NCBI GenBank assembly: GCA_020027215.1
Contig: JAHRAO010000026.1
Location: forward strand, 1 to 48,945
DNA length: 48,945 nt
Reading direction: 5' to 3'
From: Gammaproteobacteria bacterium
GTDB lineage: Bacteria; Pseudomonadota; Gammaproteobacteria; JABABF01; JAHRAO01
Part shown: positions 1 through 48,945 of the stretch, piece after piece
Numbering within the stretch: the first letter of the stretch is position 1
How the letters are laid out: the number at the start of each line of letters is the position of its first letter
Notes under the pieces: model-generated
Databases searched by the model: none
What the model was told of the DNA's origin: nothing
What the model saw: the letters and a program-made list of their open reading frames with translations, nothing else
Position numbers and translations under genes: made by a program

Positions 1-130
1 AATGGAAATACCCGCCTCCCGATTCTGCAGGCGAAACAGTATTAAAATCAGTTTGCGATTTCGCGCAATAATAAGGTTTGCGGATTTAAATATATAATTC
101 CCTTAATTAACAATAAATGATTAGGAGCAC
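1..130. other. Intergenic segment upstream of the thioesterase gene
   Basis: No open frame with recognisable protein similarity is seen here. It holds a perfect TATAAT at 93-98, but no good -35 element at normal spacing and no extended -10 TG. It could be the yciA promoter, although the match may be chance in AT-rich sequence. A clear Shine-Dalgarno (AGGAG) sits just before the ATG at 131. Confidence 0.35.
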
Positions 131-526
131 ATGAAAACGACGAGTACTCCCCCTTCTTCTAAGCGCGAAGTCATCTTTCACGCTATTGCCCTGCCCAGTG
201 ATGTCAATGTATTTGGCGATATATCGGGCGGGTGGCTTATTTCGCAAATGGAAACTGCTGGGAGCATTGTCGCTGCCCGCTTAACACATAGTCGGTTAGT
301 TGTTATCGCTATAGATGTCGCGACTTTTATGGTACCGATTCAAGTGGGATCAACGCTGAGTTTCTATGCCGATATTTTAGAAATAGGAAATAGTTCGGTC
401 AAGGTGCTCGTTGAGGTGTGGGGTAAATATATTGAATCGCCCGAACCCATGCAAAAAATTATTGACAACGTCTTTACATACGTTGCGTTAGATCGCAACG
501 GAAAAACAAAAGGCATTAAACGTTAA
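131..526 (+). CDS. yciA: Acyl-CoA thioesterase, YciA-like hotdog-fold protein
   Basis: This 131-residue protein matches the single-domain hotdog acyl-CoA thioesterases of the YciA group, which hydrolyse acyl-CoA to free acid and CoA in the cytoplasm. The diagnostic stretch is NVFGDISGGWLISQM near residues 26-40, where the family has N-x-x-GDIFGGW; it carries the conserved Asp of the active site. It is followed by the VAxxxxxFMVPIQVGS segment and the SSVKVLVEVW strand. Length is close to the 130-135 residues usual for YciA. The start is well supported by AGGAG eight bases upstream. It is a single gene, convergent with the TRAP binding-protein gene whose stop lies 12 bp away. The physiological acyl-CoA substrate cannot be read from sequence. 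Confidence 0.85.
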   Translation: MKTTSTPPSSKREVIFHAIALPSDVNVFGDISGGWLISQMETAGSIVAARLTHSRLVVIAIDVATFMVPIQVGSTLSFYADILEIGNSSVKVLVEVWGKYIESPEPMQKIIDNVFTYVALDRNGKTKGIKR

Positions 527-537
527 TCAGAAAAAGC

Positions 538-1635
538 CTATTGTTGTTTATTTTCTAATGTGCGCAAATTGAGAAAAGCGTGCTCTGAAATTTTATGGTA
601 CGATTGCACTTTCTGTGCATAAGCATGGAATGAACTGTAAACTTCCTGCACTTGCGGGTCCGTAGCCACCATCTCACTAATTACTTCCTGAGCAATACGC
701 CGCAAGCGGAGCAATACGCTTGTGGGTAATTGTCGTAATTGCACGCCGTGTTCAGTGGTCAGTTTATTGAGCGCTTGATTATTGAGTGAGGTATATTCAT
801 CCAACATATTTTGATTCACCGCCCGGGCTGCCGTTTCCACAATGGTGCGCAAATGGAGGGGGAGTTGGTTATAGGAAGGGCGATGAATAATAAATTCCAA
901 CATGGGACCCGGTTCATGCCAACCAGGATAATAATAGTATTGTGCGACTTCGTGCAACCCTAATGCCATATCATTATAGGGTGCCACCCATTCAGCCGCA
1001 TCAATAACTCCAGTTTGCATCGCAGTGTATAATTCGCTACCTGGGAGAGTGACTGTCGCTACTCCTAATTTATTGAGAATTTCTCCGGCCAGTCCCGGCA
1101 CCCGCATTTTTAGTCCTTTGAGGTCTTGAACTGAGTGAATTTCCTTATTAAACCAGCCGGCCATCTGCACCCCAGTGTTTCCGCCAGCTAAAGGAATAAT
1201 ATTCAAAGGGGCGTAAACTTTGCGATACAGTTCCATACCCCCACCATAATGCAACCAACCATTCATTTCCTGTGCGGTGAGACCAAAAGGCACGGCAGTG
1301 AAAAACTGCAAAGCCGGCACCTTCCCTTTCCAATAGTAAGCCGCACTATGCCCCATATGCACTGCACCAGAAGAGACGGCATCAAATACCTCTAATGCGG
1401 GCACCAATTCTCCAGCAGCGTAAACTTTAATTTGTAACTGTCCTTGACTCATTTCGTTGACCCAGCGGGCGAATTGTTCAGGAGCGGTGCCCAGTCCAGG
1501 ATAATTTTTCGGCCACGAGGTCACCAGTTTCCAATGAAATTGCTGCTGTGAAATGGGCTCTTTTTGTGTATTGATTTGCTCGGTACACCCTGATACACCG
1601 AGCACGACGAATAATATGACCAATAATAGATTCAC
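538..1635 (-). CDS. TRAP transporter solute-binding lipoprotein, DctP family (TakP-like)
   Basis: This is a periplasmic extracytoplasmic solute receptor of the DctP/TakP family, which delivers small organic acids to a tripartite ATP-independent transporter. Supporting motifs are the WKLVTSWPKNYPG opening, the LKGLKMRVPG segment with the ligand-carboxylate Arg, and WVAPYND with YYPGWHEPG, which resemble alpha-keto-acid-binding TakP. I chose the GTG start at 1635, giving 365 residues. It yields a compact lipoprotein signal (MNLLLVILFVVLGVSGC), whereas the frame can extend to an ATG at 1707 only by reading out of frame through the 3' end of holB. A TACAAT lies 7 nt before the GTG and no Shine-Dalgarno is seen. 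No dctQ or dctM membrane subunit is in the window, so the receptor is an orphan here. Confidence 0.82.
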   Translation of the reverse strand: MNLLLVILFVVLGVSGCTEQINTQKEPISQQQFHWKLVTSWPKNYPGLGTAPEQFARWVNEMSQGQLQIKVYAAGELVPALEVFDAVSSGAVHMGHSAAYYWKGKVPALQFFTAVPFGLTAQEMNGWLHYGGGMELYRKVYAPLNIIPLAGGNTGVQMAGWFNKEIHSVQDLKGLKMRVPGLAGEILNKLGVATVTLPGSELYTAMQTGVIDAAEWVAPYNDMALGLHEVAQYYYYPGWHEPGPMLEFIIHRPSYNQLPLHLRTIVETAARAVNQNMLDEYTSLNNQALNKLTTEHGVQLRQLPTSVLLRLRRIAQEVISEMVATDPQVQEVYSSFHAYAQKVQSYHKISEHAFLNLRTLENKQQ

Positions 1636-1657
1636 GGTGCTTATTGTAGCATAGCCG

Positions 1658-2506
1658 TCATTGCTGCTCAGAAGAGCATGATTGGATGGGTAAACAATTT
1701 TCTTCATAATGGATAAGAATGCTCTCTAATAACAGGTATGGATTGAGATTATGTCCATACTCAATATGGTACTGTGCGCGCTGAATAATATTCCATAAAG
1801 CAAAGTAAGGATGGTGATGCTGATTGAGAGTGTTGTGGCGCGCTGCATCGCGAATATCGGTGACAAGCTGTAATGCGATCCAACGCATGTTATCCAATAC
1901 CGCATACCCTTTCCAGCGTTCTGCTAAATCTAATGCACACTCATCACTACGGCACAATTGCTCCCAATCTTTTTGTCGTTGGGCGTGTGTGCTACTTTCT
2001 TCCGCCGTTTTATCTTGCAGTGCCGGTACGGTAAAAAATTGACAGCGCGAACGAATTGTCGGCACGATTAAATGACCACGGGCAGTCAATAATATGAAAT
2101 AGGTATGTGCAGGGGCTTCTTCTAACATTTTTAACAACGCATTCATTGCCGAGACAGTCATTGCGTCGGCGGGGTCCACCACAATCACCTTGTTTTTTGC
2201 CATATGAGTGCTATAAACGCGTTCAGGGAGCGAGCGAATGGCATCAACAGGGATGTTTTTTTGTTCGCTATTGGGAGGGACAACGGCAATATAATCGGGA
2301 TGGTTGTTTACCGTCAGTAAATGACACGAGCGACACTGCCCGCAAGGGACATCACCGTTGGGCTCTTGACAGAGCACGCGCTGGGTTAATTGCGCACGCA
2401 GGAGCGCGTGATCTCTTGCATCTGCAGTGTATAAAAGCAATACGGGGGGGATAAATAAGTTGGGAAAAGTATGTGTGAACCAAGTATGAAAACGAGTAGA
2501 TGTCAT
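1658..2506 (-). CDS. holB: DNA polymerase III delta' subunit
   Basis: This is the delta' component of the clamp loader, which with delta and tau/gamma places the beta clamp on DNA. The zinc-binding set CxxxxxxxxCxxCxxC (CQEPNGDVPCGQCRSC) is present, followed by the AAA+ core segments typical of HolB: NKVIVVDPADAMTVSAMNALLKMLEEAP (Walker-B-like and sensor region) and TIRSRCQ. The frame is open up to 2662, but the upstream part lies inside tmk. The ATG at 2506 begins one base after the tmk stop and gives 282 residues, shorter than the roughly 334 of E. coli. It is in the classic mltG-tmk-holB order and is probably translationally coupled to tmk. Confidence 0.93.
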   Translation of the reverse strand: MTSTRFHTWFTHTFPNLFIPPVLLLYTADARDHALLRAQLTQRVLCQEPNGDVPCGQCRSCHLLTVNNHPDYIAVVPPNSEQKNIPVDAIRSLPERVYSTHMAKNKVIVVDPADAMTVSAMNALLKMLEEAPAHTYFILLTARGHLIVPTIRSRCQFFTVPALQDKTAEESSTHAQRQKDWEQLCRSDECALDLAERWKGYAVLDNMRWIALQLVTDIRDAARHNTLNQHHHPYFALWNIIQRAQYHIEYGHNLNPYLLLESILIHYEENCLPIQSCSSEQQ

Positions 2507-2507
2507 A

Positions 2508-3146
2508 TCATGAAATGAAAGGAATAATTTTTTGTTGAATATATTGCTGGGTTTGTTGCGCGGAGGCGTGTGGGATAATGCAATATCGCTGTTTATCCTG
2601 TTCAGCACGCTGTAAATATACTTGCCGCACTCGCTCAAAGAATGCGGCTGACTGACGATCAAAACGATCTTTCACTCCACGTTTGTGTATCCGTTCTATA
2701 GCCACCGATACGGGGAGATCAAATACTAAAGTGACATCGGGTTGTGGTAATTCCTTAAACAAAGATTCTAACTGAGCTATTGTCGCCATGTCCATCCCTG
2801 CTCCCCCGCCTTGATAAGCATAAGTGGCATCAGTAAAACGATCGCATAACACCCAATCCCCGCGTGCTAATGTGGGGATAATTTTTTCGCGCACATGTTG
2901 CATGCGCGCAGCATAAATCAACAACAATTCCGCCTCAATCGTTATTTCTTCGTTACATTCATTATTGAGTAATAGATTACGCATTTCTTCTGCGAGCGGA
3001 GTGCCTCCCGGCTCACGAGTCTCAATAAATGGAATGGCGTGTTTGTGGAAAATCTCAGTAATGTATCGCTTGGCAGTTGTCTTTCCCGAACCATCTATTC
3101 CTTCTAAAGTAATAAATTTCCCCGATGGTGTGCTATCCCCATTCAT
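2508..3146 (-). CDS. tmk: Thymidylate kinase
   Basis: Phosphorylates dTMP to dTDP with ATP, a step of both de novo and salvage dTTP synthesis. The P-loop GIDGSGKTT is at residues 16-24, the dTMP-binding ETREPGGTPLAEEMR follows, and the DRFTDATYAYQGGG segment carries the DR(F/Y) motif. The 212 residues match the family length. The gene starts 20 bp after the mltG stop and is followed after one base by holB, so mltG-tmk-holB is one transcription unit. Confidence 0.95.
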   Translation of the reverse strand: MNGDSTPSGKFITLEGIDGSGKTTAKRYITEIFHKHAIPFIETREPGGTPLAEEMRNLLLNNECNEEITIEAELLLIYAARMQHVREKIIPTLARGDWVLCDRFTDATYAYQGGGAGMDMATIAQLESLFKELPQPDVTLVFDLPVSVAIERIHKRGVKDRFDRQSAAFFERVRQVYLQRAEQDKQRYCIIPHASAQQTQQYIQQKIIPFIS

Positions 3147-3166
3147 AATATGCTATTCGGCTACCG

Positions 3167-4222
3167 CTACTCTGTTGGCGGCGCCGAACGGTAATTTTGC
3201 CGTCTATGAGTCACTTGATATCGTTTTACTGCTGCTTGGTGTTCGGCAATTGTTTCGGAAAAGACATGGCTCCCATCTCCACGCGCCACAAAATACAGGG
3301 CATTTCCGTCTGCTGGATGCACAGCCGCCAAAATGGCTTTTTCTCCAGGGGCAGCAATGGGAGTTGGCGGTAAACCTCTAATGAGGTATGTATTGTATGG
3401 GTTAGTGCGATCTTTCAAATGACGGCTGTGGAGATTACCTTTATACTTTTGACCTAAGCCATAAATCACAGTCGGGTCACAAGCTAAACGCATTCTTCTT
3501 TCTAAGCGCCGAACGAATACTCCAGCAATATCAGCCCGTTCAGACGCTAACCCAGTTTCTTTTTCAACCAGCGATGCCATGATCAAAGCCTCGTAAGCGC
3601 TCCGATAAGGAAGGTCGGTATCGCGTTTTTCCCATGCCGCTGATAAAATACGCTGCATACGCCGATAAGATTGTTTAAGAATATCGCGATCACTCATGCC
3701 CAATACATAATAGTAAGTATCTGGGAAAAATAGTCCTTCGGGATGAGCGTGGTTATCTAAAAAATCTAATTCTTGCAATAAACCTTCTGGCGATATGTCA
3801 CGAGGTAAGGTGATGTGCAGTTTTTTTTGCTGACGCAAGATATGCAAAATATCACGTATTGTTTTACCTTCTACAAAAGACACCTTATACTGCATCACTT
3901 CGCCCCGCAATAAAATATCTAATAATTGTGCAGGCGTAGTACCAACGGGAAAATGATATTCCCCGCTGTGCAAGCGTTGGGCAATTTGACTACTGCGTGC
4001 GTACAAATTAACCCATTGCGGATGCTTGATAATCCCCTCTTTCTCCATCACTCTCAGCAAATGAATTAAGGTGTGCCCAGGGTGCAAGTGGTAATCAAAC
4101 CCTTGTTTTGAGAGAGGGAGCGGAGCATGCATGTAAAAATAAAAAGTGAGTGCGCTACTGATCGCGATAACCGCTACGGCTAAAGCGCCTATTGGCAATA
4201 GATACTTGATGATTATCCGCAT
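3167..4222 (-). CDS. mltG: Endolytic peptidoglycan transglycosylase MltG (YceG family)
   Basis: A membrane-anchored lytic transglycosylase that cuts nascent glycan strands and is thought to help end their elongation. One N-terminal membrane helix (about residues 4-30 from the ATG) is followed by a LysM-like region and the YceG catalytic domain. The catalytic Glu is the first Glu of ASLVEKET (about residue 220), and the family signatures ACDPTVIYGLG, NPYNTYLIRGLPPTPIAAPG and YFVARGDGSHVFS are present. The frame can start at a TTG at 4267, but the ATG at 4222 places the helix near the N terminus and gives 351 residues. A perfect 8-bp hairpin (4231-4251) lies just upstream. acpP precedes it directly, without the usual fabF and pabC. 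Confidence 0.93.
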   Translation of the reverse strand: MRIIIKYLLPIGALAVAVIAISSALTFYFYMHAPLPLSKQGFDYHLHPGHTLIHLLRVMEKEGIIKHPQWVNLYARSSQIAQRLHSGEYHFPVGTTPAQLLDILLRGEVMQYKVSFVEGKTIRDILHILRQQKKLHITLPRDISPEGLLQELDFLDNHAHPEGLFFPDTYYYVLGMSDRDILKQSYRRMQRILSAAWEKRDTDLPYRSAYEALIMASLVEKETGLASERADIAGVFVRRLERRMRLACDPTVIYGLGQKYKGNLHSRHLKDRTNPYNTYLIRGLPPTPIAAPGEKAILAAVHPADGNALYFVARGDGSHVFSETIAEHQAAVKRYQVTHRRQNYRSAPPTE

Positions 4223-4230
4223 ATTGGACA

Positions 4231-4251
4231 CTATCACCGCACGGGTGATAG
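4231..4251 (-). other. Perfect 8-bp inverted repeat just before mltG
   Basis: The arms CTATCACC and GGTGATAG flank a 5-nt loop, and the repeat ends 8 nt before the mltG ATG. No T-run follows in the direction of transcription, so it is not a standard intrinsic terminator for acpP. It could trim the acpP transcript or modulate mltG translation. Confidence 0.5.
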
Positions 4252-4315
4252 GAAAGACAAGGGGCAACAGAACACCAACAAGCGCAGACGTGTGCTGAAG
4301 GTGTAATGGATAATA

Positions 4316-4558
4316 CTAGGTATTTTGTTGATGGGTATGAATGTGGTCAATCGCCTCCTGTACAGTGGTGATTTTTTCTGCTGCTGCATCGGGAATTTCT
4401 ATATTAAATTCTTCCTCCAATGCCATGACCAATTCAACATTATCTAACGAATCGGCACCTAAATCTTCCACAAAAGAAAATTTATTCTCAATCTCGTTTT
4501 CTTGTCTCGCTAATTGCTTAGCAATTATCTTCTTTACGCGTGTTTCAACATCACTCAT
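4316..4558 (-). CDS. acpP: Acyl carrier protein
   Basis: This 80-residue acidic protein carries acyl chains on a 4'-phosphopantetheine arm during fatty-acid synthesis. The arm attaches to Ser37 in [18 protein letters not shown], which is nearly identical to the canonical motif. A GGAG Shine-Dalgarno lies shortly before the ATG, and a TATAAT sits about 65 bp upstream, fitting an independent strong promoter for this abundant protein. It lies between fabD and mltG, where fabG would normally precede it and fabF follow it. Confidence 0.97.
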
Positions 4559-4624
4559 TTATAAACTCCACAATTTCATTATCGTTACTACAAAAATCAT
4601 TTTTTATTTGAGGTTGCCCCCTAT

Positions 4625-4630
4625 ATTATA
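4625..4630 (-). promoter_or_regulatory. Probable -10 element of an acpP promoter
   Basis: A perfect TATAAT lies on the minus strand in the 110-bp gap between fabD and acpP. The -35 is poorly defined; the best candidate TTCACG is about 20 bp upstream, longer than ideal. Independent acpP promoters are common in other bacteria. Confidence 0.45.
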
Positions 4631-4668
4631 TCGCCTTACCACTCTGTTGGCGTGAATTGATTTCTTTT

Positions 4669-5580
4669 TTATACATCTCCTTTTTGCATATCTTCTATTG
4701 ACTCGGTTTGATACGCTGGGTTAATCCGTTTATTGAGATTGCATAATACCCTACCTGCGCCACATTCTACAAAACTTTTGACTGCTGAAGCAATTATTTT
4801 TATACATTTCACCCAGCACACAGGGCAATACATTTGCCGAACAAGTAAGTCTTTAATCGCGCCCGAATCGGATTCTTCCTGCGCATGGACATTATGCACG
4901 ACAGGAATAGTTGGTGCAGTCAAAGGGATATTGTGCAAAAATTGAGCAAATTTTTCGCTTGCTGGGCGCATGAGTGCACAATGAAATGGGGCACTCACCG
5001 GAAGCATAATAGTGCGTTTGGCTCCGCTGTGTTTGCATGTTTCACAGGCCTTTGATACTGCCGCTGTATGCCCCGCAATGACGATTTGGTTGGGAGCATT
5101 CCAATTGGCGATCTGTACAATTGAACCCTCTTGTGATACCTTTCTACAACCCTCCTCAATGAGATTATCAGCGAGCCCGATAATTGCCGCCATGCTTCCT
5201 TCACCCGCTGGTACCGCTTCTTGCATGAGTTGCCCTCTTTTTTGCACCAAACGGAGCGCATCACCCAATTGGAGGGCTTCGGCGCACACAAGAGCTGAAA
5301 ATTCACCTAAACTATGGCCTGCCATTATTGTCGGAGAAGCGTTTCCTTTATGGTGCCATAAGCGCCATAAAGCAACACTCGCCGTTAATAATAATGGTTG
5401 AGTATACTCGGTCATATTCATTTGCGCCTCTGGTCCATTCTGTGCCAATGACCACATATCATAATTGAGGCAATCCGATGCTTCAGCAAAAGTGTCTTGA
5501 ATAACACTTTCTCCAGCATAGCGGCTCAACATTCCAACGAACTGTGAACCCTGTCCTGGAAAAATAAAGGAGAAAGACAA
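4669..5580 (-). CDS. fabD: Malonyl-CoA:ACP transacylase
   Basis: Transfers malonate from CoA to ACP for chain elongation. The N terminus has FIFPGQGSQ, the active-site nucleophile is Ser90 in GHSLGEFSAL, and the catalytic His is in VSAPFHCALM. The 303 residues match the family. The start is a TTG at 5580 with a good GAGGA Shine-Dalgarno eight bases upstream; no in-frame ATG would preserve the conserved N terminus. It follows rpmF by 18 bp, so it is likely cotranscribed with it; plsX and fabH, normally between the two, are absent. Confidence 0.96.
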   Translation of the reverse strand: MSFSFIFPGQGSQFVGMLSRYAGESVIQDTFAEASDCLNYDMWSLAQNGPEAQMNMTEYTQPLLLTASVALWRLWHHKGNASPTIMAGHSLGEFSALVCAEALQLGDALRLVQKRGQLMQEAVPAGEGSMAAIIGLADNLIEEGCRKVSQEGSIVQIANWNAPNQIVIAGHTAAVSKACETCKHSGAKRTIMLPVSAPFHCALMRPASEKFAQFLHNIPLTAPTIPVVHNVHAQEESDSGAIKDLLVRQMYCPVCWVKCIKIIASAVKSFVECGAGRVLCNLNKRINPAYQTESIEDMQKGDV

Positions 5581-5598
5581 TGAAGTATCCTCAGAAAA

Positions 5599-5814
5599 CT
5601 AAGCCGTTTCTGACTGTGTATCCGCTTTGTTTTTTTCTTTTACTTTGGTTTTGACGACTACTTGACCGCGATAAAAGCCATCGGCAGTCATATGATGGCG
5701 ATAATGTTGTTCGCCCGTAATTTCATCTACCGATAAAGTTGACTCTGGCAAGCGATCGTGTGCCCGCCGCATGTCGCGTTTTGCGCGTGTTTTTTTATTT
5801 TTTTGTACCGCCAT
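5599..5814 (-). CDS. rpmF: 50S ribosomal protein L32
   Basis: A small basic protein of 71 residues. [22 protein letters not shown] closely matches the N terminus of bacterial L32, followed by the [21 protein letters not shown] core. The C-terminal tail is a charged Lys/Glu-rich extension. The E. coli-type form without zinc-binding cysteines is expected and none are seen. sppA lies immediately upstream instead of the usual yceD (DUF177) gene. Confidence 0.96.
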
Positions 5815-5875
5815 TAATAGCCCCTACTCCACTCTCTCTAAAGATCTCACAAGTGATTCCATGAATACAATGATT

Positions 5876-6838
5876 TCAATGCACAGCAATACTTTCGTAG
5901 AGCCAACGATGCATAGTTGCTGCTATTCCAGCACCCAAGCTGAAACCAATTTCATCTAAAAGTGAACGTTGAGCAGTAAAATCAACAATATTTTCAATGC
6001 CGACGACATCGCGTGCAATCGAGTCGACTTCGCCAAAGCCATCAATTAAACCGAGCCGTAAAGATTCTTTACCATCCCAGACTAAACCGCTAAATAAATA
6101 TTGGTCATCCTGAGATAATTCGGTGCGCCTCTCTTTTACGATATCAATGAATTGGCGATGAATACTTTCGAGCGTTTGTCGCCAAACACCAATTGCCGCT
6201 TTATCTTCTGGAGAAAATGGATCTAAAAATCCCTTATGTTCTCCAGCAACATATAGCCGCCGCTCAATACCCAATTTCTTCATCATATCCACTAGACCAA
6301 AGCTACCAGAGCGCACTCCAATTGATCCGACAAGACTAGAACCATCAGCATAGATAGCGTCGCCGGCTAAAGAAATGTAGTAAGCAGCAGAAGCGCCAAT
6401 GTCTTCGATAACAACGTATATTGGAATATCCGCATGCTCCGAACGTAACCAGAGGATTTTGTTATAAATACGGCGCGCATAAGTTGGACTGCCGCCGGGG
6501 CTATTAATTGCTAAAATAACGCCACGGGTTTGTTGGTGTTCAAATGCTTCTTGCAGGCTCTCTAATACGGTTGACATGGTTGAGCCTGTATCGTATTGAT
6601 CGGTGACAATACCGTTTAGGCGAATCAATGCCGTGTGTGGTTCTGACGAAGTCACGCGCACATCACCCATATGCTGCCAGGGTAATACACCAATAAAGAC
6701 GACAATAAGAAAGAGGAAAATCCCTCGCCACCCCCATCGCCAATAGCGGTCGCGCCGCTGTTCGCGATAAAGGGTGAGCAATACTTTCTCTAAAGTTGGT
6801 TCGGACTTATTTGGGGAGGGGGGCTGTTCGTTTTGCAT
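5876..6838 (-). CDS. sppA: Signal peptide peptidase SppA, short single-domain type
   Basis: A membrane serine protease that degrades cleaved signal peptides. A single membrane helix at about residues 39-52 (GIFLFLIVVFIGVLPW) is followed by a ClpP/crotonase-like protease domain. The proposed Ser/Lys dyad is Ser150 in DIGASAAYYIS and Lys202 in GEHKGFLDPF, spaced as in the short bacterial SppA; NSPGG is also present. The frame extends upstream to 6958 but overlaps rluC; the ATG at 6838, 4 bp after the rluC stop, gives 320 residues. It forms an operon with rluC upstream and rpmF downstream. Confidence 0.92.
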   Translation of the reverse strand: MQNEQPPSPNKSEPTLEKVLLTLYREQRRDRYWRWGWRGIFLFLIVVFIGVLPWQHMGDVRVTSSEPHTALIRLNGIVTDQYDTGSTMSTVLESLQEAFEHQQTRGVILAINSPGGSPTYARRIYNKILWLRSEHADIPIYVVIEDIGASAAYYISLAGDAIYADGSSLVGSIGVRSGSFGLVDMMKKLGIERRLYVAGEHKGFLDPFSPEDKAAIGVWRQTLESIHRQFIDIVKERRTELSQDDQYLFSGLVWDGKESLRLGLIDGFGEVDSIARDVVGIENIVDFTAQRSLLDEIGFSLGAGIAATMHRWLYESIAVH

Positions 6839-6842
6839 GACA

Positions 6843-7745
6843 CTATATTGTAGCAAATTTTTGTGCCACCCAAAAAATATCATTGGGACAAGGGGCGCGG
6901 ACAAATACATGAGGCCATTGGATTGCACAGGCATGTAAAAAAAGGCGATGCATGCCATGCTCGCGCCAACGGCGGTTTACTCGCCAATCGCCGTATAAAT
7001 CATCCCCAATTAAAGGGTGGCCCGCGTACAAAGCATGGATGCGAATTTGGTGCATACGCCCGCTATCTGGGGTAATGGACAACCAAGTTGAATCCGAAGT
7101 ATAGGCACAGACCGCGAAATGTGTGCGCGCCCACTGCCCTCCTTCATTTGTAACAAAACCCGCCCGCATTCCCCGCCGTTTACCGTTGAAAGAGATCGGT
7201 TTCTCTATGACACAATCCTGAGACCAATGACCACTACACATGGCCAAATATGATTTTTTGACTTGCCCAGTGCGTTGGTATTCATGTATTTGCAGTAACG
7301 CGGCGCGAGTTTTAGCGATAACAACACACCCCGATGTCCCACGATCTAAGCGGTGAGCTAATTCTAATTGCGGGTATTGATCGGCGTATAATGCGCGCAG
7401 CGACTCAATGAGTCCTATCTTTATATTGCTACCGCCATGTGATGCCAATCCTGCTGGCTTACTGATCACCATATATAATTGATCTTCGTATAATACTGCC
7501 CGAGTGAGTTGTGCGCGCAAACTTGCAGAAAGGAGCGGGGGTGATTGCTGGTGGGTCAATAAACCCAGCGGCACACTAATCTCATCCCCTATTTTTAGGC
7601 GATAATGGGGAGGAACTCGCCGCCGATGCACTTGGATTTTCCCTTTACGGAGCAAAGAATACACCCCTGATCGCGATAGTTTTTTGCACGAAGTCAGTAG
7701 AAAATTATCAATGCGCTGCCCCTCTCTCTCATCGGGGGGGTGCAT
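6843..7745 (-). CDS. rluC: 23S rRNA pseudouridine synthase, RluC/RluA family
   Basis: Converts uridines of 23S rRNA to pseudouridine; E. coli RluC acts at 955, 2504 and 2580. An N-terminal S4 RNA-binding domain (GQRIDNFLLTSCKKL to GDEISVPL) precedes the catalytic domain with LELAHRLDRGTSG, which holds the catalytic Asp, and SGRMHQIRIHALYAGHPLIGDDLYGD. I chose the ATG at 7745 (300 residues); a GTG at 7769 would add eight residues, and neither has a clear Shine-Dalgarno. It is divergent from rne, as in E. coli, which supports the RluC assignment over RluD or RluA. Confidence 0.9.
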   Translation of the reverse strand: MHPPDEREGQRIDNFLLTSCKKLSRSGVYSLLRKGKIQVHRRRVPPHYRLKIGDEISVPLGLLTHQQSPPLLSASLRAQLTRAVLYEDQLYMVISKPAGLASHGGSNIKIGLIESLRALYADQYPQLELAHRLDRGTSGCVVIAKTRAALLQIHEYQRTGQVKKSYLAMCSGHWSQDCVIEKPISFNGKRRGMRAGFVTNEGGQWARTHFAVCAYTSDSTWLSITPDSGRMHQIRIHALYAGHPLIGDDLYGDWRVNRRWREHGMHRLFLHACAIQWPHVFVRAPCPNDIFWVAQKFATI

Positions 7746-7827
7746 AATGTCACAAGGGGGATATCTCACACTGTTGCGGATAAAAATAGCACAAAATGAC
7801 TTGTTGGATACACGAGGGTTTATTTTT

Positions 7828-7836
7828 TGTTATAAT
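7828..7836 (+). promoter_or_regulatory. Extended -10 promoter of rne
   Basis: TGTTATAAT is a perfect extended -10 (TGn followed by TATAAT at 7831-7836). No strong -35 is seen, as expected for an extended -10 promoter. Transcription would start near 7843, leaving a leader of about 277 nt before the rne start. Confidence 0.6.
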
Positions 7837-7842
7837 AGTTTC

Positions 7843-8119
7843 TGAAACAGTTTATCCCGCGAGCATTAAGTGAATAATTAAATATCGTCAATGATAATAC
7901 AGAAATTGACGCGATAATTGATAATGTTCATTAATTAATTGGTAACTGGAATTTTGATGTCATAGTGTTATTTCACTAATGAATTGCCAGATATTATGAG
8001 TAATATTCTACACTATTTGCATTCCATAGCGCGATGCATACCTCATTTGACTACTTCTAATATAGTGAAAACAGTACAGACACATCAATATACTGGTATA
8101 CCTTTACTGGAAGCATATT
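7843..8119 (+). promoter_or_regulatory. Long structured 5' leader of rne
   Basis: The 350-bp gap between rluC and rne holds no supported gene. Three potential hairpins are visible in the predicted transcript. The first pairs TATCGTCAAT (7883-7892) with 7905-7916, with a 2-nt bulge. The second pairs TCATAGTG (7960-7967) with 7974-7982, with a one-nt bulge and a 6-nt loop. The third pairs ATATTA (7991-7996) with TAATAT (8001-8006) around a 4-nt loop. In E. coli the rne leader is also long, folds into hairpins and lets RNase E destabilise its own mRNA. The same autoregulation is inferred here from position and structure. Confidence 0.55.
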
Positions 8120-10099
8120 ATGAAGAAAATCCTCATCAACGCCAAACACCCCGAAGAAAATCGTATTGCCTTAATCAACAACAATCAATTAAGCGATTTG
8201 AACATAGAGAGCCAATCGCACATCCAAAAAAAAGGCAATATTTACAAAGCACACATCACGCGTATTGAGCCAAGCTTAGAAGCCGCTTTCATTGATTTCG
8301 GTGCTGAACGGCACGGTTTTCTCCCTTTTAGAGACATTGCGCCCTATTTATTGCCAGAGAATAAAAATAGTGGCAGTACAGCCTTTAAGGTGCAGGATCA
8401 CCTCACAGAAGGGCAAGAATTATTAGTGCAGGTTGAAAAAGAGGAGCGGGGTGGCAAAGGAGCCGCCTTAACGACTTTGCTCGCTCTTGTTGGACGTTAC
8501 CTCATCTTAATGCCAAATAACCCGCGCGTGAATGGTATTTCCAAGCGCGCAAGTCATAAAGAGCGTGAGGCTTTACAGACTGTCCTCCAATCTTTATCCT
8601 TCCCAGAAGGAATGGGAGTCATTATCCGCACCGCAAGCATTAATCATGCGTTTGAGGATTTACAAGACGATCTCAATCTGCTATTGCAATTATGGAAGTC
8701 TATTCAAGAAATGAGTCAATCTGTACCTGCGCCCTGTCTCGTCTTAGAAGAAAGCAATATTGTCATTCGCACCTTGCGCGATTACTTGCGCTCTGATGTA
8801 ACGCAGGTGATTATTGACGATATGGAAACCTACGAAGAAACATTGAAGTTTATCCGCTACGCCATGCCGAACTACGAAGAAAATATTCAATTTTATGATG
8901 ACCCTATCCCTCTTTTTGCGCGTTATCAAGTTGAGCAGCAAATAGAAACCGCTTATCAGCGTGAAGTGAAATTGCCTTCTGGCGGCCATATAGTCATTGA
9001 TCGCACCGAGGCAATGATCACGATTGATATCAACTCGGCACAAGCAACTGATGGGGTGGGGATAGAGGAAACCGCATTGCAAACTAATTTAGAAGCAGCG
9101 GATGAAATAGCCCGCCAACTGCGCTTGCGTGATTTAGGAGGGTTATTTGCCATTGATTTTATTGATATGGTAAAAAAACCGAATCGCGCTGCTGTGGAAA
9201 ATAGAATGCAACAAGCACTAAAAAATGATCGGGCGCAAGTACAAATCGGAAGTATTTCTCATTTCGGGGTAATGGAAATGTCACGGCAAAGGCTCTCCTC
9301 GCCACTAGATACAGGAGCCATCATTTCGTGCCCCCGTTGTCATGGACAAGGGTTTATCCGTGGTTTTCAATCAATAACTTTGAGCATTTTGCGACAATTA
9401 CAAGAAGGTGTGCAGAATGAAAGAAGTATTGCCATCCACGCTTTAGTCCCTGTGGATGTCGCCACCTACCTCTTAAATGAAAAGCGTAGCGATATTAATG
9501 CAATTGAAATGCGCAATAATCTCCGTTTGTGGATTATTCCACAAGATAATATGCAGGTCCCCAATTACGAAATAAAATACATTAAGTCCACAGAACAAGA
9601 AAAAATTAAAGATAACGAAAGCTACACCCTCTACACACAAGAAAATGAATCGCATCTCCCCCCCGAGTGGATACCCAAGACCTCCGAGACTCCCGAGGCT
9701 GCTTTGGTCGAACAGCAAGCATTGATGGATCAACAAAAAAAGCAGCATCCCACCAAAAAGAAAACAGAAAAAAAACAATCCCCAAAACCATTTTGGCGCC
9801 GGGTATTGACATTTCTTGCTGGACGCCCGCATTACCAGCCCAGCCCATCGCCCGCACCGCGGCGGCGTAAAAAAATGACCACAAAAGAACCTCTCCCACA
9901 GAAATCATCGGCACCTCGCTCGCGTAAAAAAATTCATGCACGCAATACAGATTCGGCACGTAAAGAAAAACCAACCATTCGCCCTTTGCGTGAATCTATC
10001 TCATTAAACGATTTACCAGCTAAAAAAAAGCCCTCTGAAAAGATCGCTGTGCACAAAAAGACCGATTCGGTGTCCGATCACGATCACCCGATCCACTAA
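8120..10099 (+). CDS. rne: Ribonuclease E, with a short C-terminal region
   Basis: The endoribonuclease that initiates mRNA decay and processes rRNA and tRNA precursors. The S1 domain lies near residues 35-125. The metal-binding catalytic aspartates Asp303 (TIDINSA) and Asp346 (AIDFIDM) and the zinc-link cysteines Cys404 and Cys407 (CPRCHGQG) fall at the same numbers as in E. coli RNase E. After about residue 510 comes a Lys/Arg/Pro-rich, probably disordered tail, so the protein is 659 residues rather than about 1060. An amphipathic patch KPFWRRVLTFLAGR (556-569) resembles the membrane-targeting helix of E. coli RNase E. RNase G is less likely given the S1/catalytic match and the tail. It is transcribed from its own leader promoter. 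Confidence 0.95.
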   Translation: MKKILINAKHPEENRIALINNNQLSDLNIESQSHIQKKGNIYKAHITRIEPSLEAAFIDFGAERHGFLPFRDIAPYLLPENKNSGSTAFKVQDHLTEGQELLVQVEKEERGGKGAALTTLLALVGRYLILMPNNPRVNGISKRASHKEREALQTVLQSLSFPEGMGVIIRTASINHAFEDLQDDLNLLLQLWKSIQEMSQSVPAPCLVLEESNIVIRTLRDYLRSDVTQVIIDDMETYEETLKFIRYAMPNYEENIQFYDDPIPLFARYQVEQQIETAYQREVKLPSGGHIVIDRTEAMITIDINSAQATDGVGIEETALQTNLEAADEIARQLRLRDLGGLFAIDFIDMVKKPNRAAVENRMQQALKNDRAQVQIGSISHFGVMEMSRQRLSSPLDTGAIISCPRCHGQGFIRGFQSITLSILRQLQEGVQNERSIAIHALVPVDVATYLLNEKRSDINAIEMRNNLRLWIIPQDNMQVPNYEIKYIKSTEQEKIKDNESYTLYTQENESHLPPEWIPKTSETPEAALVEQQALMDQQKKQHPTKKKTEKKQSPKPFWRRVLTFLAGRPHYQPSPSPAPRRRKKMTTKEPLPQKSSAPRSRKKIHARNTDSARKEKPTIRPLRESISLNDLPAKKKPSEKIAVHKKTDSVSDHDHPIH

Positions 10100-10173
10100 A
10101 GTAAGCACTCTTCTCTATGTGGCTGATCAGTTCAATGCACCGCATTTGTGTCCAAATCATCTCCTCGTTAGAT

Positions 10174-10179
10174 TATGAT
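10174..10179 (+). promoter_or_regulatory. Possible -10 element of the tRNA-Ser promoter
   Basis: TATGAT lies 18 bp before the mature tRNA 5' end, a suitable distance for a short 5' leader. No good -35 match is seen at 16-18 bp spacing, so this is a weak call. Confidence 0.3.
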
Positions 10180-10197
10180 AAACACGCACACTGTTGC

Positions 10198-10288
10198 GGA
10201 GGGATGGCAGAGCGGTTGAATGCAACGGTCTTGAAAACCGTCGAACTGATTATCGGTTCCGAGAGTTCGAATCTCTCTCCCTCCGCCA
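10198..10288 (+). tRNA. tRNA-Ser (anticodon UGA)
   Basis: A 91-nt class II tRNA. The acceptor stem GGAGGGA (10198-10204) pairs with TCCCTCC (10278-10284), followed by discriminator G and an encoded CCA (10286-10288). The anticodon stem ACGGT/ACCGT encloses loop CTTGAAA with TGA at 10232-10234. A long variable arm with GATTATC in its loop and the T-arm loop TTCGAAT complete the serine-type structure. It reads UCN serine codons. A possible -10 TATGAT lies at 10174-10179. moxR starts 21 bp downstream, so read-through from the tRNA promoter may feed the moxR operon. Confidence 0.97.
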
Positions 10289-10309
10289 ATTGCATATGAT
10301 GGATGAGTA

Positions 10310-11263
10310 ATGGAAACACGTAATACAATTCAACAGCTTCAACAATATTTACAAACACAAGTCATTGGACAAGAACATTTAGTAGAGTGTTTAATAATTG
10401 CCTTGCTCGCTGATGGACACATACTCGTTGAAGGCGCCCCTGGGTTAGCAAAAACTCGCGCTATTCGCGCTTTATCAGCGGCAATTGAAAGTGATTTTCA
10501 CCGCATTCAATTCACTCCAGATTTACTGCCGAGCGATATTACCGGAACCGACATTTATCGTCCTGAAAATGGGACTTTTCAATTTCAGCCCGGACCTATT
10601 TTCCACAATCTTATTTTAGTTGATGAGATCAACCGAGCACCTGCCAAAGTACAATCGGCATTATTAGAAGCAATGGCGGAACGGCAAGTGAGCGTTGGGA
10701 TGCAAACGTACCCCCTATCAGAAATGTTTTTAGTGATGGCCACGCAAAACCCTATTGAACAAGAAGGAACCTACCGCTTACCCGAGGCTCAATTAGATCG
10801 TTTTTTACTACATGTTAAAGTGGATTACCCCCAAGCAGATACTGAACGCGCTATTCTACAATTAGTGCATAACGAACGCAGGGGGCAGTCCGATACTTGT
10901 CCACAACTCATTAGTAAAGAAGTTATTTTCGCTGCACGCCAAGAAATATTACAAGTTCATATTGCTGAAGCAATTGAAACTTATATTGTGCACATAGTGA
11001 TGGCGACTCGTGGAAAGCAATACCATGATATTAGCCAGTCAATTATCTATGGAGTGAGTCCGCGTGGAACAATTTCACTCCGCCATTGCGCCGCAGTGCG
11101 TGCATGGTTACGCGGGCGCGATTACATTACTCCTGAAGATGTGCAGGCTATTGCCCCCGATGTGCTCCGCCACCGAATTATTTTAAGTTTTGAAGCGGAA
11201 GCAGAAAATGAAACCAGCGATAGCATCATTACGCGCTTGATACAAGAAATTCCCGTTGCATGA
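10310..11263 (+). CDS. moxR: MoxR-family AAA+ ATPase
   Basis: A MoxR-type AAA+ chaperone, thought to help assemble or activate proteins containing von Willebrand A domains. Walker A is GAPGLAKT (42-49), Walker B is LILVDEINRAP (101-111), sensor 1 lies in VMATQNPIEQEGTYRLPEAQLDRF, and the C-terminal lid follows with GVSPRGTISL. The 317 residues match the family. It overlaps the downstream DUF58 gene by 4 bp (ATGA), so the two are translationally coupled. Its natural partners BatA, BatB and BatD are encoded at 28.3-32.7 kb. Confidence 0.93.
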   Translation: METRNTIQQLQQYLQTQVIGQEHLVECLIIALLADGHILVEGAPGLAKTRAIRALSAAIESDFHRIQFTPDLLPSDITGTDIYRPENGTFQFQPGPIFHNLILVDEINRAPAKVQSALLEAMAERQVSVGMQTYPLSEMFLVMATQNPIEQEGTYRLPEAQLDRFLLHVKVDYPQADTERAILQLVHNERRGQSDTCPQLISKEVIFAARQEILQVHIAEAIETYIVHIVMATRGKQYHDISQSIIYGVSPRGTISLRHCAAVRAWLRGRDYITPEDVQAIAPDVLRHRIILSFEAEAENETSDSIITRLIQEIPVA

Positions 11264-12147
11264 TCCGCGGAGCATCTGTTCAAGTTCCCGCTTTAATCGG
11301 TTTACGCAAAGAAGCTCAAAAACTATCTCTAACAACACCAACGCATACCAGCTGGTTGCATGGTAACCACGCTAGTCGCTTTATAAGCCGAGGGATGGAA
11401 TTTGAAGAAGTGCGCTGTTATCAGCCCGGCGATGATGTACGGGCAATAGATTGGCGGGTGACCGCGCGCTTATCGCAACCCCATACTAAATTATTTCGTG
11501 CCGAGCGCGAACGCCCTATTCTCTTATTTATTGATCAACGCCAAAGTATGTTTTTTGGTAGTCAGCGATGCTTTAAGTCAGTATGCGCTGCCGAAGCTGG
11601 ATCTTTGCTGAGTTGGTTGGCGGTCAATAATGGCGATCAAATCGGAGGCATTGTATTCGGCAATACAGATTATTATGCTGTTCGTCCCCGCCCTGGTAAA
11701 GCGAATCTTCTACGCTTTCTCCATCATACCGCCCTGTTCAATAATCAATTGACTCTTCGCAATAGGACCCACAGTTTACATTTAGCTGATTATTTGCAAA
11801 AAATTCGCCGCACAGCTCATACTGGAAGTAGTGTATTTCTCATCAGTGATTTCTATGATTTTGATCAAAAATGTGAAAAATATATCCGCATACTTGCCCG
11901 GCATTGCTCGCTGACCGCTTTTTGTGTGCGCGACCCTCTTGAAGAGCAGCTCCCCAACGATGGAATCTATTACTATAGTGATGGAGCACAACAACTATGC
12001 ATTGATGCGCGCGCACCACAAGTACAGAATGCTTACCAAGAATATATGCAAGCCCCGATAAAAATACTACAGCAGTTACCAGTATCCGTCAAAATGATTA
12101 CGACAGAACAACCCGTTGTAGAGCAGTTGCGTAAAGGGAAGATTTAA
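11260..12147 (+). CDS. DUF58 domain protein of the MoxR/Bat locus
   Basis: A 295-residue DUF58 protein with a VWA-like fold. The family signature GMEFEEVRCYQPGDDVRAIDWRVTAR (about 45-70) is intact, followed by RPILLFIDQRQSMFFG, where a VWA metal site would lie. It has no membrane helix, so it is probably cytoplasmic. DUF58 genes nearly always follow moxR, as here, with a 4-bp overlap upstream and a 1-bp overlap downstream. Exact function is unknown; family context suggests envelope stress or aerotolerance. Confidence 0.88.
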   Translation: MIRGASVQVPALIGLRKEAQKLSLTTPTHTSWLHGNHASRFISRGMEFEEVRCYQPGDDVRAIDWRVTARLSQPHTKLFRAERERPILLFIDQRQSMFFGSQRCFKSVCAAEAGSLLSWLAVNNGDQIGGIVFGNTDYYAVRPRPGKANLLRFLHHTALFNNQLTLRNRTHSLHLADYLQKIRRTAHTGSSVFLISDFYDFDQKCEKYIRILARHCSLTAFCVRDPLEEQLPNDGIYYYSDGAQQLCIDARAPQVQNAYQEYMQAPIKILQQLPVSVKMITTEQPVVEQLRKGKI

Positions 12148-12653
12148 TGTCCACCGCTGCCTACCCTTTACAGTCTTTACGTGATATCCACGCCATGCCG
12201 GCAGCGCCTTGGTGGCCGCCAGCACCCATTTGGTATGTTGTTGCAGCCTTGGTGCTCTGCGCATTGCTCGTCACGATTTATATCTTGTATCGCCGGCGCC
12301 TCTATCGCTTACTCGCTCTGCGCAAATTAAATGAGATTTATCACCATTTTCAAACCCATCATCTCACCAATCACTACCTCCAAAATGCTAATCAATTATT
12401 ACGGCGCACCGCTTTAGTTACCTACCCACACAATTTAGTGGCAGCGTTACATGGTAGAGAGTGGCTTAAGTTTTTAGATGCTACTGGGCGAACACTTGCT
12501 TTCACCCGTGGCGTAGGACGCTGTTTATCCGAACAAGCTTACCAAAAATCTCCTGACATAGATATTCATAATGTGCACCGAACAATTCAGCAGTGGATCA
12601 AACGCCATAGACAGAGTGCGCTACCCTATAAAAGTCAGCATCGAAAGGAGTAA
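12147..12653 (+). CDS. DUF4381 membrane protein of the Bat locus
   Basis: A 168-residue protein with a short Pro/Trp-rich N terminus (LRDIHAMPAAPWWPPAPIWY), one membrane helix (about residues 28-48, ending in YRRR) and a cytoplasmic helical domain. This is the architecture of DUF4381 proteins, which occur between the DUF58 gene and batA in gammaproteobacteria. It overlaps the DUF58 gene by one base. Here the expected batA does not follow; gloA begins 2 bp after the stop. Confidence 0.82.
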   Translation: MSTAAYPLQSLRDIHAMPAAPWWPPAPIWYVVAALVLCALLVTIYILYRRRLYRLLALRKLNEIYHHFQTHHLTNHYLQNANQLLRRTALVTYPHNLVAALHGREWLKFLDATGRTLAFTRGVGRCLSEQAYQKSPDIDIHNVHRTIQQWIKRHRQSALPYKSQHRKE

Positions 12654-12655
12654 AT

Positions 12656-13096
12656 ATGCACTATCTTCATACAATGTTACGCATAAGCGATATCCAACAA
12701 TCATTATATTTCTTTTGTGATTTATTAGGTTTTGTTGAGGTGCGGCGCAAAGAGAATGCCCAAAATCATTTTACCCTTATTTTTCTCGCCGCACCAAGTG
12801 ATTTACCCCGCGCAGAAAAACATAAAACACCTTTATTAGAACTCACCTACAATTGGAATCAAAAAAATTACTCTGCAGGGGATAATTTTGGGCATATCGC
12901 CTTGCAGGTTGATAATATTTATCAATTGTGCCAAAAACTGGCCGATAATGGCATCACAATTCATCGCCCACCGCGGGATGGATATATGGCTTTCGTGCGT
13001 TCTCCAGATGGTATTTCGTTTGAATTACTGCAACGCGGCACGCCATTACCGCCAATGGAACCTTGGTCTCATTTACCCAATATTGGCAGCTGGTAA
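12656..13096 (+). CDS. gloA: Glyoxalase I-like VOC protein (lactoylglutathione lyase)
   Basis: Likely isomerises the methylglyoxal-glutathione hemithioacetal to S-lactoylglutathione. The N terminus YLHTMLRISDIQQSLYFFCDLLGF matches GloA. The expected metal ligands are present: His5, Glu62 (LLELTYNW), His80 (FGHIALQVDN) and Glu123 (SPDGISFELLQ). It is 146 residues, slightly longer than E. coli GloA (135), with a small insert before Glu62 and a divergent C-terminal tail. A strong GGAG Shine-Dalgarno precedes the ATG. It lies between the DUF4381 gene and zapE in one plus-strand run. Confidence 0.88.
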   Translation: MHYLHTMLRISDIQQSLYFFCDLLGFVEVRRKENAQNHFTLIFLAAPSDLPRAEKHKTPLLELTYNWNQKNYSAGDNFGHIALQVDNIYQLCQKLADNGITIHRPPRDGYMAFVRSPDGISFELLQRGTPLPPMEPWSHLPNIGSW

Positions 13097-13099
13097 TTA

Positions 13100-14176
13100 A
13101 TGCCTTCTCCCCGCCGGCGCTACCAAGAAGATATTAATGCCGGTATCCTTCAACCCGATAGCGCACAAAAGCGTGCGGTATTAGAGTTTGAACGCATTTA
13201 TCATGATATACAACGCAACAGGACATGGTGGCACCGATTGATTGCGCGGCGCAGAGATCAACCCGTCACTGGTTTATACTTGTGGGGAGGAGTTGGGCGC
13301 GGTAAAACACATTTAATGGACTTGTTCTATGACACACTTGCGGTGGGCAAAAAACGATTACACTTCCATCGTTTAATGCAAATGATTCACCAACAATTAA
13401 CGCAGTTGAAAGGAGAAAAAAATCCCCTCTCTGCTATTACCGCACGATTGGCTGCCGATACACAAGTACTGTGCATAGACGAATTTGTAGTGATTGACAT
13501 TGGTGACGCTATGTTACTCGCTGGATTGTTGGAGAATCTATCGGCACATAGGATATGCTTGGTAGCGACTTCTAATATTATTCCCAACCAATTATACCGT
13601 GATGGCTTACAACGCCAACGTTTTCTACCCGCCATTGATTGGATCGTCCAGCATACACATACATTACATTTAGATAGTGATACCGATTATCGGTTACGCA
13701 CTTTGCAGAAAGTAGAATTGTTTCACTCGCCATTAGATGACAAAGCAGAAGAGAATTTATATCACAGTTTTCATGAACTGGCACCAGAAAAAGGGTCGTC
13801 CAATCAAACAATAGAGATACTCGGGCGTTCGTTGTCGTATCGTTATCGCGCCGATGATGTTATTTGGTTTGATTTCTGCACTATTTGTGAGGGAGAACGC
13901 AGTCAGCACGATTATATTGAATTAGCAAAAGAGTACCACGCTATTCTCATTGGCAATATCCCCGCTTTAGGCAACGATAAAAATGATGCCGCACGGCGAT
14001 TTATATTGATGATTGATGAATTTTACGATCGTCGCGTTAAATTGATTTTGACCTCTGCTCTCCCGATTGATCAAATCTATCAAGGCACTCGATTAAAGCA
14101 CGATTTCCAACGCACTTATAGTCGTCTACACGAAATGCAAACACACCATTATTTGAGTCAACCGCACTTGCCTTAA
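13100..14176 (+). CDS. zapE: Cell division protein ZapE (AFG1-like ATPase)
   Basis: A P-loop ATPase of the AFG1/ZapE family that associates with the division ring in E. coli. Walker A is GGVGRGKTH (63-71), Walker B is VLCIDEF, and the family segments YLWGGVGRGKTHLMDLFYD, LVATSNIIPNQLYRDGLQR and FILMIDEFYDRRVKLI are present. It is 358 residues, close to the usual 370. It starts 4 bp after the gloA stop, so cotranscription is likely. Confidence 0.93.
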   Translation: MPSPRRRYQEDINAGILQPDSAQKRAVLEFERIYHDIQRNRTWWHRLIARRRDQPVTGLYLWGGVGRGKTHLMDLFYDTLAVGKKRLHFHRLMQMIHQQLTQLKGEKNPLSAITARLAADTQVLCIDEFVVIDIGDAMLLAGLLENLSAHRICLVATSNIIPNQLYRDGLQRQRFLPAIDWIVQHTHTLHLDSDTDYRLRTLQKVELFHSPLDDKAEENLYHSFHELAPEKGSSNQTIEILGRSLSYRYRADDVIWFDFCTICEGERSQHDYIELAKEYHAILIGNIPALGNDKNDAARRFILMIDEFYDRRVKLILTSALPIDQIYQGTRLKHDFQRTYSRLHEMQTHHYLSQPHLP

Positions 14177-14223
14177 GATAGAGATATATGATATAGTTTC
14201 TTTTTATATACAAATAATTATAT

Positions 14224-14229
14224 TATAAT
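14224..14229 (+). promoter_or_regulatory. -10 element directly upstream of accA
   Basis: A perfect TATAAT lies 6 nt before the accA ATG in a very AT-rich 59-bp gap. The hexamer 17 bp upstream (14201-14206) is a poor -35. The predicted transcription start is at or beside the A of the ATG, and no Shine-Dalgarno is visible. Confidence 0.45.
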
Positions 14230-14235
14230 GTTAAT

Positions 14236-15192
14236 ATGAATCCTAACTATCTTGACTTTGAACAACCCATTGCTGAATTAGAAGATAAAATTGAAAGCTT
14301 GCGCATGGTGGGACATAATAATGCGGATATAGATATTCATAAAGAAATAGAAACTTTGCGCAACAAAAGTGATGCGTTGACCAAAAAAATATACTCTTCA
14401 CTCAAACCGTGGGATATTGTTAAAATTGCCCGCCACCCACAACGCCCATACAGTGTCGATTACATCCCTCTAATTTTTGAAGAATTTGATGAGTTACACG
14501 GCGATCGTCTCTTTGCCGATGACCCAGCAATAATATGTGGACTCGCATGGCTTGAACGACAAGCGGTCGCGGTGATTGCACAAGAAAAAGGGCGTAATAC
14601 CAACGATAAAATCAAACGCAATTTTGGTATGGTGCGTCCCGAGGGATACCGTAAGGCACTCCGTATCATGGAAATGGCTGAACGTTTCCATCTTCCCATT
14701 ATCACTTTGATTGATACGCCAGGCGCCTACCCAGGAATTGATTCAGAGGAACGAGGAATTAGTGAAGCCATTGCGTGCAATTTAGCGCGCATGTCTAATT
14801 TATCGGTACCGATTATCTGCATCGTTATTGGTGAGGGAAGTTCGGGCGGTGCTATTGGCATCGGGGTCGGTGATCGTTTATACATGTTGCAATATACAAC
14901 CTATTTTGTCATTTCCCCCGAAGGATGTGCCAATATCATATGGAAATCTGCCGAGAAAGCACCGCTCGCTGCCGAAGCGATGGGAGTCACTCCCGATGTG
15001 CTCATTCGCCTCGGCATAGTCGATGACGTCATCGAAGAGCCTCTCGGTGGAGCACATCGCGATCTCCCTTTGACGGCTTCACGCATCAAAAAACACCTCG
15101 TCAAGAACCTTAATCTTTTGCGCAACATAGAAATAAGTCAATTACTTCAAGAAAGATATCAGCGCCTGATGTCTTATGGCAACCCTGTCTGA
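14236..15192 (+). CDS. accA: Acetyl-CoA carboxylase, carboxyltransferase subunit alpha
   Basis: With AccD it transfers CO2 from carboxybiotin to acetyl-CoA to make malonyl-CoA, the first committed step of fatty-acid synthesis. Its 318 residues align end to end with E. coli Acc[20 protein letters not shown] at the N terminus, [25 protein letters not shown]-type [31 protein letters not shown] and [25 protein letters not shown]. The N-terminal match fixes the start at 14236 even though no Shine-Dalgarno is present. Its last codons overlap the start of tilS by 17 bp. accB, accC and accD are not in the window. Confidence 0.97.
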
Positions 15193-16504
15193 TCAATATT
15201 TTCCCCTCGCTCAGACCGCACTCACCCCTTACCTCAATGCATCGCGTTGGATCATTGCCTATAGTGGTGGAGTTGATTCGCGTGTTCTCTTAGCTTGGAC
15301 AGCACACTGGTTAACCCACCGCGATCACCCGCAATTAATTGCATTACATATTAATCACTGTATTGCTCCCCAAGCGCATCAGTGGCAAAAGCATTGCCAG
15401 CATATCTGTCAAGAATTATCCATTCCCTTCATAGCAAAAAAAGTCATGCTAGCGGGTAAAGTGACCGAGGCGGCACTGCGCCACGCACGTTATCAAATCT
15501 ATAAGGACAATATAAAAGCAGGTGATTGTCTATTACTTGCCCATCATAATGATGACCAAATAGAAACATTTTTTCTGCGCTTATTCCGCGGTGCGGGAGA
15601 TAACGGATTGTCGGGTATGCCTTTTTCACGCCCATTAGGGGGAGGGACATTATTACGCCCTTTCCTCACCGACGATAAAAGCACCATCATCGCTTGTGCA
15701 CATCGTTGGCAGTTAAATTGGATTGAAGATCACAGCAATCAGGATACTCACTTCCAGCGCAACTTTTTACGCCACACCCTTTTCCCGCAAATTGAAAAAC
15801 GTTGGCCCGCGTATCGCCGGGTTGTGCAACGCACCATCGGTATGATACAAGCACAGCGGAACAATCAGGTGCGTATGGCTGAAAAAGATTATCACAGTGT
15901 GCTCAATGGTGAAGGGATTCGTTTAGATCGCTTAGCACAATGGAGTGCAGTTCGGCGGGCGCATTTACTGCGTTATTGGCTTGCCATAAAAGGTTACCCG
16001 CCATTGAGCGCAGCACAATTGATAGAAATTGATCGGCAGTTCCTCGGCACACCTGCCGATCGCCAACCAATTTTCTCATGGAACAATAGCGAATTACGCC
16101 GTTATCAAAATTGTCTATACCTTATGCCTTCTCTCGCTTTACCCGACCAACAGCACAAGTATACTTGGTCGGGAAATTCTTCTTTAGCCATTCCAGGAGC
16201 GGGCACTCTCATAGCGAAAACAACAAAGGCAATAAATTGCACAATACGATTTAGACACCAGCACAATCACGCATGCGCTCATTTTTCGCGGCATCGCTTG
16301 AAAAACCTATTATGGGAAAAGAAAGTACCGCCGTGGTTACGCGAACGTATCCCCTTAATTTTTGACGCACAACGTTTAGTCGCTATCGGGGATTTATGGC
16401 ATGATGTTCAGTGGACACACAAAACAGGGTGTTCTTTTGTATGGTACGCACCCTTGCCGTTTCCACAAAAGACAGTTATAAAATCTGAGCGATCACCAAA
16501 CTAA
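15176..16504 (+). CDS. tilS: tRNA(Ile)-lysidine synthase
   Basis: Modifies the wobble cytidine of the CAU-anticodon tRNA-Ile to lysidine, which switches decoding to AUA isoleucine codons. The N-type ATP-pyrophosphatase loop SGGVDS is at residues 30-35, followed by [37 protein letters not shown] and [11 protein letters not shown], all typical of TilS, then the C-terminal substrate-binding domain. It is 442 residues (E. coli 432). It starts inside accA (17-bp overlap), and its 3' end overlaps the convergent hppA by 29 bp. Confidence 0.95.
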
Positions 16505-18458
16505 CGATTGCCATCACATTAATTAAAATATTCATTGAAGGTCCTGCCGTATCTTTGAAAGGATCACCGATGGTGTCGCCGACTATCGCTGCAGAATGTT
16601 CTAAAGACCCCTTCCCACCTGCACGTTTTTCTATTTGTTTCTTGGCATTATCCCAGGCTCCTCCCGAATTTGCCATCATCAGCGCCATCATCACACAACC
16701 CAATAAAGCACCGATCAGCATTCCCCCTAAGGCAGTTGCGCCTAAACCAAAGCCGACTAACGGAGGAACTATTACCGCTATGGCACCCGGCCCTAACATA
16801 TAACGCAATGCCTTAGCGGTCGCAATCGACACGCATTTTTCGGTATCTGGTGCCGCAGTGCCTTCTTTTAAACCGGGAATTTCATTAAATTGGCGCTTAA
16901 TTTCCACCATCATATGGGCGGCACCTTTCCCAACCGCATCCATGCAGAGCGACGCCACTAACAGAGGAATCGTGCCGCCAATAAATACTCCCACAAGCAC
17001 GTGCGGATCGGAAAGCTGTAATACGAAATTGGGATTATTATGACGCACAATTTCTATAAAGGCAGAAATAATCGCCAATGCTGCTAAAGCCGCCGCACCT
17101 ATAGCAAAACCTTTGCCAATTGCCGCTGTGGTATTACCTAATTCGTCTAATGAATCGGTAATTTTGCGTACCGAATCGCCCATACCGCTCATCTCGGCAA
17201 TTCCACCAGCATTATCCGCTACAGGGCCATACGCGTCAATCGCCATAGTCATACCCACTGTAGCCAATAAGCCGACAGCGGCAATACCGACACCGTACAA
17301 GCCGATTAATTGAGTCGATATCCATATCACGCCAGCAATAACAAGCAACGGGAATACTGTAGATTGCATGCCCACAGATAAACCTTTAATCACATTGGTT
17401 GCTGCCCCCGACTTGCTTGCGTCAATAATTTTAGCCACCGGCCCCCTCTTGGTGTAATATTCGGTCGTTAAGCCGATCAACACTCCGCCACAGGCTCCAC
17501 ACAAAACAGTCAGCCAAATTTCTATAGGTAAGATCAACAAATTGGCAATCAACAGGTAACTGGCGCCGATAAAAATGATCGGCGCACCCACCATACCGAT
17601 ACGCAATGCCATTTCAGGGCTATAGTGCGAACAAGTGCGCACAACCCCCATCATGACAATGGACGCCACTAATCCGAGCATAGACAATAAAATTGGCAAA
17701 AATAACATATTCATTTGGTGCGGATTACCCACCAAAGTTGCGGCTATAGCAATGGTCGCAATCATCGCACCACAATAGGATTCAAAAATATCCGAACCCA
17801 TCCCCGCCACATCGCCAACATTATCGCCAACATTATCGGCTATGGCTCCTGGATTACGTGGGTCATCTTCGGGAATGTTGAGTTCTAATTTACCGACATA
17901 ATCGGCAGCAATATCGGCACTTTTAGTGTAAATACCGCCTCCCACGCGTGAAAAAAGCGCCACAACAGAAGCACCAATGCCGAAACCTTCTATGGCGTGA
18001 ATATGCTCGAGGTGATGGGTAAAATAGGCAAAAAGCCCTCCCAAACCGATCAGACCTAGCCCAGCCACACACAGCCCCATCACCGAGCCACCATAAAAAG
18101 CAATCGTCAATGAAGTTGCGGTCGATTGTTGAGCGGCAACCGCCGTACGCACATTCGCCCGCGTAGCGGCATACATCCCTAACCAACCGGCTAAGGCAGA
18201 GCAACAGCTCCCTACCAATGTAGATAGTGCGGTGTATACGCCTAACGCCCACCACACGATCCCTGCTAACACCACCATCACTAAAAATAAAATCCTGTAT
18301 TCTTGGCGTAAAAATGAAGACGCTCCGATTTGGATTTGCTTGGCAATATATTTAGTTTTATCGTCGCCATCGGTATAACGCATAATGAGGTAATACAAGC
18401 CAAATGCGACAAATAAACCAAATAGACCAACTAATATGGGAAGGATCGTAATATTCAT
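16476..18458 (-). CDS. hppA: Membrane-bound ion-translocating pyrophosphatase (K+-dependent type)
   Basis: Hydrolyses pyrophosphate and pumps Na+ or H+ across the inner membrane. About 16 hydrophobic helices are apparent over 660 residues, and the catalytic acidic clusters [26 protein letters not shown] and [16 protein letters not shown] are intact. In [10 protein letters not shown] (441-450) the K+-switch residues are Ala445 and Gly448, as in K+-dependent enzymes; K+-independent ones have Lys and Thr. The gate Glu226 (DIFESY) occupies the position seen in Na+-pumping K+-dependent enzymes rather than the plant H+-pump position, so Na+ transport is plausible but unproven. A 12-bp hairpin lies in its leader. 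Its stop codon lies inside the convergent tilS. Confidence 0.95.
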
Positions 18459-18481
18459 ATTGTTTTATTCCGAGATGAATA

Positions 18482-18516
18482 GCGTTAGAGAATCCCCCTA
18501 TTTATTCTCTGAACGC
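18482..18516 (-). promoter_or_regulatory. Strong leader hairpin upstream of hppA
   Basis: The arm GCGTTAGAGAAT (plus strand 18482-18493) pairs with 18504-18516, forming a 12-bp stem with one bulged base and a 10-nt loop. It lies 24-58 bp before the hppA ATG and downstream of the likely -10. No T-run follows in the direction of transcription, so it is probably a leader RNA structure or an operator rather than an ogt terminator. Confidence 0.6.
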
Positions 18517-18536
18517 CCGCCAATAAATAAAAAGTC

Positions 18537-18542
18537 ATTATA
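18537..18542 (-). promoter_or_regulatory. Likely -10 element of the hppA promoter
   Basis: A perfect TATAAT on the minus strand, about 80 bp before the hppA start and in a 188-bp gap. No good -35 is found at 16-18 bp; TTTACA is present but too close (13 bp). The predicted mRNA would carry the hairpin at 18482-18516 in its leader. Confidence 0.45.
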
Positions 18543-18646
18543 GACAAATGCTTATTGTAAACTACAGGCAACTCAATTTTCCGATATTATGCCCAACAGC
18601 ATGTTTGTCCAAGCACATTCCACAATCAGCAAGGTATTTTTTACTG

Positions 18647-19135
18647 TCACCGTGCTTGTTCCAAACTTAAAAGGTAACGTTTGCGTTTTAATCCGCCACC
18701 AAATCCTCCCAACCCACCATCTTTGGCAATAACCCTATGGCAGGGCACCACTATAGACAAGGGATTTTTTCCTACTGCGCTACCGACTGCTCGGGCAGCT
18801 GCGGGCGCGCCAATTTTTTGGGCAATATCTGCATAACTCGCTGTTTTTCCATACGGAATATTGAGCAAAGCCCGCCACACTTTTTGTTGAAAATCGGTTC
18901 CGTGCAGGGCAAAGGGTAATTCAAAATTTTTGCAGCGATCATTAAAATATGCATTGAGTTGCTCGGTTGCCTGACCCAACACCTTATTATCGGTCAGCGC
19001 ATCCTTTGCTATGGAGATATTGCTATTCGCCCAGTGAATTTCACGCATGGCGGTGTCATCGGCAACTAAAGTGAGCCTACCGACCGGGGAGGGAATACAT
19101 CTATAGTAAAGTTGACATTGAGTTTTTGCTATCAT
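18647..19135 (-). CDS. ogt: Methylated-DNA-[protein]-cysteine S-methyltransferase
   Basis: A suicide repair enzyme that removes methyl groups from O6-methylguanine in DNA. The acceptor Cys132 is in VVPCHRV, with the helix-turn-helix segment TDFQQKVWRALLNIPYGKTASYADIAQKIG and AARAVGSAVGKNPL before it. The 162 residues match Ogt; there is no Ada N-terminal domain. The start codon overlaps the stop of the upstream 5'-nucleotidase gene by 4 bp, so the two are translationally coupled. Confidence 0.94.
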   Translation of the reverse strand: MIAKTQCQLYYRCIPSPVGRLTLVADDTAMREIHWANSNISIAKDALTDNKVLGQATEQLNAYFNDRCKNFELPFALHGTDFQQKVWRALLNIPYGKTASYADIAQKIGAPAAARAVGSAVGKNPLSIVVPCHRVIAKDGGLGGFGGGLKRKRYLLSLEQAR

Positions 19136-20097
19136 TCTTTATACGGAACATGTCCCGACGCGGTGACTGCACTCGCCGAAACACAGTTATCGGAACGGTC
19201 ATCAAAAAAAATATCGGCACCGAATGCGCGCAGAAATTCTGTTTTATCTCTCTCGCCGACAAAAACACATTCATCAATGCGAATTTTCCATTCCCGCAAG
19301 GTGCGAATCACTCTTTCATGGGTCGGAGCAGTGCGGGCAGTGATCAAAGCTGTGCGAATGTGAGGAGTGGGGAGCATTTTTTGTAATTGATGCAAAGCGG
19401 TGACGAATCCTCGGAAGGGACCGGGATCCAATGCTTTTTTGGCATGCTTTTGCTCATTTTTCTTAAATGAATTGAGACCATTTTTGCGGTATATCGCCTC
19501 CGCGCGGTCGGAAAAAAGCACCGCATCTCCATCAAATGCAATGCGTACACACTGATCATCGCTCCCATGCACTGACGAATCCATTAATGTTGCCGCTGCC
19601 ATCCCTGCGTTCAGTGCGTTTTGCACATCTTCTGAATGGAGAGATAAAAAAAGGTGGCACCCATAAGCTTTAGCATAACGATAAGGTGCCTCACCACTAC
19701 AAAATGCACCGCACAATATTGGTAAATCATACTGTTGGATAGAATTAAAAATTCGCAGTCCGCTATCCGCATTATTGCGTGAAAGTAATACCACCTCTAC
19801 TAAAGGTTTGCCGTCATCGTATTTTTTGATTGATCGTTGCAGGTTTAAGAGTTTAGAGACAAAAGAAAATCCTCCTCCCCGCTCCAATTGAACATTTTCA
19901 TTTTCAATTTGGTGCAAGGAGTACTGTGAGAGCCCCTGTTCGATAAAAATGGTGTGACTTTCATCCATATTAAACAACGCACGCGAAGAAATCGCAATGG
20001 AAAGCGGTAAGGTAGCACGGGCATTTCCCTGTTGAGGTTTAGCGTTCGCGGTGTTTTTGTGGGCAATAGGTTGATTTTTTTTATTAGGCGACGGCAT
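19132..20097 (-). CDS. Cytosolic 5'-nucleotidase (NT5C1-like family)
   Basis: Resembles the cytosolic 5'-nucleotidase family related to NT5C1, which dephosphorylates nucleoside monophosphates. Recognisable stretches are LPLSIAISSRALFNMDESHTIF near residues 30-50, VVLLSRNNADSGLRIFNSI, RIAFDGDAVLFSDRAE with acidic residues of a HAD-like site, PGPFRGF, and RTALITARTAP. The first 28 residues are polar and probably disordered, and the true start may be slightly further in. Physiological substrate is unknown. It is followed with a 4-bp overlap by ogt, linking nucleotide hydrolysis and DNA alkylation repair in one transcript. Confidence 0.85.
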   Translation of the reverse strand: MPSPNKKNQPIAHKNTANAKPQQGNARATLPLSIAISSRALFNMDESHTIFIEQGLSQYSLHQIENENVQLERGGGFSFVSKLLNLQRSIKKYDDGKPLVEVVLLSRNNADSGLRIFNSIQQYDLPILCGAFCSGEAPYRYAKAYGCHLFLSLHSEDVQNALNAGMAAATLMDSSVHGSDDQCVRIAFDGDAVLFSDRAEAIYRKNGLNSFKKNEQKHAKKALDPGPFRGFVTALHQLQKMLPTPHIRTALITARTAPTHERVIRTLREWKIRIDECVFVGERDKTEFLRAFGADIFFDDRSDNCVSASAVTASGHVPYKE

Positions 20098-20163
20098 TCT
20101 CTACATTATAATGCATTCGCCCCCCATACACCATGAGTCGTGCGCAAGAGACTTATGAATAAT

Positions 20164-21603
20164 CTAAGCGAGTGATGATGATTTGATAACCATCATTTTT
20201 TCAATTTGCATTTCATGGATGCTGTGCGGGATCCCTCCGACACCGTGTCCAGATTGATTGAGCCCAGCAAACGGCATACCATCAATCCGAAATGCCGTGT
20301 GTTCATTAACCATCACTGCTGAAGCATTGAGGTGGCGATAAGCATGCATTGCGCTATCCATATCCTGTGTAAACACAGCCGCCTGAAAAGAAAAGGGTAA
20401 GGCATTTGCTATTTGAATCGCCTGTTGCATATCATCATAAGCATAAAGGCACACCACAGGTCCGAATATTTCTGTCGTAGATACCTGTGCATCTACAGGC
20501 GGATTCAATAGCAAAGTCGGCTGATAACACGATTCGCTGATCGCCTCGCCACCGCAGAGACACTCTGCACCAGCGGCAACGGCTTCGCGAACCCATTGAT
20601 CGACGCGCTGTACCTCTTCGGGACGAATTAAAGGACCAACTTCTGTATCCCGTAAAGTTGGATCGCCTACTTTTAATTGCCGCGCTAAAGCCGCAAGTTG
20701 GGTGCCGATTTCGCCAACAATACTGCTATGGGCAAAAACACGTTGCACCGACACACATACTTGCCCTGCATGGTAATACCCCCCTTTTAATAAAGCGGGA
20801 ATCAATTTATCCAGTGAGGCATCGGCATATGCCAATACGGGTGCAACGCCACCATGTTCTAGAGCACAGCGTGTCCCTGGTGCCAGTTTAGACCGTAGCA
20901 TCCATCCGACCTGTGCGCTGCCGATAAAAGTAAAAAATGCGACTCGCTCGTCAGTCACCAACCGTCCGGCAAGCTCCACATCTTCTATAGGCAAGCATTG
21001 ACACCACTCGGGCGGCAATCCAGCGCGATGGAGAATGCGTGCAAAATGAATACACGACAAGGGAGTATCATGTGCCGGTTTAACGATCACTGGACAGCCA
21101 GCAGCAACCGCAGCGCCCACTTGATGAACGATTAAATTCAACGGATGATTAAAAGCACTCACTGCCACAACAACACCAATCGGTTCTTTTTGGGTAAACG
21201 CTACTCTATTGGCGGAGTAGGCATCCCCGCCCATAGGGATAACTTCTCCGTGATCGTGCCGTATCGTTTCAATAGCTAACTTTAAGCCATCAATAGCGCG
21301 GTCGACTTCTACTTTACTGTCCATCCACGGTTTGCCGCCTTCTTGGGCAGACTGAGTCACTAAAAACTCGTGTTCATCGGCCATTAATTGTGTTGCCCGC
21401 TCCAAAATAGTCACCCTTTGATGAACGGTCAACCAGCCAGATTTGTTGCGATATAAATCGAGAGCGGTTGCCAGTCCGTGTTCAATATGTTGCGCTGTCG
21501 CTGTGGCTACAGTGGCAATTGGTGCACCGTCAAATGGTGCATACACCGTCATGGTGCCGGTTTCACCGCTTACGTTCGTCTGTAGCTCGTAATGCTGCAT
21601 CAA
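20164..21603 (-). CDS. NAD(P)-dependent aldehyde dehydrogenase
   Basis: A 479-residue member of the aldehyde dehydrogenase superfamily, oxidising an aldehyde to the acid. The catalytic Cys283 is in AGQVCVSVQR, the general base Glu is in CALEHGGVAP (canonical LELGG has become LEHGG), the oxyanion Asn is in SAFNHPLNL, and FTFIGSAQVG holds the cofactor-binding turn. Overall it resembles lactaldehyde- and phosphonoacetaldehyde-type dehydrogenases, but the substrate cannot be assigned. It starts 8 bp after the stop of the acetolactate-synthase-like gene, so both are surely cotranscribed. Confidence 0.88.
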   Translation of the reverse strand: MMQHYELQTNVSGETGTMTVYAPFDGAPIATVATATAQHIEHGLATALDLYRNKSGWLTVHQRVTILERATQLMADEHEFLVTQSAQEGGKPWMDSKVEVDRAIDGLKLAIETIRHDHGEVIPMGGDAYSANRVAFTQKEPIGVVVAVSAFNHPLNLIVHQVGAAVAAGCPVIVKPAHDTPLSCIHFARILHRAGLPPEWCQCLPIEDVELAGRLVTDERVAFFTFIGSAQVGWMLRSKLAPGTRCALEHGGVAPVLAYADASLDKLIPALLKGGYYHAGQVCVSVQRVFAHSSIVGEIGTQLAALARQLKVGDPTLRDTEVGPLIRPEEVQRVDQWVREAVAAGAECLCGGEAISESCYQPTLLLNPPVDAQVSTTEIFGPVVCLYAYDDMQQAIQIANALPFSFQAAVFTQDMDSAMHAYRHLNASAVMVNEHTAFRIDGMPFAGLNQSGHGVGGIPHSIHEMQIEKMMVIKSSSLA

Positions 21604-21611
21604 TGCAATGA

Positions 21612-23252
21612 TTATAGTTTGCTGCTGAGCTCGCGAATTTCTTGATTCAAAATGCGATCATTATCGGAGTAATCCACTGGACAATCAATCAAATGGACGC
21701 CTTTTGATTGAAGGCATTTTTCCAAAGTGGGCAATAATTGTTCACTTTTCTCAATTTTATGTCCCTCTGCACCGTATGCTTGCGCATAACGGATAAAATC
21801 GGGGTTGCCGTAGTCTAATCCCCAATTCTTTAAGTTCATATTCGCTTGCTTCCACTTGATCATGCCGTAAGCATTATCGCGTAAAATGACAACCACAATA
21901 TCCAGTTTCAGCCGCACAGCCGTCTCCATTTCTTGTGAATTCATCATAAAGCCGCCGTCACCGCATATGACCATGACTTTTCGTTCGGGGGTAATCAATT
22001 TTGCCAACATCCCAGAAGGCAATCCCGCCCCCATAGTTGCCAAAGCATTATCTAATAACACCGTATTAGAAGCGTAAGCGCGATAATTACGTGCAAACCA
22101 AATTTTGTATACTCCATTATCTAAAGCGATAACCCCATCATCGGGCATGACTTCACGCACCTGTTTCACTAAAAATTGCGGATAAATCGGAAAACGCGTA
22201 TCGTCAGTTCCTCGTAATAGATGCTCATCAACATGGGACTTAATACGCAACATGGGGGCAAAATCCCAATGTTTTTGTACTTCTAAGTATTGCATAATGC
22301 GCCAGAAGCTATTGGCAATATCCCCGACTACTTCCACTTGTGGAAAATAGACTGGGTCCACTTGAGCACTTTTGAAATTGATATGGATCACTTCAAATCC
22401 ATCGGGTTGCATAAAAAATGGTGGTTTTTCTACGACATCGTGCCCCGCATTGATAATTAAATCCGCTTTGGCGATTGCCTGATGGATAAAATCACCCGCA
22501 GATAAAGCTGCATTACCGATAAATAAAGGGTGCCTTTCATCAATCACTCCTTTCCCCATTTGTGTGGTGATAAAAGGCACGCCGTATTTATCGACAAACT
22601 GGAGGAGCATAGAAGATGTCAATTTACGGTTAGCCCCTGCTCCAATTAATAAAAGCGGGCTCGTGGCGTGAGAAATTTTTTCTATGGCGTAGGAAATAGA
22701 TTTTTTTTCAGCAACCGACCGCCGCACAGTGCTAGCAGTGATGGGTGCAGCGTCGGTTTCTTCACAAGCAATGTCTTCCGGTAGTTCTATGTGCGTCGCT
22801 CCAGGGCGTTCCTCTTCACCCAAACGCACCGCCTCGCGCACTTTAGAGGGGATATTATCGCCACTCACAATTTGGTGGGTGAATTTGGTCAGCGGATCCA
22901 TCATACCAATAACATCTACAATTTGGAATTGTCCTTGCTTGCTGGATTTAATCGGTTTTTGCCCAGTAATCATTAACATCGGCATCCCACCTAACTGCGC
23001 ATACGCTGCCGCTGTTACAAAATTAGTTGCCCCCGGTCCTAAAGTCGCCATACACACACCGACTTTACCGGTTAAACGACCATAAGTTGCCGCCATAAAG
23101 CCAGCTCCTTGTTCATGGCGGGTTAAAATGAGTTTGATGGTAGAGGTGCGGATGGATTCCAGCATATCCAAATTTTCTTCTCCGGGAACGGCAAAAATAT
23201 ACTCTACGCCTTCTTTTTCTAAACAACGAATAAAGAGATCAGATGCTTTCAT
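21612..23252 (-). CDS. Thiamine-diphosphate enzyme, acetolactate synthase-like large subunit
   Basis: A 546-residue ThDP-dependent enzyme closest to catabolic-type acetolactate synthases. The N-terminal domain has the cofactor-activating Glu47 (LTRHEQGAG), GPGATNFVTAAAYAQLGGMPMLMITGQ and FQIVDVIGMMDPLTKFTHQI. The C-terminal domain holds GDGGFMMNSQEMETAVRLKLDIVVVILRDNAYGMIKWKQ, where the GDG...N motif binds ThDP and Mg2+. No regulatory (IlvN/IlvH) subunit is adjacent. Its partner is an aldehyde dehydrogenase, so a decarboxylating or carboligating step linked to aldehyde oxidation is possible. Biosynthetic acetolactate synthase is the conservative reading. Confidence 0.85.
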   Translation of the reverse strand: MKASDLFIRCLEKEGVEYIFAVPGEENLDMLESIRTSTIKLILTRHEQGAGFMAATYGRLTGKVGVCMATLGPGATNFVTAAAYAQLGGMPMLMITGQKPIKSSKQGQFQIVDVIGMMDPLTKFTHQIVSGDNIPSKVREAVRLGEEERPGATHIELPEDIACEETDAAPITASTVRRSVAEKKSISYAIEKISHATSPLLLIGAGANRKLTSSMLLQFVDKYGVPFITTQMGKGVIDERHPLFIGNAALSAGDFIHQAIAKADLIINAGHDVVEKPPFFMQPDGFEVIHINFKSAQVDPVYFPQVEVVGDIANSFWRIMQYLEVQKHWDFAPMLRIKSHVDEHLLRGTDDTRFPIYPQFLVKQVREVMPDDGVIALDNGVYKIWFARNYRAYASNTVLLDNALATMGAGLPSGMLAKLITPERKVMVICGDGGFMMNSQEMETAVRLKLDIVVVILRDNAYGMIKWKQANMNLKNWGLDYGNPDFIRYAQAYGAEGHKIEKSEQLLPTLEKCLQSKGVHLIDCPVDYSDNDRILNQEIRELSSKL

Positions 23253-23318
23253 ATTCTAAGATAACCATATTTGATAAAGAAACTTTTAGCCCATTTTACT
23301 GCATTTACATTGCCGCCG

Positions 23319-24578
23319 TCATTTATTTCTTTCTAGGCGTTGGCGCAAAAAAGTGGATATGGCATTCATGCTGATCAAAAAAATAAGCAACACTATAATT
23401 GCACCCCATGTTCGCTCAACGAATCCGCGCTCGGGACTGTCTGCCCATAAATAAACCTGCACTGGCAATGCAGTTGCCGGTTCATATATGCTCATTGGCG
23501 GATCGGCAACAAAAGCAACCATACCGATCAGAAGCAAAGGCGCACTTTCCCCGAGAGCACCTGCCATACCGATAATGCTCCCAGTCAGCATTCCGGGTAT
23601 AGCGATCGGTACAACATGATGCATCACCATTTGCATTTTAGACACGCCCATGGCAATTGCCGCTTCGCGAATAGATAATGGGACCGCAGACAATGCCGAT
23701 CGACTTGCAATAATAATCGTCGGCAAAGTCAACATACTCAATACCATCCCTCCTACAACAGGAGCGGAACGCGGTAATCCAAAAAGATTAATTAAAACAG
23801 CCAATCCCAATAAACCAAAAATGATTGAGGGCACTGCCGCTAAGTTATTAATATTCACTTCTATCCACTGCACCCATCGCCGACGGGGGGCAAATTCTTC
23901 TAAATAAATTGCCGCCCCTATTCCGATGGGAAAAGAGAGTAAGAAAGTAATAGCCAAGGCGATTAAAGAACCCGTCAAGGCACTGAGAATACCTGCCGCC
24001 TCAGGGAAACGAGAATCACCCGCAGTAAAAAACCGCCAATTGAATTGCTGTTGTAAACGATTTTCCTGCTGCAACTGCGTCATCCATTCTTTTTGTTGCG
24101 CACTCCAATAAATAGAATTACCACTTGCAAATTGGTGCAATCGGTCACTCGCTAAAAGCGAAACAGACTGCGACGTTCCCAAGAGCTCGGGTTGAGCGAT
24201 CAGCAAGTGGCGTAATGTAAATTCAGCCTGATGGCTTATCAGCTGGTAAAGCTGCTTTTTTTCGCGCCGACTAGTGACTTGTGGAAAATGGCGCGACAAC
24301 GTCTGTTTAATAAGGGCAAGGTAATTTGCATTGTGTAATGCTTCGGAGGTGGCTACGGGGGCATTTATGTTGAGGACGTGCCGATCAAAATGAATGTCAA
24401 AAGTAACCGTCGTCACCACAAATGCGCCACTCCCACGATAAATAATGATCGCAAATAAACCTATGACACAGAATAAAACAAAAAATATTGCACATAATCC
24501 ATAAAAATGAAAACGTTTTTCTTTGCGATGACGTTTAGTCAAACGGCGTAAAGCGAACTCTTCTCTATCTTTATTCAT
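23319..24578 (-). CDS. pstA: Phosphate ABC transporter permease PstA, long form
   Basis: One of the two membrane subunits of the high-affinity phosphate importer. One N-terminal helix (about residues 23-45) is followed by a large periplasmic region and the permease core with LSFPIGIGAAIYLEEFAP, the EAA-type loop SIREAAIAMGVSKMQMVMHHVVPIAIPGMLTGSIIGMAGALGESAPLLLIG, and further helices. From the ATG at 24578 it is 419 residues, much longer than E. coli PstA (296). The frame runs up to 24662, but that part is inside pstC; the ATG overlaps the pstC stop by 8 bp. pstB does not follow. Confidence 0.92.
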   Translation of the reverse strand: MNKDREEFALRRLTKRHRKEKRFHFYGLCAIFFVLFCVIGLFAIIIYRGSGAFVVTTVTFDIHFDRHVLNINAPVATSEALHNANYLALIKQTLSRHFPQVTSRREKKQLYQLISHQAEFTLRHLLIAQPELLGTSQSVSLLASDRLHQFASGNSIYWSAQQKEWMTQLQQENRLQQQFNWRFFTAGDSRFPEAAGILSALTGSLIALAITFLLSFPIGIGAAIYLEEFAPRRRWVQWIEVNINNLAAVPSIIFGLLGLAVLINLFGLPRSAPVVGGMVLSMLTLPTIIIASRSALSAVPLSIREAAIAMGVSKMQMVMHHVVPIAIPGMLTGSIIGMAGALGESAPLLLIGMVAFVADPPMSIYEPATALPVQVYLWADSPERGFVERTWGAIIVLLIFLISMNAISTFLRQRLERNK

Positions 24579-25959
24579 AGCGTTCCCGATAAGTTTTGAC
24601 CACATACAGGGCAATAATATTGAGGCACAAAGTGATGGTAAATAAAAATAAGCCCAAGGCAAACGCCGCTAAAGTTTTGGCACTATCAAATTCTTGGTCG
24701 CCGACTAACAAAGTTACAATCTGCACAGTCATAGTGGTCACCGCCTGCAAAGGATTTATTGTTAAATTAGCGATTAAACCCGCCGCCATCACAACGATCA
24801 TCGTTTCACCTATAGCGCGAGATATGGCGAGTAAAAGCCCACTAATAATACCGGGGAGTGCTGCGGGTAAAACCACTTGAATAATTGTTTCAGAGCGGGT
24901 TGCGCCGACCGCCAGAGAACCTTCACGCAAGCGATCCGGTACAGAACTAATGACGTCATCTGCCAAAGATGAAATAAACGGTATAATCATGACTCCCATA
25001 ACCAACCCCGTGGCTAAGGCATTTTCAGAAGCGGTAGGGAGATCAAAATAACGCCCTAAATCGCCGATCAGCGGGGCAACAGTCAGAGCGGCAAAGACGC
25101 CGTACACAATAGTGGGAATACCTGCCAAAATTTCTATCACTGGCTTGATGATAGAGCGGATTTTTTTGCTGGCATACTCGGATAAATAAATTGCCGACAT
25201 TAACCCTAACGGTGCAGCAAATCCAATGGCAATAGTGGAAATCAATAAAGTTCCCACAAACAGAGGAATGACGCCAAAAGAGCCGGTTAATTCTTCATTG
25301 TCACTGATCTCTATAGTGCCCTGCGGGCTCCAATTGATGCCAAATAAAAAATCACTCAATGGAACACGATTAAAAAAGCGCAGTGCTTCAAAGAGGAGTG
25401 AAAATATGATGGCAACGGTAATAAAAACAGCACAAACGGCGCACAAAAGTAAAAAAAACTGCATAATGCGTTCAATAAATTGCTGTGCCTTTAATTCGGC
25501 GCGGATATGACACCACCCCCAACTGAGACCGGCAAACACACAACAAAAGACAAAACCAAATCGCCACAATCGCGAATACCATTCAAAATCGTGTAGATAA
25601 TTGAGGGCGGCGGTATAGGTCGGATCGTTATTTTCTAATACCCCAGCGGCGATATTGCGAATAATGGTCAAAGTCAGTTGGCGATCAACCGCACTCCATT
25701 CCTGCCAATTATCAGAAACAGCAGCTAACAAACCTTTTTCCAAGAAGAAACTATGCCCAATTTCCCATAATATGAGGGTGATTCCAGCAGGGATCACACA
25801 CCAAAAAGCAATGTAAGCAGTATGGTAGACAGGGAGTGAATCACATTTACCATCGGTAATGTGGCGAATTTTAAGATTATGTGCTTGCCGATAGGTTAAA
25901 AAGCACGCGATGCTCATCGCTATAGCAATGGAGAATATAAGAGAAGGGAAATGAAGCAA
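24571..25959 (-). CDS. pstC: Phosphate ABC transporter permease PstC, long form
   Basis: Partner permease of PstA. Helices near residues 5-22 and 48-72 precede a soluble segment, then the core with LFGINWSPQ, FGVIPLFVGTLLISTIAIGFAAPLGLMSAIYLSEYA, EILAGIPTIVYG, and the EAA loop REGSLAVGATRSETIIQVVLPAALPGIISGLLLAISRAIGET. At 462 residues it is a long form with an extra N-terminal part compared with E. coli PstC (319). The start used is a TTG at 25959 that keeps the first helix; an ATG at 25917 is possible, and neither has a good Shine-Dalgarno. pstS, pstB and phoU are not in the window. Confidence 0.92.
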   Translation of the reverse strand: MLHFPSLIFSIAIAMSIACFLTYRQAHNLKIRHITDGKCDSLPVYHTAYIAFWCVIPAGITLILWEIGHSFFLEKGLLAAVSDNWQEWSAVDRQLTLTIIRNIAAGVLENNDPTYTAALNYLHDFEWYSRLWRFGFVFCCVFAGLSWGWCHIRAELKAQQFIERIMQFFLLLCAVCAVFITVAIIFSLLFEALRFFNRVPLSDFLFGINWSPQGTIEISDNEELTGSFGVIPLFVGTLLISTIAIGFAAPLGLMSAIYLSEYASKKIRSIIKPVIEILAGIPTIVYGVFAALTVAPLIGDLGRYFDLPTASENALATGLVMGVMIIPFISSLADDVISSVPDRLREGSLAVGATRSETIIQVVLPAALPGIISGLLLAISRAIGETMIVVMAAGLIANLTINPLQAVTTMTVQIVTLLVGDQEFDSAKTLAAFALGLFLFTITLCLNIIALYVVKTYRERYE

Positions 25960-26005
25960 TGCTTATGTGAGCAAGTGAGTGATCAACATCGGGCAACATT
26001 GTACC

Positions 26006-26036
26006 ACTATCCTTGCATAAAATAGAATAATGTCAA
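26006..26036 (-). promoter_or_regulatory. Candidate pstC promoter
   Basis: A perfect TTGACA -35 (minus strand, 26031-26036) with GATAGT (26006-26011) 19 bp downstream. The -10 matches only four of six positions and the spacing is long. No convincing Pho box repeat is seen nearby. Confidence 0.35.
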
Positions 26037-26087
26037 GATAAAATTTCTCCACCTCCTTGTATATAGTTCCCCAAAAAAACTCTCCGC

Positions 26088-26106
26088 ACGCACCCTTGTG
26101 GTGCGT
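26088..26106. other. Inverted repeat in the pstC-dprA divergent gap
   Basis: ACGCACC and GGTGCGT form a perfect 7-bp stem with a 5-nt loop, followed on the plus strand by TTTTATT. No plus-strand gene ends here, so a terminator role is unlikely. It ends 19 bp before the dprA -10 and could be an operator. Confidence 0.45.
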
Positions 26107-26121
26107 TTTATTCGAATAGTT

Positions 26122-26130
26122 TGCTATAAT
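26122..26130 (+). promoter_or_regulatory. Extended -10 promoter of dprA
   Basis: TGCTATAAT is a perfect extended -10 (TGn plus TATAAT at 26125-26130). Transcription would start near 26137, about 30 nt before the dprA ATG, which has an AGGA Shine-Dalgarno. Confidence 0.6.
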
Positions 26131-26165
26131 GTATTGATTACGGACACTTCAATAGGAAAATTACT

Positions 26166-27026
26166 ATGGACAGTATTGTGCAGACGCACCGCGATTTTCC
26201 CCAACTATTGCGCGAAATAGCCGATCCCCCTCCCACCCTCTACTATTGCGGCGATATCCAATTATTGAATCAACCACAAATCGCAATTGTTGGTGCGCGG
26301 AAAGCCAGTCGCACAGGGTGCAACACCGCTTATCAATTTGCTCAACAGCTCGCTGCATTAGGTTTTGTCATCACCAGTGGGTTAGCGCTGGGCATAGATG
26401 CAGCTGCCCACCAAGGCGCATTGGCACATAACGGGAAGACTATTGCCGTATTAGGAAATGGTCTCAACATTCAATACCCGCGGCAAAACGAAAAATTAAG
26501 TGATAGTATTCGCACGCACGGGTTGCTGATTTCAGAATTTTTACCGGACACATTGCCTTTACCCCATCATTTTCCCCGCCGTAACCGTTTAATCAGCGGT
26601 TTAAGTTACGGGGTATTGGTCGTAGAAGCGCAGTGCAAAAGTGGATCATTGGTGACCGCACGTATGGCAATGGAGCAAGGGCGCGAGGTATTTGCTGTAC
26701 CGGGTTCTATTCATAGTCCATTAAGTCGCGGCTGTCATCAACTGCTCCGCGATGGGGCAAAATTGGTAGAAAACATCAATGATATCTTGGAAGAAATTCC
26801 TACGCATTGTCGTCATATCACACACTCCCCAGAGCCAGCAGATGACGATATCCACCCCCTATTACAATTGATCGGTTTTGAACCGACGGCTATGGATACA
26901 ATTATTCAGCGCAGTCAATTATCTGCCGCCGAAACTGCCAATATCATCGTGCAACTGGAAGTGGAGGGATTAGTCGAGCCCTGTTTAGGCGGCTATCAAC
27001 GCACAGGCGGTAAAAAGAAGATCTAA
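26166..27026 (+). CDS. dprA: DNA-processing protein DprA, form without N-terminal SAM domain
   Basis: Binds incoming single-stranded DNA during natural transformation and loads RecA. The Rossmann-like core is intact: IAIVGARKASRTGCNTA, ITSGLALGIDAAAHQGAL, TIAVLGNGLNIQYPRQN, FPRRNRLISGLSYGVLVVEAQCKSGSLVTARMAMEQGREVFAVPGSI and GCHQLLRDGAKLVEN. A C-terminal winged-helix-like segment follows. At 286 residues it lacks the roughly 80-residue N-terminal helical domain of most DprA proteins, and the first 10-20 residues lead almost straight into the core. It stops 13 bp from the convergent argG stop. Confidence 0.93.
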   Translation: MDSIVQTHRDFPQLLREIADPPPTLYYCGDIQLLNQPQIAIVGARKASRTGCNTAYQFAQQLAALGFVITSGLALGIDAAAHQGALAHNGKTIAVLGNGLNIQYPRQNEKLSDSIRTHGLLISEFLPDTLPLPHHFPRRNRLISGLSYGVLVVEAQCKSGSLVTARMAMEQGREVFAVPGSIHSPLSRGCHQLLRDGAKLVENINDILEEIPTHCRHITHSPEPADDDIHPLLQLIGFEPTAMDTIIQRSQLSAAETANIIVQLEVEGLVEPCLGGYQRTGGKKKI

Positions 27027-27039
27027 CAGCACCATAGCA

Positions 27040-28275
27040 TTAAGTGTGCTCTTTATCATGCGCTTGCCGAGTCGCCCATTTTTTTAAGCGCAATGCATTC
27101 AAAGCAATAAAACCGGCAGCGTCGGATTGCGTATAGCTGCCAGCATCATCTTCAAAACTGACCTGTTGCGGGTCGTATAAGCTATTTTCCGAACTGCGCC
27201 CCACAACACTGACATTCCCGCGATACAATTTCAACTTGACCTTACCGTTAACGTACTGTTGAGAATAATCGATAGCACACTGTAACATTTTGCGTTCTGG
27301 CGCAAACCAATAACCGTTATAAACCAGTGTGGCATACCGTGGCATCCATTCGTCTTTTAAGTGTGCGACTTCACGATCTAATGTAATAGATTCAATTGCA
27401 CGGTGTGCGCGGAGCATGACCGTGCCCCCTGGGGTCTCATAACATCCGCGCGATTTCAATCCTACGCCGCGATTTTCCACTATGTCCAATCGTCCAACTC
27501 CATGTACGGCAGCAATATGATTGAGTTCATGTAATAGCTGTGCGGGGGTCTTTTCCTGCCCGTTTATTGCCGTAATATCGCCGTGGCGGTAGGTGAGTTC
27601 TATATATTCGGGTTTATTGGGCGCTTTCTGGGGAGATGTCGTCCATTGCCACAATGCTTCATCCGGTTCCCATGCTGGGTCTTCCAAAGGTCCTCCTTCG
27701 TAGGAAATATGTAACATATTGGCATCCATAGAATAAGGTGGACGATGATCGTCACCGCCTTCAACAGGAATATTATTTTGGCGGCAAAAATCAAGCAGAT
27801 CGCTACGCGAGCGATAATTCCATTCTCTCCACGGCGCGATCACTTGGATAGAAGGTGATAGAGCATAGGCATTGAGTTCAAAACGCAATTGATCATTCCC
27901 TTTACCCGTTGCGCCATGCGCAATCGCATCCGCGCCCGTTTGATGCGCAATTTCGACCATGCGCTGGGCAATTAAAGGGCGGGCTATGGAAGTGCCGAGC
28001 AGATATTCTCCCTCGTAACAGGGATTACAACGAAATAAAGGGAAGACAAAATCGCGTACAAACTGTTCGCGACAATCTTCAATATAGATCTCTTCCACCC
28101 CTAAAGCCTGTGCTTTAGCGCGTGCCACTTTAACTTCTTTACCCTGTCCAATATCGGCAGTAAAAGTCACCACCGCACACCCGTATTCTATCTGTAACCA
28201 CTTGACAATTGCTGAGGTATCGAGTCCGCCAGAATAAGCGAGTACGACTTTCTGGATGGGGCGGTGAGCGTGCAT
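27040..28275 (-). CDS. argG: Argininosuccinate synthase
   Basis: Joins citrulline and aspartate using ATP in arginine synthesis. The ATP-pyrophosphatase loop is [15 protein letters not shown] near the N terminus, followed by [35 protein letters not shown], the citrulline/aspartate-binding [16 protein letters not shown], and [11 protein letters not shown]. The ATG at 28275 gives 411 residues, typical of the 400-residue class. The frame extends to a GTG at 28305, but that adds an unconserved leader, and neither start has a clear Shine-Dalgarno. It diverges from batA with a gap of about 75 bp. Confidence 0.95.
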
Positions 28276-28351
28276 TTTTTCTAATATTTGGTTATAATAA
28301 AGCACGGGTATTTTATCACACCCACCTAATGAAGCAATAATACGGACTCCA

Positions 28352-29368
28352 ATGAGTTTACTACCAGAAAGCTTTCGTCTCGAATGGTACTGGATGCTCT
28401 TTATGCTCCCGCTCCCACTACTTATTTATAAATGGGTGCGTCCACGTACGACACAGCATGATGTCCTCCAAGTCCCTTTCTTTCAAACATTAGGGGAACT
28501 CACACCATCCTTGGTCAGTCGTAATACAGCGCACGATTATCGCTTATGGTGGTGGGCAATATGGATATGCGTCATTGTCGCCTCGGCACGCCCGCAATGG
28601 CTAGGCGACGCAATACAATTACCGACCACAGGGCGTGAAATGTTGTTGGCAGTAGATATTTCTGGCAGTATGCAAACCCAAGATATGCAGCAATACGGGA
28701 GTGTCAACAGTCGGTTAGCGGTGGCTAAAGATGTGGTGGGCGATTTTGCCCTCCGCCGACAAGGCGATCGCCTCGGCCTCATTCTCTTTGGAAGCCGCCC
28801 CTATATGCAAATGCCGTTAAGTTTTGATTTAACGACCTTAAACACTTTACTCCAAGAAGCAGAAATTGGTTTAGCAGGCGAAAAAACAGCCATTGGCGAT
28901 GCGATAGGTTTAGCAATCAAAAGGTTGCGCGACCGACCAGCGGATAGCCGGGTATTAATTGTGCTCACCGATGGGCAGGATACGTCAAGTGAATTATCGC
29001 CATTAAAAGCAGCGCAATTGGCGGCTGAACAACAGATAAAAATATATACCATCGGCATTGGTGCTGAAACAATGGTATTGCCGGGGATGTTTTTTAATCG
29101 GCAAGTGAATCCGTCCGCTGATTTAGATGAGGATACGTTGAAAGAAATTGCCCGTTTGACTGGCGGACGTTATTTTAGGGCGCGTGATAAAAACGAATTA
29201 TCCAGCATCTACACTTTCTTGGATCAGTTAGAAGCTATTGCACAAGAAGAAGAAATTTTTCGCCCCGTGCGGCAGCTTTATGTATGGCCATTGACTCTCG
29301 CTTTTTTAATTAGTATCATTTTTGCTATAACGCATTTCCCTATTCCTCATCGTGCCCGATTTCATTGA
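28352..29368 (+). CDS. batA: BatA, von Willebrand A domain membrane protein
   Basis: An inner-membrane protein with a VWA domain of the Bat (aerotolerance) family. Membrane helices lie near residues 12-27, 63-80 and close to the C terminus (about 312-330), with the VWA domain between. The metal-dependent adhesion site is intact: Asp102-x-Ser104-x-Ser106 in VDISGSM, a Thr in [11 protein letters not shown] and Asp in VLTDGQD. It overlaps the downstream batB-like gene by 17 bp. In most genomes it would directly follow moxR-DUF58-DUF4381, which here lie 16 kb upstream. Confidence 0.92.
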
Positions 29369-31055
29369 CCAACTACATTTTATTCGCCCGTATTGGCTAT
29401 ATGCTCTTGTGCCCGTACTGATCCTCTACTGGGGGCTATACAAGTGGCAGCGGAGCGATAAGCAATGGCAACGGTGGGTGGATAACACTTTGTTAGCCGT
29501 GCTGCGTCTTAAGCAGCATAAAACGACAAGTAAATGGACGAGCGCTTTATTACCTTGTGCCTGGAGCATTGCCATAATTGCCTTAGCGGGACCCGCTTGG
29601 CAAAAAATTCCTCAACCCCTCTACATGAAAGAAGATGCTCTGGTCGTCGTCTTTCATTTAGGGATATCGGCTTATGCTGACGACATACGTCCATCGCGTT
29701 TAGTGCGCGCTAAGCATAAAATTAGAGATTTACTTGCCTTACGGCAAGAAGGACTCACTGCTATGGTCGTTTATGCGGGCAGCGCACATACGGTAACGCC
29801 ATTAAGTGACGATACAGCAACTATCCTCTCCATGTTAGATGTATTACAACCATCCCTCATGCCCACCCGCGGAAACGACCTCGTTGCCGCAATAGAAAAA
29901 ACAGTACTCTTGTTGGACAATGCAGCAATTCCAGCACACAATAGTAGTGTATTGCTCTTAAGTGATAGCATTCCACCTGCGGCAATAGAACCGGTCAGCA
30001 CCATGCTCAGGGAGCGCGGAGCGCGTCTCTCGGTAATCGGTATCGGCACTGAAGAAGGTGCACCAGTGAAAGATCCTAATGGGGGATTTGTTAAAGATGC
30101 TTCTGGGGCAATTAAAATTGCCCGCTTAGATCGCTCATCTCTTTCTCAACTAGCGATAAGCAATAACGGACATTACGCCGATATTGAATTAGATGATTCA
30201 GATTTACTAAAACTACTACCCTCCTTACAAAAATCTTTATTGGGCAATCATCAGCGTGAGCAGGATCGGACTTTAGAATTATGGCAAGAAGGTGGATTTT
30301 GGCTTATTTTACCGCTCATTCCATTGATTGGAATGGGATTTCGCCAAAGTCGCTTATTGTTGTGCCTATTCCTGTTACCTTTTTTGATGATAGAAAAGAC
30401 ATGGGCAACAAATAAGAACCCAGAGTGGGATAATTTATTCTTGAATGAACAACAACAAGCCGTTGCGCAGGTTGAGCGCGGCATTAAAGAGTATCGCACC
30501 CAAGATTACGCCGCCGCCGCAACTTATTTTAGTGATGGGACAAGCCCCGAAGCCCATTACAATTACGGCAATGCCTTAGCCCATCTTGGGAAATATGAAG
30601 ACGCTATTGCCGCTTACGACCGCGCACTTGCCTTGCAGAAGGATATGGAAGACGCTATTTTTAATAAAAATTTATTACAATCTTTGCTAAACCAAGACGA
30701 ACAGTCGGCTCAAAATGAGCCACAGCAAGGCGACGACAAGCAACAGTCGGCTCAGAATGAGCCACAGCAAGGCGACGACAAGCAACAGTCGGCTCAAAAT
30801 GAACCACAGCAAGGTGACGACAAGCAACAGTCGGCTCAAAATGAACCACAGCAAGGTGACGACAAGCAACAGTCGGCTCAGAATGAGCCACAGGACAGCA
30901 ATACTGATAGTACAGTCGATCCATTATCCACTCAACTCAATGCAGAGAAAAGCCAAGCGTTAGAACAATGGTTACTGCGCATCCCTGATAATCCGGGGGA
31001 ATTACTCAAACGTAAATTCCTCTATCAATACCATCGTGAACAAGATAAATCTTAA
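29352..31055 (+). CDS. BatB/BatC-type fusion: degenerate VWA domain plus TPR and Gln-rich repeats
   Basis: A 567-residue membrane protein starting at a GTG that overlaps batA. N-terminal helices (about 12-27 and 61-78) are followed by a VWA-like domain, another helical pair (about 315-345), a tetratricopeptide segment (about 398-431, HYNYGNALAHLGKYEDAIAAYDRAL), and four 14-residue repeats plus a partial fifth at residues 451-514. The metal-site residues are lost: His102-x-Gly104-x-Ser106 replaces Asp-x-Ser-x-Ser. It therefore combines BatB and BatC functions in one chain, as seen in other gammaproteobacteria. Partners are BatA and BatD, whose start overlaps this stop by 20 bp. Confidence 0.87.
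   Translation: MPDFIDQLHFIRPYWLYALVPVLILYWGLYKWQRSDKQWQRWVDNTLLAVLRLKQHKTTSKWTSALLPCAWSIAIIALAGPAWQKIPQPLYMKEDALVVVFHLGISAYADDIRPSRLVRAKHKIRDLLALRQEGLTAMVVYAGSAHTVTPLSDDTATILSMLDVLQPSLMPTRGNDLVAAIEKTVLLLDNAAIPAHNSSVLLLSDSIPPAAIEPVSTMLRERGARLSVIGIGTEEGAPVKDPNGGFVKDASGAIKIARLDRSSLSQLAISNNGHYADIELDDSDLLKLLPSLQKSLLGNHQREQDRTLELWQEGGFWLILPLIPLIGMGFRQSRLLLCLFLLPFLMIEKTWATNKNPEWDNLFLNEQQQAVAQVERGIKEYRTQDYAAAATYFSDGTSPEAHYNYGNALAHLGKYEDAIAAYDRALALQKDMEDAIFNKNLLQSLLNQDEQSAQNEPQQGDDKQQSAQNEPQQGDDKQQSAQNEPQQGDDKQQSAQNEPQQGDDKQQSAQNEPQDSNTDSTVDPLSTQLNAEKSQALEQWLLRIPDNPGELLKRKFLYQYHREQDKS
30702..30893 (+). repeat. In-frame tandem repeat, 42-bp unit, four copies plus a partial fifth
   Basis: Units start at 30702, 30744, 30786 and 30828, and a partial copy covers 30870-30893. 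Each encodes QSAQNEPQQGDDKQ. Copies differ only at a few synonymous sites (for example AAA/CAG-flanking A-G changes, GGC/GGT), so the repeat expanded recently or is kept uniform by recombination. Confidence 0.95.
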
Positions 31056-32691
31056 TATTTTCTGCATATTTTTATTACTCCTGCCGGAGGTATGTTTTGC
31101 CGCACGCCTTACCGCCACGGTTGACCGCAATCAAGTTGATTTAGATGACATCATCAATTTACGTTTACGCATTGATCAAACTAATGTTTCCCCTCCCGAT
31201 CTTGCCGCATTAAAAAGCGATTTTCACCTTCTCGGTAGCAGTCAGAATGCTCGCCATAGCTGGCATAATGGGCAAGGGCAATCTTTAACCGAGTGGCACA
31301 TCCAGCTCACCCCCAAACGTATGGGACAATTACTCATTCCGCCGATTAAGGTCGCGCAACAACTCAGCAATCCCATTACCATTCATGTGCAAGCTGGGGC
31401 GACACAACAGCAACGCATATTGAAAGTTACGCTCATTCCACAACAACAAAATGTCTATGTGCGCGCACAATTATTATTGACCGTTCAATTAATGACATCT
31501 GAAAGCGGATTGCAAAATGCACGTCTTCGGGAATTGAAATTAGACAACGCCTCGGTCACCAAAATAGGAGAAGAACAATACAACCGTATTATTCAAGGCA
31601 TCAATATCATTTTTTTTGAACGACGTTATGCTATTTTTCCGCAAAGTAGTGGAGAATTACGCATTCCCCCCCAACACTTTTCAGCAACTTTACCATTACC
31701 CCACCAACAGTTGTCTGGCTGGTTTATCAGCCGTCCGGGCAAACCCGTGCAGATCAAGAGCAAGCCACTCACCATTAAGGTTTTACCACATCCCCCCTCT
31801 TTTAAGGGTTCACACTGGCTTCCCGCACAGCGCGTTCAGGTCAATGAAAAATGGAGTAGCGATCCAACGCAATTAAAAATAGGTGACTCGATCACGCGCA
31901 TTATTGAGATAAGTGTAACCGCCCAGCCGGGTGTGCAAATACCCGCTATAACAATGAACGCGGTAGCACAATTAAAAATATACCCCGATAAACCAGTTCT
32001 ACAGACTCAAATTGCTCAAGAGCATGTTATTGGGCAGCGCATTGAAAAAATTGCGCTCATTCCATTGACCACAAATCCCGTTTTATTGCCTGAAATTCGT
32101 TTGCCGTGGTGGAATACACAGACCGATCAACAAGAAATTGTCATTATTCCCGCCCGCGAGATCCGCGCAATTGCTACACAGAGTCATCCAAATCCACTAT
32201 CTGATACGACTGCAGACCATTTATTTGTAGAACCACCGCTCTACTCACTACCTTGGCCTTGGATGGGTGCTACGGGGGCACTATTGCTCTTTTGGGTAGC
32301 GACCATGCTCCTGTGGTGGCGGCAAAAACCATTCCCCAAACCACAAAATAAAGTGTCTATCACCACAAGAAGCAATGAACAAAAAATGTGGCAACAACTA
32401 CAGCACCATTGGCAGAATGGCACTTTATATGAACAGCGACAGGCAATTTTAGCGTGGGTCAAGGCAGCCGAGAAAAACAAACCGATCAACTCTGCCCTCT
32501 CTGAATATATTGAAACGATCTTAAATAATTACAATCAAGCCTTATTTAAGGATGCTACCGCTCCACCGACTATCACCCCAGAAATGCGACAAAAGTGGTT
32601 GGCACATCTCAAACAATTGCGGCGCAAAAAAGATGCCCCAGCGGAGGCGGCTGGGCAACAATTATTGCCTCCTTTGTACCCCACTTCGTAA
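31036..32691 (+). CDS. batD: BatD-like oxygen tolerance protein
   Basis: A 551-residue envelope protein of the BatD family. A signal peptide (about residues 1-22, ending CFAA) is followed by beta-rich immunoglobulin-like domains beginning TATVDRNQVDLDDIINLRLRI, with the WHIQLTPKRMGQLLIPPIKV segment typical of BatD. A membrane helix lies near 397-418, and a basic cytoplasmic tail ends the protein. The start is a GTG inside the 3' end of the preceding gene (20-bp overlap). Its 3' end is 15 bp from the convergent panC stop. It completes the second Bat cluster. Confidence 0.88.
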   Translation: MNKINLNIFCIFLLLLPEVCFAARLTATVDRNQVDLDDIINLRLRIDQTNVSPPDLAALKSDFHLLGSSQNARHSWHNGQGQSLTEWHIQLTPKRMGQLLIPPIKVAQQLSNPITIHVQAGATQQQRILKVTLIPQQQNVYVRAQLLLTVQLMTSESGLQNARLRELKLDNASVTKIGEEQYNRIIQGINIIFFERRYAIFPQSSGELRIPPQHFSATLPLPHQQLSGWFISRPGKPVQIKSKPLTIKVLPHPPSFKGSHWLPAQRVQVNEKWSSDPTQLKIGDSITRIIEISVTAQPGVQIPAITMNAVAQLKIYPDKPVLQTQIAQEHVIGQRIEKIALIPLTTNPVLLPEIRLPWWNTQTDQQEIVIIPAREIRAIATQSHPNPLSDTTADHLFVEPPLYSLPWPWMGATGALLLFWVATMLLWWRQKPFPKPQNKVSITTRSNEQKMWQQLQHHWQNGTLYEQRQAILAWVKAAEKNKPINSALSEYIETILNNYNQALFKDATAPPTITPEMRQKWLAHLKQLRRKKDAPAEAAGQQLLPPLYPTS

Positions 32692-32706
32692 GAGAACAAC
32701 TGCCTT

Positions 32707-33555
32707 TTATGTGAGGCGGTAAATCATATTATCAATTAACCGCGTTTGTGCTAAAACCACCGCAACGAGAATAATGACTTCGGTACTCTGACTGTTTGCT
32801 TCACTCAGGTCGTTAGTATTTCTTATTTCGTAATAATCCACAGTCATATCCGCATTTTGTAACTGTTTTGTTCCCTGCGCACACAAAAGGGTAAAATTGC
32901 GCTCACCTGCTTTTAGTTGCTTTTGTGTATCTACGAGAGTGCGATAAATAACTGGTGCAATACGGCGTGCCGATGGGCTCAAATAGGCATTGCGTGAGCT
33001 GAGTGCTAAACCATCGCTCTCACGCACCGTCTCCACTCCGACCACTTTAACATCCATACACAAATCAATTACGAGTTGCGTAATGAGAATGAATTGTTGA
33101 TAATCTTTTTTACCCAAAAAAACCGTCTCTGGACGCACGATATTCAATAACTTAACGATGATAGTTGCAACGCCCACAAAGTGGTTGGGGCGCGACCGCC
33201 CACATAAAATAGCACCGATATGCGGTATGTTAATGCGCGTATGATGATGAATATTGGGATACAGATCATTTGTTGAGGGCGCATACAAATGCTCGACTCC
33301 TTCTTGAGTCAATAATGCACAGTCCGTTTCGATTGTACGGGGATAACGCGCGTAATCTTCATTTTGACCGAACTGTAATGGATTAACAAAAATGCTCACC
33401 ACTCGCACCGTATCGCTGCGCTGAGCATGGCGCACTAAAGCAATATGTCCGGCGTGGAGGTGTCCCATCGTCGGGATGAAACCAACCAATAAATTGTCCT
33501 TCCGATGTGCGGTCAATGCTTGATGCAAAGAATGATGATTGGAGTGGACAATCAT
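32707..33555 (-). CDS. panC: Pantothenate synthetase
   Basis: Condenses pantoate and beta-alanine with ATP, through a pantoyl-adenylate, to give pantothenate for CoA. The nucleotide-binding IPTMGHLHAGHIALV with its HxGH signature is at about residues 29-43; FVNPLQFGQNEDYARYPRT, FLGKKDYQQF and ALSSRNAYLS are all present. The 282 residues match the family. It begins 3 bp after the deoxynucleoside kinase stop. panB, its usual partner, is absent and its place is taken by the kinase gene. Confidence 0.95.
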   Translation of the reverse strand: MIVHSNHHSLHQALTAHRKDNLLVGFIPTMGHLHAGHIALVRHAQRSDTVRVVSIFVNPLQFGQNEDYARYPRTIETDCALLTQEGVEHLYAPSTNDLYPNIHHHTRINIPHIGAILCGRSRPNHFVGVATIIVKLLNIVRPETVFLGKKDYQQFILITQLVIDLCMDVKVVGVETVRESDGLALSSRNAYLSPSARRIAPVIYRTLVDTQKQLKAGERNFTLLCAQGTKQLQNADMTVDYYEIRNTNDLSEANSQSTEVIILVAVVLAQTRLIDNMIYRLT

Positions 33556-33558
33556 AGA

Positions 33559-34233
33559 TTACAGCATAGAAGGATCAAAATGATGGCGGGGATGGCGCAT
33601 ATTGCTCAGTTGGGTAATGAGTTGTCCATAGGTTTCATTGTCAACAGCAAAATTCACATTGCTGGTGTTGATAATTAACACGGGAGATTCATCGTAGCTG
33701 CGAAAAAAGCGACTATACGCAGCCGTAATTTTCTCCAAATAGGCACGTTTAATATGTTTTGTCTGCTCCTCGGCACGGTTATAGATGCGTTGTAACAAAA
33801 TATCCACCGAAGCATGCACATAAATGACGAGGTCAGCGGGAGGTATGGTGTATTGCACCAGTTCATTAATCCGCCGATAAATTTCATTCTCATCTAAATT
33901 GAGGTTGATTTCAGTAAATATTTCACTCTTCTGCCACATAAAGTCGGCAACCCATGCATCGGTAAACAAATGATTTTGTCGGGCGTTTTGAAACTCTTCT
34001 GCCTGTCGCGCACGCTGAAAAAGAAAAAATAACTCCGTCGCTAATGCCGCGCGGGCATTTTTACGATAAAAATCATGCAAAAATGGGTTCTTCTGCCATT
34101 CTTCTAAGAGGAGTTGGTACGATAAAGTTGCCGCCAAGCGCTTTGCTAGAGTAGTTTTGCCACTACCGATCGGCCCTTCTACGATAATATATCGTGGCAG
34201 GTTTTCAGATTGAATGTTATCTGAGCGCACCAT
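33559..34233 (-). CDS. Deoxynucleoside kinase (dGK/dAK family)
   Basis: Phosphorylates deoxynucleosides in salvage. The P-loop VEGPIGSGKTTLAKRL is at residues 18-33. It is followed by LLLEEWQKNPFLHDFYRK, TELFFLFQRARQAE with the nucleoside-binding FxxQ-type segment, and the C-terminal Arg-rich lid (RIYNRAEEQTKHIKRAYLEKI). The 224 residues match bacterial members. Whether it prefers deoxyguanosine, deoxyadenosine or another base cannot be read. It starts inside folK (17-bp overlap) and ends 3 bp before panC, so the three genes form one unit. Confidence 0.88.
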   Translation of the reverse strand: MVRSDNIQSENLPRYIIVEGPIGSGKTTLAKRLAATLSYQLLLEEWQKNPFLHDFYRKNARAALATELFFLFQRARQAEEFQNARQNHLFTDAWVADFMWQKSEIFTEINLNLDENEIYRRINELVQYTIPPADLVIYVHASVDILLQRIYNRAEEQTKHIKRAYLEKITAAYSRFFRSYDESPVLIINTSNVNFAVDNETYGQLITQLSNMRHPRHHFDPSML

Positions 34234-34711
34234 TTATTTTGATTGGGATGTCATCAATTAGCGTCTGCCTCAGATATGCCCCCACCGATAACCCATTGGG
34301 CAAAATTAAATTTGGGGCAATATCCGCTAAGGGATATAAAACAAAATTGCGCTCACTCAAACGCGGATGCGGAATGGTGAGCCTTGGCGTATCAATACGC
34401 TGATCCCCATAAAAGAGTATATCTAAATCAAGTGTCCGCGCTCCCCAGCGTTGATAGCGCGTTCTCCCTTGTGCATCTTCAATACGTTGGAGTTGGCATA
34501 AGAGGTCAAAAGGCGTCAGTGAAGAGCAGATAGCAACAACAGCGTTACAATAATCGGGTTGCGTGCCGGGACCTATGGCGCGGCTACGATAGTATGCCGA
34601 TATGGAGCATACATCTATCCATTGATTGTGTTCTAATGCCTGTAAGGCGCATTTTAATTGCCGCTGTGGAGAATCTAAATTGCTTCCTAATCCTATATAC
34701 GATATAGTCAT
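34217..34711 (-). CDS. folK: 2-amino-4-hydroxy-6-hydroxymethyldihydropteridine pyrophosphokinase
   Basis: Transfers pyrophosphate from ATP to the pterin precursor in folate synthesis. The motif YIGLGSNLDSP lies at the N terminus and RWGARTLDLDILFYGDQRIDTPRLTIPHPRLSERNFVLYPLADIAP is the diagnostic HPPK signature. I chose the ATG at 34711, which has a weak GGA Shine-Dalgarno and gives 164 residues (E. coli 159); the frame is open to 34765. The 3' end overlaps the deoxynucleoside kinase by 17 bp. Confidence 0.94.
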   Translation of the reverse strand: MTISYIGLGSNLDSPQRQLKCALQALEHNQWIDVCSISAYYRSRAIGPGTQPDYCNAVVAICSSLTPFDLLCQLQRIEDAQGRTRYQRWGARTLDLDILFYGDQRIDTPRLTIPHPRLSERNFVLYPLADIAPNLILPNGLSVGAYLRQTLIDDIPIKINGALR

Positions 34712-34807
34712 TGATGTCCGCTGATCAATTGATAATGGAGTATGTGCGCTATAGGGGGAGTGCACAAATGTGCATGATGTGTTTTGTTAGACAATAGTTG
34801 CCACAAA

Positions 34808-35752
34808 TCAACTTTTTGTTGCGCGATTTTTCTTACGCGAGATATTAAACCGTTGGCGGCGATCCCATAAACATTTGCGGCTAATCCCTAATTTTTTAGC
34901 AAGATCGGCTTCATTCATTGAATCTTGATGTTCCAAAATAAATTTTTGGAAGTACTCCTCTAATGATAAAGGTTCGTCATCACTCGTTTGTCCTGCCATT
35001 TTATCTATTGTCCGTTCGGTGCTTGTCGGCTCCCCACTGAACCCCGTGTAATGCGATAAGAGTGAAGCATCAATCACCTGCTTCGTCGTCAATAATATAC
35101 AATTGCGCATCACATTAATTAATTCCCGCACATTTCCTGGCCAACTGTATTGGCAGAGCATTTGGGTCGCATCGCGACTTAAACGCAAGGCAGGTTGATG
35201 ATTATTTTCTTCTTCTAATACTTTTTGCACCAATGCAAGAATATCATTTTTACCTCTCACCGCCAATTTGGGAATGTCTAAAACAATACTGCTAATGCGA
35301 TAATAAAGATCGCGGCGAAATACAGTGCTTGAAGAAAGAAAATCTACAGGGCAGTTCGCTGTAAAGATAAGCCGAACCAAATTCATCTGTTGCACTTGGT
35401 CTATGCAATAAACAATTTCTTTTTGTATTTTAGTCGCACATTCATCAATATTATCAATAACCAGCGTGCCCTCTTGCGTATCAACCATATCGAGCGCAAA
35501 ATGATCCATGACCGAGGGGTCAATGACACACAACTTGCCGGGTCGTTGGCTCTGTTGGTGAATAATACGTGCTAGTAGGGATTTTCCACTGCCCGTTTCA
35601 CCGCAAATTAAAACAGGGTAATTTTTCTGTGCGACTTCTTGTGCCATTAAGCGAATAGTATTCATCGCTGGGCAATCGCCGACCAATATATCGGTAAGGT
35701 TATTAATATCGTATTTAGAAAATTTATTTGTGACTAATGCGTTTTCAGGCAT
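34808..35752 (-). CDS. NtrC/CbrB-like regulator lacking the receiver domain and the GAFTGA loop
   Basis: A 314-residue protein with a sigma-54-activator type AAA+ domain and a C-terminal Fis helix-turn-helix. Walker A is GETGSGKS (51-58), Walker B is TLVIDNIDE (96-104), the arginine-finger region is FRRDLYYRISSIVLDIP (145-161), and WPGNVREL is at 204-211. The Fis-type helix-turn-helix is at 280-304 (NEADLAKKLGISRKCLWDRRQ). Only 37 residues separate the Walker motifs and the GAFTGA loop that contacts sigma-54 is missing; there is no N-terminal receiver domain. The gene lies between dksA and folK, where Pseudomonas carries cbrAB. It probably acts without sigma-54, as TyrR does. A GGAG Shine-Dalgarno lies at the dksA 3' end. 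Confidence 0.85.
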   Translation of the reverse strand: MPENALVTNKFSKYDINNLTDILVGDCPAMNTIRLMAQEVAQKNYPVLICGETGSGKSLLARIIHQQSQRPGKLCVIDPSVMDHFALDMVDTQEGTLVIDNIDECATKIQKEIVYCIDQVQQMNLVRLIFTANCPVDFLSSSTVFRRDLYYRISSIVLDIPKLAVRGKNDILALVQKVLEEENNHQPALRLSRDATQMLCQYSWPGNVRELINVMRNCILLTTKQVIDASLLSHYTGFSGEPTSTERTIDKMAGQTSDDEPLSLEEYFQKFILEHQDSMNEADLAKKLGISRKCLWDRRQRFNISRKKNRATKS

Positions 35753-35756
35753 TGAT

Positions 35757-36434
35757 TTATTCTCCAGATTCTTGTCGCTCTTTCACTTCAACTAATGTCT
35801 TACAATCAAAACAAAAATGAGCAATAGGGCGAACTTCTAAACGCTGTAAGCCAATATCGTCTCCGCAATTTTTACAATAGCCGTATTGGCGGTTATTAAT
35901 CTCTTTCAGTGCTTCATCAATACGATTCATCAATTTTTGCTCGCGGTGACGCGTGCCAGCACCAAAACTAAATGCCTCTTCACGTGTTGCTTTATCCGCC
36001 ATATCGGCAAGCCCAGTTTCTTCCATTTGAATGTATTGCGCTGTATATTCATTTTTTTTAAGAAGTGCTTGTTTCCATTTTTCTAAAATGCGGCGAAAAT
36101 GAGTTCGTTGCCGCGCATTCATATAGGACTCAGGTTTCTTACTCTCATACGGAGTAAAATGAGTGAAAGTATCTAATAAATCTAATGAAGATTTATGGGC
36201 AAACTGTTGTGAAGTATTGACTTTTTTGCTTGTTTTTGTTTTACGCGGGCGAGGGGACGGACTCTTTTTTGTCTTTTTCGCAACGCTGGGCTGAGCGGAA
36301 TTTGCCGCTTTCTGAACTTTTTTGTTATCTACTTTACCTTGCGAAGTTTTTTTTTCAGCTGTTCTACTTACAGCTGATTTTGTCGGACGCACAGGCTTTG
36401 TGCTTCTTTTTTGTGATGAGGTTGTTGTAGCCAC
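35757..36434 (-). CDS. dksA: RNA polymerase-binding factor DksA with an N-terminal basic extension
   Basis: Binds in the secondary channel of RNA polymerase and, with ppGpp, resets transcription in the stringent response. From residue 82 the sequence aligns with E. coli DksA: SSLDLLDTFTHFTPYE, YMNARQRTHFRRILEKWK, coiled-coil tip aspartates Asp144 and Asp147, and zinc-finger cysteines Cys187, Cys190, Cys208 and Cys211. Residues 1-80 are an added Lys/Ser/Thr/Pro-rich, disordered, histone-like tail, making 225 residues instead of 151. The start is a GTG. A perfect palindrome lies between the likely -10 and the start. The downstream regulator gene begins 4 bp after the stop. Confidence 0.95.
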   Translation of the reverse strand: MATTTSSQKRSTKPVRPTKSAVSRTAEKKTSQGKVDNKKVQKAANSAQPSVAKKTKKSPSPRPRKTKTSKKVNTSQQFAHKSSLDLLDTFTHFTPYESKKPESYMNARQRTHFRRILEKWKQALLKKNEYTAQYIQMEETGLADMADKATREEAFSFGAGTRHREQKLMNRIDEALKEINNRQYGYCKNCGDDIGLQRLEVRPIAHFCFDCKTLVEVKERQESGE

Positions 36435-36444
36435 AAATATATTA

Positions 36445-36465
36445 ATAGTATTCTAATAATACTAT
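36445..36465 (-). promoter_or_regulatory. Palindrome at the predicted dksA transcription start
   Basis: ATAGTATT and AATACTAT form a perfect 8-bp inverted repeat around a 5-nt centre. It starts 10 bp before the dksA GTG and ends 2 bp from the likely -10. The symmetry and location suit an operator; a leader hairpin is the alternative. It is AT-only except for one G-C pair, so the RNA hairpin would be weak. Confidence 0.5.
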
Positions 36466-36467
36466 CT

Positions 36468-36473
36468 ATTATA
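36468..36473 (-). promoter_or_regulatory. Likely -10 element of dksA
   Basis: A perfect TATAAT on the minus strand in the 128-bp purL-dksA gap. The predicted start is near 36461, giving a leader of about 27 nt. No clear -35 is found at 16-18 bp. Confidence 0.45.
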
Positions 36474-36562
36474 TACATTTTTCCATTTTCTTCATAAATC
36501 CCTGCCCGCTTATCCGTCTCACCGTCACGATACTTTCGCCTCAGTTTTTTCCATCATCACCT

Positions 36563-39500
36563 CTACCCAACCCATCGCCGGGCGTTACCAAACATGTGCA
36601 TCCACGGAGCATCTTCTCCCCAGTGTGGAGGGTGCCACGAATACTGCATGGTGCGGAAAACTCTCTCTGGGTGAGGCATCATAATGGTCACGCGTCCATC
36701 CGCACTACAAAAACCTGTTAATCCGCCTGCTGAACCATTCGGGTTTGCTGGGTATTGTTGGGTGGGTTGCCCATATCCATCAATAAAGCGTAATACCGCA
36801 TGAGATTGGTTAGGATTCTGTTGCGATGCCCATTCGGCATATCCTTCACCGTGCGCAACGGCAATGGGCATTTTTGAACCAACCATATCCATGAAAAAAA
36901 TAGATGACGAAGGCAGAATTTCAACCATTGATAAACGAGATTCAAACTGACGGGAACGGTTATAGGTAAAAGTCGGCCAATGGGTGGCTCCCTCTATCCA
37001 ATCACGCAGATACGATAGAACATGACAACCATTACATACCCCCAAAGTAAAAGTTGTTGGTCGCACAAAGAAACGTTCCAACGCCTCTATACAACGGGGA
37101 TTGCGTTGGATAACTTCTGCCCATCCCTTCCCTGCTCCTAATACATCACCAAATGAAAAGCCACCACAAATTGCCAACCCTTGATATTCAGCCAAATCAC
37201 ATTCTCCATTGATAATGTCGTTGGTGTGCACATCAATACAAGTAAAGCCCGCGCGCGTAAAAGCTGCCGCCATTTCGTATTGCCCATTGACCCCTTGTTC
37301 ACGTAAAATAGCCACTCGCGGCGCAACCTTTTTAATCAGCGGTGGCGCATAATCTACATAGTCAAAAGAGAGATCGGCAAATATTCCCAGAGTATCTTTG
37401 TGGGGAACGCCATCCCATTCCTCGCGGGCACAATCTGGATTATCGCGTAATTTTTGCATCTGATAGCTGAGTTCTTGCCACCATCTGTGATAATCGCGGC
37501 GGGGTGCGGTCAATACTGGAGATTGATTGCGGTGAAAGCGGATTTCATCATCTCCGTTGCACCGCCCAATAAATTGCAAGGGAACCGCATAGCGTGAAAA
37601 ACATTGGATGAGAGCCTCCTCTCCCCTGCTCGTTGCCTGAACCACTGCTCCCAATTCTTCATTAAATAAAATGCTCAGATCATTGTCCCCTAAAGCCGCT
37701 ATATCAATATCAACTCCAAGGCGAGCAGCAAAACACATCTCACAGATACAAGCAAAGATTCCGCCATCCGAACGGTCATGATAAGCTAAGATCCCGCCTT
37801 GTTTTGCAGCATCCTGTATGGCGGCAAAAAAACGGACCAGCAGTGCGGCATTTTCAAGGTCTGGTACTGCGCCATCATTAATTGTATGCGCTTGCGCAAG
37901 GGCTGATCGTCCCATGCGTTGTTTGCCTTGTGCTAAATCAATAAAAAAAATATGACCCCCATCGGCACTGAGTTGTGGAGTTAAGCCTCCGCGCAAATCA
38001 TGTGTGGGTGCGAATGCCGATACAATTAACGACAAAGGCGCCTTGGTGTCATAATGTTGATCGTCTTGTTGCCATTGGGTCGCCATCGATAACGAGTCTT
38101 TACCGACGGGGATACATACCCCCAACTGCGGACACAATTCTGTCGCCACTGTACGCACACTTTCATACAGCGCATCACTTTGATGGGGGGCATCGACCGC
38201 AACCATCCAATTTGCTGATAGTTTGATATCCTGCATCTGTCGAATCCGCATACAAGCAATATTGGTAATGGCTTCGCCGATTGCCATGCGCGCCGCACTC
38301 GGTGCGTGACTTGCGCCTATCGGAGTGCGTTCGCCCATTGCCATGGCTTCCCCATGGTGGGCAACATAGTCACTCGCGGTAGAGGCGGCATCAGCAACTG
38401 GAATTTGCCAAGGACCGACGCATTGATCGCGATAGCTCATTCCTCCCACCGTGCGATCGCCAATATGCACCAGAAAATGTTTTGCGGCGACTGCGGGGAC
38501 TTGCAACACCTTTTTTGCCGCACGGGACACATCGATATGAGAAAGCGAGAGCGGTTCAAGAGGTGGGGGAATAAGGCGGGTGCAGGGAATATCTATTTTC
38601 GGTTGCTGTTCAAATAAAGCCGCCAAAGGAAAATCAATGACCGTATTATTATTTTCATCGTAGACCGTCAATTGTTGCTGAATAATCGTGTGCCCTATCT
38701 GCGCCCACGGGCACGATTCGCGCTGACAAATACTCTGCCATTCGGTTAAGTGTGCATGAGAAATCGCAACCACATAGCGTTCTTGCGCCTCGTTACACCA
38801 CATTTCCATTGGCGATAAACTCGGATCATCGGTCGGTAAGCGGGCTAAGTACACTTTTCCTCCGCATTCTAAATCATGTAACAATTCAGTCACCGCATTA
38901 GATAGCCCGCCAGCACCGACATCGTGGAGACGAATAATGGGGTTGCGGTTTGTTTTTTGCCAACAGGTATCAATGACTTCTTGGCACCGCCGTTGCATCT
39001 GGGGATTTTGTCGTTGCACCGAAGAAAAATCTAATTGTGCATTGTCGCCGCCAATCGTCGACGATGAAGCGCTACCACCGCCAATACCGATACGGTTGGC
39101 AGGTCCTCCTAACACTATGATGACCATATCATCCGTCGCGTCGCCCCACGCAATATCCCTACGGCGTATATTACCAAACCCTCCAGCGATCATAATCGGC
39201 TTGTCGTAACTCCATTGTGGTGAAGTATCGTCGGTCCAACTCTCAAATGTGCGGAAATATCCGCATAAATTGACGCGCCCAAATTCATTATTAAAAGCGG
39301 CGCCACCCAAAGGCGCTTGTAACATGATCTCGCTTGCCGGTGCCAAATGCGGTGGCGTAATACGGAGAGGTTCCCACGGCATAGGAAAATCAGCTAACCG
39401 CAGATGTGATACGCTAAAACCCACTAACCCTGCTTTTTGCTTACCGCCTTTTCCTACTGCCGCTTCATCCCTTAATTCGCCTCCCACTCCCGTTCCCGCA

Positions 39501-40411
39501 CCGGGAAAAGGCGAAATTGCGGTAGGATGATTGTGTGTTTCCACCTTGATTTGCATGTCTATCTTTTCAGGGTGAGCCGTGTAATGACCTTGTGCGGGGA
39601 AAAAACGGTGTCCTAAATGCGCCCCAATGACTGCCGCATTATCGCGATAAGCACTGTAAATATTCTCGGGATTACAGCGATAGGTTAAACGAATCATATC
39701 CATGGGCGATTTCATTGGTAACACATTATCTAATTGCCAATGTGCGTTAAATATTTTGTGGCGGCAATGCTCTGAATTGACTTGGGTATACATCATCATT
39801 TCTGCATCCGTTGCCGCACGCTGCCAGCGATCAAAGCATTTTTCCAAATAAGTGATTTCTGCCGAACTCAACCCCCAATGGTTCTGCTGATTTTCTACAG
39901 CAATATTTTTAATATGCCGCAAAGGTTGACGCGGAATATCATATTGAAAATAACGATATATTTTTTGCATATCGGCAGGGAATATAATATCTTCAGTCAT
40001 GCGATCGTATAAAACGCTGGCACATGAATGGAAAAAATCATCATGCACCGATGGATGGAGTTCATAACAAATACCCATCTCAATACTTTTCATTTGTGCA
40101 ATATGACACGCCCGAACAATATCACCGACTTTACTCGCCCACGCCGAAACCGTACCGGCGCGCGGCATAACGACTAAAGATCTGTGTGGCAGAGTGGTAA
40201 CTGGCTGAGCAGATAACAGATCATTGAATTCGGAGTGCTCTGCAGAGAGTGCGAGTATGTATATCAGATGTGCCCGACAAACATATTGTGTATATTCGAC
40301 ACCTTGGTCGTGCCTTTGTACTCTTTGTTGGATGTATTGATTGATTTGTTCTAAACGAAAAGAAGGGAAGGCTTGCGGACCCCAGTAGATCACGGGTAGC
40401 GACATAATCAA
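36563..40411 (-). CDS. purL: Phosphoribosylformylglycinamidine synthase, large single-chain type
   Basis: Converts FGAR to FGAM using glutamine and ATP, the fourth step of purine synthesis. The 1282 residues carry the N-terminal PurS-like domain, the ATP-binding/synthetase region (AQSTVNSEHCRHKIF-like TQVNSEHCRHKIFNA, KVETHNHPTAISPFPGAGTGVGGELRDE, GGGSASSS) and a C-terminal glutaminase whose nucleophile is Cys1126 in LGVCNGCHVL, with the HGEGYAEW and MPHPERVFR segments completing it. Length agrees with E. coli PurL (1295). It starts one codon after the stop of the upstream exported protein. An in-frame ATG two codons downstream is a possible alternative start. Confidence 0.97.
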   Translation of the reverse strand: MIMSLPVIYWGPQAFPSFRLEQINQYIQQRVQRHDQGVEYTQYVCRAHLIYILALSAEHSEFNDLLSAQPVTTLPHRSLVVMPRAGTVSAWASKVGDIVRACHIAQMKSIEMGICYELHPSVHDDFFHSCASVLYDRMTEDIIFPADMQKIYRYFQYDIPRQPLRHIKNIAVENQQNHWGLSSAEITYLEKCFDRWQRAATDAEMMMYTQVNSEHCRHKIFNAHWQLDNVLPMKSPMDMIRLTYRCNPENIYSAYRDNAAVIGAHLGHRFFPAQGHYTAHPEKIDMQIKVETHNHPTAISPFPGAGTGVGGELRDEAAVGKGGKQKAGLVGFSVSHLRLADFPMPWEPLRITPPHLAPASEIMLQAPLGGAAFNNEFGRVNLCGYFRTFESWTDDTSPQWSYDKPIMIAGGFGNIRRRDIAWGDATDDMVIIVLGGPANRIGIGGGSASSSTIGGDNAQLDFSSVQRQNPQMQRRCQEVIDTCWQKTNRNPIIRLHDVGAGGLSNAVTELLHDLECGGKVYLARLPTDDPSLSPMEMWCNEAQERYVVAISHAHLTEWQSICQRESCPWAQIGHTIIQQQLTVYDENNNTVIDFPLAALFEQQPKIDIPCTRLIPPPLEPLSLSHIDVSRAAKKVLQVPAVAAKHFLVHIGDRTVGGMSYRDQCVGPWQIPVADAASTASDYVAHHGEAMAMGERTPIGASHAPSAARMAIGEAITNIACMRIRQMQDIKLSANWMVAVDAPHQSDALYESVRTVATELCPQLGVCIPVGKDSLSMATQWQQDDQHYDTKAPLSLIVSAFAPTHDLRGGLTPQLSADGGHIFFIDLAQGKQRMGRSALAQAHTINDGAVPDLENAALLVRFFAAIQDAAKQGGILAYHDRSDGGIFACICEMCFAARLGVDIDIAALGDNDLSILFNEELGAVVQATSRGEEALIQCFSRYAVPLQFIGRCNGDDEIRFHRNQSPVLTAPRRDYHRWWQELSYQMQKLRDNPDCAREEWDGVPHKDTLGIFADLSFDYVDYAPPLIKKVAPRVAILREQGVNGQYEMAAAFTRAGFTCIDVHTNDIINGECDLAEYQGLAICGGFSFGDVLGAGKGWAEVIQRNPRCIEALERFFVRPTTFTLGVCNGCHVLSYLRDWIEGATHWPTFTYNRSRQFESRLSMVEILPSSSIFFMDMVGSKMPIAVAHGEGYAEWASQQNPNQSHAVLRFIDGYGQPTQQYPANPNGSAGGLTGFCSADGRVTIMMPHPERVFRTMQYSWHPPHWGEDAPWMHMFGNARRWVG

Positions 40412-41488
40412 TCAGCGGGGATCCGGTGCGCAAAAACGCGATAAAGAATGACGATCGGGATCTTCATTAAACCATTTTTTTTCGTATAACTTATTGATAC
40501 TCGGTTGGTCTATTGAGCGATAAAATTGGTAGAGTTGTTGTACCCATAACGACTGCAATTTTTGGCAATACTTGTACTGAATATATTTTTTTTGTATCGT
40601 GCGGCGCCATTTCCAATTACTATAAACGGGAACATTATACGATTCATCCCAGTTCGGATTCACATATTTTTGCACAGTAAAATTATTGATATTATGCAAT
40701 CGCCACTCTGTGCCGTCGTAATGCAAATAAGGGGCATTTGTATAAGGACCTTCACATAACGACAGTACAAAAAGTAATCCCTGATAATTCGCTTCACTGT
40801 CGCCGCGGCTTAAGGCTTGAGTCGTCCATTTACCCATTATTAAAGCTTCACTCCATAAACCATAATTAAGGATTTTCTCCAGTGCGCTCTCCCGACTATA
40901 CCCCCTATTTCTGTAACGGCTGTATTTAGAGGCATAGCGTGCCCCATAAGAGACAAAATGCCCCAGCTTATCGGTGCCCGTATAAATGTCATATACTTTT
41001 ATAACCCGCGACAGCGGTATCCAAAAAGGCATGGAGTGGAGAAGGCTATTACGCAAATACTGCATGTTAGTCATATAAACTTGTGTGGTATCTAACGGAT
41101 AGTCCGTATACAAGTGCGCGTGTTCTGGGCGGCGGGGGAAACGATCAATGGTGGGGTGATAATCCAGCCAGTGTTCAATGCGTTGATAGGTTGGAAAATA
41201 AAAAGCGCGGCGCAATAATGTCCGTGCGGTACCCACGCACGAGCGATACCACAAGCGGACGCGTTTATGCGGGGTATTGAGATGGCGCGATTCTAAACGA
41301 GAATAATGTTTTCCACGGTTAATCTGCTCCAATGCTATTTGCAAATGGCGAATAATATAGGCATCTATTTTTTTACCCGAATCAACCAGATTATATCCCC
41401 AAGCGATATAGTGATCGGGTTCACGTGCCCAGCCATTCATGCACAGCAGGGCAAGGAACAATACACCGACACGCACCAACACAATCAT
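40412..41488 (-). CDS. Exported conserved protein of unknown function
   Basis: I do not recognise this 358-residue protein with confidence. It has a signal peptide (about 1-21, hydrophobic core VRVGVLFLALLCM, likely cut after GWA), so it should be periplasmic or outer-membrane associated. The mature part is rich in Tyr, Arg and Trp and shows distinctive blocks: TGTDKLGHFVSYG (170-182), SEALIMGKW (213-221) and RGDSEANYQGLLF (228-240), which hint at a His/Asp/Glu site. No membrane helix follows the signal. It sits between radA (stop 10 bp upstream) and purL (adjacent downstream). Its sequence composition is like its neighbours, so it is not evidently foreign. Confidence 0.75.
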   Translation of the reverse strand: MIVLVRVGVLFLALLCMNGWAREPDHYIAWGYNLVDSGKKIDAYIIRHLQIALEQINRGKHYSRLESRHLNTPHKRVRLWYRSCVGTARTLLRRAFYFPTYQRIEHWLDYHPTIDRFPRRPEHAHLYTDYPLDTTQVYMTNMQYLRNSLLHSMPFWIPLSRVIKVYDIYTGTDKLGHFVSYGARYASKYSRYRNRGYSRESALEKILNYGLWSEALIMGKWTTQALSRGDSEANYQGLLFVLSLCEGPYTNAPYLHYDGTEWRLHNINNFTVQKYVNPNWDESYNVPVYSNWKWRRTIQKKYIQYKYCQKLQSLWVQQLYQFYRSIDQPSINKLYEKKWFNEDPDRHSLSRFCAPDPR

Positions 41489-41497
41489 TTCTGCATA

Positions 41498-42832
41498 CTA
41501 TTCAAATGCTGCCAGCGCGGCACTTAAATGCTCGACGCCTATCAGGTGCATATTCTTCATTGTTTTTTTAGGGAGATTGCTCTTAGGAATAATGGCTTTT
41601 TTGAAGCCGTGTTTTGCCGCCTCATCTAATCGTTCTTGTCCGCCGGGAACAGGGCGTATCTCACCGCTGAGCCCTATTTCGCCAAATGCAATCGTATCAT
41701 GTGGAAAGGCGCGATTGTTGACACTTGAACTCACCGCTAAGGCAAAAGCAAGATCCACTGCTGTTTCGCTAATTTTAATACCGCCGACCACATTAGCAAA
41801 TAAATCCATGCCCGCCACATTACAATCACTATGTCTATTGAGCACCGCTAATAACATCAATAAGCGATGCGTGTCGACCCCTATTGCTAAACGCCGTGCA
41901 TGCCCCATTTGTGATGAATCGGTCAATACCTGCAATTCGACCAAGAGCGGTCGCGACCCTTCACGGATAACAACCACTATACTGCCAGGAGGCACTGGCT
42001 GACTGCGCGACAGAAATATAGAAGATGGATTACGCACTTCTTTCAATCCAGTATCAACCATCGCAAATACACCGAGTTCATTCACCGCACCAAAACGATT
42101 TTTATGGCTACGCAATAAACGAAAACGGTGATCATCCGTACTCTCTAACAATAATGAGCAGTCCACCATATGCTCTAATACTTTGGGACCTGCCAATGCC
42201 CCTTCTTTGGTGACATGCCCTACTAACAACAAAATAATGTTCTTTTTTTTAGCAATCTGGATAAAATGCGCTGCACAATCACGCACTTGATTCACACTCC
42301 CCGCAGCAGTGTGCGCAGCTGGATTACGCATGACTTGAATTGAATCAATCACTACTAACTGAAATTGTCCCGTTTCCATCGTCTGAGCAATTAGTTCAAT
42401 ATCGGTCTCCGCCAATAATTGCACTGGTGAGTCTTGTAAATTGAGGCGACGTGCGCGTAATGCCAGCTGGGGTAATGATTCTTCGCCGGTAACATAGAGG
42501 GCATTATGTTCTTGCGTTAAATGACAAGCAATTTGCATCAATAAGGTACTCTTGCCGGCACCTGGTTGCCCACCGATAAGGATTATGGCACCCGGCAATA
42601 ATCCTCCACCTAATACGCGATCAAATTCAACAAAAGCGCTCTTGAGGCGTTTTTGCTGGACAAGGTCAATTTGGTCTAAAGTGCGGATATCATTCGAACG
42701 CTTTGCGGGAGATAATGGGACTTCTTTTTGTTGCAAGCTATTCCACGTAGAACAATAGGCACATTGTCCGCGCCATTTTTGGTGAACGCCGCCACATTCA
42801 GTGCAGTGGTACTGCATAGCTAATCGTTTCAT
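41498..42832 (-). CDS. radA: DNA repair protein RadA
   Basis: A RecA-related helicase that promotes branch migration of recombination intermediates. A zinc finger CTECGGVHQKWRGQCAYC opens the protein; Walker A is GGQPGAGKST; the RadA-specific KNRFG motif is in HKNRFGAVNELGVF; a Lon-like C-terminal domain follows (DLALALAVSSSVNNRAFPHDTIAFGEIGLSGEIRPVPGGQ-like). The ATG at 42832 gives 444 residues (E. coli 460). The frame starts at a TTG at 42850, but TACAAT lies only 6 nt before the ATG and there is no Shine-Dalgarno. It diverges from etfB. Confidence 0.95.
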   Translation of the reverse strand: MKRLAMQYHCTECGGVHQKWRGQCAYCSTWNSLQQKEVPLSPAKRSNDIRTLDQIDLVQQKRLKSAFVEFDRVLGGGLLPGAIILIGGQPGAGKSTLLMQIACHLTQEHNALYVTGEESLPQLALRARRLNLQDSPVQLLAETDIELIAQTMETGQFQLVVIDSIQVMRNPAAHTAAGSVNQVRDCAAHFIQIAKKKNIILLLVGHVTKEGALAGPKVLEHMVDCSLLLESTDDHRFRLLRSHKNRFGAVNELGVFAMVDTGLKEVRNPSSIFLSRSQPVPPGSIVVVIREGSRPLLVELQVLTDSSQMGHARRLAIGVDTHRLLMLLAVLNRHSDCNVAGMDLFANVVGGIKISETAVDLAFALAVSSSVNNRAFPHDTIAFGEIGLSGEIRPVPGGQERLDEAAKHGFKKAIIPKSNLPKKTMKNMHLIGVEHLSAALAAFE

Positions 42833-42838
42833 GGTGCT

Positions 42839-42844
42839 ATTGTA
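42839..42844 (-). promoter_or_regulatory. -10-like TACAAT directly upstream of radA
   Basis: TACAAT on the minus strand ends 6 nt before the radA ATG. A TTGCCT about 15 bp upstream could serve as a -35. Transcription would begin at or next to the start codon. Confidence 0.4.
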
Positions 42845-42903
42845 TCGCAATCACTTTACAGGCAAATCGCAACAAGATGAAAAGGCACCGCATTAATAAT
42901 ATA

Positions 42904-42932
42904 GTTACATAAAACCAAATTCATAATATAAT
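42904..42932 (+). promoter_or_regulatory. etfB promoter, with start site at the ATG
   Basis: -35 GTTACA (42904-42909, four of six matches) and a perfect -10 TATAAT (42927-42932) are separated by exactly 17 bp. The predicted start lies at about 42939-42941, on the etfB ATG, leaving no room for a Shine-Dalgarno. Confidence 0.6.
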
Positions 42933-42940
42933 CTTTTGTA

Positions 42941-43690
42941 ATGAAAATTATGACTGCCATTAAAAGAGTCCCCGATTATAACTTGCGCGTGCGTCCCCTT
43001 CCCGACCAATTACAGGTGGATTTACGCAATGTCAAAATGTCAATAAATCCTTTTTGCGAAATTGCAGTTGAAGAGGCAGTGCGCATAAAAGAGCGCGGTA
43101 TAGCAAGCGAAGTGATTGCCGTCTCTATTGGCGAAGATGCGTGTAAGGAACAAATACGTGTAGCCCTAGCCATTGGAGCGGATCGGGGGATATTTGTTAA
43201 AACAAACGCAGAAATACAACCCTTGGCGAGTGCAAAAATACTTTATGCGCTCTATCGTCAAGAGCAACCCGATTTAGTGATCTTAGGCAAGCAATCCATT
43301 GATGGGGACAATAATCAAACTGGGCAGATGCTGGCTGGTTTAGCGGGCTTACCGCAAGGCACCTTTGCATCAGCTGTCACTTTTGCCGAAGGGGCGGTTA
43401 CCGTCACTCGCGAAGTCGATGTGGGGTTAGAAACCATAAAATTGACCCTCCCCGCAGTGATTACAGCGGATCTTCGCCTCAATACCCCGCGTTACCTGAC
43501 TTTACCCAATATCATGCGCGCCCGCAAAAAAGAAATGACCACTATCGCTCTCGACTCACTCAATGTTGATGTAACGCCAAAAATTGAATTGCTCGGCGTT
43601 GCCTCACCAACACAACGCCAACCCTGTACGTTCGTCAATGATGCCGTAGAACTCGTCGATAAATTGACCAACGAAGCCCGAGTACTGTAA
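42941..43690 (+). CDS. etfB: Electron transfer flavoprotein beta subunit
   Basis: Forms with EtfA a heterodimer carrying FAD and AMP that passes electrons from acyl-CoA and other dehydrogenases to the quinone pool. KIMTAIKRVPDYNLRVRP, the VKMSINPFCEIAVEEAVRIKE signature and LGKQSIDGDNNQTGQMLAGLAG are diagnostic. The 249 residues match the family, and the N-terminal match fixes the start. Its stop overlaps the etfA start by one base. ETF:quinone oxidoreductase is not in the window. Confidence 0.96.
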   Translation: MKIMTAIKRVPDYNLRVRPLPDQLQVDLRNVKMSINPFCEIAVEEAVRIKERGIASEVIAVSIGEDACKEQIRVALAIGADRGIFVKTNAEIQPLASAKILYALYRQEQPDLVILGKQSIDGDNNQTGQMLAGLAGLPQGTFASAVTFAEGAVTVTREVDVGLETIKLTLPAVITADLRLNTPRYLTLPNIMRARKKEMTTIALDSLNVDVTPKIELLGVASPTQRQPCTFVNDAVELVDKLTNEARVL

Positions 43691-44631
43691 TGGCGACCTT
43701 AATTATTGCCGATTGCGAAAACAACCAATTAGCGCCGACAACCGGTTCAGTGATCAGCGCGGCACAAGAAATAGGGGGCGATATAGATTTATTTGTCAGC
43801 GGACATGACACAAATGATATCGTCTCTAACGCCCAATCAATTGCTGGGGTGCGCAAAGTGTGGGTCGCAGAAGGGGAAGAATACGCTCATCCGCTCGCAG
43901 AAAGTTTAACACCTCTCGTGGTGAATTTAGCCCCACAATACACTCACATATTGGCAAGTGCGTCAACTTTTGGGAAAAATTTACTTCCTCGCATTGCGGC
44001 AGTTTTAGACATGGCAGTTGTATCGGATGTGTGTAAAATTATCGCCCCGCATGTATATGAACGCTACTGTTATGCGGGCAACATATTAGCAACGGTAAAG
44101 AATCATAGCGCCATTCAAGTGCTGACCATTCGCACCACCGCTTTTAGCCATGCAGAAAAAAAAGCACCCTCCTCCGCTAGTACAGAATCTATTTCATCCG
44201 ATAGCATTAATGAACAATCTCGTTTCATGGGCATAGAAACCCATCAATCCGATCGTCCAGATTTAACAATCGCCAATACAGTGATTGCAGGAGGACGCGG
44301 GTTAGGAAGTAAAGAAAACTTCTCTATCATTGAAACCCTAGCACATAAATTGAACGCCGCAATCGGTGCCTCACGCGCCGCAGTCGACGCAGGTTATGCC
44401 CCTAACGACTGGCAAGTTGGGCAAACCGGAAAAGTGGTTGCGCCGAAATTGTATATCGCCATCGGCATTTCAGGGGCAATCCAACATACTGCAGGGATGA
44501 AAGACAGTCAAGTTATTGTGGCAATCAATAAAGACGCAGACGCCCCTATTTTCCAAGCGGCGGATTACGGATTGGTTGCCGATTTGTTTAAAGTATTACC
44601 GCAATTCATTGAATTGTTGGCGGCAAGATAG
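43690..44631 (+). CDS. etfA: Electron transfer flavoprotein alpha subunit
   Basis: FAD-binding partner of EtfB. The N-terminal domain resembles EtfB. The C-terminal FAD domain has [88 protein letters not shown], the classic ETF-alpha signature. The 313 residues match the family. infA follows after 5 bp, so the three genes are likely cotranscribed. Confidence 0.96.
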
Positions 44632-44636
44632 AGACT

Positions 44637-44855
44637 ATGGCTAAAGAAAATTACCTTGAAATGTCAGGAGAGGTTATCGATACCTTACCGAATACAGTTT
44701 TTCGGGTGAAACTCTCCAATGGGCATATCATTACCGCACATATTTCGGGAAAAATACGCAAAAACTATATCCGCATTCTAACTGGTGATGCCGTGACGGT
44801 TGAATTAACCCCCTACGATCCCACCAAAGGGCGTATTACTTACCGCAAAAATTAA
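44637..44855 (+). CDS. infA: Translation initiation factor IF-1
   Basis: A 72-residue S1/OB-fold protein that binds the ribosomal A site during initiation. [70 protein letters not shown] matches IF-1 throughout. Unusually it follows etfA by 5 bp. Its 3' end is 10 bp from the convergent icd stop. Confidence 0.97.
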
Positions 44856-44865
44856 ACGGTCTCTT

Positions 44866-46119
44866 TCACATCTCGGCAATAATTTTCTTGCCGAATTCAG
44901 AACACGAGACACAAGTAGCATTATCCATTAAGCGGTGTAAGTCATAAGTCACAGTTTTATTTGCAATAGCCGCCTCCATACCATGGATGACAAGTTCAGC
45001 CGCTTCACGCCACCCTAAATGGCGTAACATCATCTCAGCAGAAAGAACTAACGAACTGGGGTTCACTTTGTCTTGCCCCGCATACTTCGGTGCCGTACCG
45101 TGAGTGGCTTCAAATACTGCCAGGCGATCGCTCACATTAGCGCCCGGCGCTAACCCTAATCCACCCACCTGTGCTGCCAGTGCATCAGAAATCAAATCGC
45201 CGTTAAGGTTCAATGTTGCGATGACATCGTATTCGGTTGGACGCAATATAATCTGCTGCAACATAGCGTCGACGATGACATCTTTAACCGTGATTTCTTT
45301 TTGGGTGTGCGGGTTGACTATTTTCATCCACCCGCCATCACCGAGGGGTGTGGCGCCAAACTCATCACGCGCCACTTCATAACCCCACTCCCTAAATGCG
45401 CCCTCGGTAAACTTCATAATATTTCCTTTATGCACCAAAGTCACACTGTCACTATTCTGCTCAATGGCATACTCGATTGCAGAGCGCACTAAACGTTTAC
45501 TGCCCTCACACGAAACCGGTTTAACGCCTATGCCACAATTTTCTGGGAAACGTATGGTAGATACTGCCATGTCGTGTCGCAAAAAATGGATAAACTTATT
45601 CGCTTCCTCACTATCAGCAGGCCACTCAATACCCGCATAAATATCTTCCGAATTTTCACGAAAGATAACCATATTGGTATCCTGCGGAGACTTGATTGGG
45701 GTCGGGACACCCTCAAACCAACGCACTGGGCGTAAGCAGACATATAAATCTAATTTTTGTCGCAAAGTCACATTGAGCGAGCGCTGACCACCGCCAACTG
45801 GGGTGGTCAATGGTCCTTTGATGGCTATAGAATACTGGCGAATCATGTCAAGGGTTTTTTGCGGTAAATAAATACCGTCTTCCTGTTCTGCTGCTTTAGC
45901 CCCAGCATAGATTTCGTGCCACATAATTTTACGGCGCCCTTGATATGCTTTTTCTACAGCAGTATCCACCACACTCAACATCACTGGGGTAATGTCTGTC
46001 CCAACACCATCGCCTTCTATATAAAGAATAATTGGATGATCTGGAACACATATTTTGCCGTCGTCGCCATACGAAATAGGTTCACCCTGCTCAATAGCCT
46101 GTTCATTATGTTCGTTCAT
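44866..46119 (-). CDS. icd: NADP-dependent isocitrate dehydrogenase
   Basis: Oxidatively decarboxylates isocitrate to 2-oxoglutarate. Core motifs are [38 protein letters not shown] with the Ser that is phosphorylated in E. coli, [29 protein letters not shown] and [20 protein letters not shown]. The Lys-Tyr in APKYAG and the following Val indicate NADP preference. The frame begins at a TTG at 46140; the AGAGGA Shine-Dalgarno is correctly placed for the ATG at 46119, giving 417 residues (E. coli 416). It follows sucD, so sucC-sucD-icd may be an operon. The regulatory kinase aceK is not seen. Confidence 0.96.
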
Positions 46120-46166
46120 ATTCATTCCTCTTTTATACAATGATTTTGTGATAACGCACCCGATTA

Positions 46167-47048
46167 TTAATCAGCTGTCCAATCCGCTATATCCGCAAGA
46201 GCGGTGCCAATATCGGTTAAGTTGCGCACCGTCTTAACGCCCGCAGATTGTAGCGCTTTTAATTTTTCCCCAGCGGTGCCTTTACCGCCGGCAATAATAG
46301 CCCCCGCATGCCCCATACGTTTGCCTTGAGGTGCTGTCATTCCCGCAATATAAGCAACCACTGGCTTATGAATGTGGTGGTGAATATACTCTGCAGCCAT
46401 CTCTTCAGCACTCCCGCCTATTTCACCAATCATGACGATCGCTTTCGTTTGTTGGTCCTTTTCAAATAATTCCAACATATCGATAAAACTACTTCCGGGT
46501 ATAGGGTCCCCACCAATACCGACACAGGTTGATTGTCCGTAGCCGGCATCAGTGGTTTGTTTGACTGCCTCGTAAGTCAAGGTGCCCGAGCGCGATATCA
46601 CACCAACCGAACCAGAGAGGTGAATATCACCCGGCATAATGCCAATTTTACATTCATCGGGCGTAATGATACCAGGGCAATTCGGTCCAATCAGGCGAAC
46701 GCCTTTGAAAGCACAGTAATGTTTTACCGCTAACATATCTAATACGGGGATACCTTCAGTAATGCACACAATGAGTTCAATGCCTGCATTGGCCGCTTCT
46801 AGAATAGAATCTTTGCCAAAAAATGCTGGCACATAGATCACGCTCACCGTTGCCCCAGTTTCAGCAACGGCTTCGGCGACCGTATTAAATACCGGAAGAT
46901 TGAGATGCTCTTGCCCTCCTTTGTTGGGGGTGACGCCACCCACCAATTTTGTCCCATATTCCAGCGCCTGCTGGGAATGGAAAGTACCTTGTTTACCGGT
47001 AAATCCCTGACAAATTACTTTGGTACGATGGTCAACTAATATACTCAT
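46167..47048 (-). CDS. sucD: Succinyl-CoA synthetase alpha subunit
   Basis: With SucC interconverts succinyl-CoA and succinate, making ATP or GTP. An N-terminal CoA-binding Rossmann domain ([35 protein letters not shown]) precedes [20 protein letters not shown] and the phosphohistidine loop [17 protein letters not shown]. The 293 residues match the family (E. coli 289). Its ATG overlaps the sucC stop by 4 bp. Confidence 0.97.
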
Positions 47049-48220
47049 CGTTCTTCGTGTGTTTGGCTTTTTTCTACTGCCATACGCGCGGCGCGCCCTA
47101 GATCGTCAGCAGTCGTAATATTATATCCACTTGCGGCGAGCATATCCTGTGCTTCTTTTGCATGATTGCCCTCCAAACGCACGACTACCGGAATAGTCAA
47201 GCCGATATCTTTAATCGCATTGATAATGCCCATCGCAATAAGATCACAACGCACGATACCACCGAAAATATTCACCAGTACGGTTTTAACCTGGTCATCC
47301 GATAAAATGAGTTTGAAAGCTTGACTCACTCTTTCTTCAGTTGCCGTACCGCCGACATCCAAAAAGTTAGCCGGCATGCCCCCATACGATTGAATGATAT
47401 CCATTGTGCCCATAGCCAACCCCGCGCCATTGACAATACAACCTATATTGCCATCTAAAGGCACATAACTTAAATGATTTTCCTCTGCTATTGATTCGCG
47501 CTCATCAACCTGAGTCTTGTCATACATTGCCCGTAACTCTGGTTGGCGATAAAGTGCGTTGTCATCTATATTCATTTTAGCGTCTAAACAGATCAATTGC
47601 CCCTCGGCGGTCAGCGCAAGTGGATTGATTTCAAGTAGCGATAAGTCCTTGGCGATAAACAAGTTGGCTAATTGAACAACAATATTTGTCATTTGCTGCG
47701 CTTGCTCACCTTTGAATCCTAAGTAAGAAGCGATTTGCCGTCCCTGATACGGCAATACACCTAAAAATGGATCCAACGCCACGTGAATGATTTTCTCTGG
47801 CGATTGTGCGGCTACGGTTTCTATATCGACCCCTCCTTCATTAGACGCCATAAACACTATGCTATGGCTCGTGCGATCAATGACCGCGCCTAAATACAAC
47901 TCGCGTTCAATCAGTGCACATTTTTCTATTAAAAGCGTATGCACCGGCAAGCCCACAGCATCGGTTTGTGCGGATACCAATCGCTTGCCAAGCCAGTGTT
48001 GGGCAAATTGGCGAACATCTTCTGGATTATTGAGCACTTTCACTCCCCCAGCCTTGCCACGCCCGCCACAATAAGTCTGCACTTTAGCCACCCAACAATC
48101 GCCACCGAGCCGCTGTGCCTCTTCCTTGGCAGCATCGGGGGAAGTAACATACTGTGAAGGCAACAAAGGCAAATTGTATTCTGCTAACAATGATTTTGCT
48201 TGATATTCGTGTAGGTTCAT
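47045..48220 (-). CDS. sucC: Succinyl-CoA synthetase beta subunit
   Basis: ATP-grasp subunit that binds the nucleotide and succinate. [63 protein letters not shown] and [12 protein letters not shown] are all conserved. The 391 residues match (E. coli 388). The sucAB genes normally upstream are not here; instead secF lies 26 bp upstream in the same orientation. Confidence 0.97.
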
Positions 48221-48246
48221 CTGTTGTCTTTTTCTTTAATAATCAT

Positions 48247-48945
48247 TCATAATTTTTGTAGCGGGTTCTGAGCATCGGCACCTTCTTTAACTGGGACTTG
48301 TAAATCTTCATGGTCAATATGCAACACTAACAATATATTTGCGGCAACATAAATTGACGAATAGGTCCCCACAATAACTCCGACAATTAATGCGAACGCA
48401 AAATTACGGATCAGTTCACCGCCAAAGATCAATAAAGTAAACAATACCAACAAAGTGGTCAAGGAGGTGACCAAAGTACGTCCTAAAGTTTGCGTCAAAG
48501 AATAGTTAATTATTTCAATAGCCGCGCCACGTGAATGCAGGCGAAAATTTTCTCGTATCCGATCGGATACCACTATAGTATCGTTGAGTGAGTAACCGAT
48601 AACTGCTAATAAAGCGGCGAGCACTGTCAGGTCAAAATCTAACCCGAATAAAGAAAAAATGCCCACCGTAATGAGCACATCATGTACTAAAGCACTTACA
48701 GCACCTATAGCAAATTTATACTGGAAACGAAATGCCAGATAAAGCATCACAAAAGCGAGTGCGGTTAGTATAGCCAAACCCCCTTGCTCACGCAATTCGG
48801 CACCAACTTGCGGTCCAACAAATTCAACGCGTCGCAATTGCACCGCTGCATTATCTTTGCGTAAAATAGCCAAGAGTTGACTCCCTAATTGGTCATTATT
48901 TTCTACCGTTTGGGGAATACGGACGAGAACATCCTTATCCGAACC
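48247..48945 (-). CDS. secF: Protein translocase subunit SecF (partial, cut by the window edge)
   Basis: Membrane component that with SecD uses the proton motive force to help protein export. The frame is open to the window end, so 232 C-terminal residues are visible; an internal TTG at 48873 is not the real start. RRVEFVGPQVGAELREQGGLA is the end of the P1 region, and ALVHDVLITVGIFSLFGLDFDLTVLAALLAVIGYSLNDTIVVSDRIREN is the SecF signature. Five membrane helices follow. The preceding 24 codons (beginning GSDKDVLVRIPQ) are typical SecF sequence. secD should lie upstream, outside the window. Confidence 0.95.
   Translation of the reverse strand, partial: GSDKDVLVRIPQTVENNDQLGSQLLAILRKDNAAVQLRRVEFVGPQVGAELREQGGLAILTALAFVMLYLAFRFQYKFAIGAVSALVHDVLITVGIFSLFGLDFDLTVLAALLAVIGYSLNDTIVVSDRIRENFRLHSRGAAIEIINYSLTQTLGRTLVTSLTTLLVLFTLLIFGGELIRNFAFALIVGVIVGTYSSIYVAANILLVLHIDHEDLQVPVKEGADAQNPLQKL

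Follow-up and report, generated by a model that had tools for sequence, protein, structure and literature searches.

There is little documentation of how bacteria can dispense with sigma-54 and still keep the regulons that depended on it. A gene lying between dksA and folK in a 48,945-nucleotide contig of a gammaproteobacterium (JAHRAO010000026.1, assembly GCA_020027215.1; "the window" hereafter means this whole stretch of DNA) bears on this question: what can an NtrC-type EBP do that has neither a receiver domain nor a GAFTGA loop? The preliminary description of the locus proposed a CbrB descendant that had become sigma-54-independent in the manner of TyrR. We consider it probable that the protein is the CbrB ortholog of this bacterial order, remodelled after loss of CbrA and RpoN into a DNA-binding regulator that would act on sigma-70 transcription independently of both phosphorylation and sigma-54.

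A 314-residue regulator with two deletions

The ORF at 34808-35752 is real and lies on the minus strand of the window, as do the protein motifs and the dksA-to-panC genes located below. Its 314-residue product starts at an ATG 4 nt past the dksA stop codon, and ORF, Pfam, alignment and tree data point to a receiver-less, GAFTGA-less CbrB ortholog. Only Sigma54_activ_2/Sigma54_activat (split in two) and AAA_lid_14 exceed the Pfam cut-offs, and the claimed absence of the receiver was borne out by Pfam and alignment alike. The short spacing between the Walker motifs had also been read correctly, as 37 residues separate Walker A from Walker B, compared to 59 in 77/77 CbrBs, NtrC and PspF and 52 in TyrR. 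In the alignment this corresponds to the loss of ~22 residues between residues 82 and 95 (junction at 35468-35509), including the GAFTGA (L1) segment that had been reported missing. A second deletion, of 9 residues between L125 and V126 (junction at 35375-35380), takes out the hairpin 'RKVGSVQSRKVD'. This is L2, the pre-sensor-1 hairpin of bEBPs, which has a role in sigma-54 remodelling. As the two in-frame deletions are separate, the frame is intact and the same loss recurs in an independent relative (G001, the only other genome of the order examined; 1.7 Mb, 95% complete), a sequencing error is very unlikely to be the source of the loop loss.

The AAA+ motifs had been described as intact, which is correct for Walker A (GETGSGKS, residues 51-58; 35579-35602) and the arginine-finger segment (FRRDLYYR, residues 145-152; 35297-35320), and sensor II (WPGNVRE, residues 204-210; 35123-35143) is intact too, but it is not correct for Walker B (TLVIDN, residues 96-101; 35450-35467), where DN stands for the usual DE and an Asn replaces the catalytic Glu at the position of PspF E108. 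Judging from these residues, a protein that binds ATP and hydrolyses it poorly best fits the combination. An AlphaFold2 model (pLDDT 82) comprises a bEBP AAA+ core and a C-terminal helical HTH, and Foldseek matched it to the AAA+ domains of NtrX, NtrC1, ZraR, FlrC, FleQ and VpsR.

A CbrB-type HTH in the dksA-folK slot

The C-terminal HTH (LSLEEYF...GISRKCLWDRRQRFNISRK, residues 262-308; 34829-34969), first taken for an intact Fis domain, reaches only 12.1 bits with Pfam Fis (cut-off 22), yet scores 100.4 bits with a CbrB-HTH HMM that gives 6.1 bits for TyrR, 7.0 for DhaR and -1.0 for NtrC. Searching with the HTH alignment retrieved 80 named gammaproteobacterial loci (Halieaceae, Pseudohongiella, Cellvibrionaceae, Spongiibacteraceae, Litchfieldella and MAGs), 77 of them with a full-length protein. 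This comparison set contains no Pseudomonas CbrB, and its link to the named protein runs through syntenic relatives and the literature.

The gene order of these relatives is dksA-cbrA-cbrB-pcnB-folK-dNK-panC; gluQ would lie between dksA and cbrA, as the preliminary description gives for Pseudomonas. Upstream of cbrB, dksA was found in 68/69 and cbrA in 61/69 loci with sufficient upstream DNA; downstream, pcnB follows in 74/77 loci, and then folK, dNK and panC in most. The slot between dksA and folK thus holds CbrB in relatives, as the preliminary description had it for Pseudomonas. The window has kept the order dksA-X-folK-dNK-panC: dksA (35757-36434) ends 4 nt before the regulator and probably forms one operon with it, whereas on the other side come folK (34217-34765; probable ATG at 34711), the deoxynucleoside kinase gene dNK recognised by Pfam (33559-34233) and panC (32707-33555), the last gene of the conserved block. 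The pcnB gene has moved away and is encoded elsewhere in the source genome (C36). The 96 nt that separate the regulator from the likely start of folK are too few for a CrcZ-type gene, and Rfam CrcZ gave no match in the relatives or the window. We also observed that panB is absent from the folK-dNK-panC block (33555-34233), that the window DksA carries an N-terminal extension of ~95 residues rich in Lys, Ser and Thr, and that in a BatB-like TPR protein at 29352-31055 the sequence QSAQNEPQQGDDK is repeated in tandem about five times close to the C-terminus.

Phylogeny agrees with this placement when both domains are used. The AAA+HTH tree calculated without L1 groups the window and G001 proteins with CbrB (93/86), and in the AAA+HTH tree the window protein falls inside a starred 25-row CbrB clade (97/92), in both cases on a very long branch. 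The AAA+ domain taken by itself was rejected as proof of orthology: it leaves the window protein unplaced, on a branch of 5.6 changes per site that is drawn to DhaR, probably by long-branch attraction. Orthology therefore rests mainly on the HTH and genomic position, and the proposed CbrB descent is largely supported by the HTH, synteny and the two-domain tree, with the AAA+ domain alone silent on it. The separation from CbrB in the AAA+-only tree would also be expected of a chimera between an unrelated AAA+ EBP domain and a CbrB HTH, or of some other EBP that came to lie beside dksA. We regard such an origin as quite improbable, given that the CbrB slot and the CbrB HTH are shared, that the AAA+ misplacement was flagged as an effect of long branches and that the protein enters the CbrB clade with better sampling.

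Domain-specific constraint in genomes without RpoN and CbrA

The source genome of the window (G000) is 1.53 Mb in size and 97% complete in 46 contigs. RpoN, which the preliminary description wanted checked together with CbrA, is not detected in it or in G001 by either of two domain models (PF04552 and PF04963), whereas the same models recognise RpoN in 45/47 genomes bearing CbrB. CbrA is likewise undetected in both genomes, which yielded histidine-kinase-core matches only; those of G000 are PhoR-like and CpxA/EnvZ-like proteins in PhoBR-like and CpxAR/OmpR-like pairs. The window protein is the sole recognisable NtrC-type EBP of G000, the other PF00158 matches (L002 and L004) being weak and L004 being the window's own MoxR-type AAA+ gene. 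With L1, L2, the Walker-B Glu and sigma-54 itself all missing, the protein cannot remodel a sigma-54 closed complex or open sigma-54 promoters, from which we infer that its action is sigma-54-independent. That it is still a sigma-54 activator whose rpoN partner was missed seems hardly credible to us. The assembly is indeed short of completeness and fragmented, and two Halieaceae with a canonical GAFTGA CbrB and a sigma-54 promoter (L078 and L081, genomes G086 and G088) also lack an RpoN match, so that either their assemblies are incomplete or they lost rpoN very recently. However, neither the two missing loops nor the changed Walker-B Glu would be explained in this way, and two independent genomes are RpoN-less by two models, in G000 with a single NtrC-type EBP left.

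The two domains of the protein have diverged to very different extents. Mean identity to the 77 CbrBs is 33.0% for the AAA+ domain and 76.3% for the HTH (ratio 2.31), and the corresponding values for the G001 homolog are 35.9% and 82.4% (ratio 2.29), while the highest such ratio among the CbrBs themselves is 1.49. Compared with each other, the window and G001 proteins are 76% identical in the HTH and 27% in the AAA+ domain. These identities indicate that the HTH is under CbrB-like constraint and that the ATPase is not, so that DNA binding rather than sigma-54 remodelling would be what selection maintains. The same constraint argues for a DNA-binding function and against a dying gene. Decay in a shrinking genome, leaving no present function, might be suspected from the small genome, the long branch and the loss of the cognate kinase, the sigma factor and the usual sRNA target; it is unlikely, as the frame has stayed intact in two divergent families of the order and the HTH has remained 76-82% identical to CbrB while the AAA+ domain diverged.

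What remains of the ATPase differs between the two lineages. The single G001 homolog (424 residues, L115:1537-2811, minus strand, with pcnB directly downstream) also lacks receiver and GAFTGA, but it has kept L2 and lost its ATP site, as the Walker A Lys (GALGSERA), the arginine fingers (FLEELLLC) and the sensor II Arg (WPGNMKE) are gone. By alignment, loss of the sigma-54 interface is thus common to both lineages and the ATPase appears to have eroded differently in each, arguing that a nucleotide-dependent role is not conserved across the order. It is conceivable, and we give the idea limited credence, that the AAA+ part is a relic with no function left and the protein a passive repressor that occupies operators through its HTH with no need for ATP. 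The dead ATP site next to an HTH 82% identical to CbrBs in G001 speaks in its favour, as does a 171-residue receiver-HTH protein with a CbrB-type HTH from the 1.1-Mb genome G105 (L161:6435-6947), from which the entire AAA+ domain is missing. Against it, Walker A, sensor II and the arginine fingers of the window protein are intact despite great divergence elsewhere, and its AAA+ fold is modelled confidently.

In the remodelled regulator that we favour, loss of the CbrA kinase and RpoN would have gone along with deletion of the receiver and both sigma-54-engaging loops (L1/GAFTGA and L2). The conserved CbrB HTH would bind operators in a phosphorylation-independent fashion, the residual AAA+ core could serve as an oligomerisation module that binds ATP and hydrolyses it poorly, and the protein might repress sigma-70 RNA polymerase or help to recruit it at its target promoters. 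With only 4 nt between the genes, it would probably be co-expressed with the stringent-response factor DksA. Loss of the receiver is likely tolerable, as CbrB of P. putida hardly depends on phosphorylation and its monomers bind TGTTAC/GTAACA subsites that are not palindromic (PMC6296734). Genome-wide searches of G000 and G001 with three patterns for CbrB operators gave no convincing site, and the negative outcome in G000 counts against this reading: TGTTAC/GTAACA arrangements in G000 occur at or below control counts, with a single, intragenic match. In G001 a TGTTAC-N13-GTAACA element (L126:1501-1525) closely precedes a DAHP synthase ORF, its count being at chance level.

Graded relatives and known EBPs that act without sigma-54

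CbrAB has been described as unique to Pseudomonadaceae (PMC8871633), and the present loci extend a CbrAB-type locus well beyond that family. The cbrB-pcnB gap of 66 loci with a canonical G[AS]FTGA CbrB contains a sigma-54 promoter (TGGCAC-N5-TGC), CbrB-type subsites ~80-120 nt upstream of the promoter and many AAnAAnAA motifs downstream, and an apparent CrcZ-type sRNA gene, outside the Rfam models, thus occupies this gap in many non-Pseudomonadaceae (L035-L114). In seven loci with altered GAFTGA, all from genomes with RpoN, the GG-N10-GC promoter core is lost in four (L037, L043, L058 and L091) and kept in three (L044, L110 and L111), versus 0/66 losses in canonical loci (Fisher p 3e-5, uncorrected for kinship). 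The CbrBs of the four loci read DAFTGA, DAFPGA or GSFIGA, and L037 carries TGGTATAGT, an extended -10-like sequence, in place of the promoter; some of the seven substitutions could be MAG errors. The phosphoacceptor Asp is missing from the CbrBs of L043, L057, L058 and L061, with no CbrA found alongside, and has become N or G at L057, L058, L061, L065, L071 and L096, where the interval from dksA to cbrB yielded no CbrA. For the class as a whole, ~10 changes are needed to account for the CbrB-type proteins that no longer have a canonical GAFTGA, with a bootstrap range of 9-11 and a minimum of 7 imposed by the starred branches. CbrB-type regulators adjoin an acetyl-CoA synthetase-like gene at L148, L151 and L162 (the last truncated at a contig end), and both GAFTGA and the Walker-B DE (now SA) are lost at L148 and L151.

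From this gradation we tentatively suggest that CbrB-type regulators have repeatedly crossed from sigma-54 to sigma-70, with the order of the window at the far end. Losses would have accrued stepwise (the kinase; the phosphoacceptor; GAFTGA by mutation or deletion; the sigma-54 promoter of the CrcZ-type target; then the receiver, L2 and rpoN), the HTH being retained throughout in a nucleotide-gated or passive sigma-70 regulator. If true, extant genomes would show promoter and protein changing together one stage at a time. The lineage of the window appears to have retained the DNA reader of an EBP and dropped the sigma-54 engine, and since relatives offer partial stages, the switch can be tested with natural CbrB variants. 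The papers found that deal with CbrB and GAFTGA contain, judging by titles and abstracts, no report of a sigma-54-independent CbrB. As far as these sources go, sigma-54-free EBPs are already known, whereas three things are new: the addition of CbrB to the few EBPs that have been uncoupled from sigma-54, the deletion of both loops in combination with the loss of rpoN, and the existence of graded relatives.

Compared to CbrB proper, the window protein shares the HTH sequence, the slot between dksA and pcnB/folK and an AAA+ core with Walker A, arginine fingers and sensor II, but it is without receiver, GAFTGA loop and L2 hairpin, its Walker-B DE is DN, and its system has no CbrA, RpoN or downstream CrcZ-type gene. 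The GAFTGA-less CbrB-type proteins of L140, L149, L148, L151, L043 and L091 resemble it in their CbrB HTH and in a replaced, deleted or mutated L1, whereas their receiver is still present and their AAA+ core is less eroded, those of L043 and L091 residing in RpoN-positive genomes; by alignment the window protein is the most remodelled among the CbrB-types compared. EBPs without GAFTGA that act at sigma-70 promoters include TyrR, DhaR and HupR (PMC3162934), and the likeness to TyrR drawn in the preliminary description is a fair functional analogy, although TyrR is no close relative. TyrR and DhaR of E. coli likewise combine an EBP-type AAA+ domain, GAFTGA lost partly or wholly, with the use of sigma-70 (PMC3162934), yet they have other HTHs, N-terminal ligand domains and an RpoN-positive host, and TyrR has kept L2 along with its longer Walker spacing. 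The GAFTGA-less NtrC proteins of Rhodobacter and Caulobacter and VpsR are NtrC-type, have L1 deletions and serve sigma-70 promoters (PMC10274813), but differ in keeping the receiver. Rhodobacter NtrC requires ATP binding and not hydrolysis, VpsR requires no ATP (PMC10274813), and Caulobacter NtrC depends on both Walker motifs in a host that retains GAFTGA EBPs.
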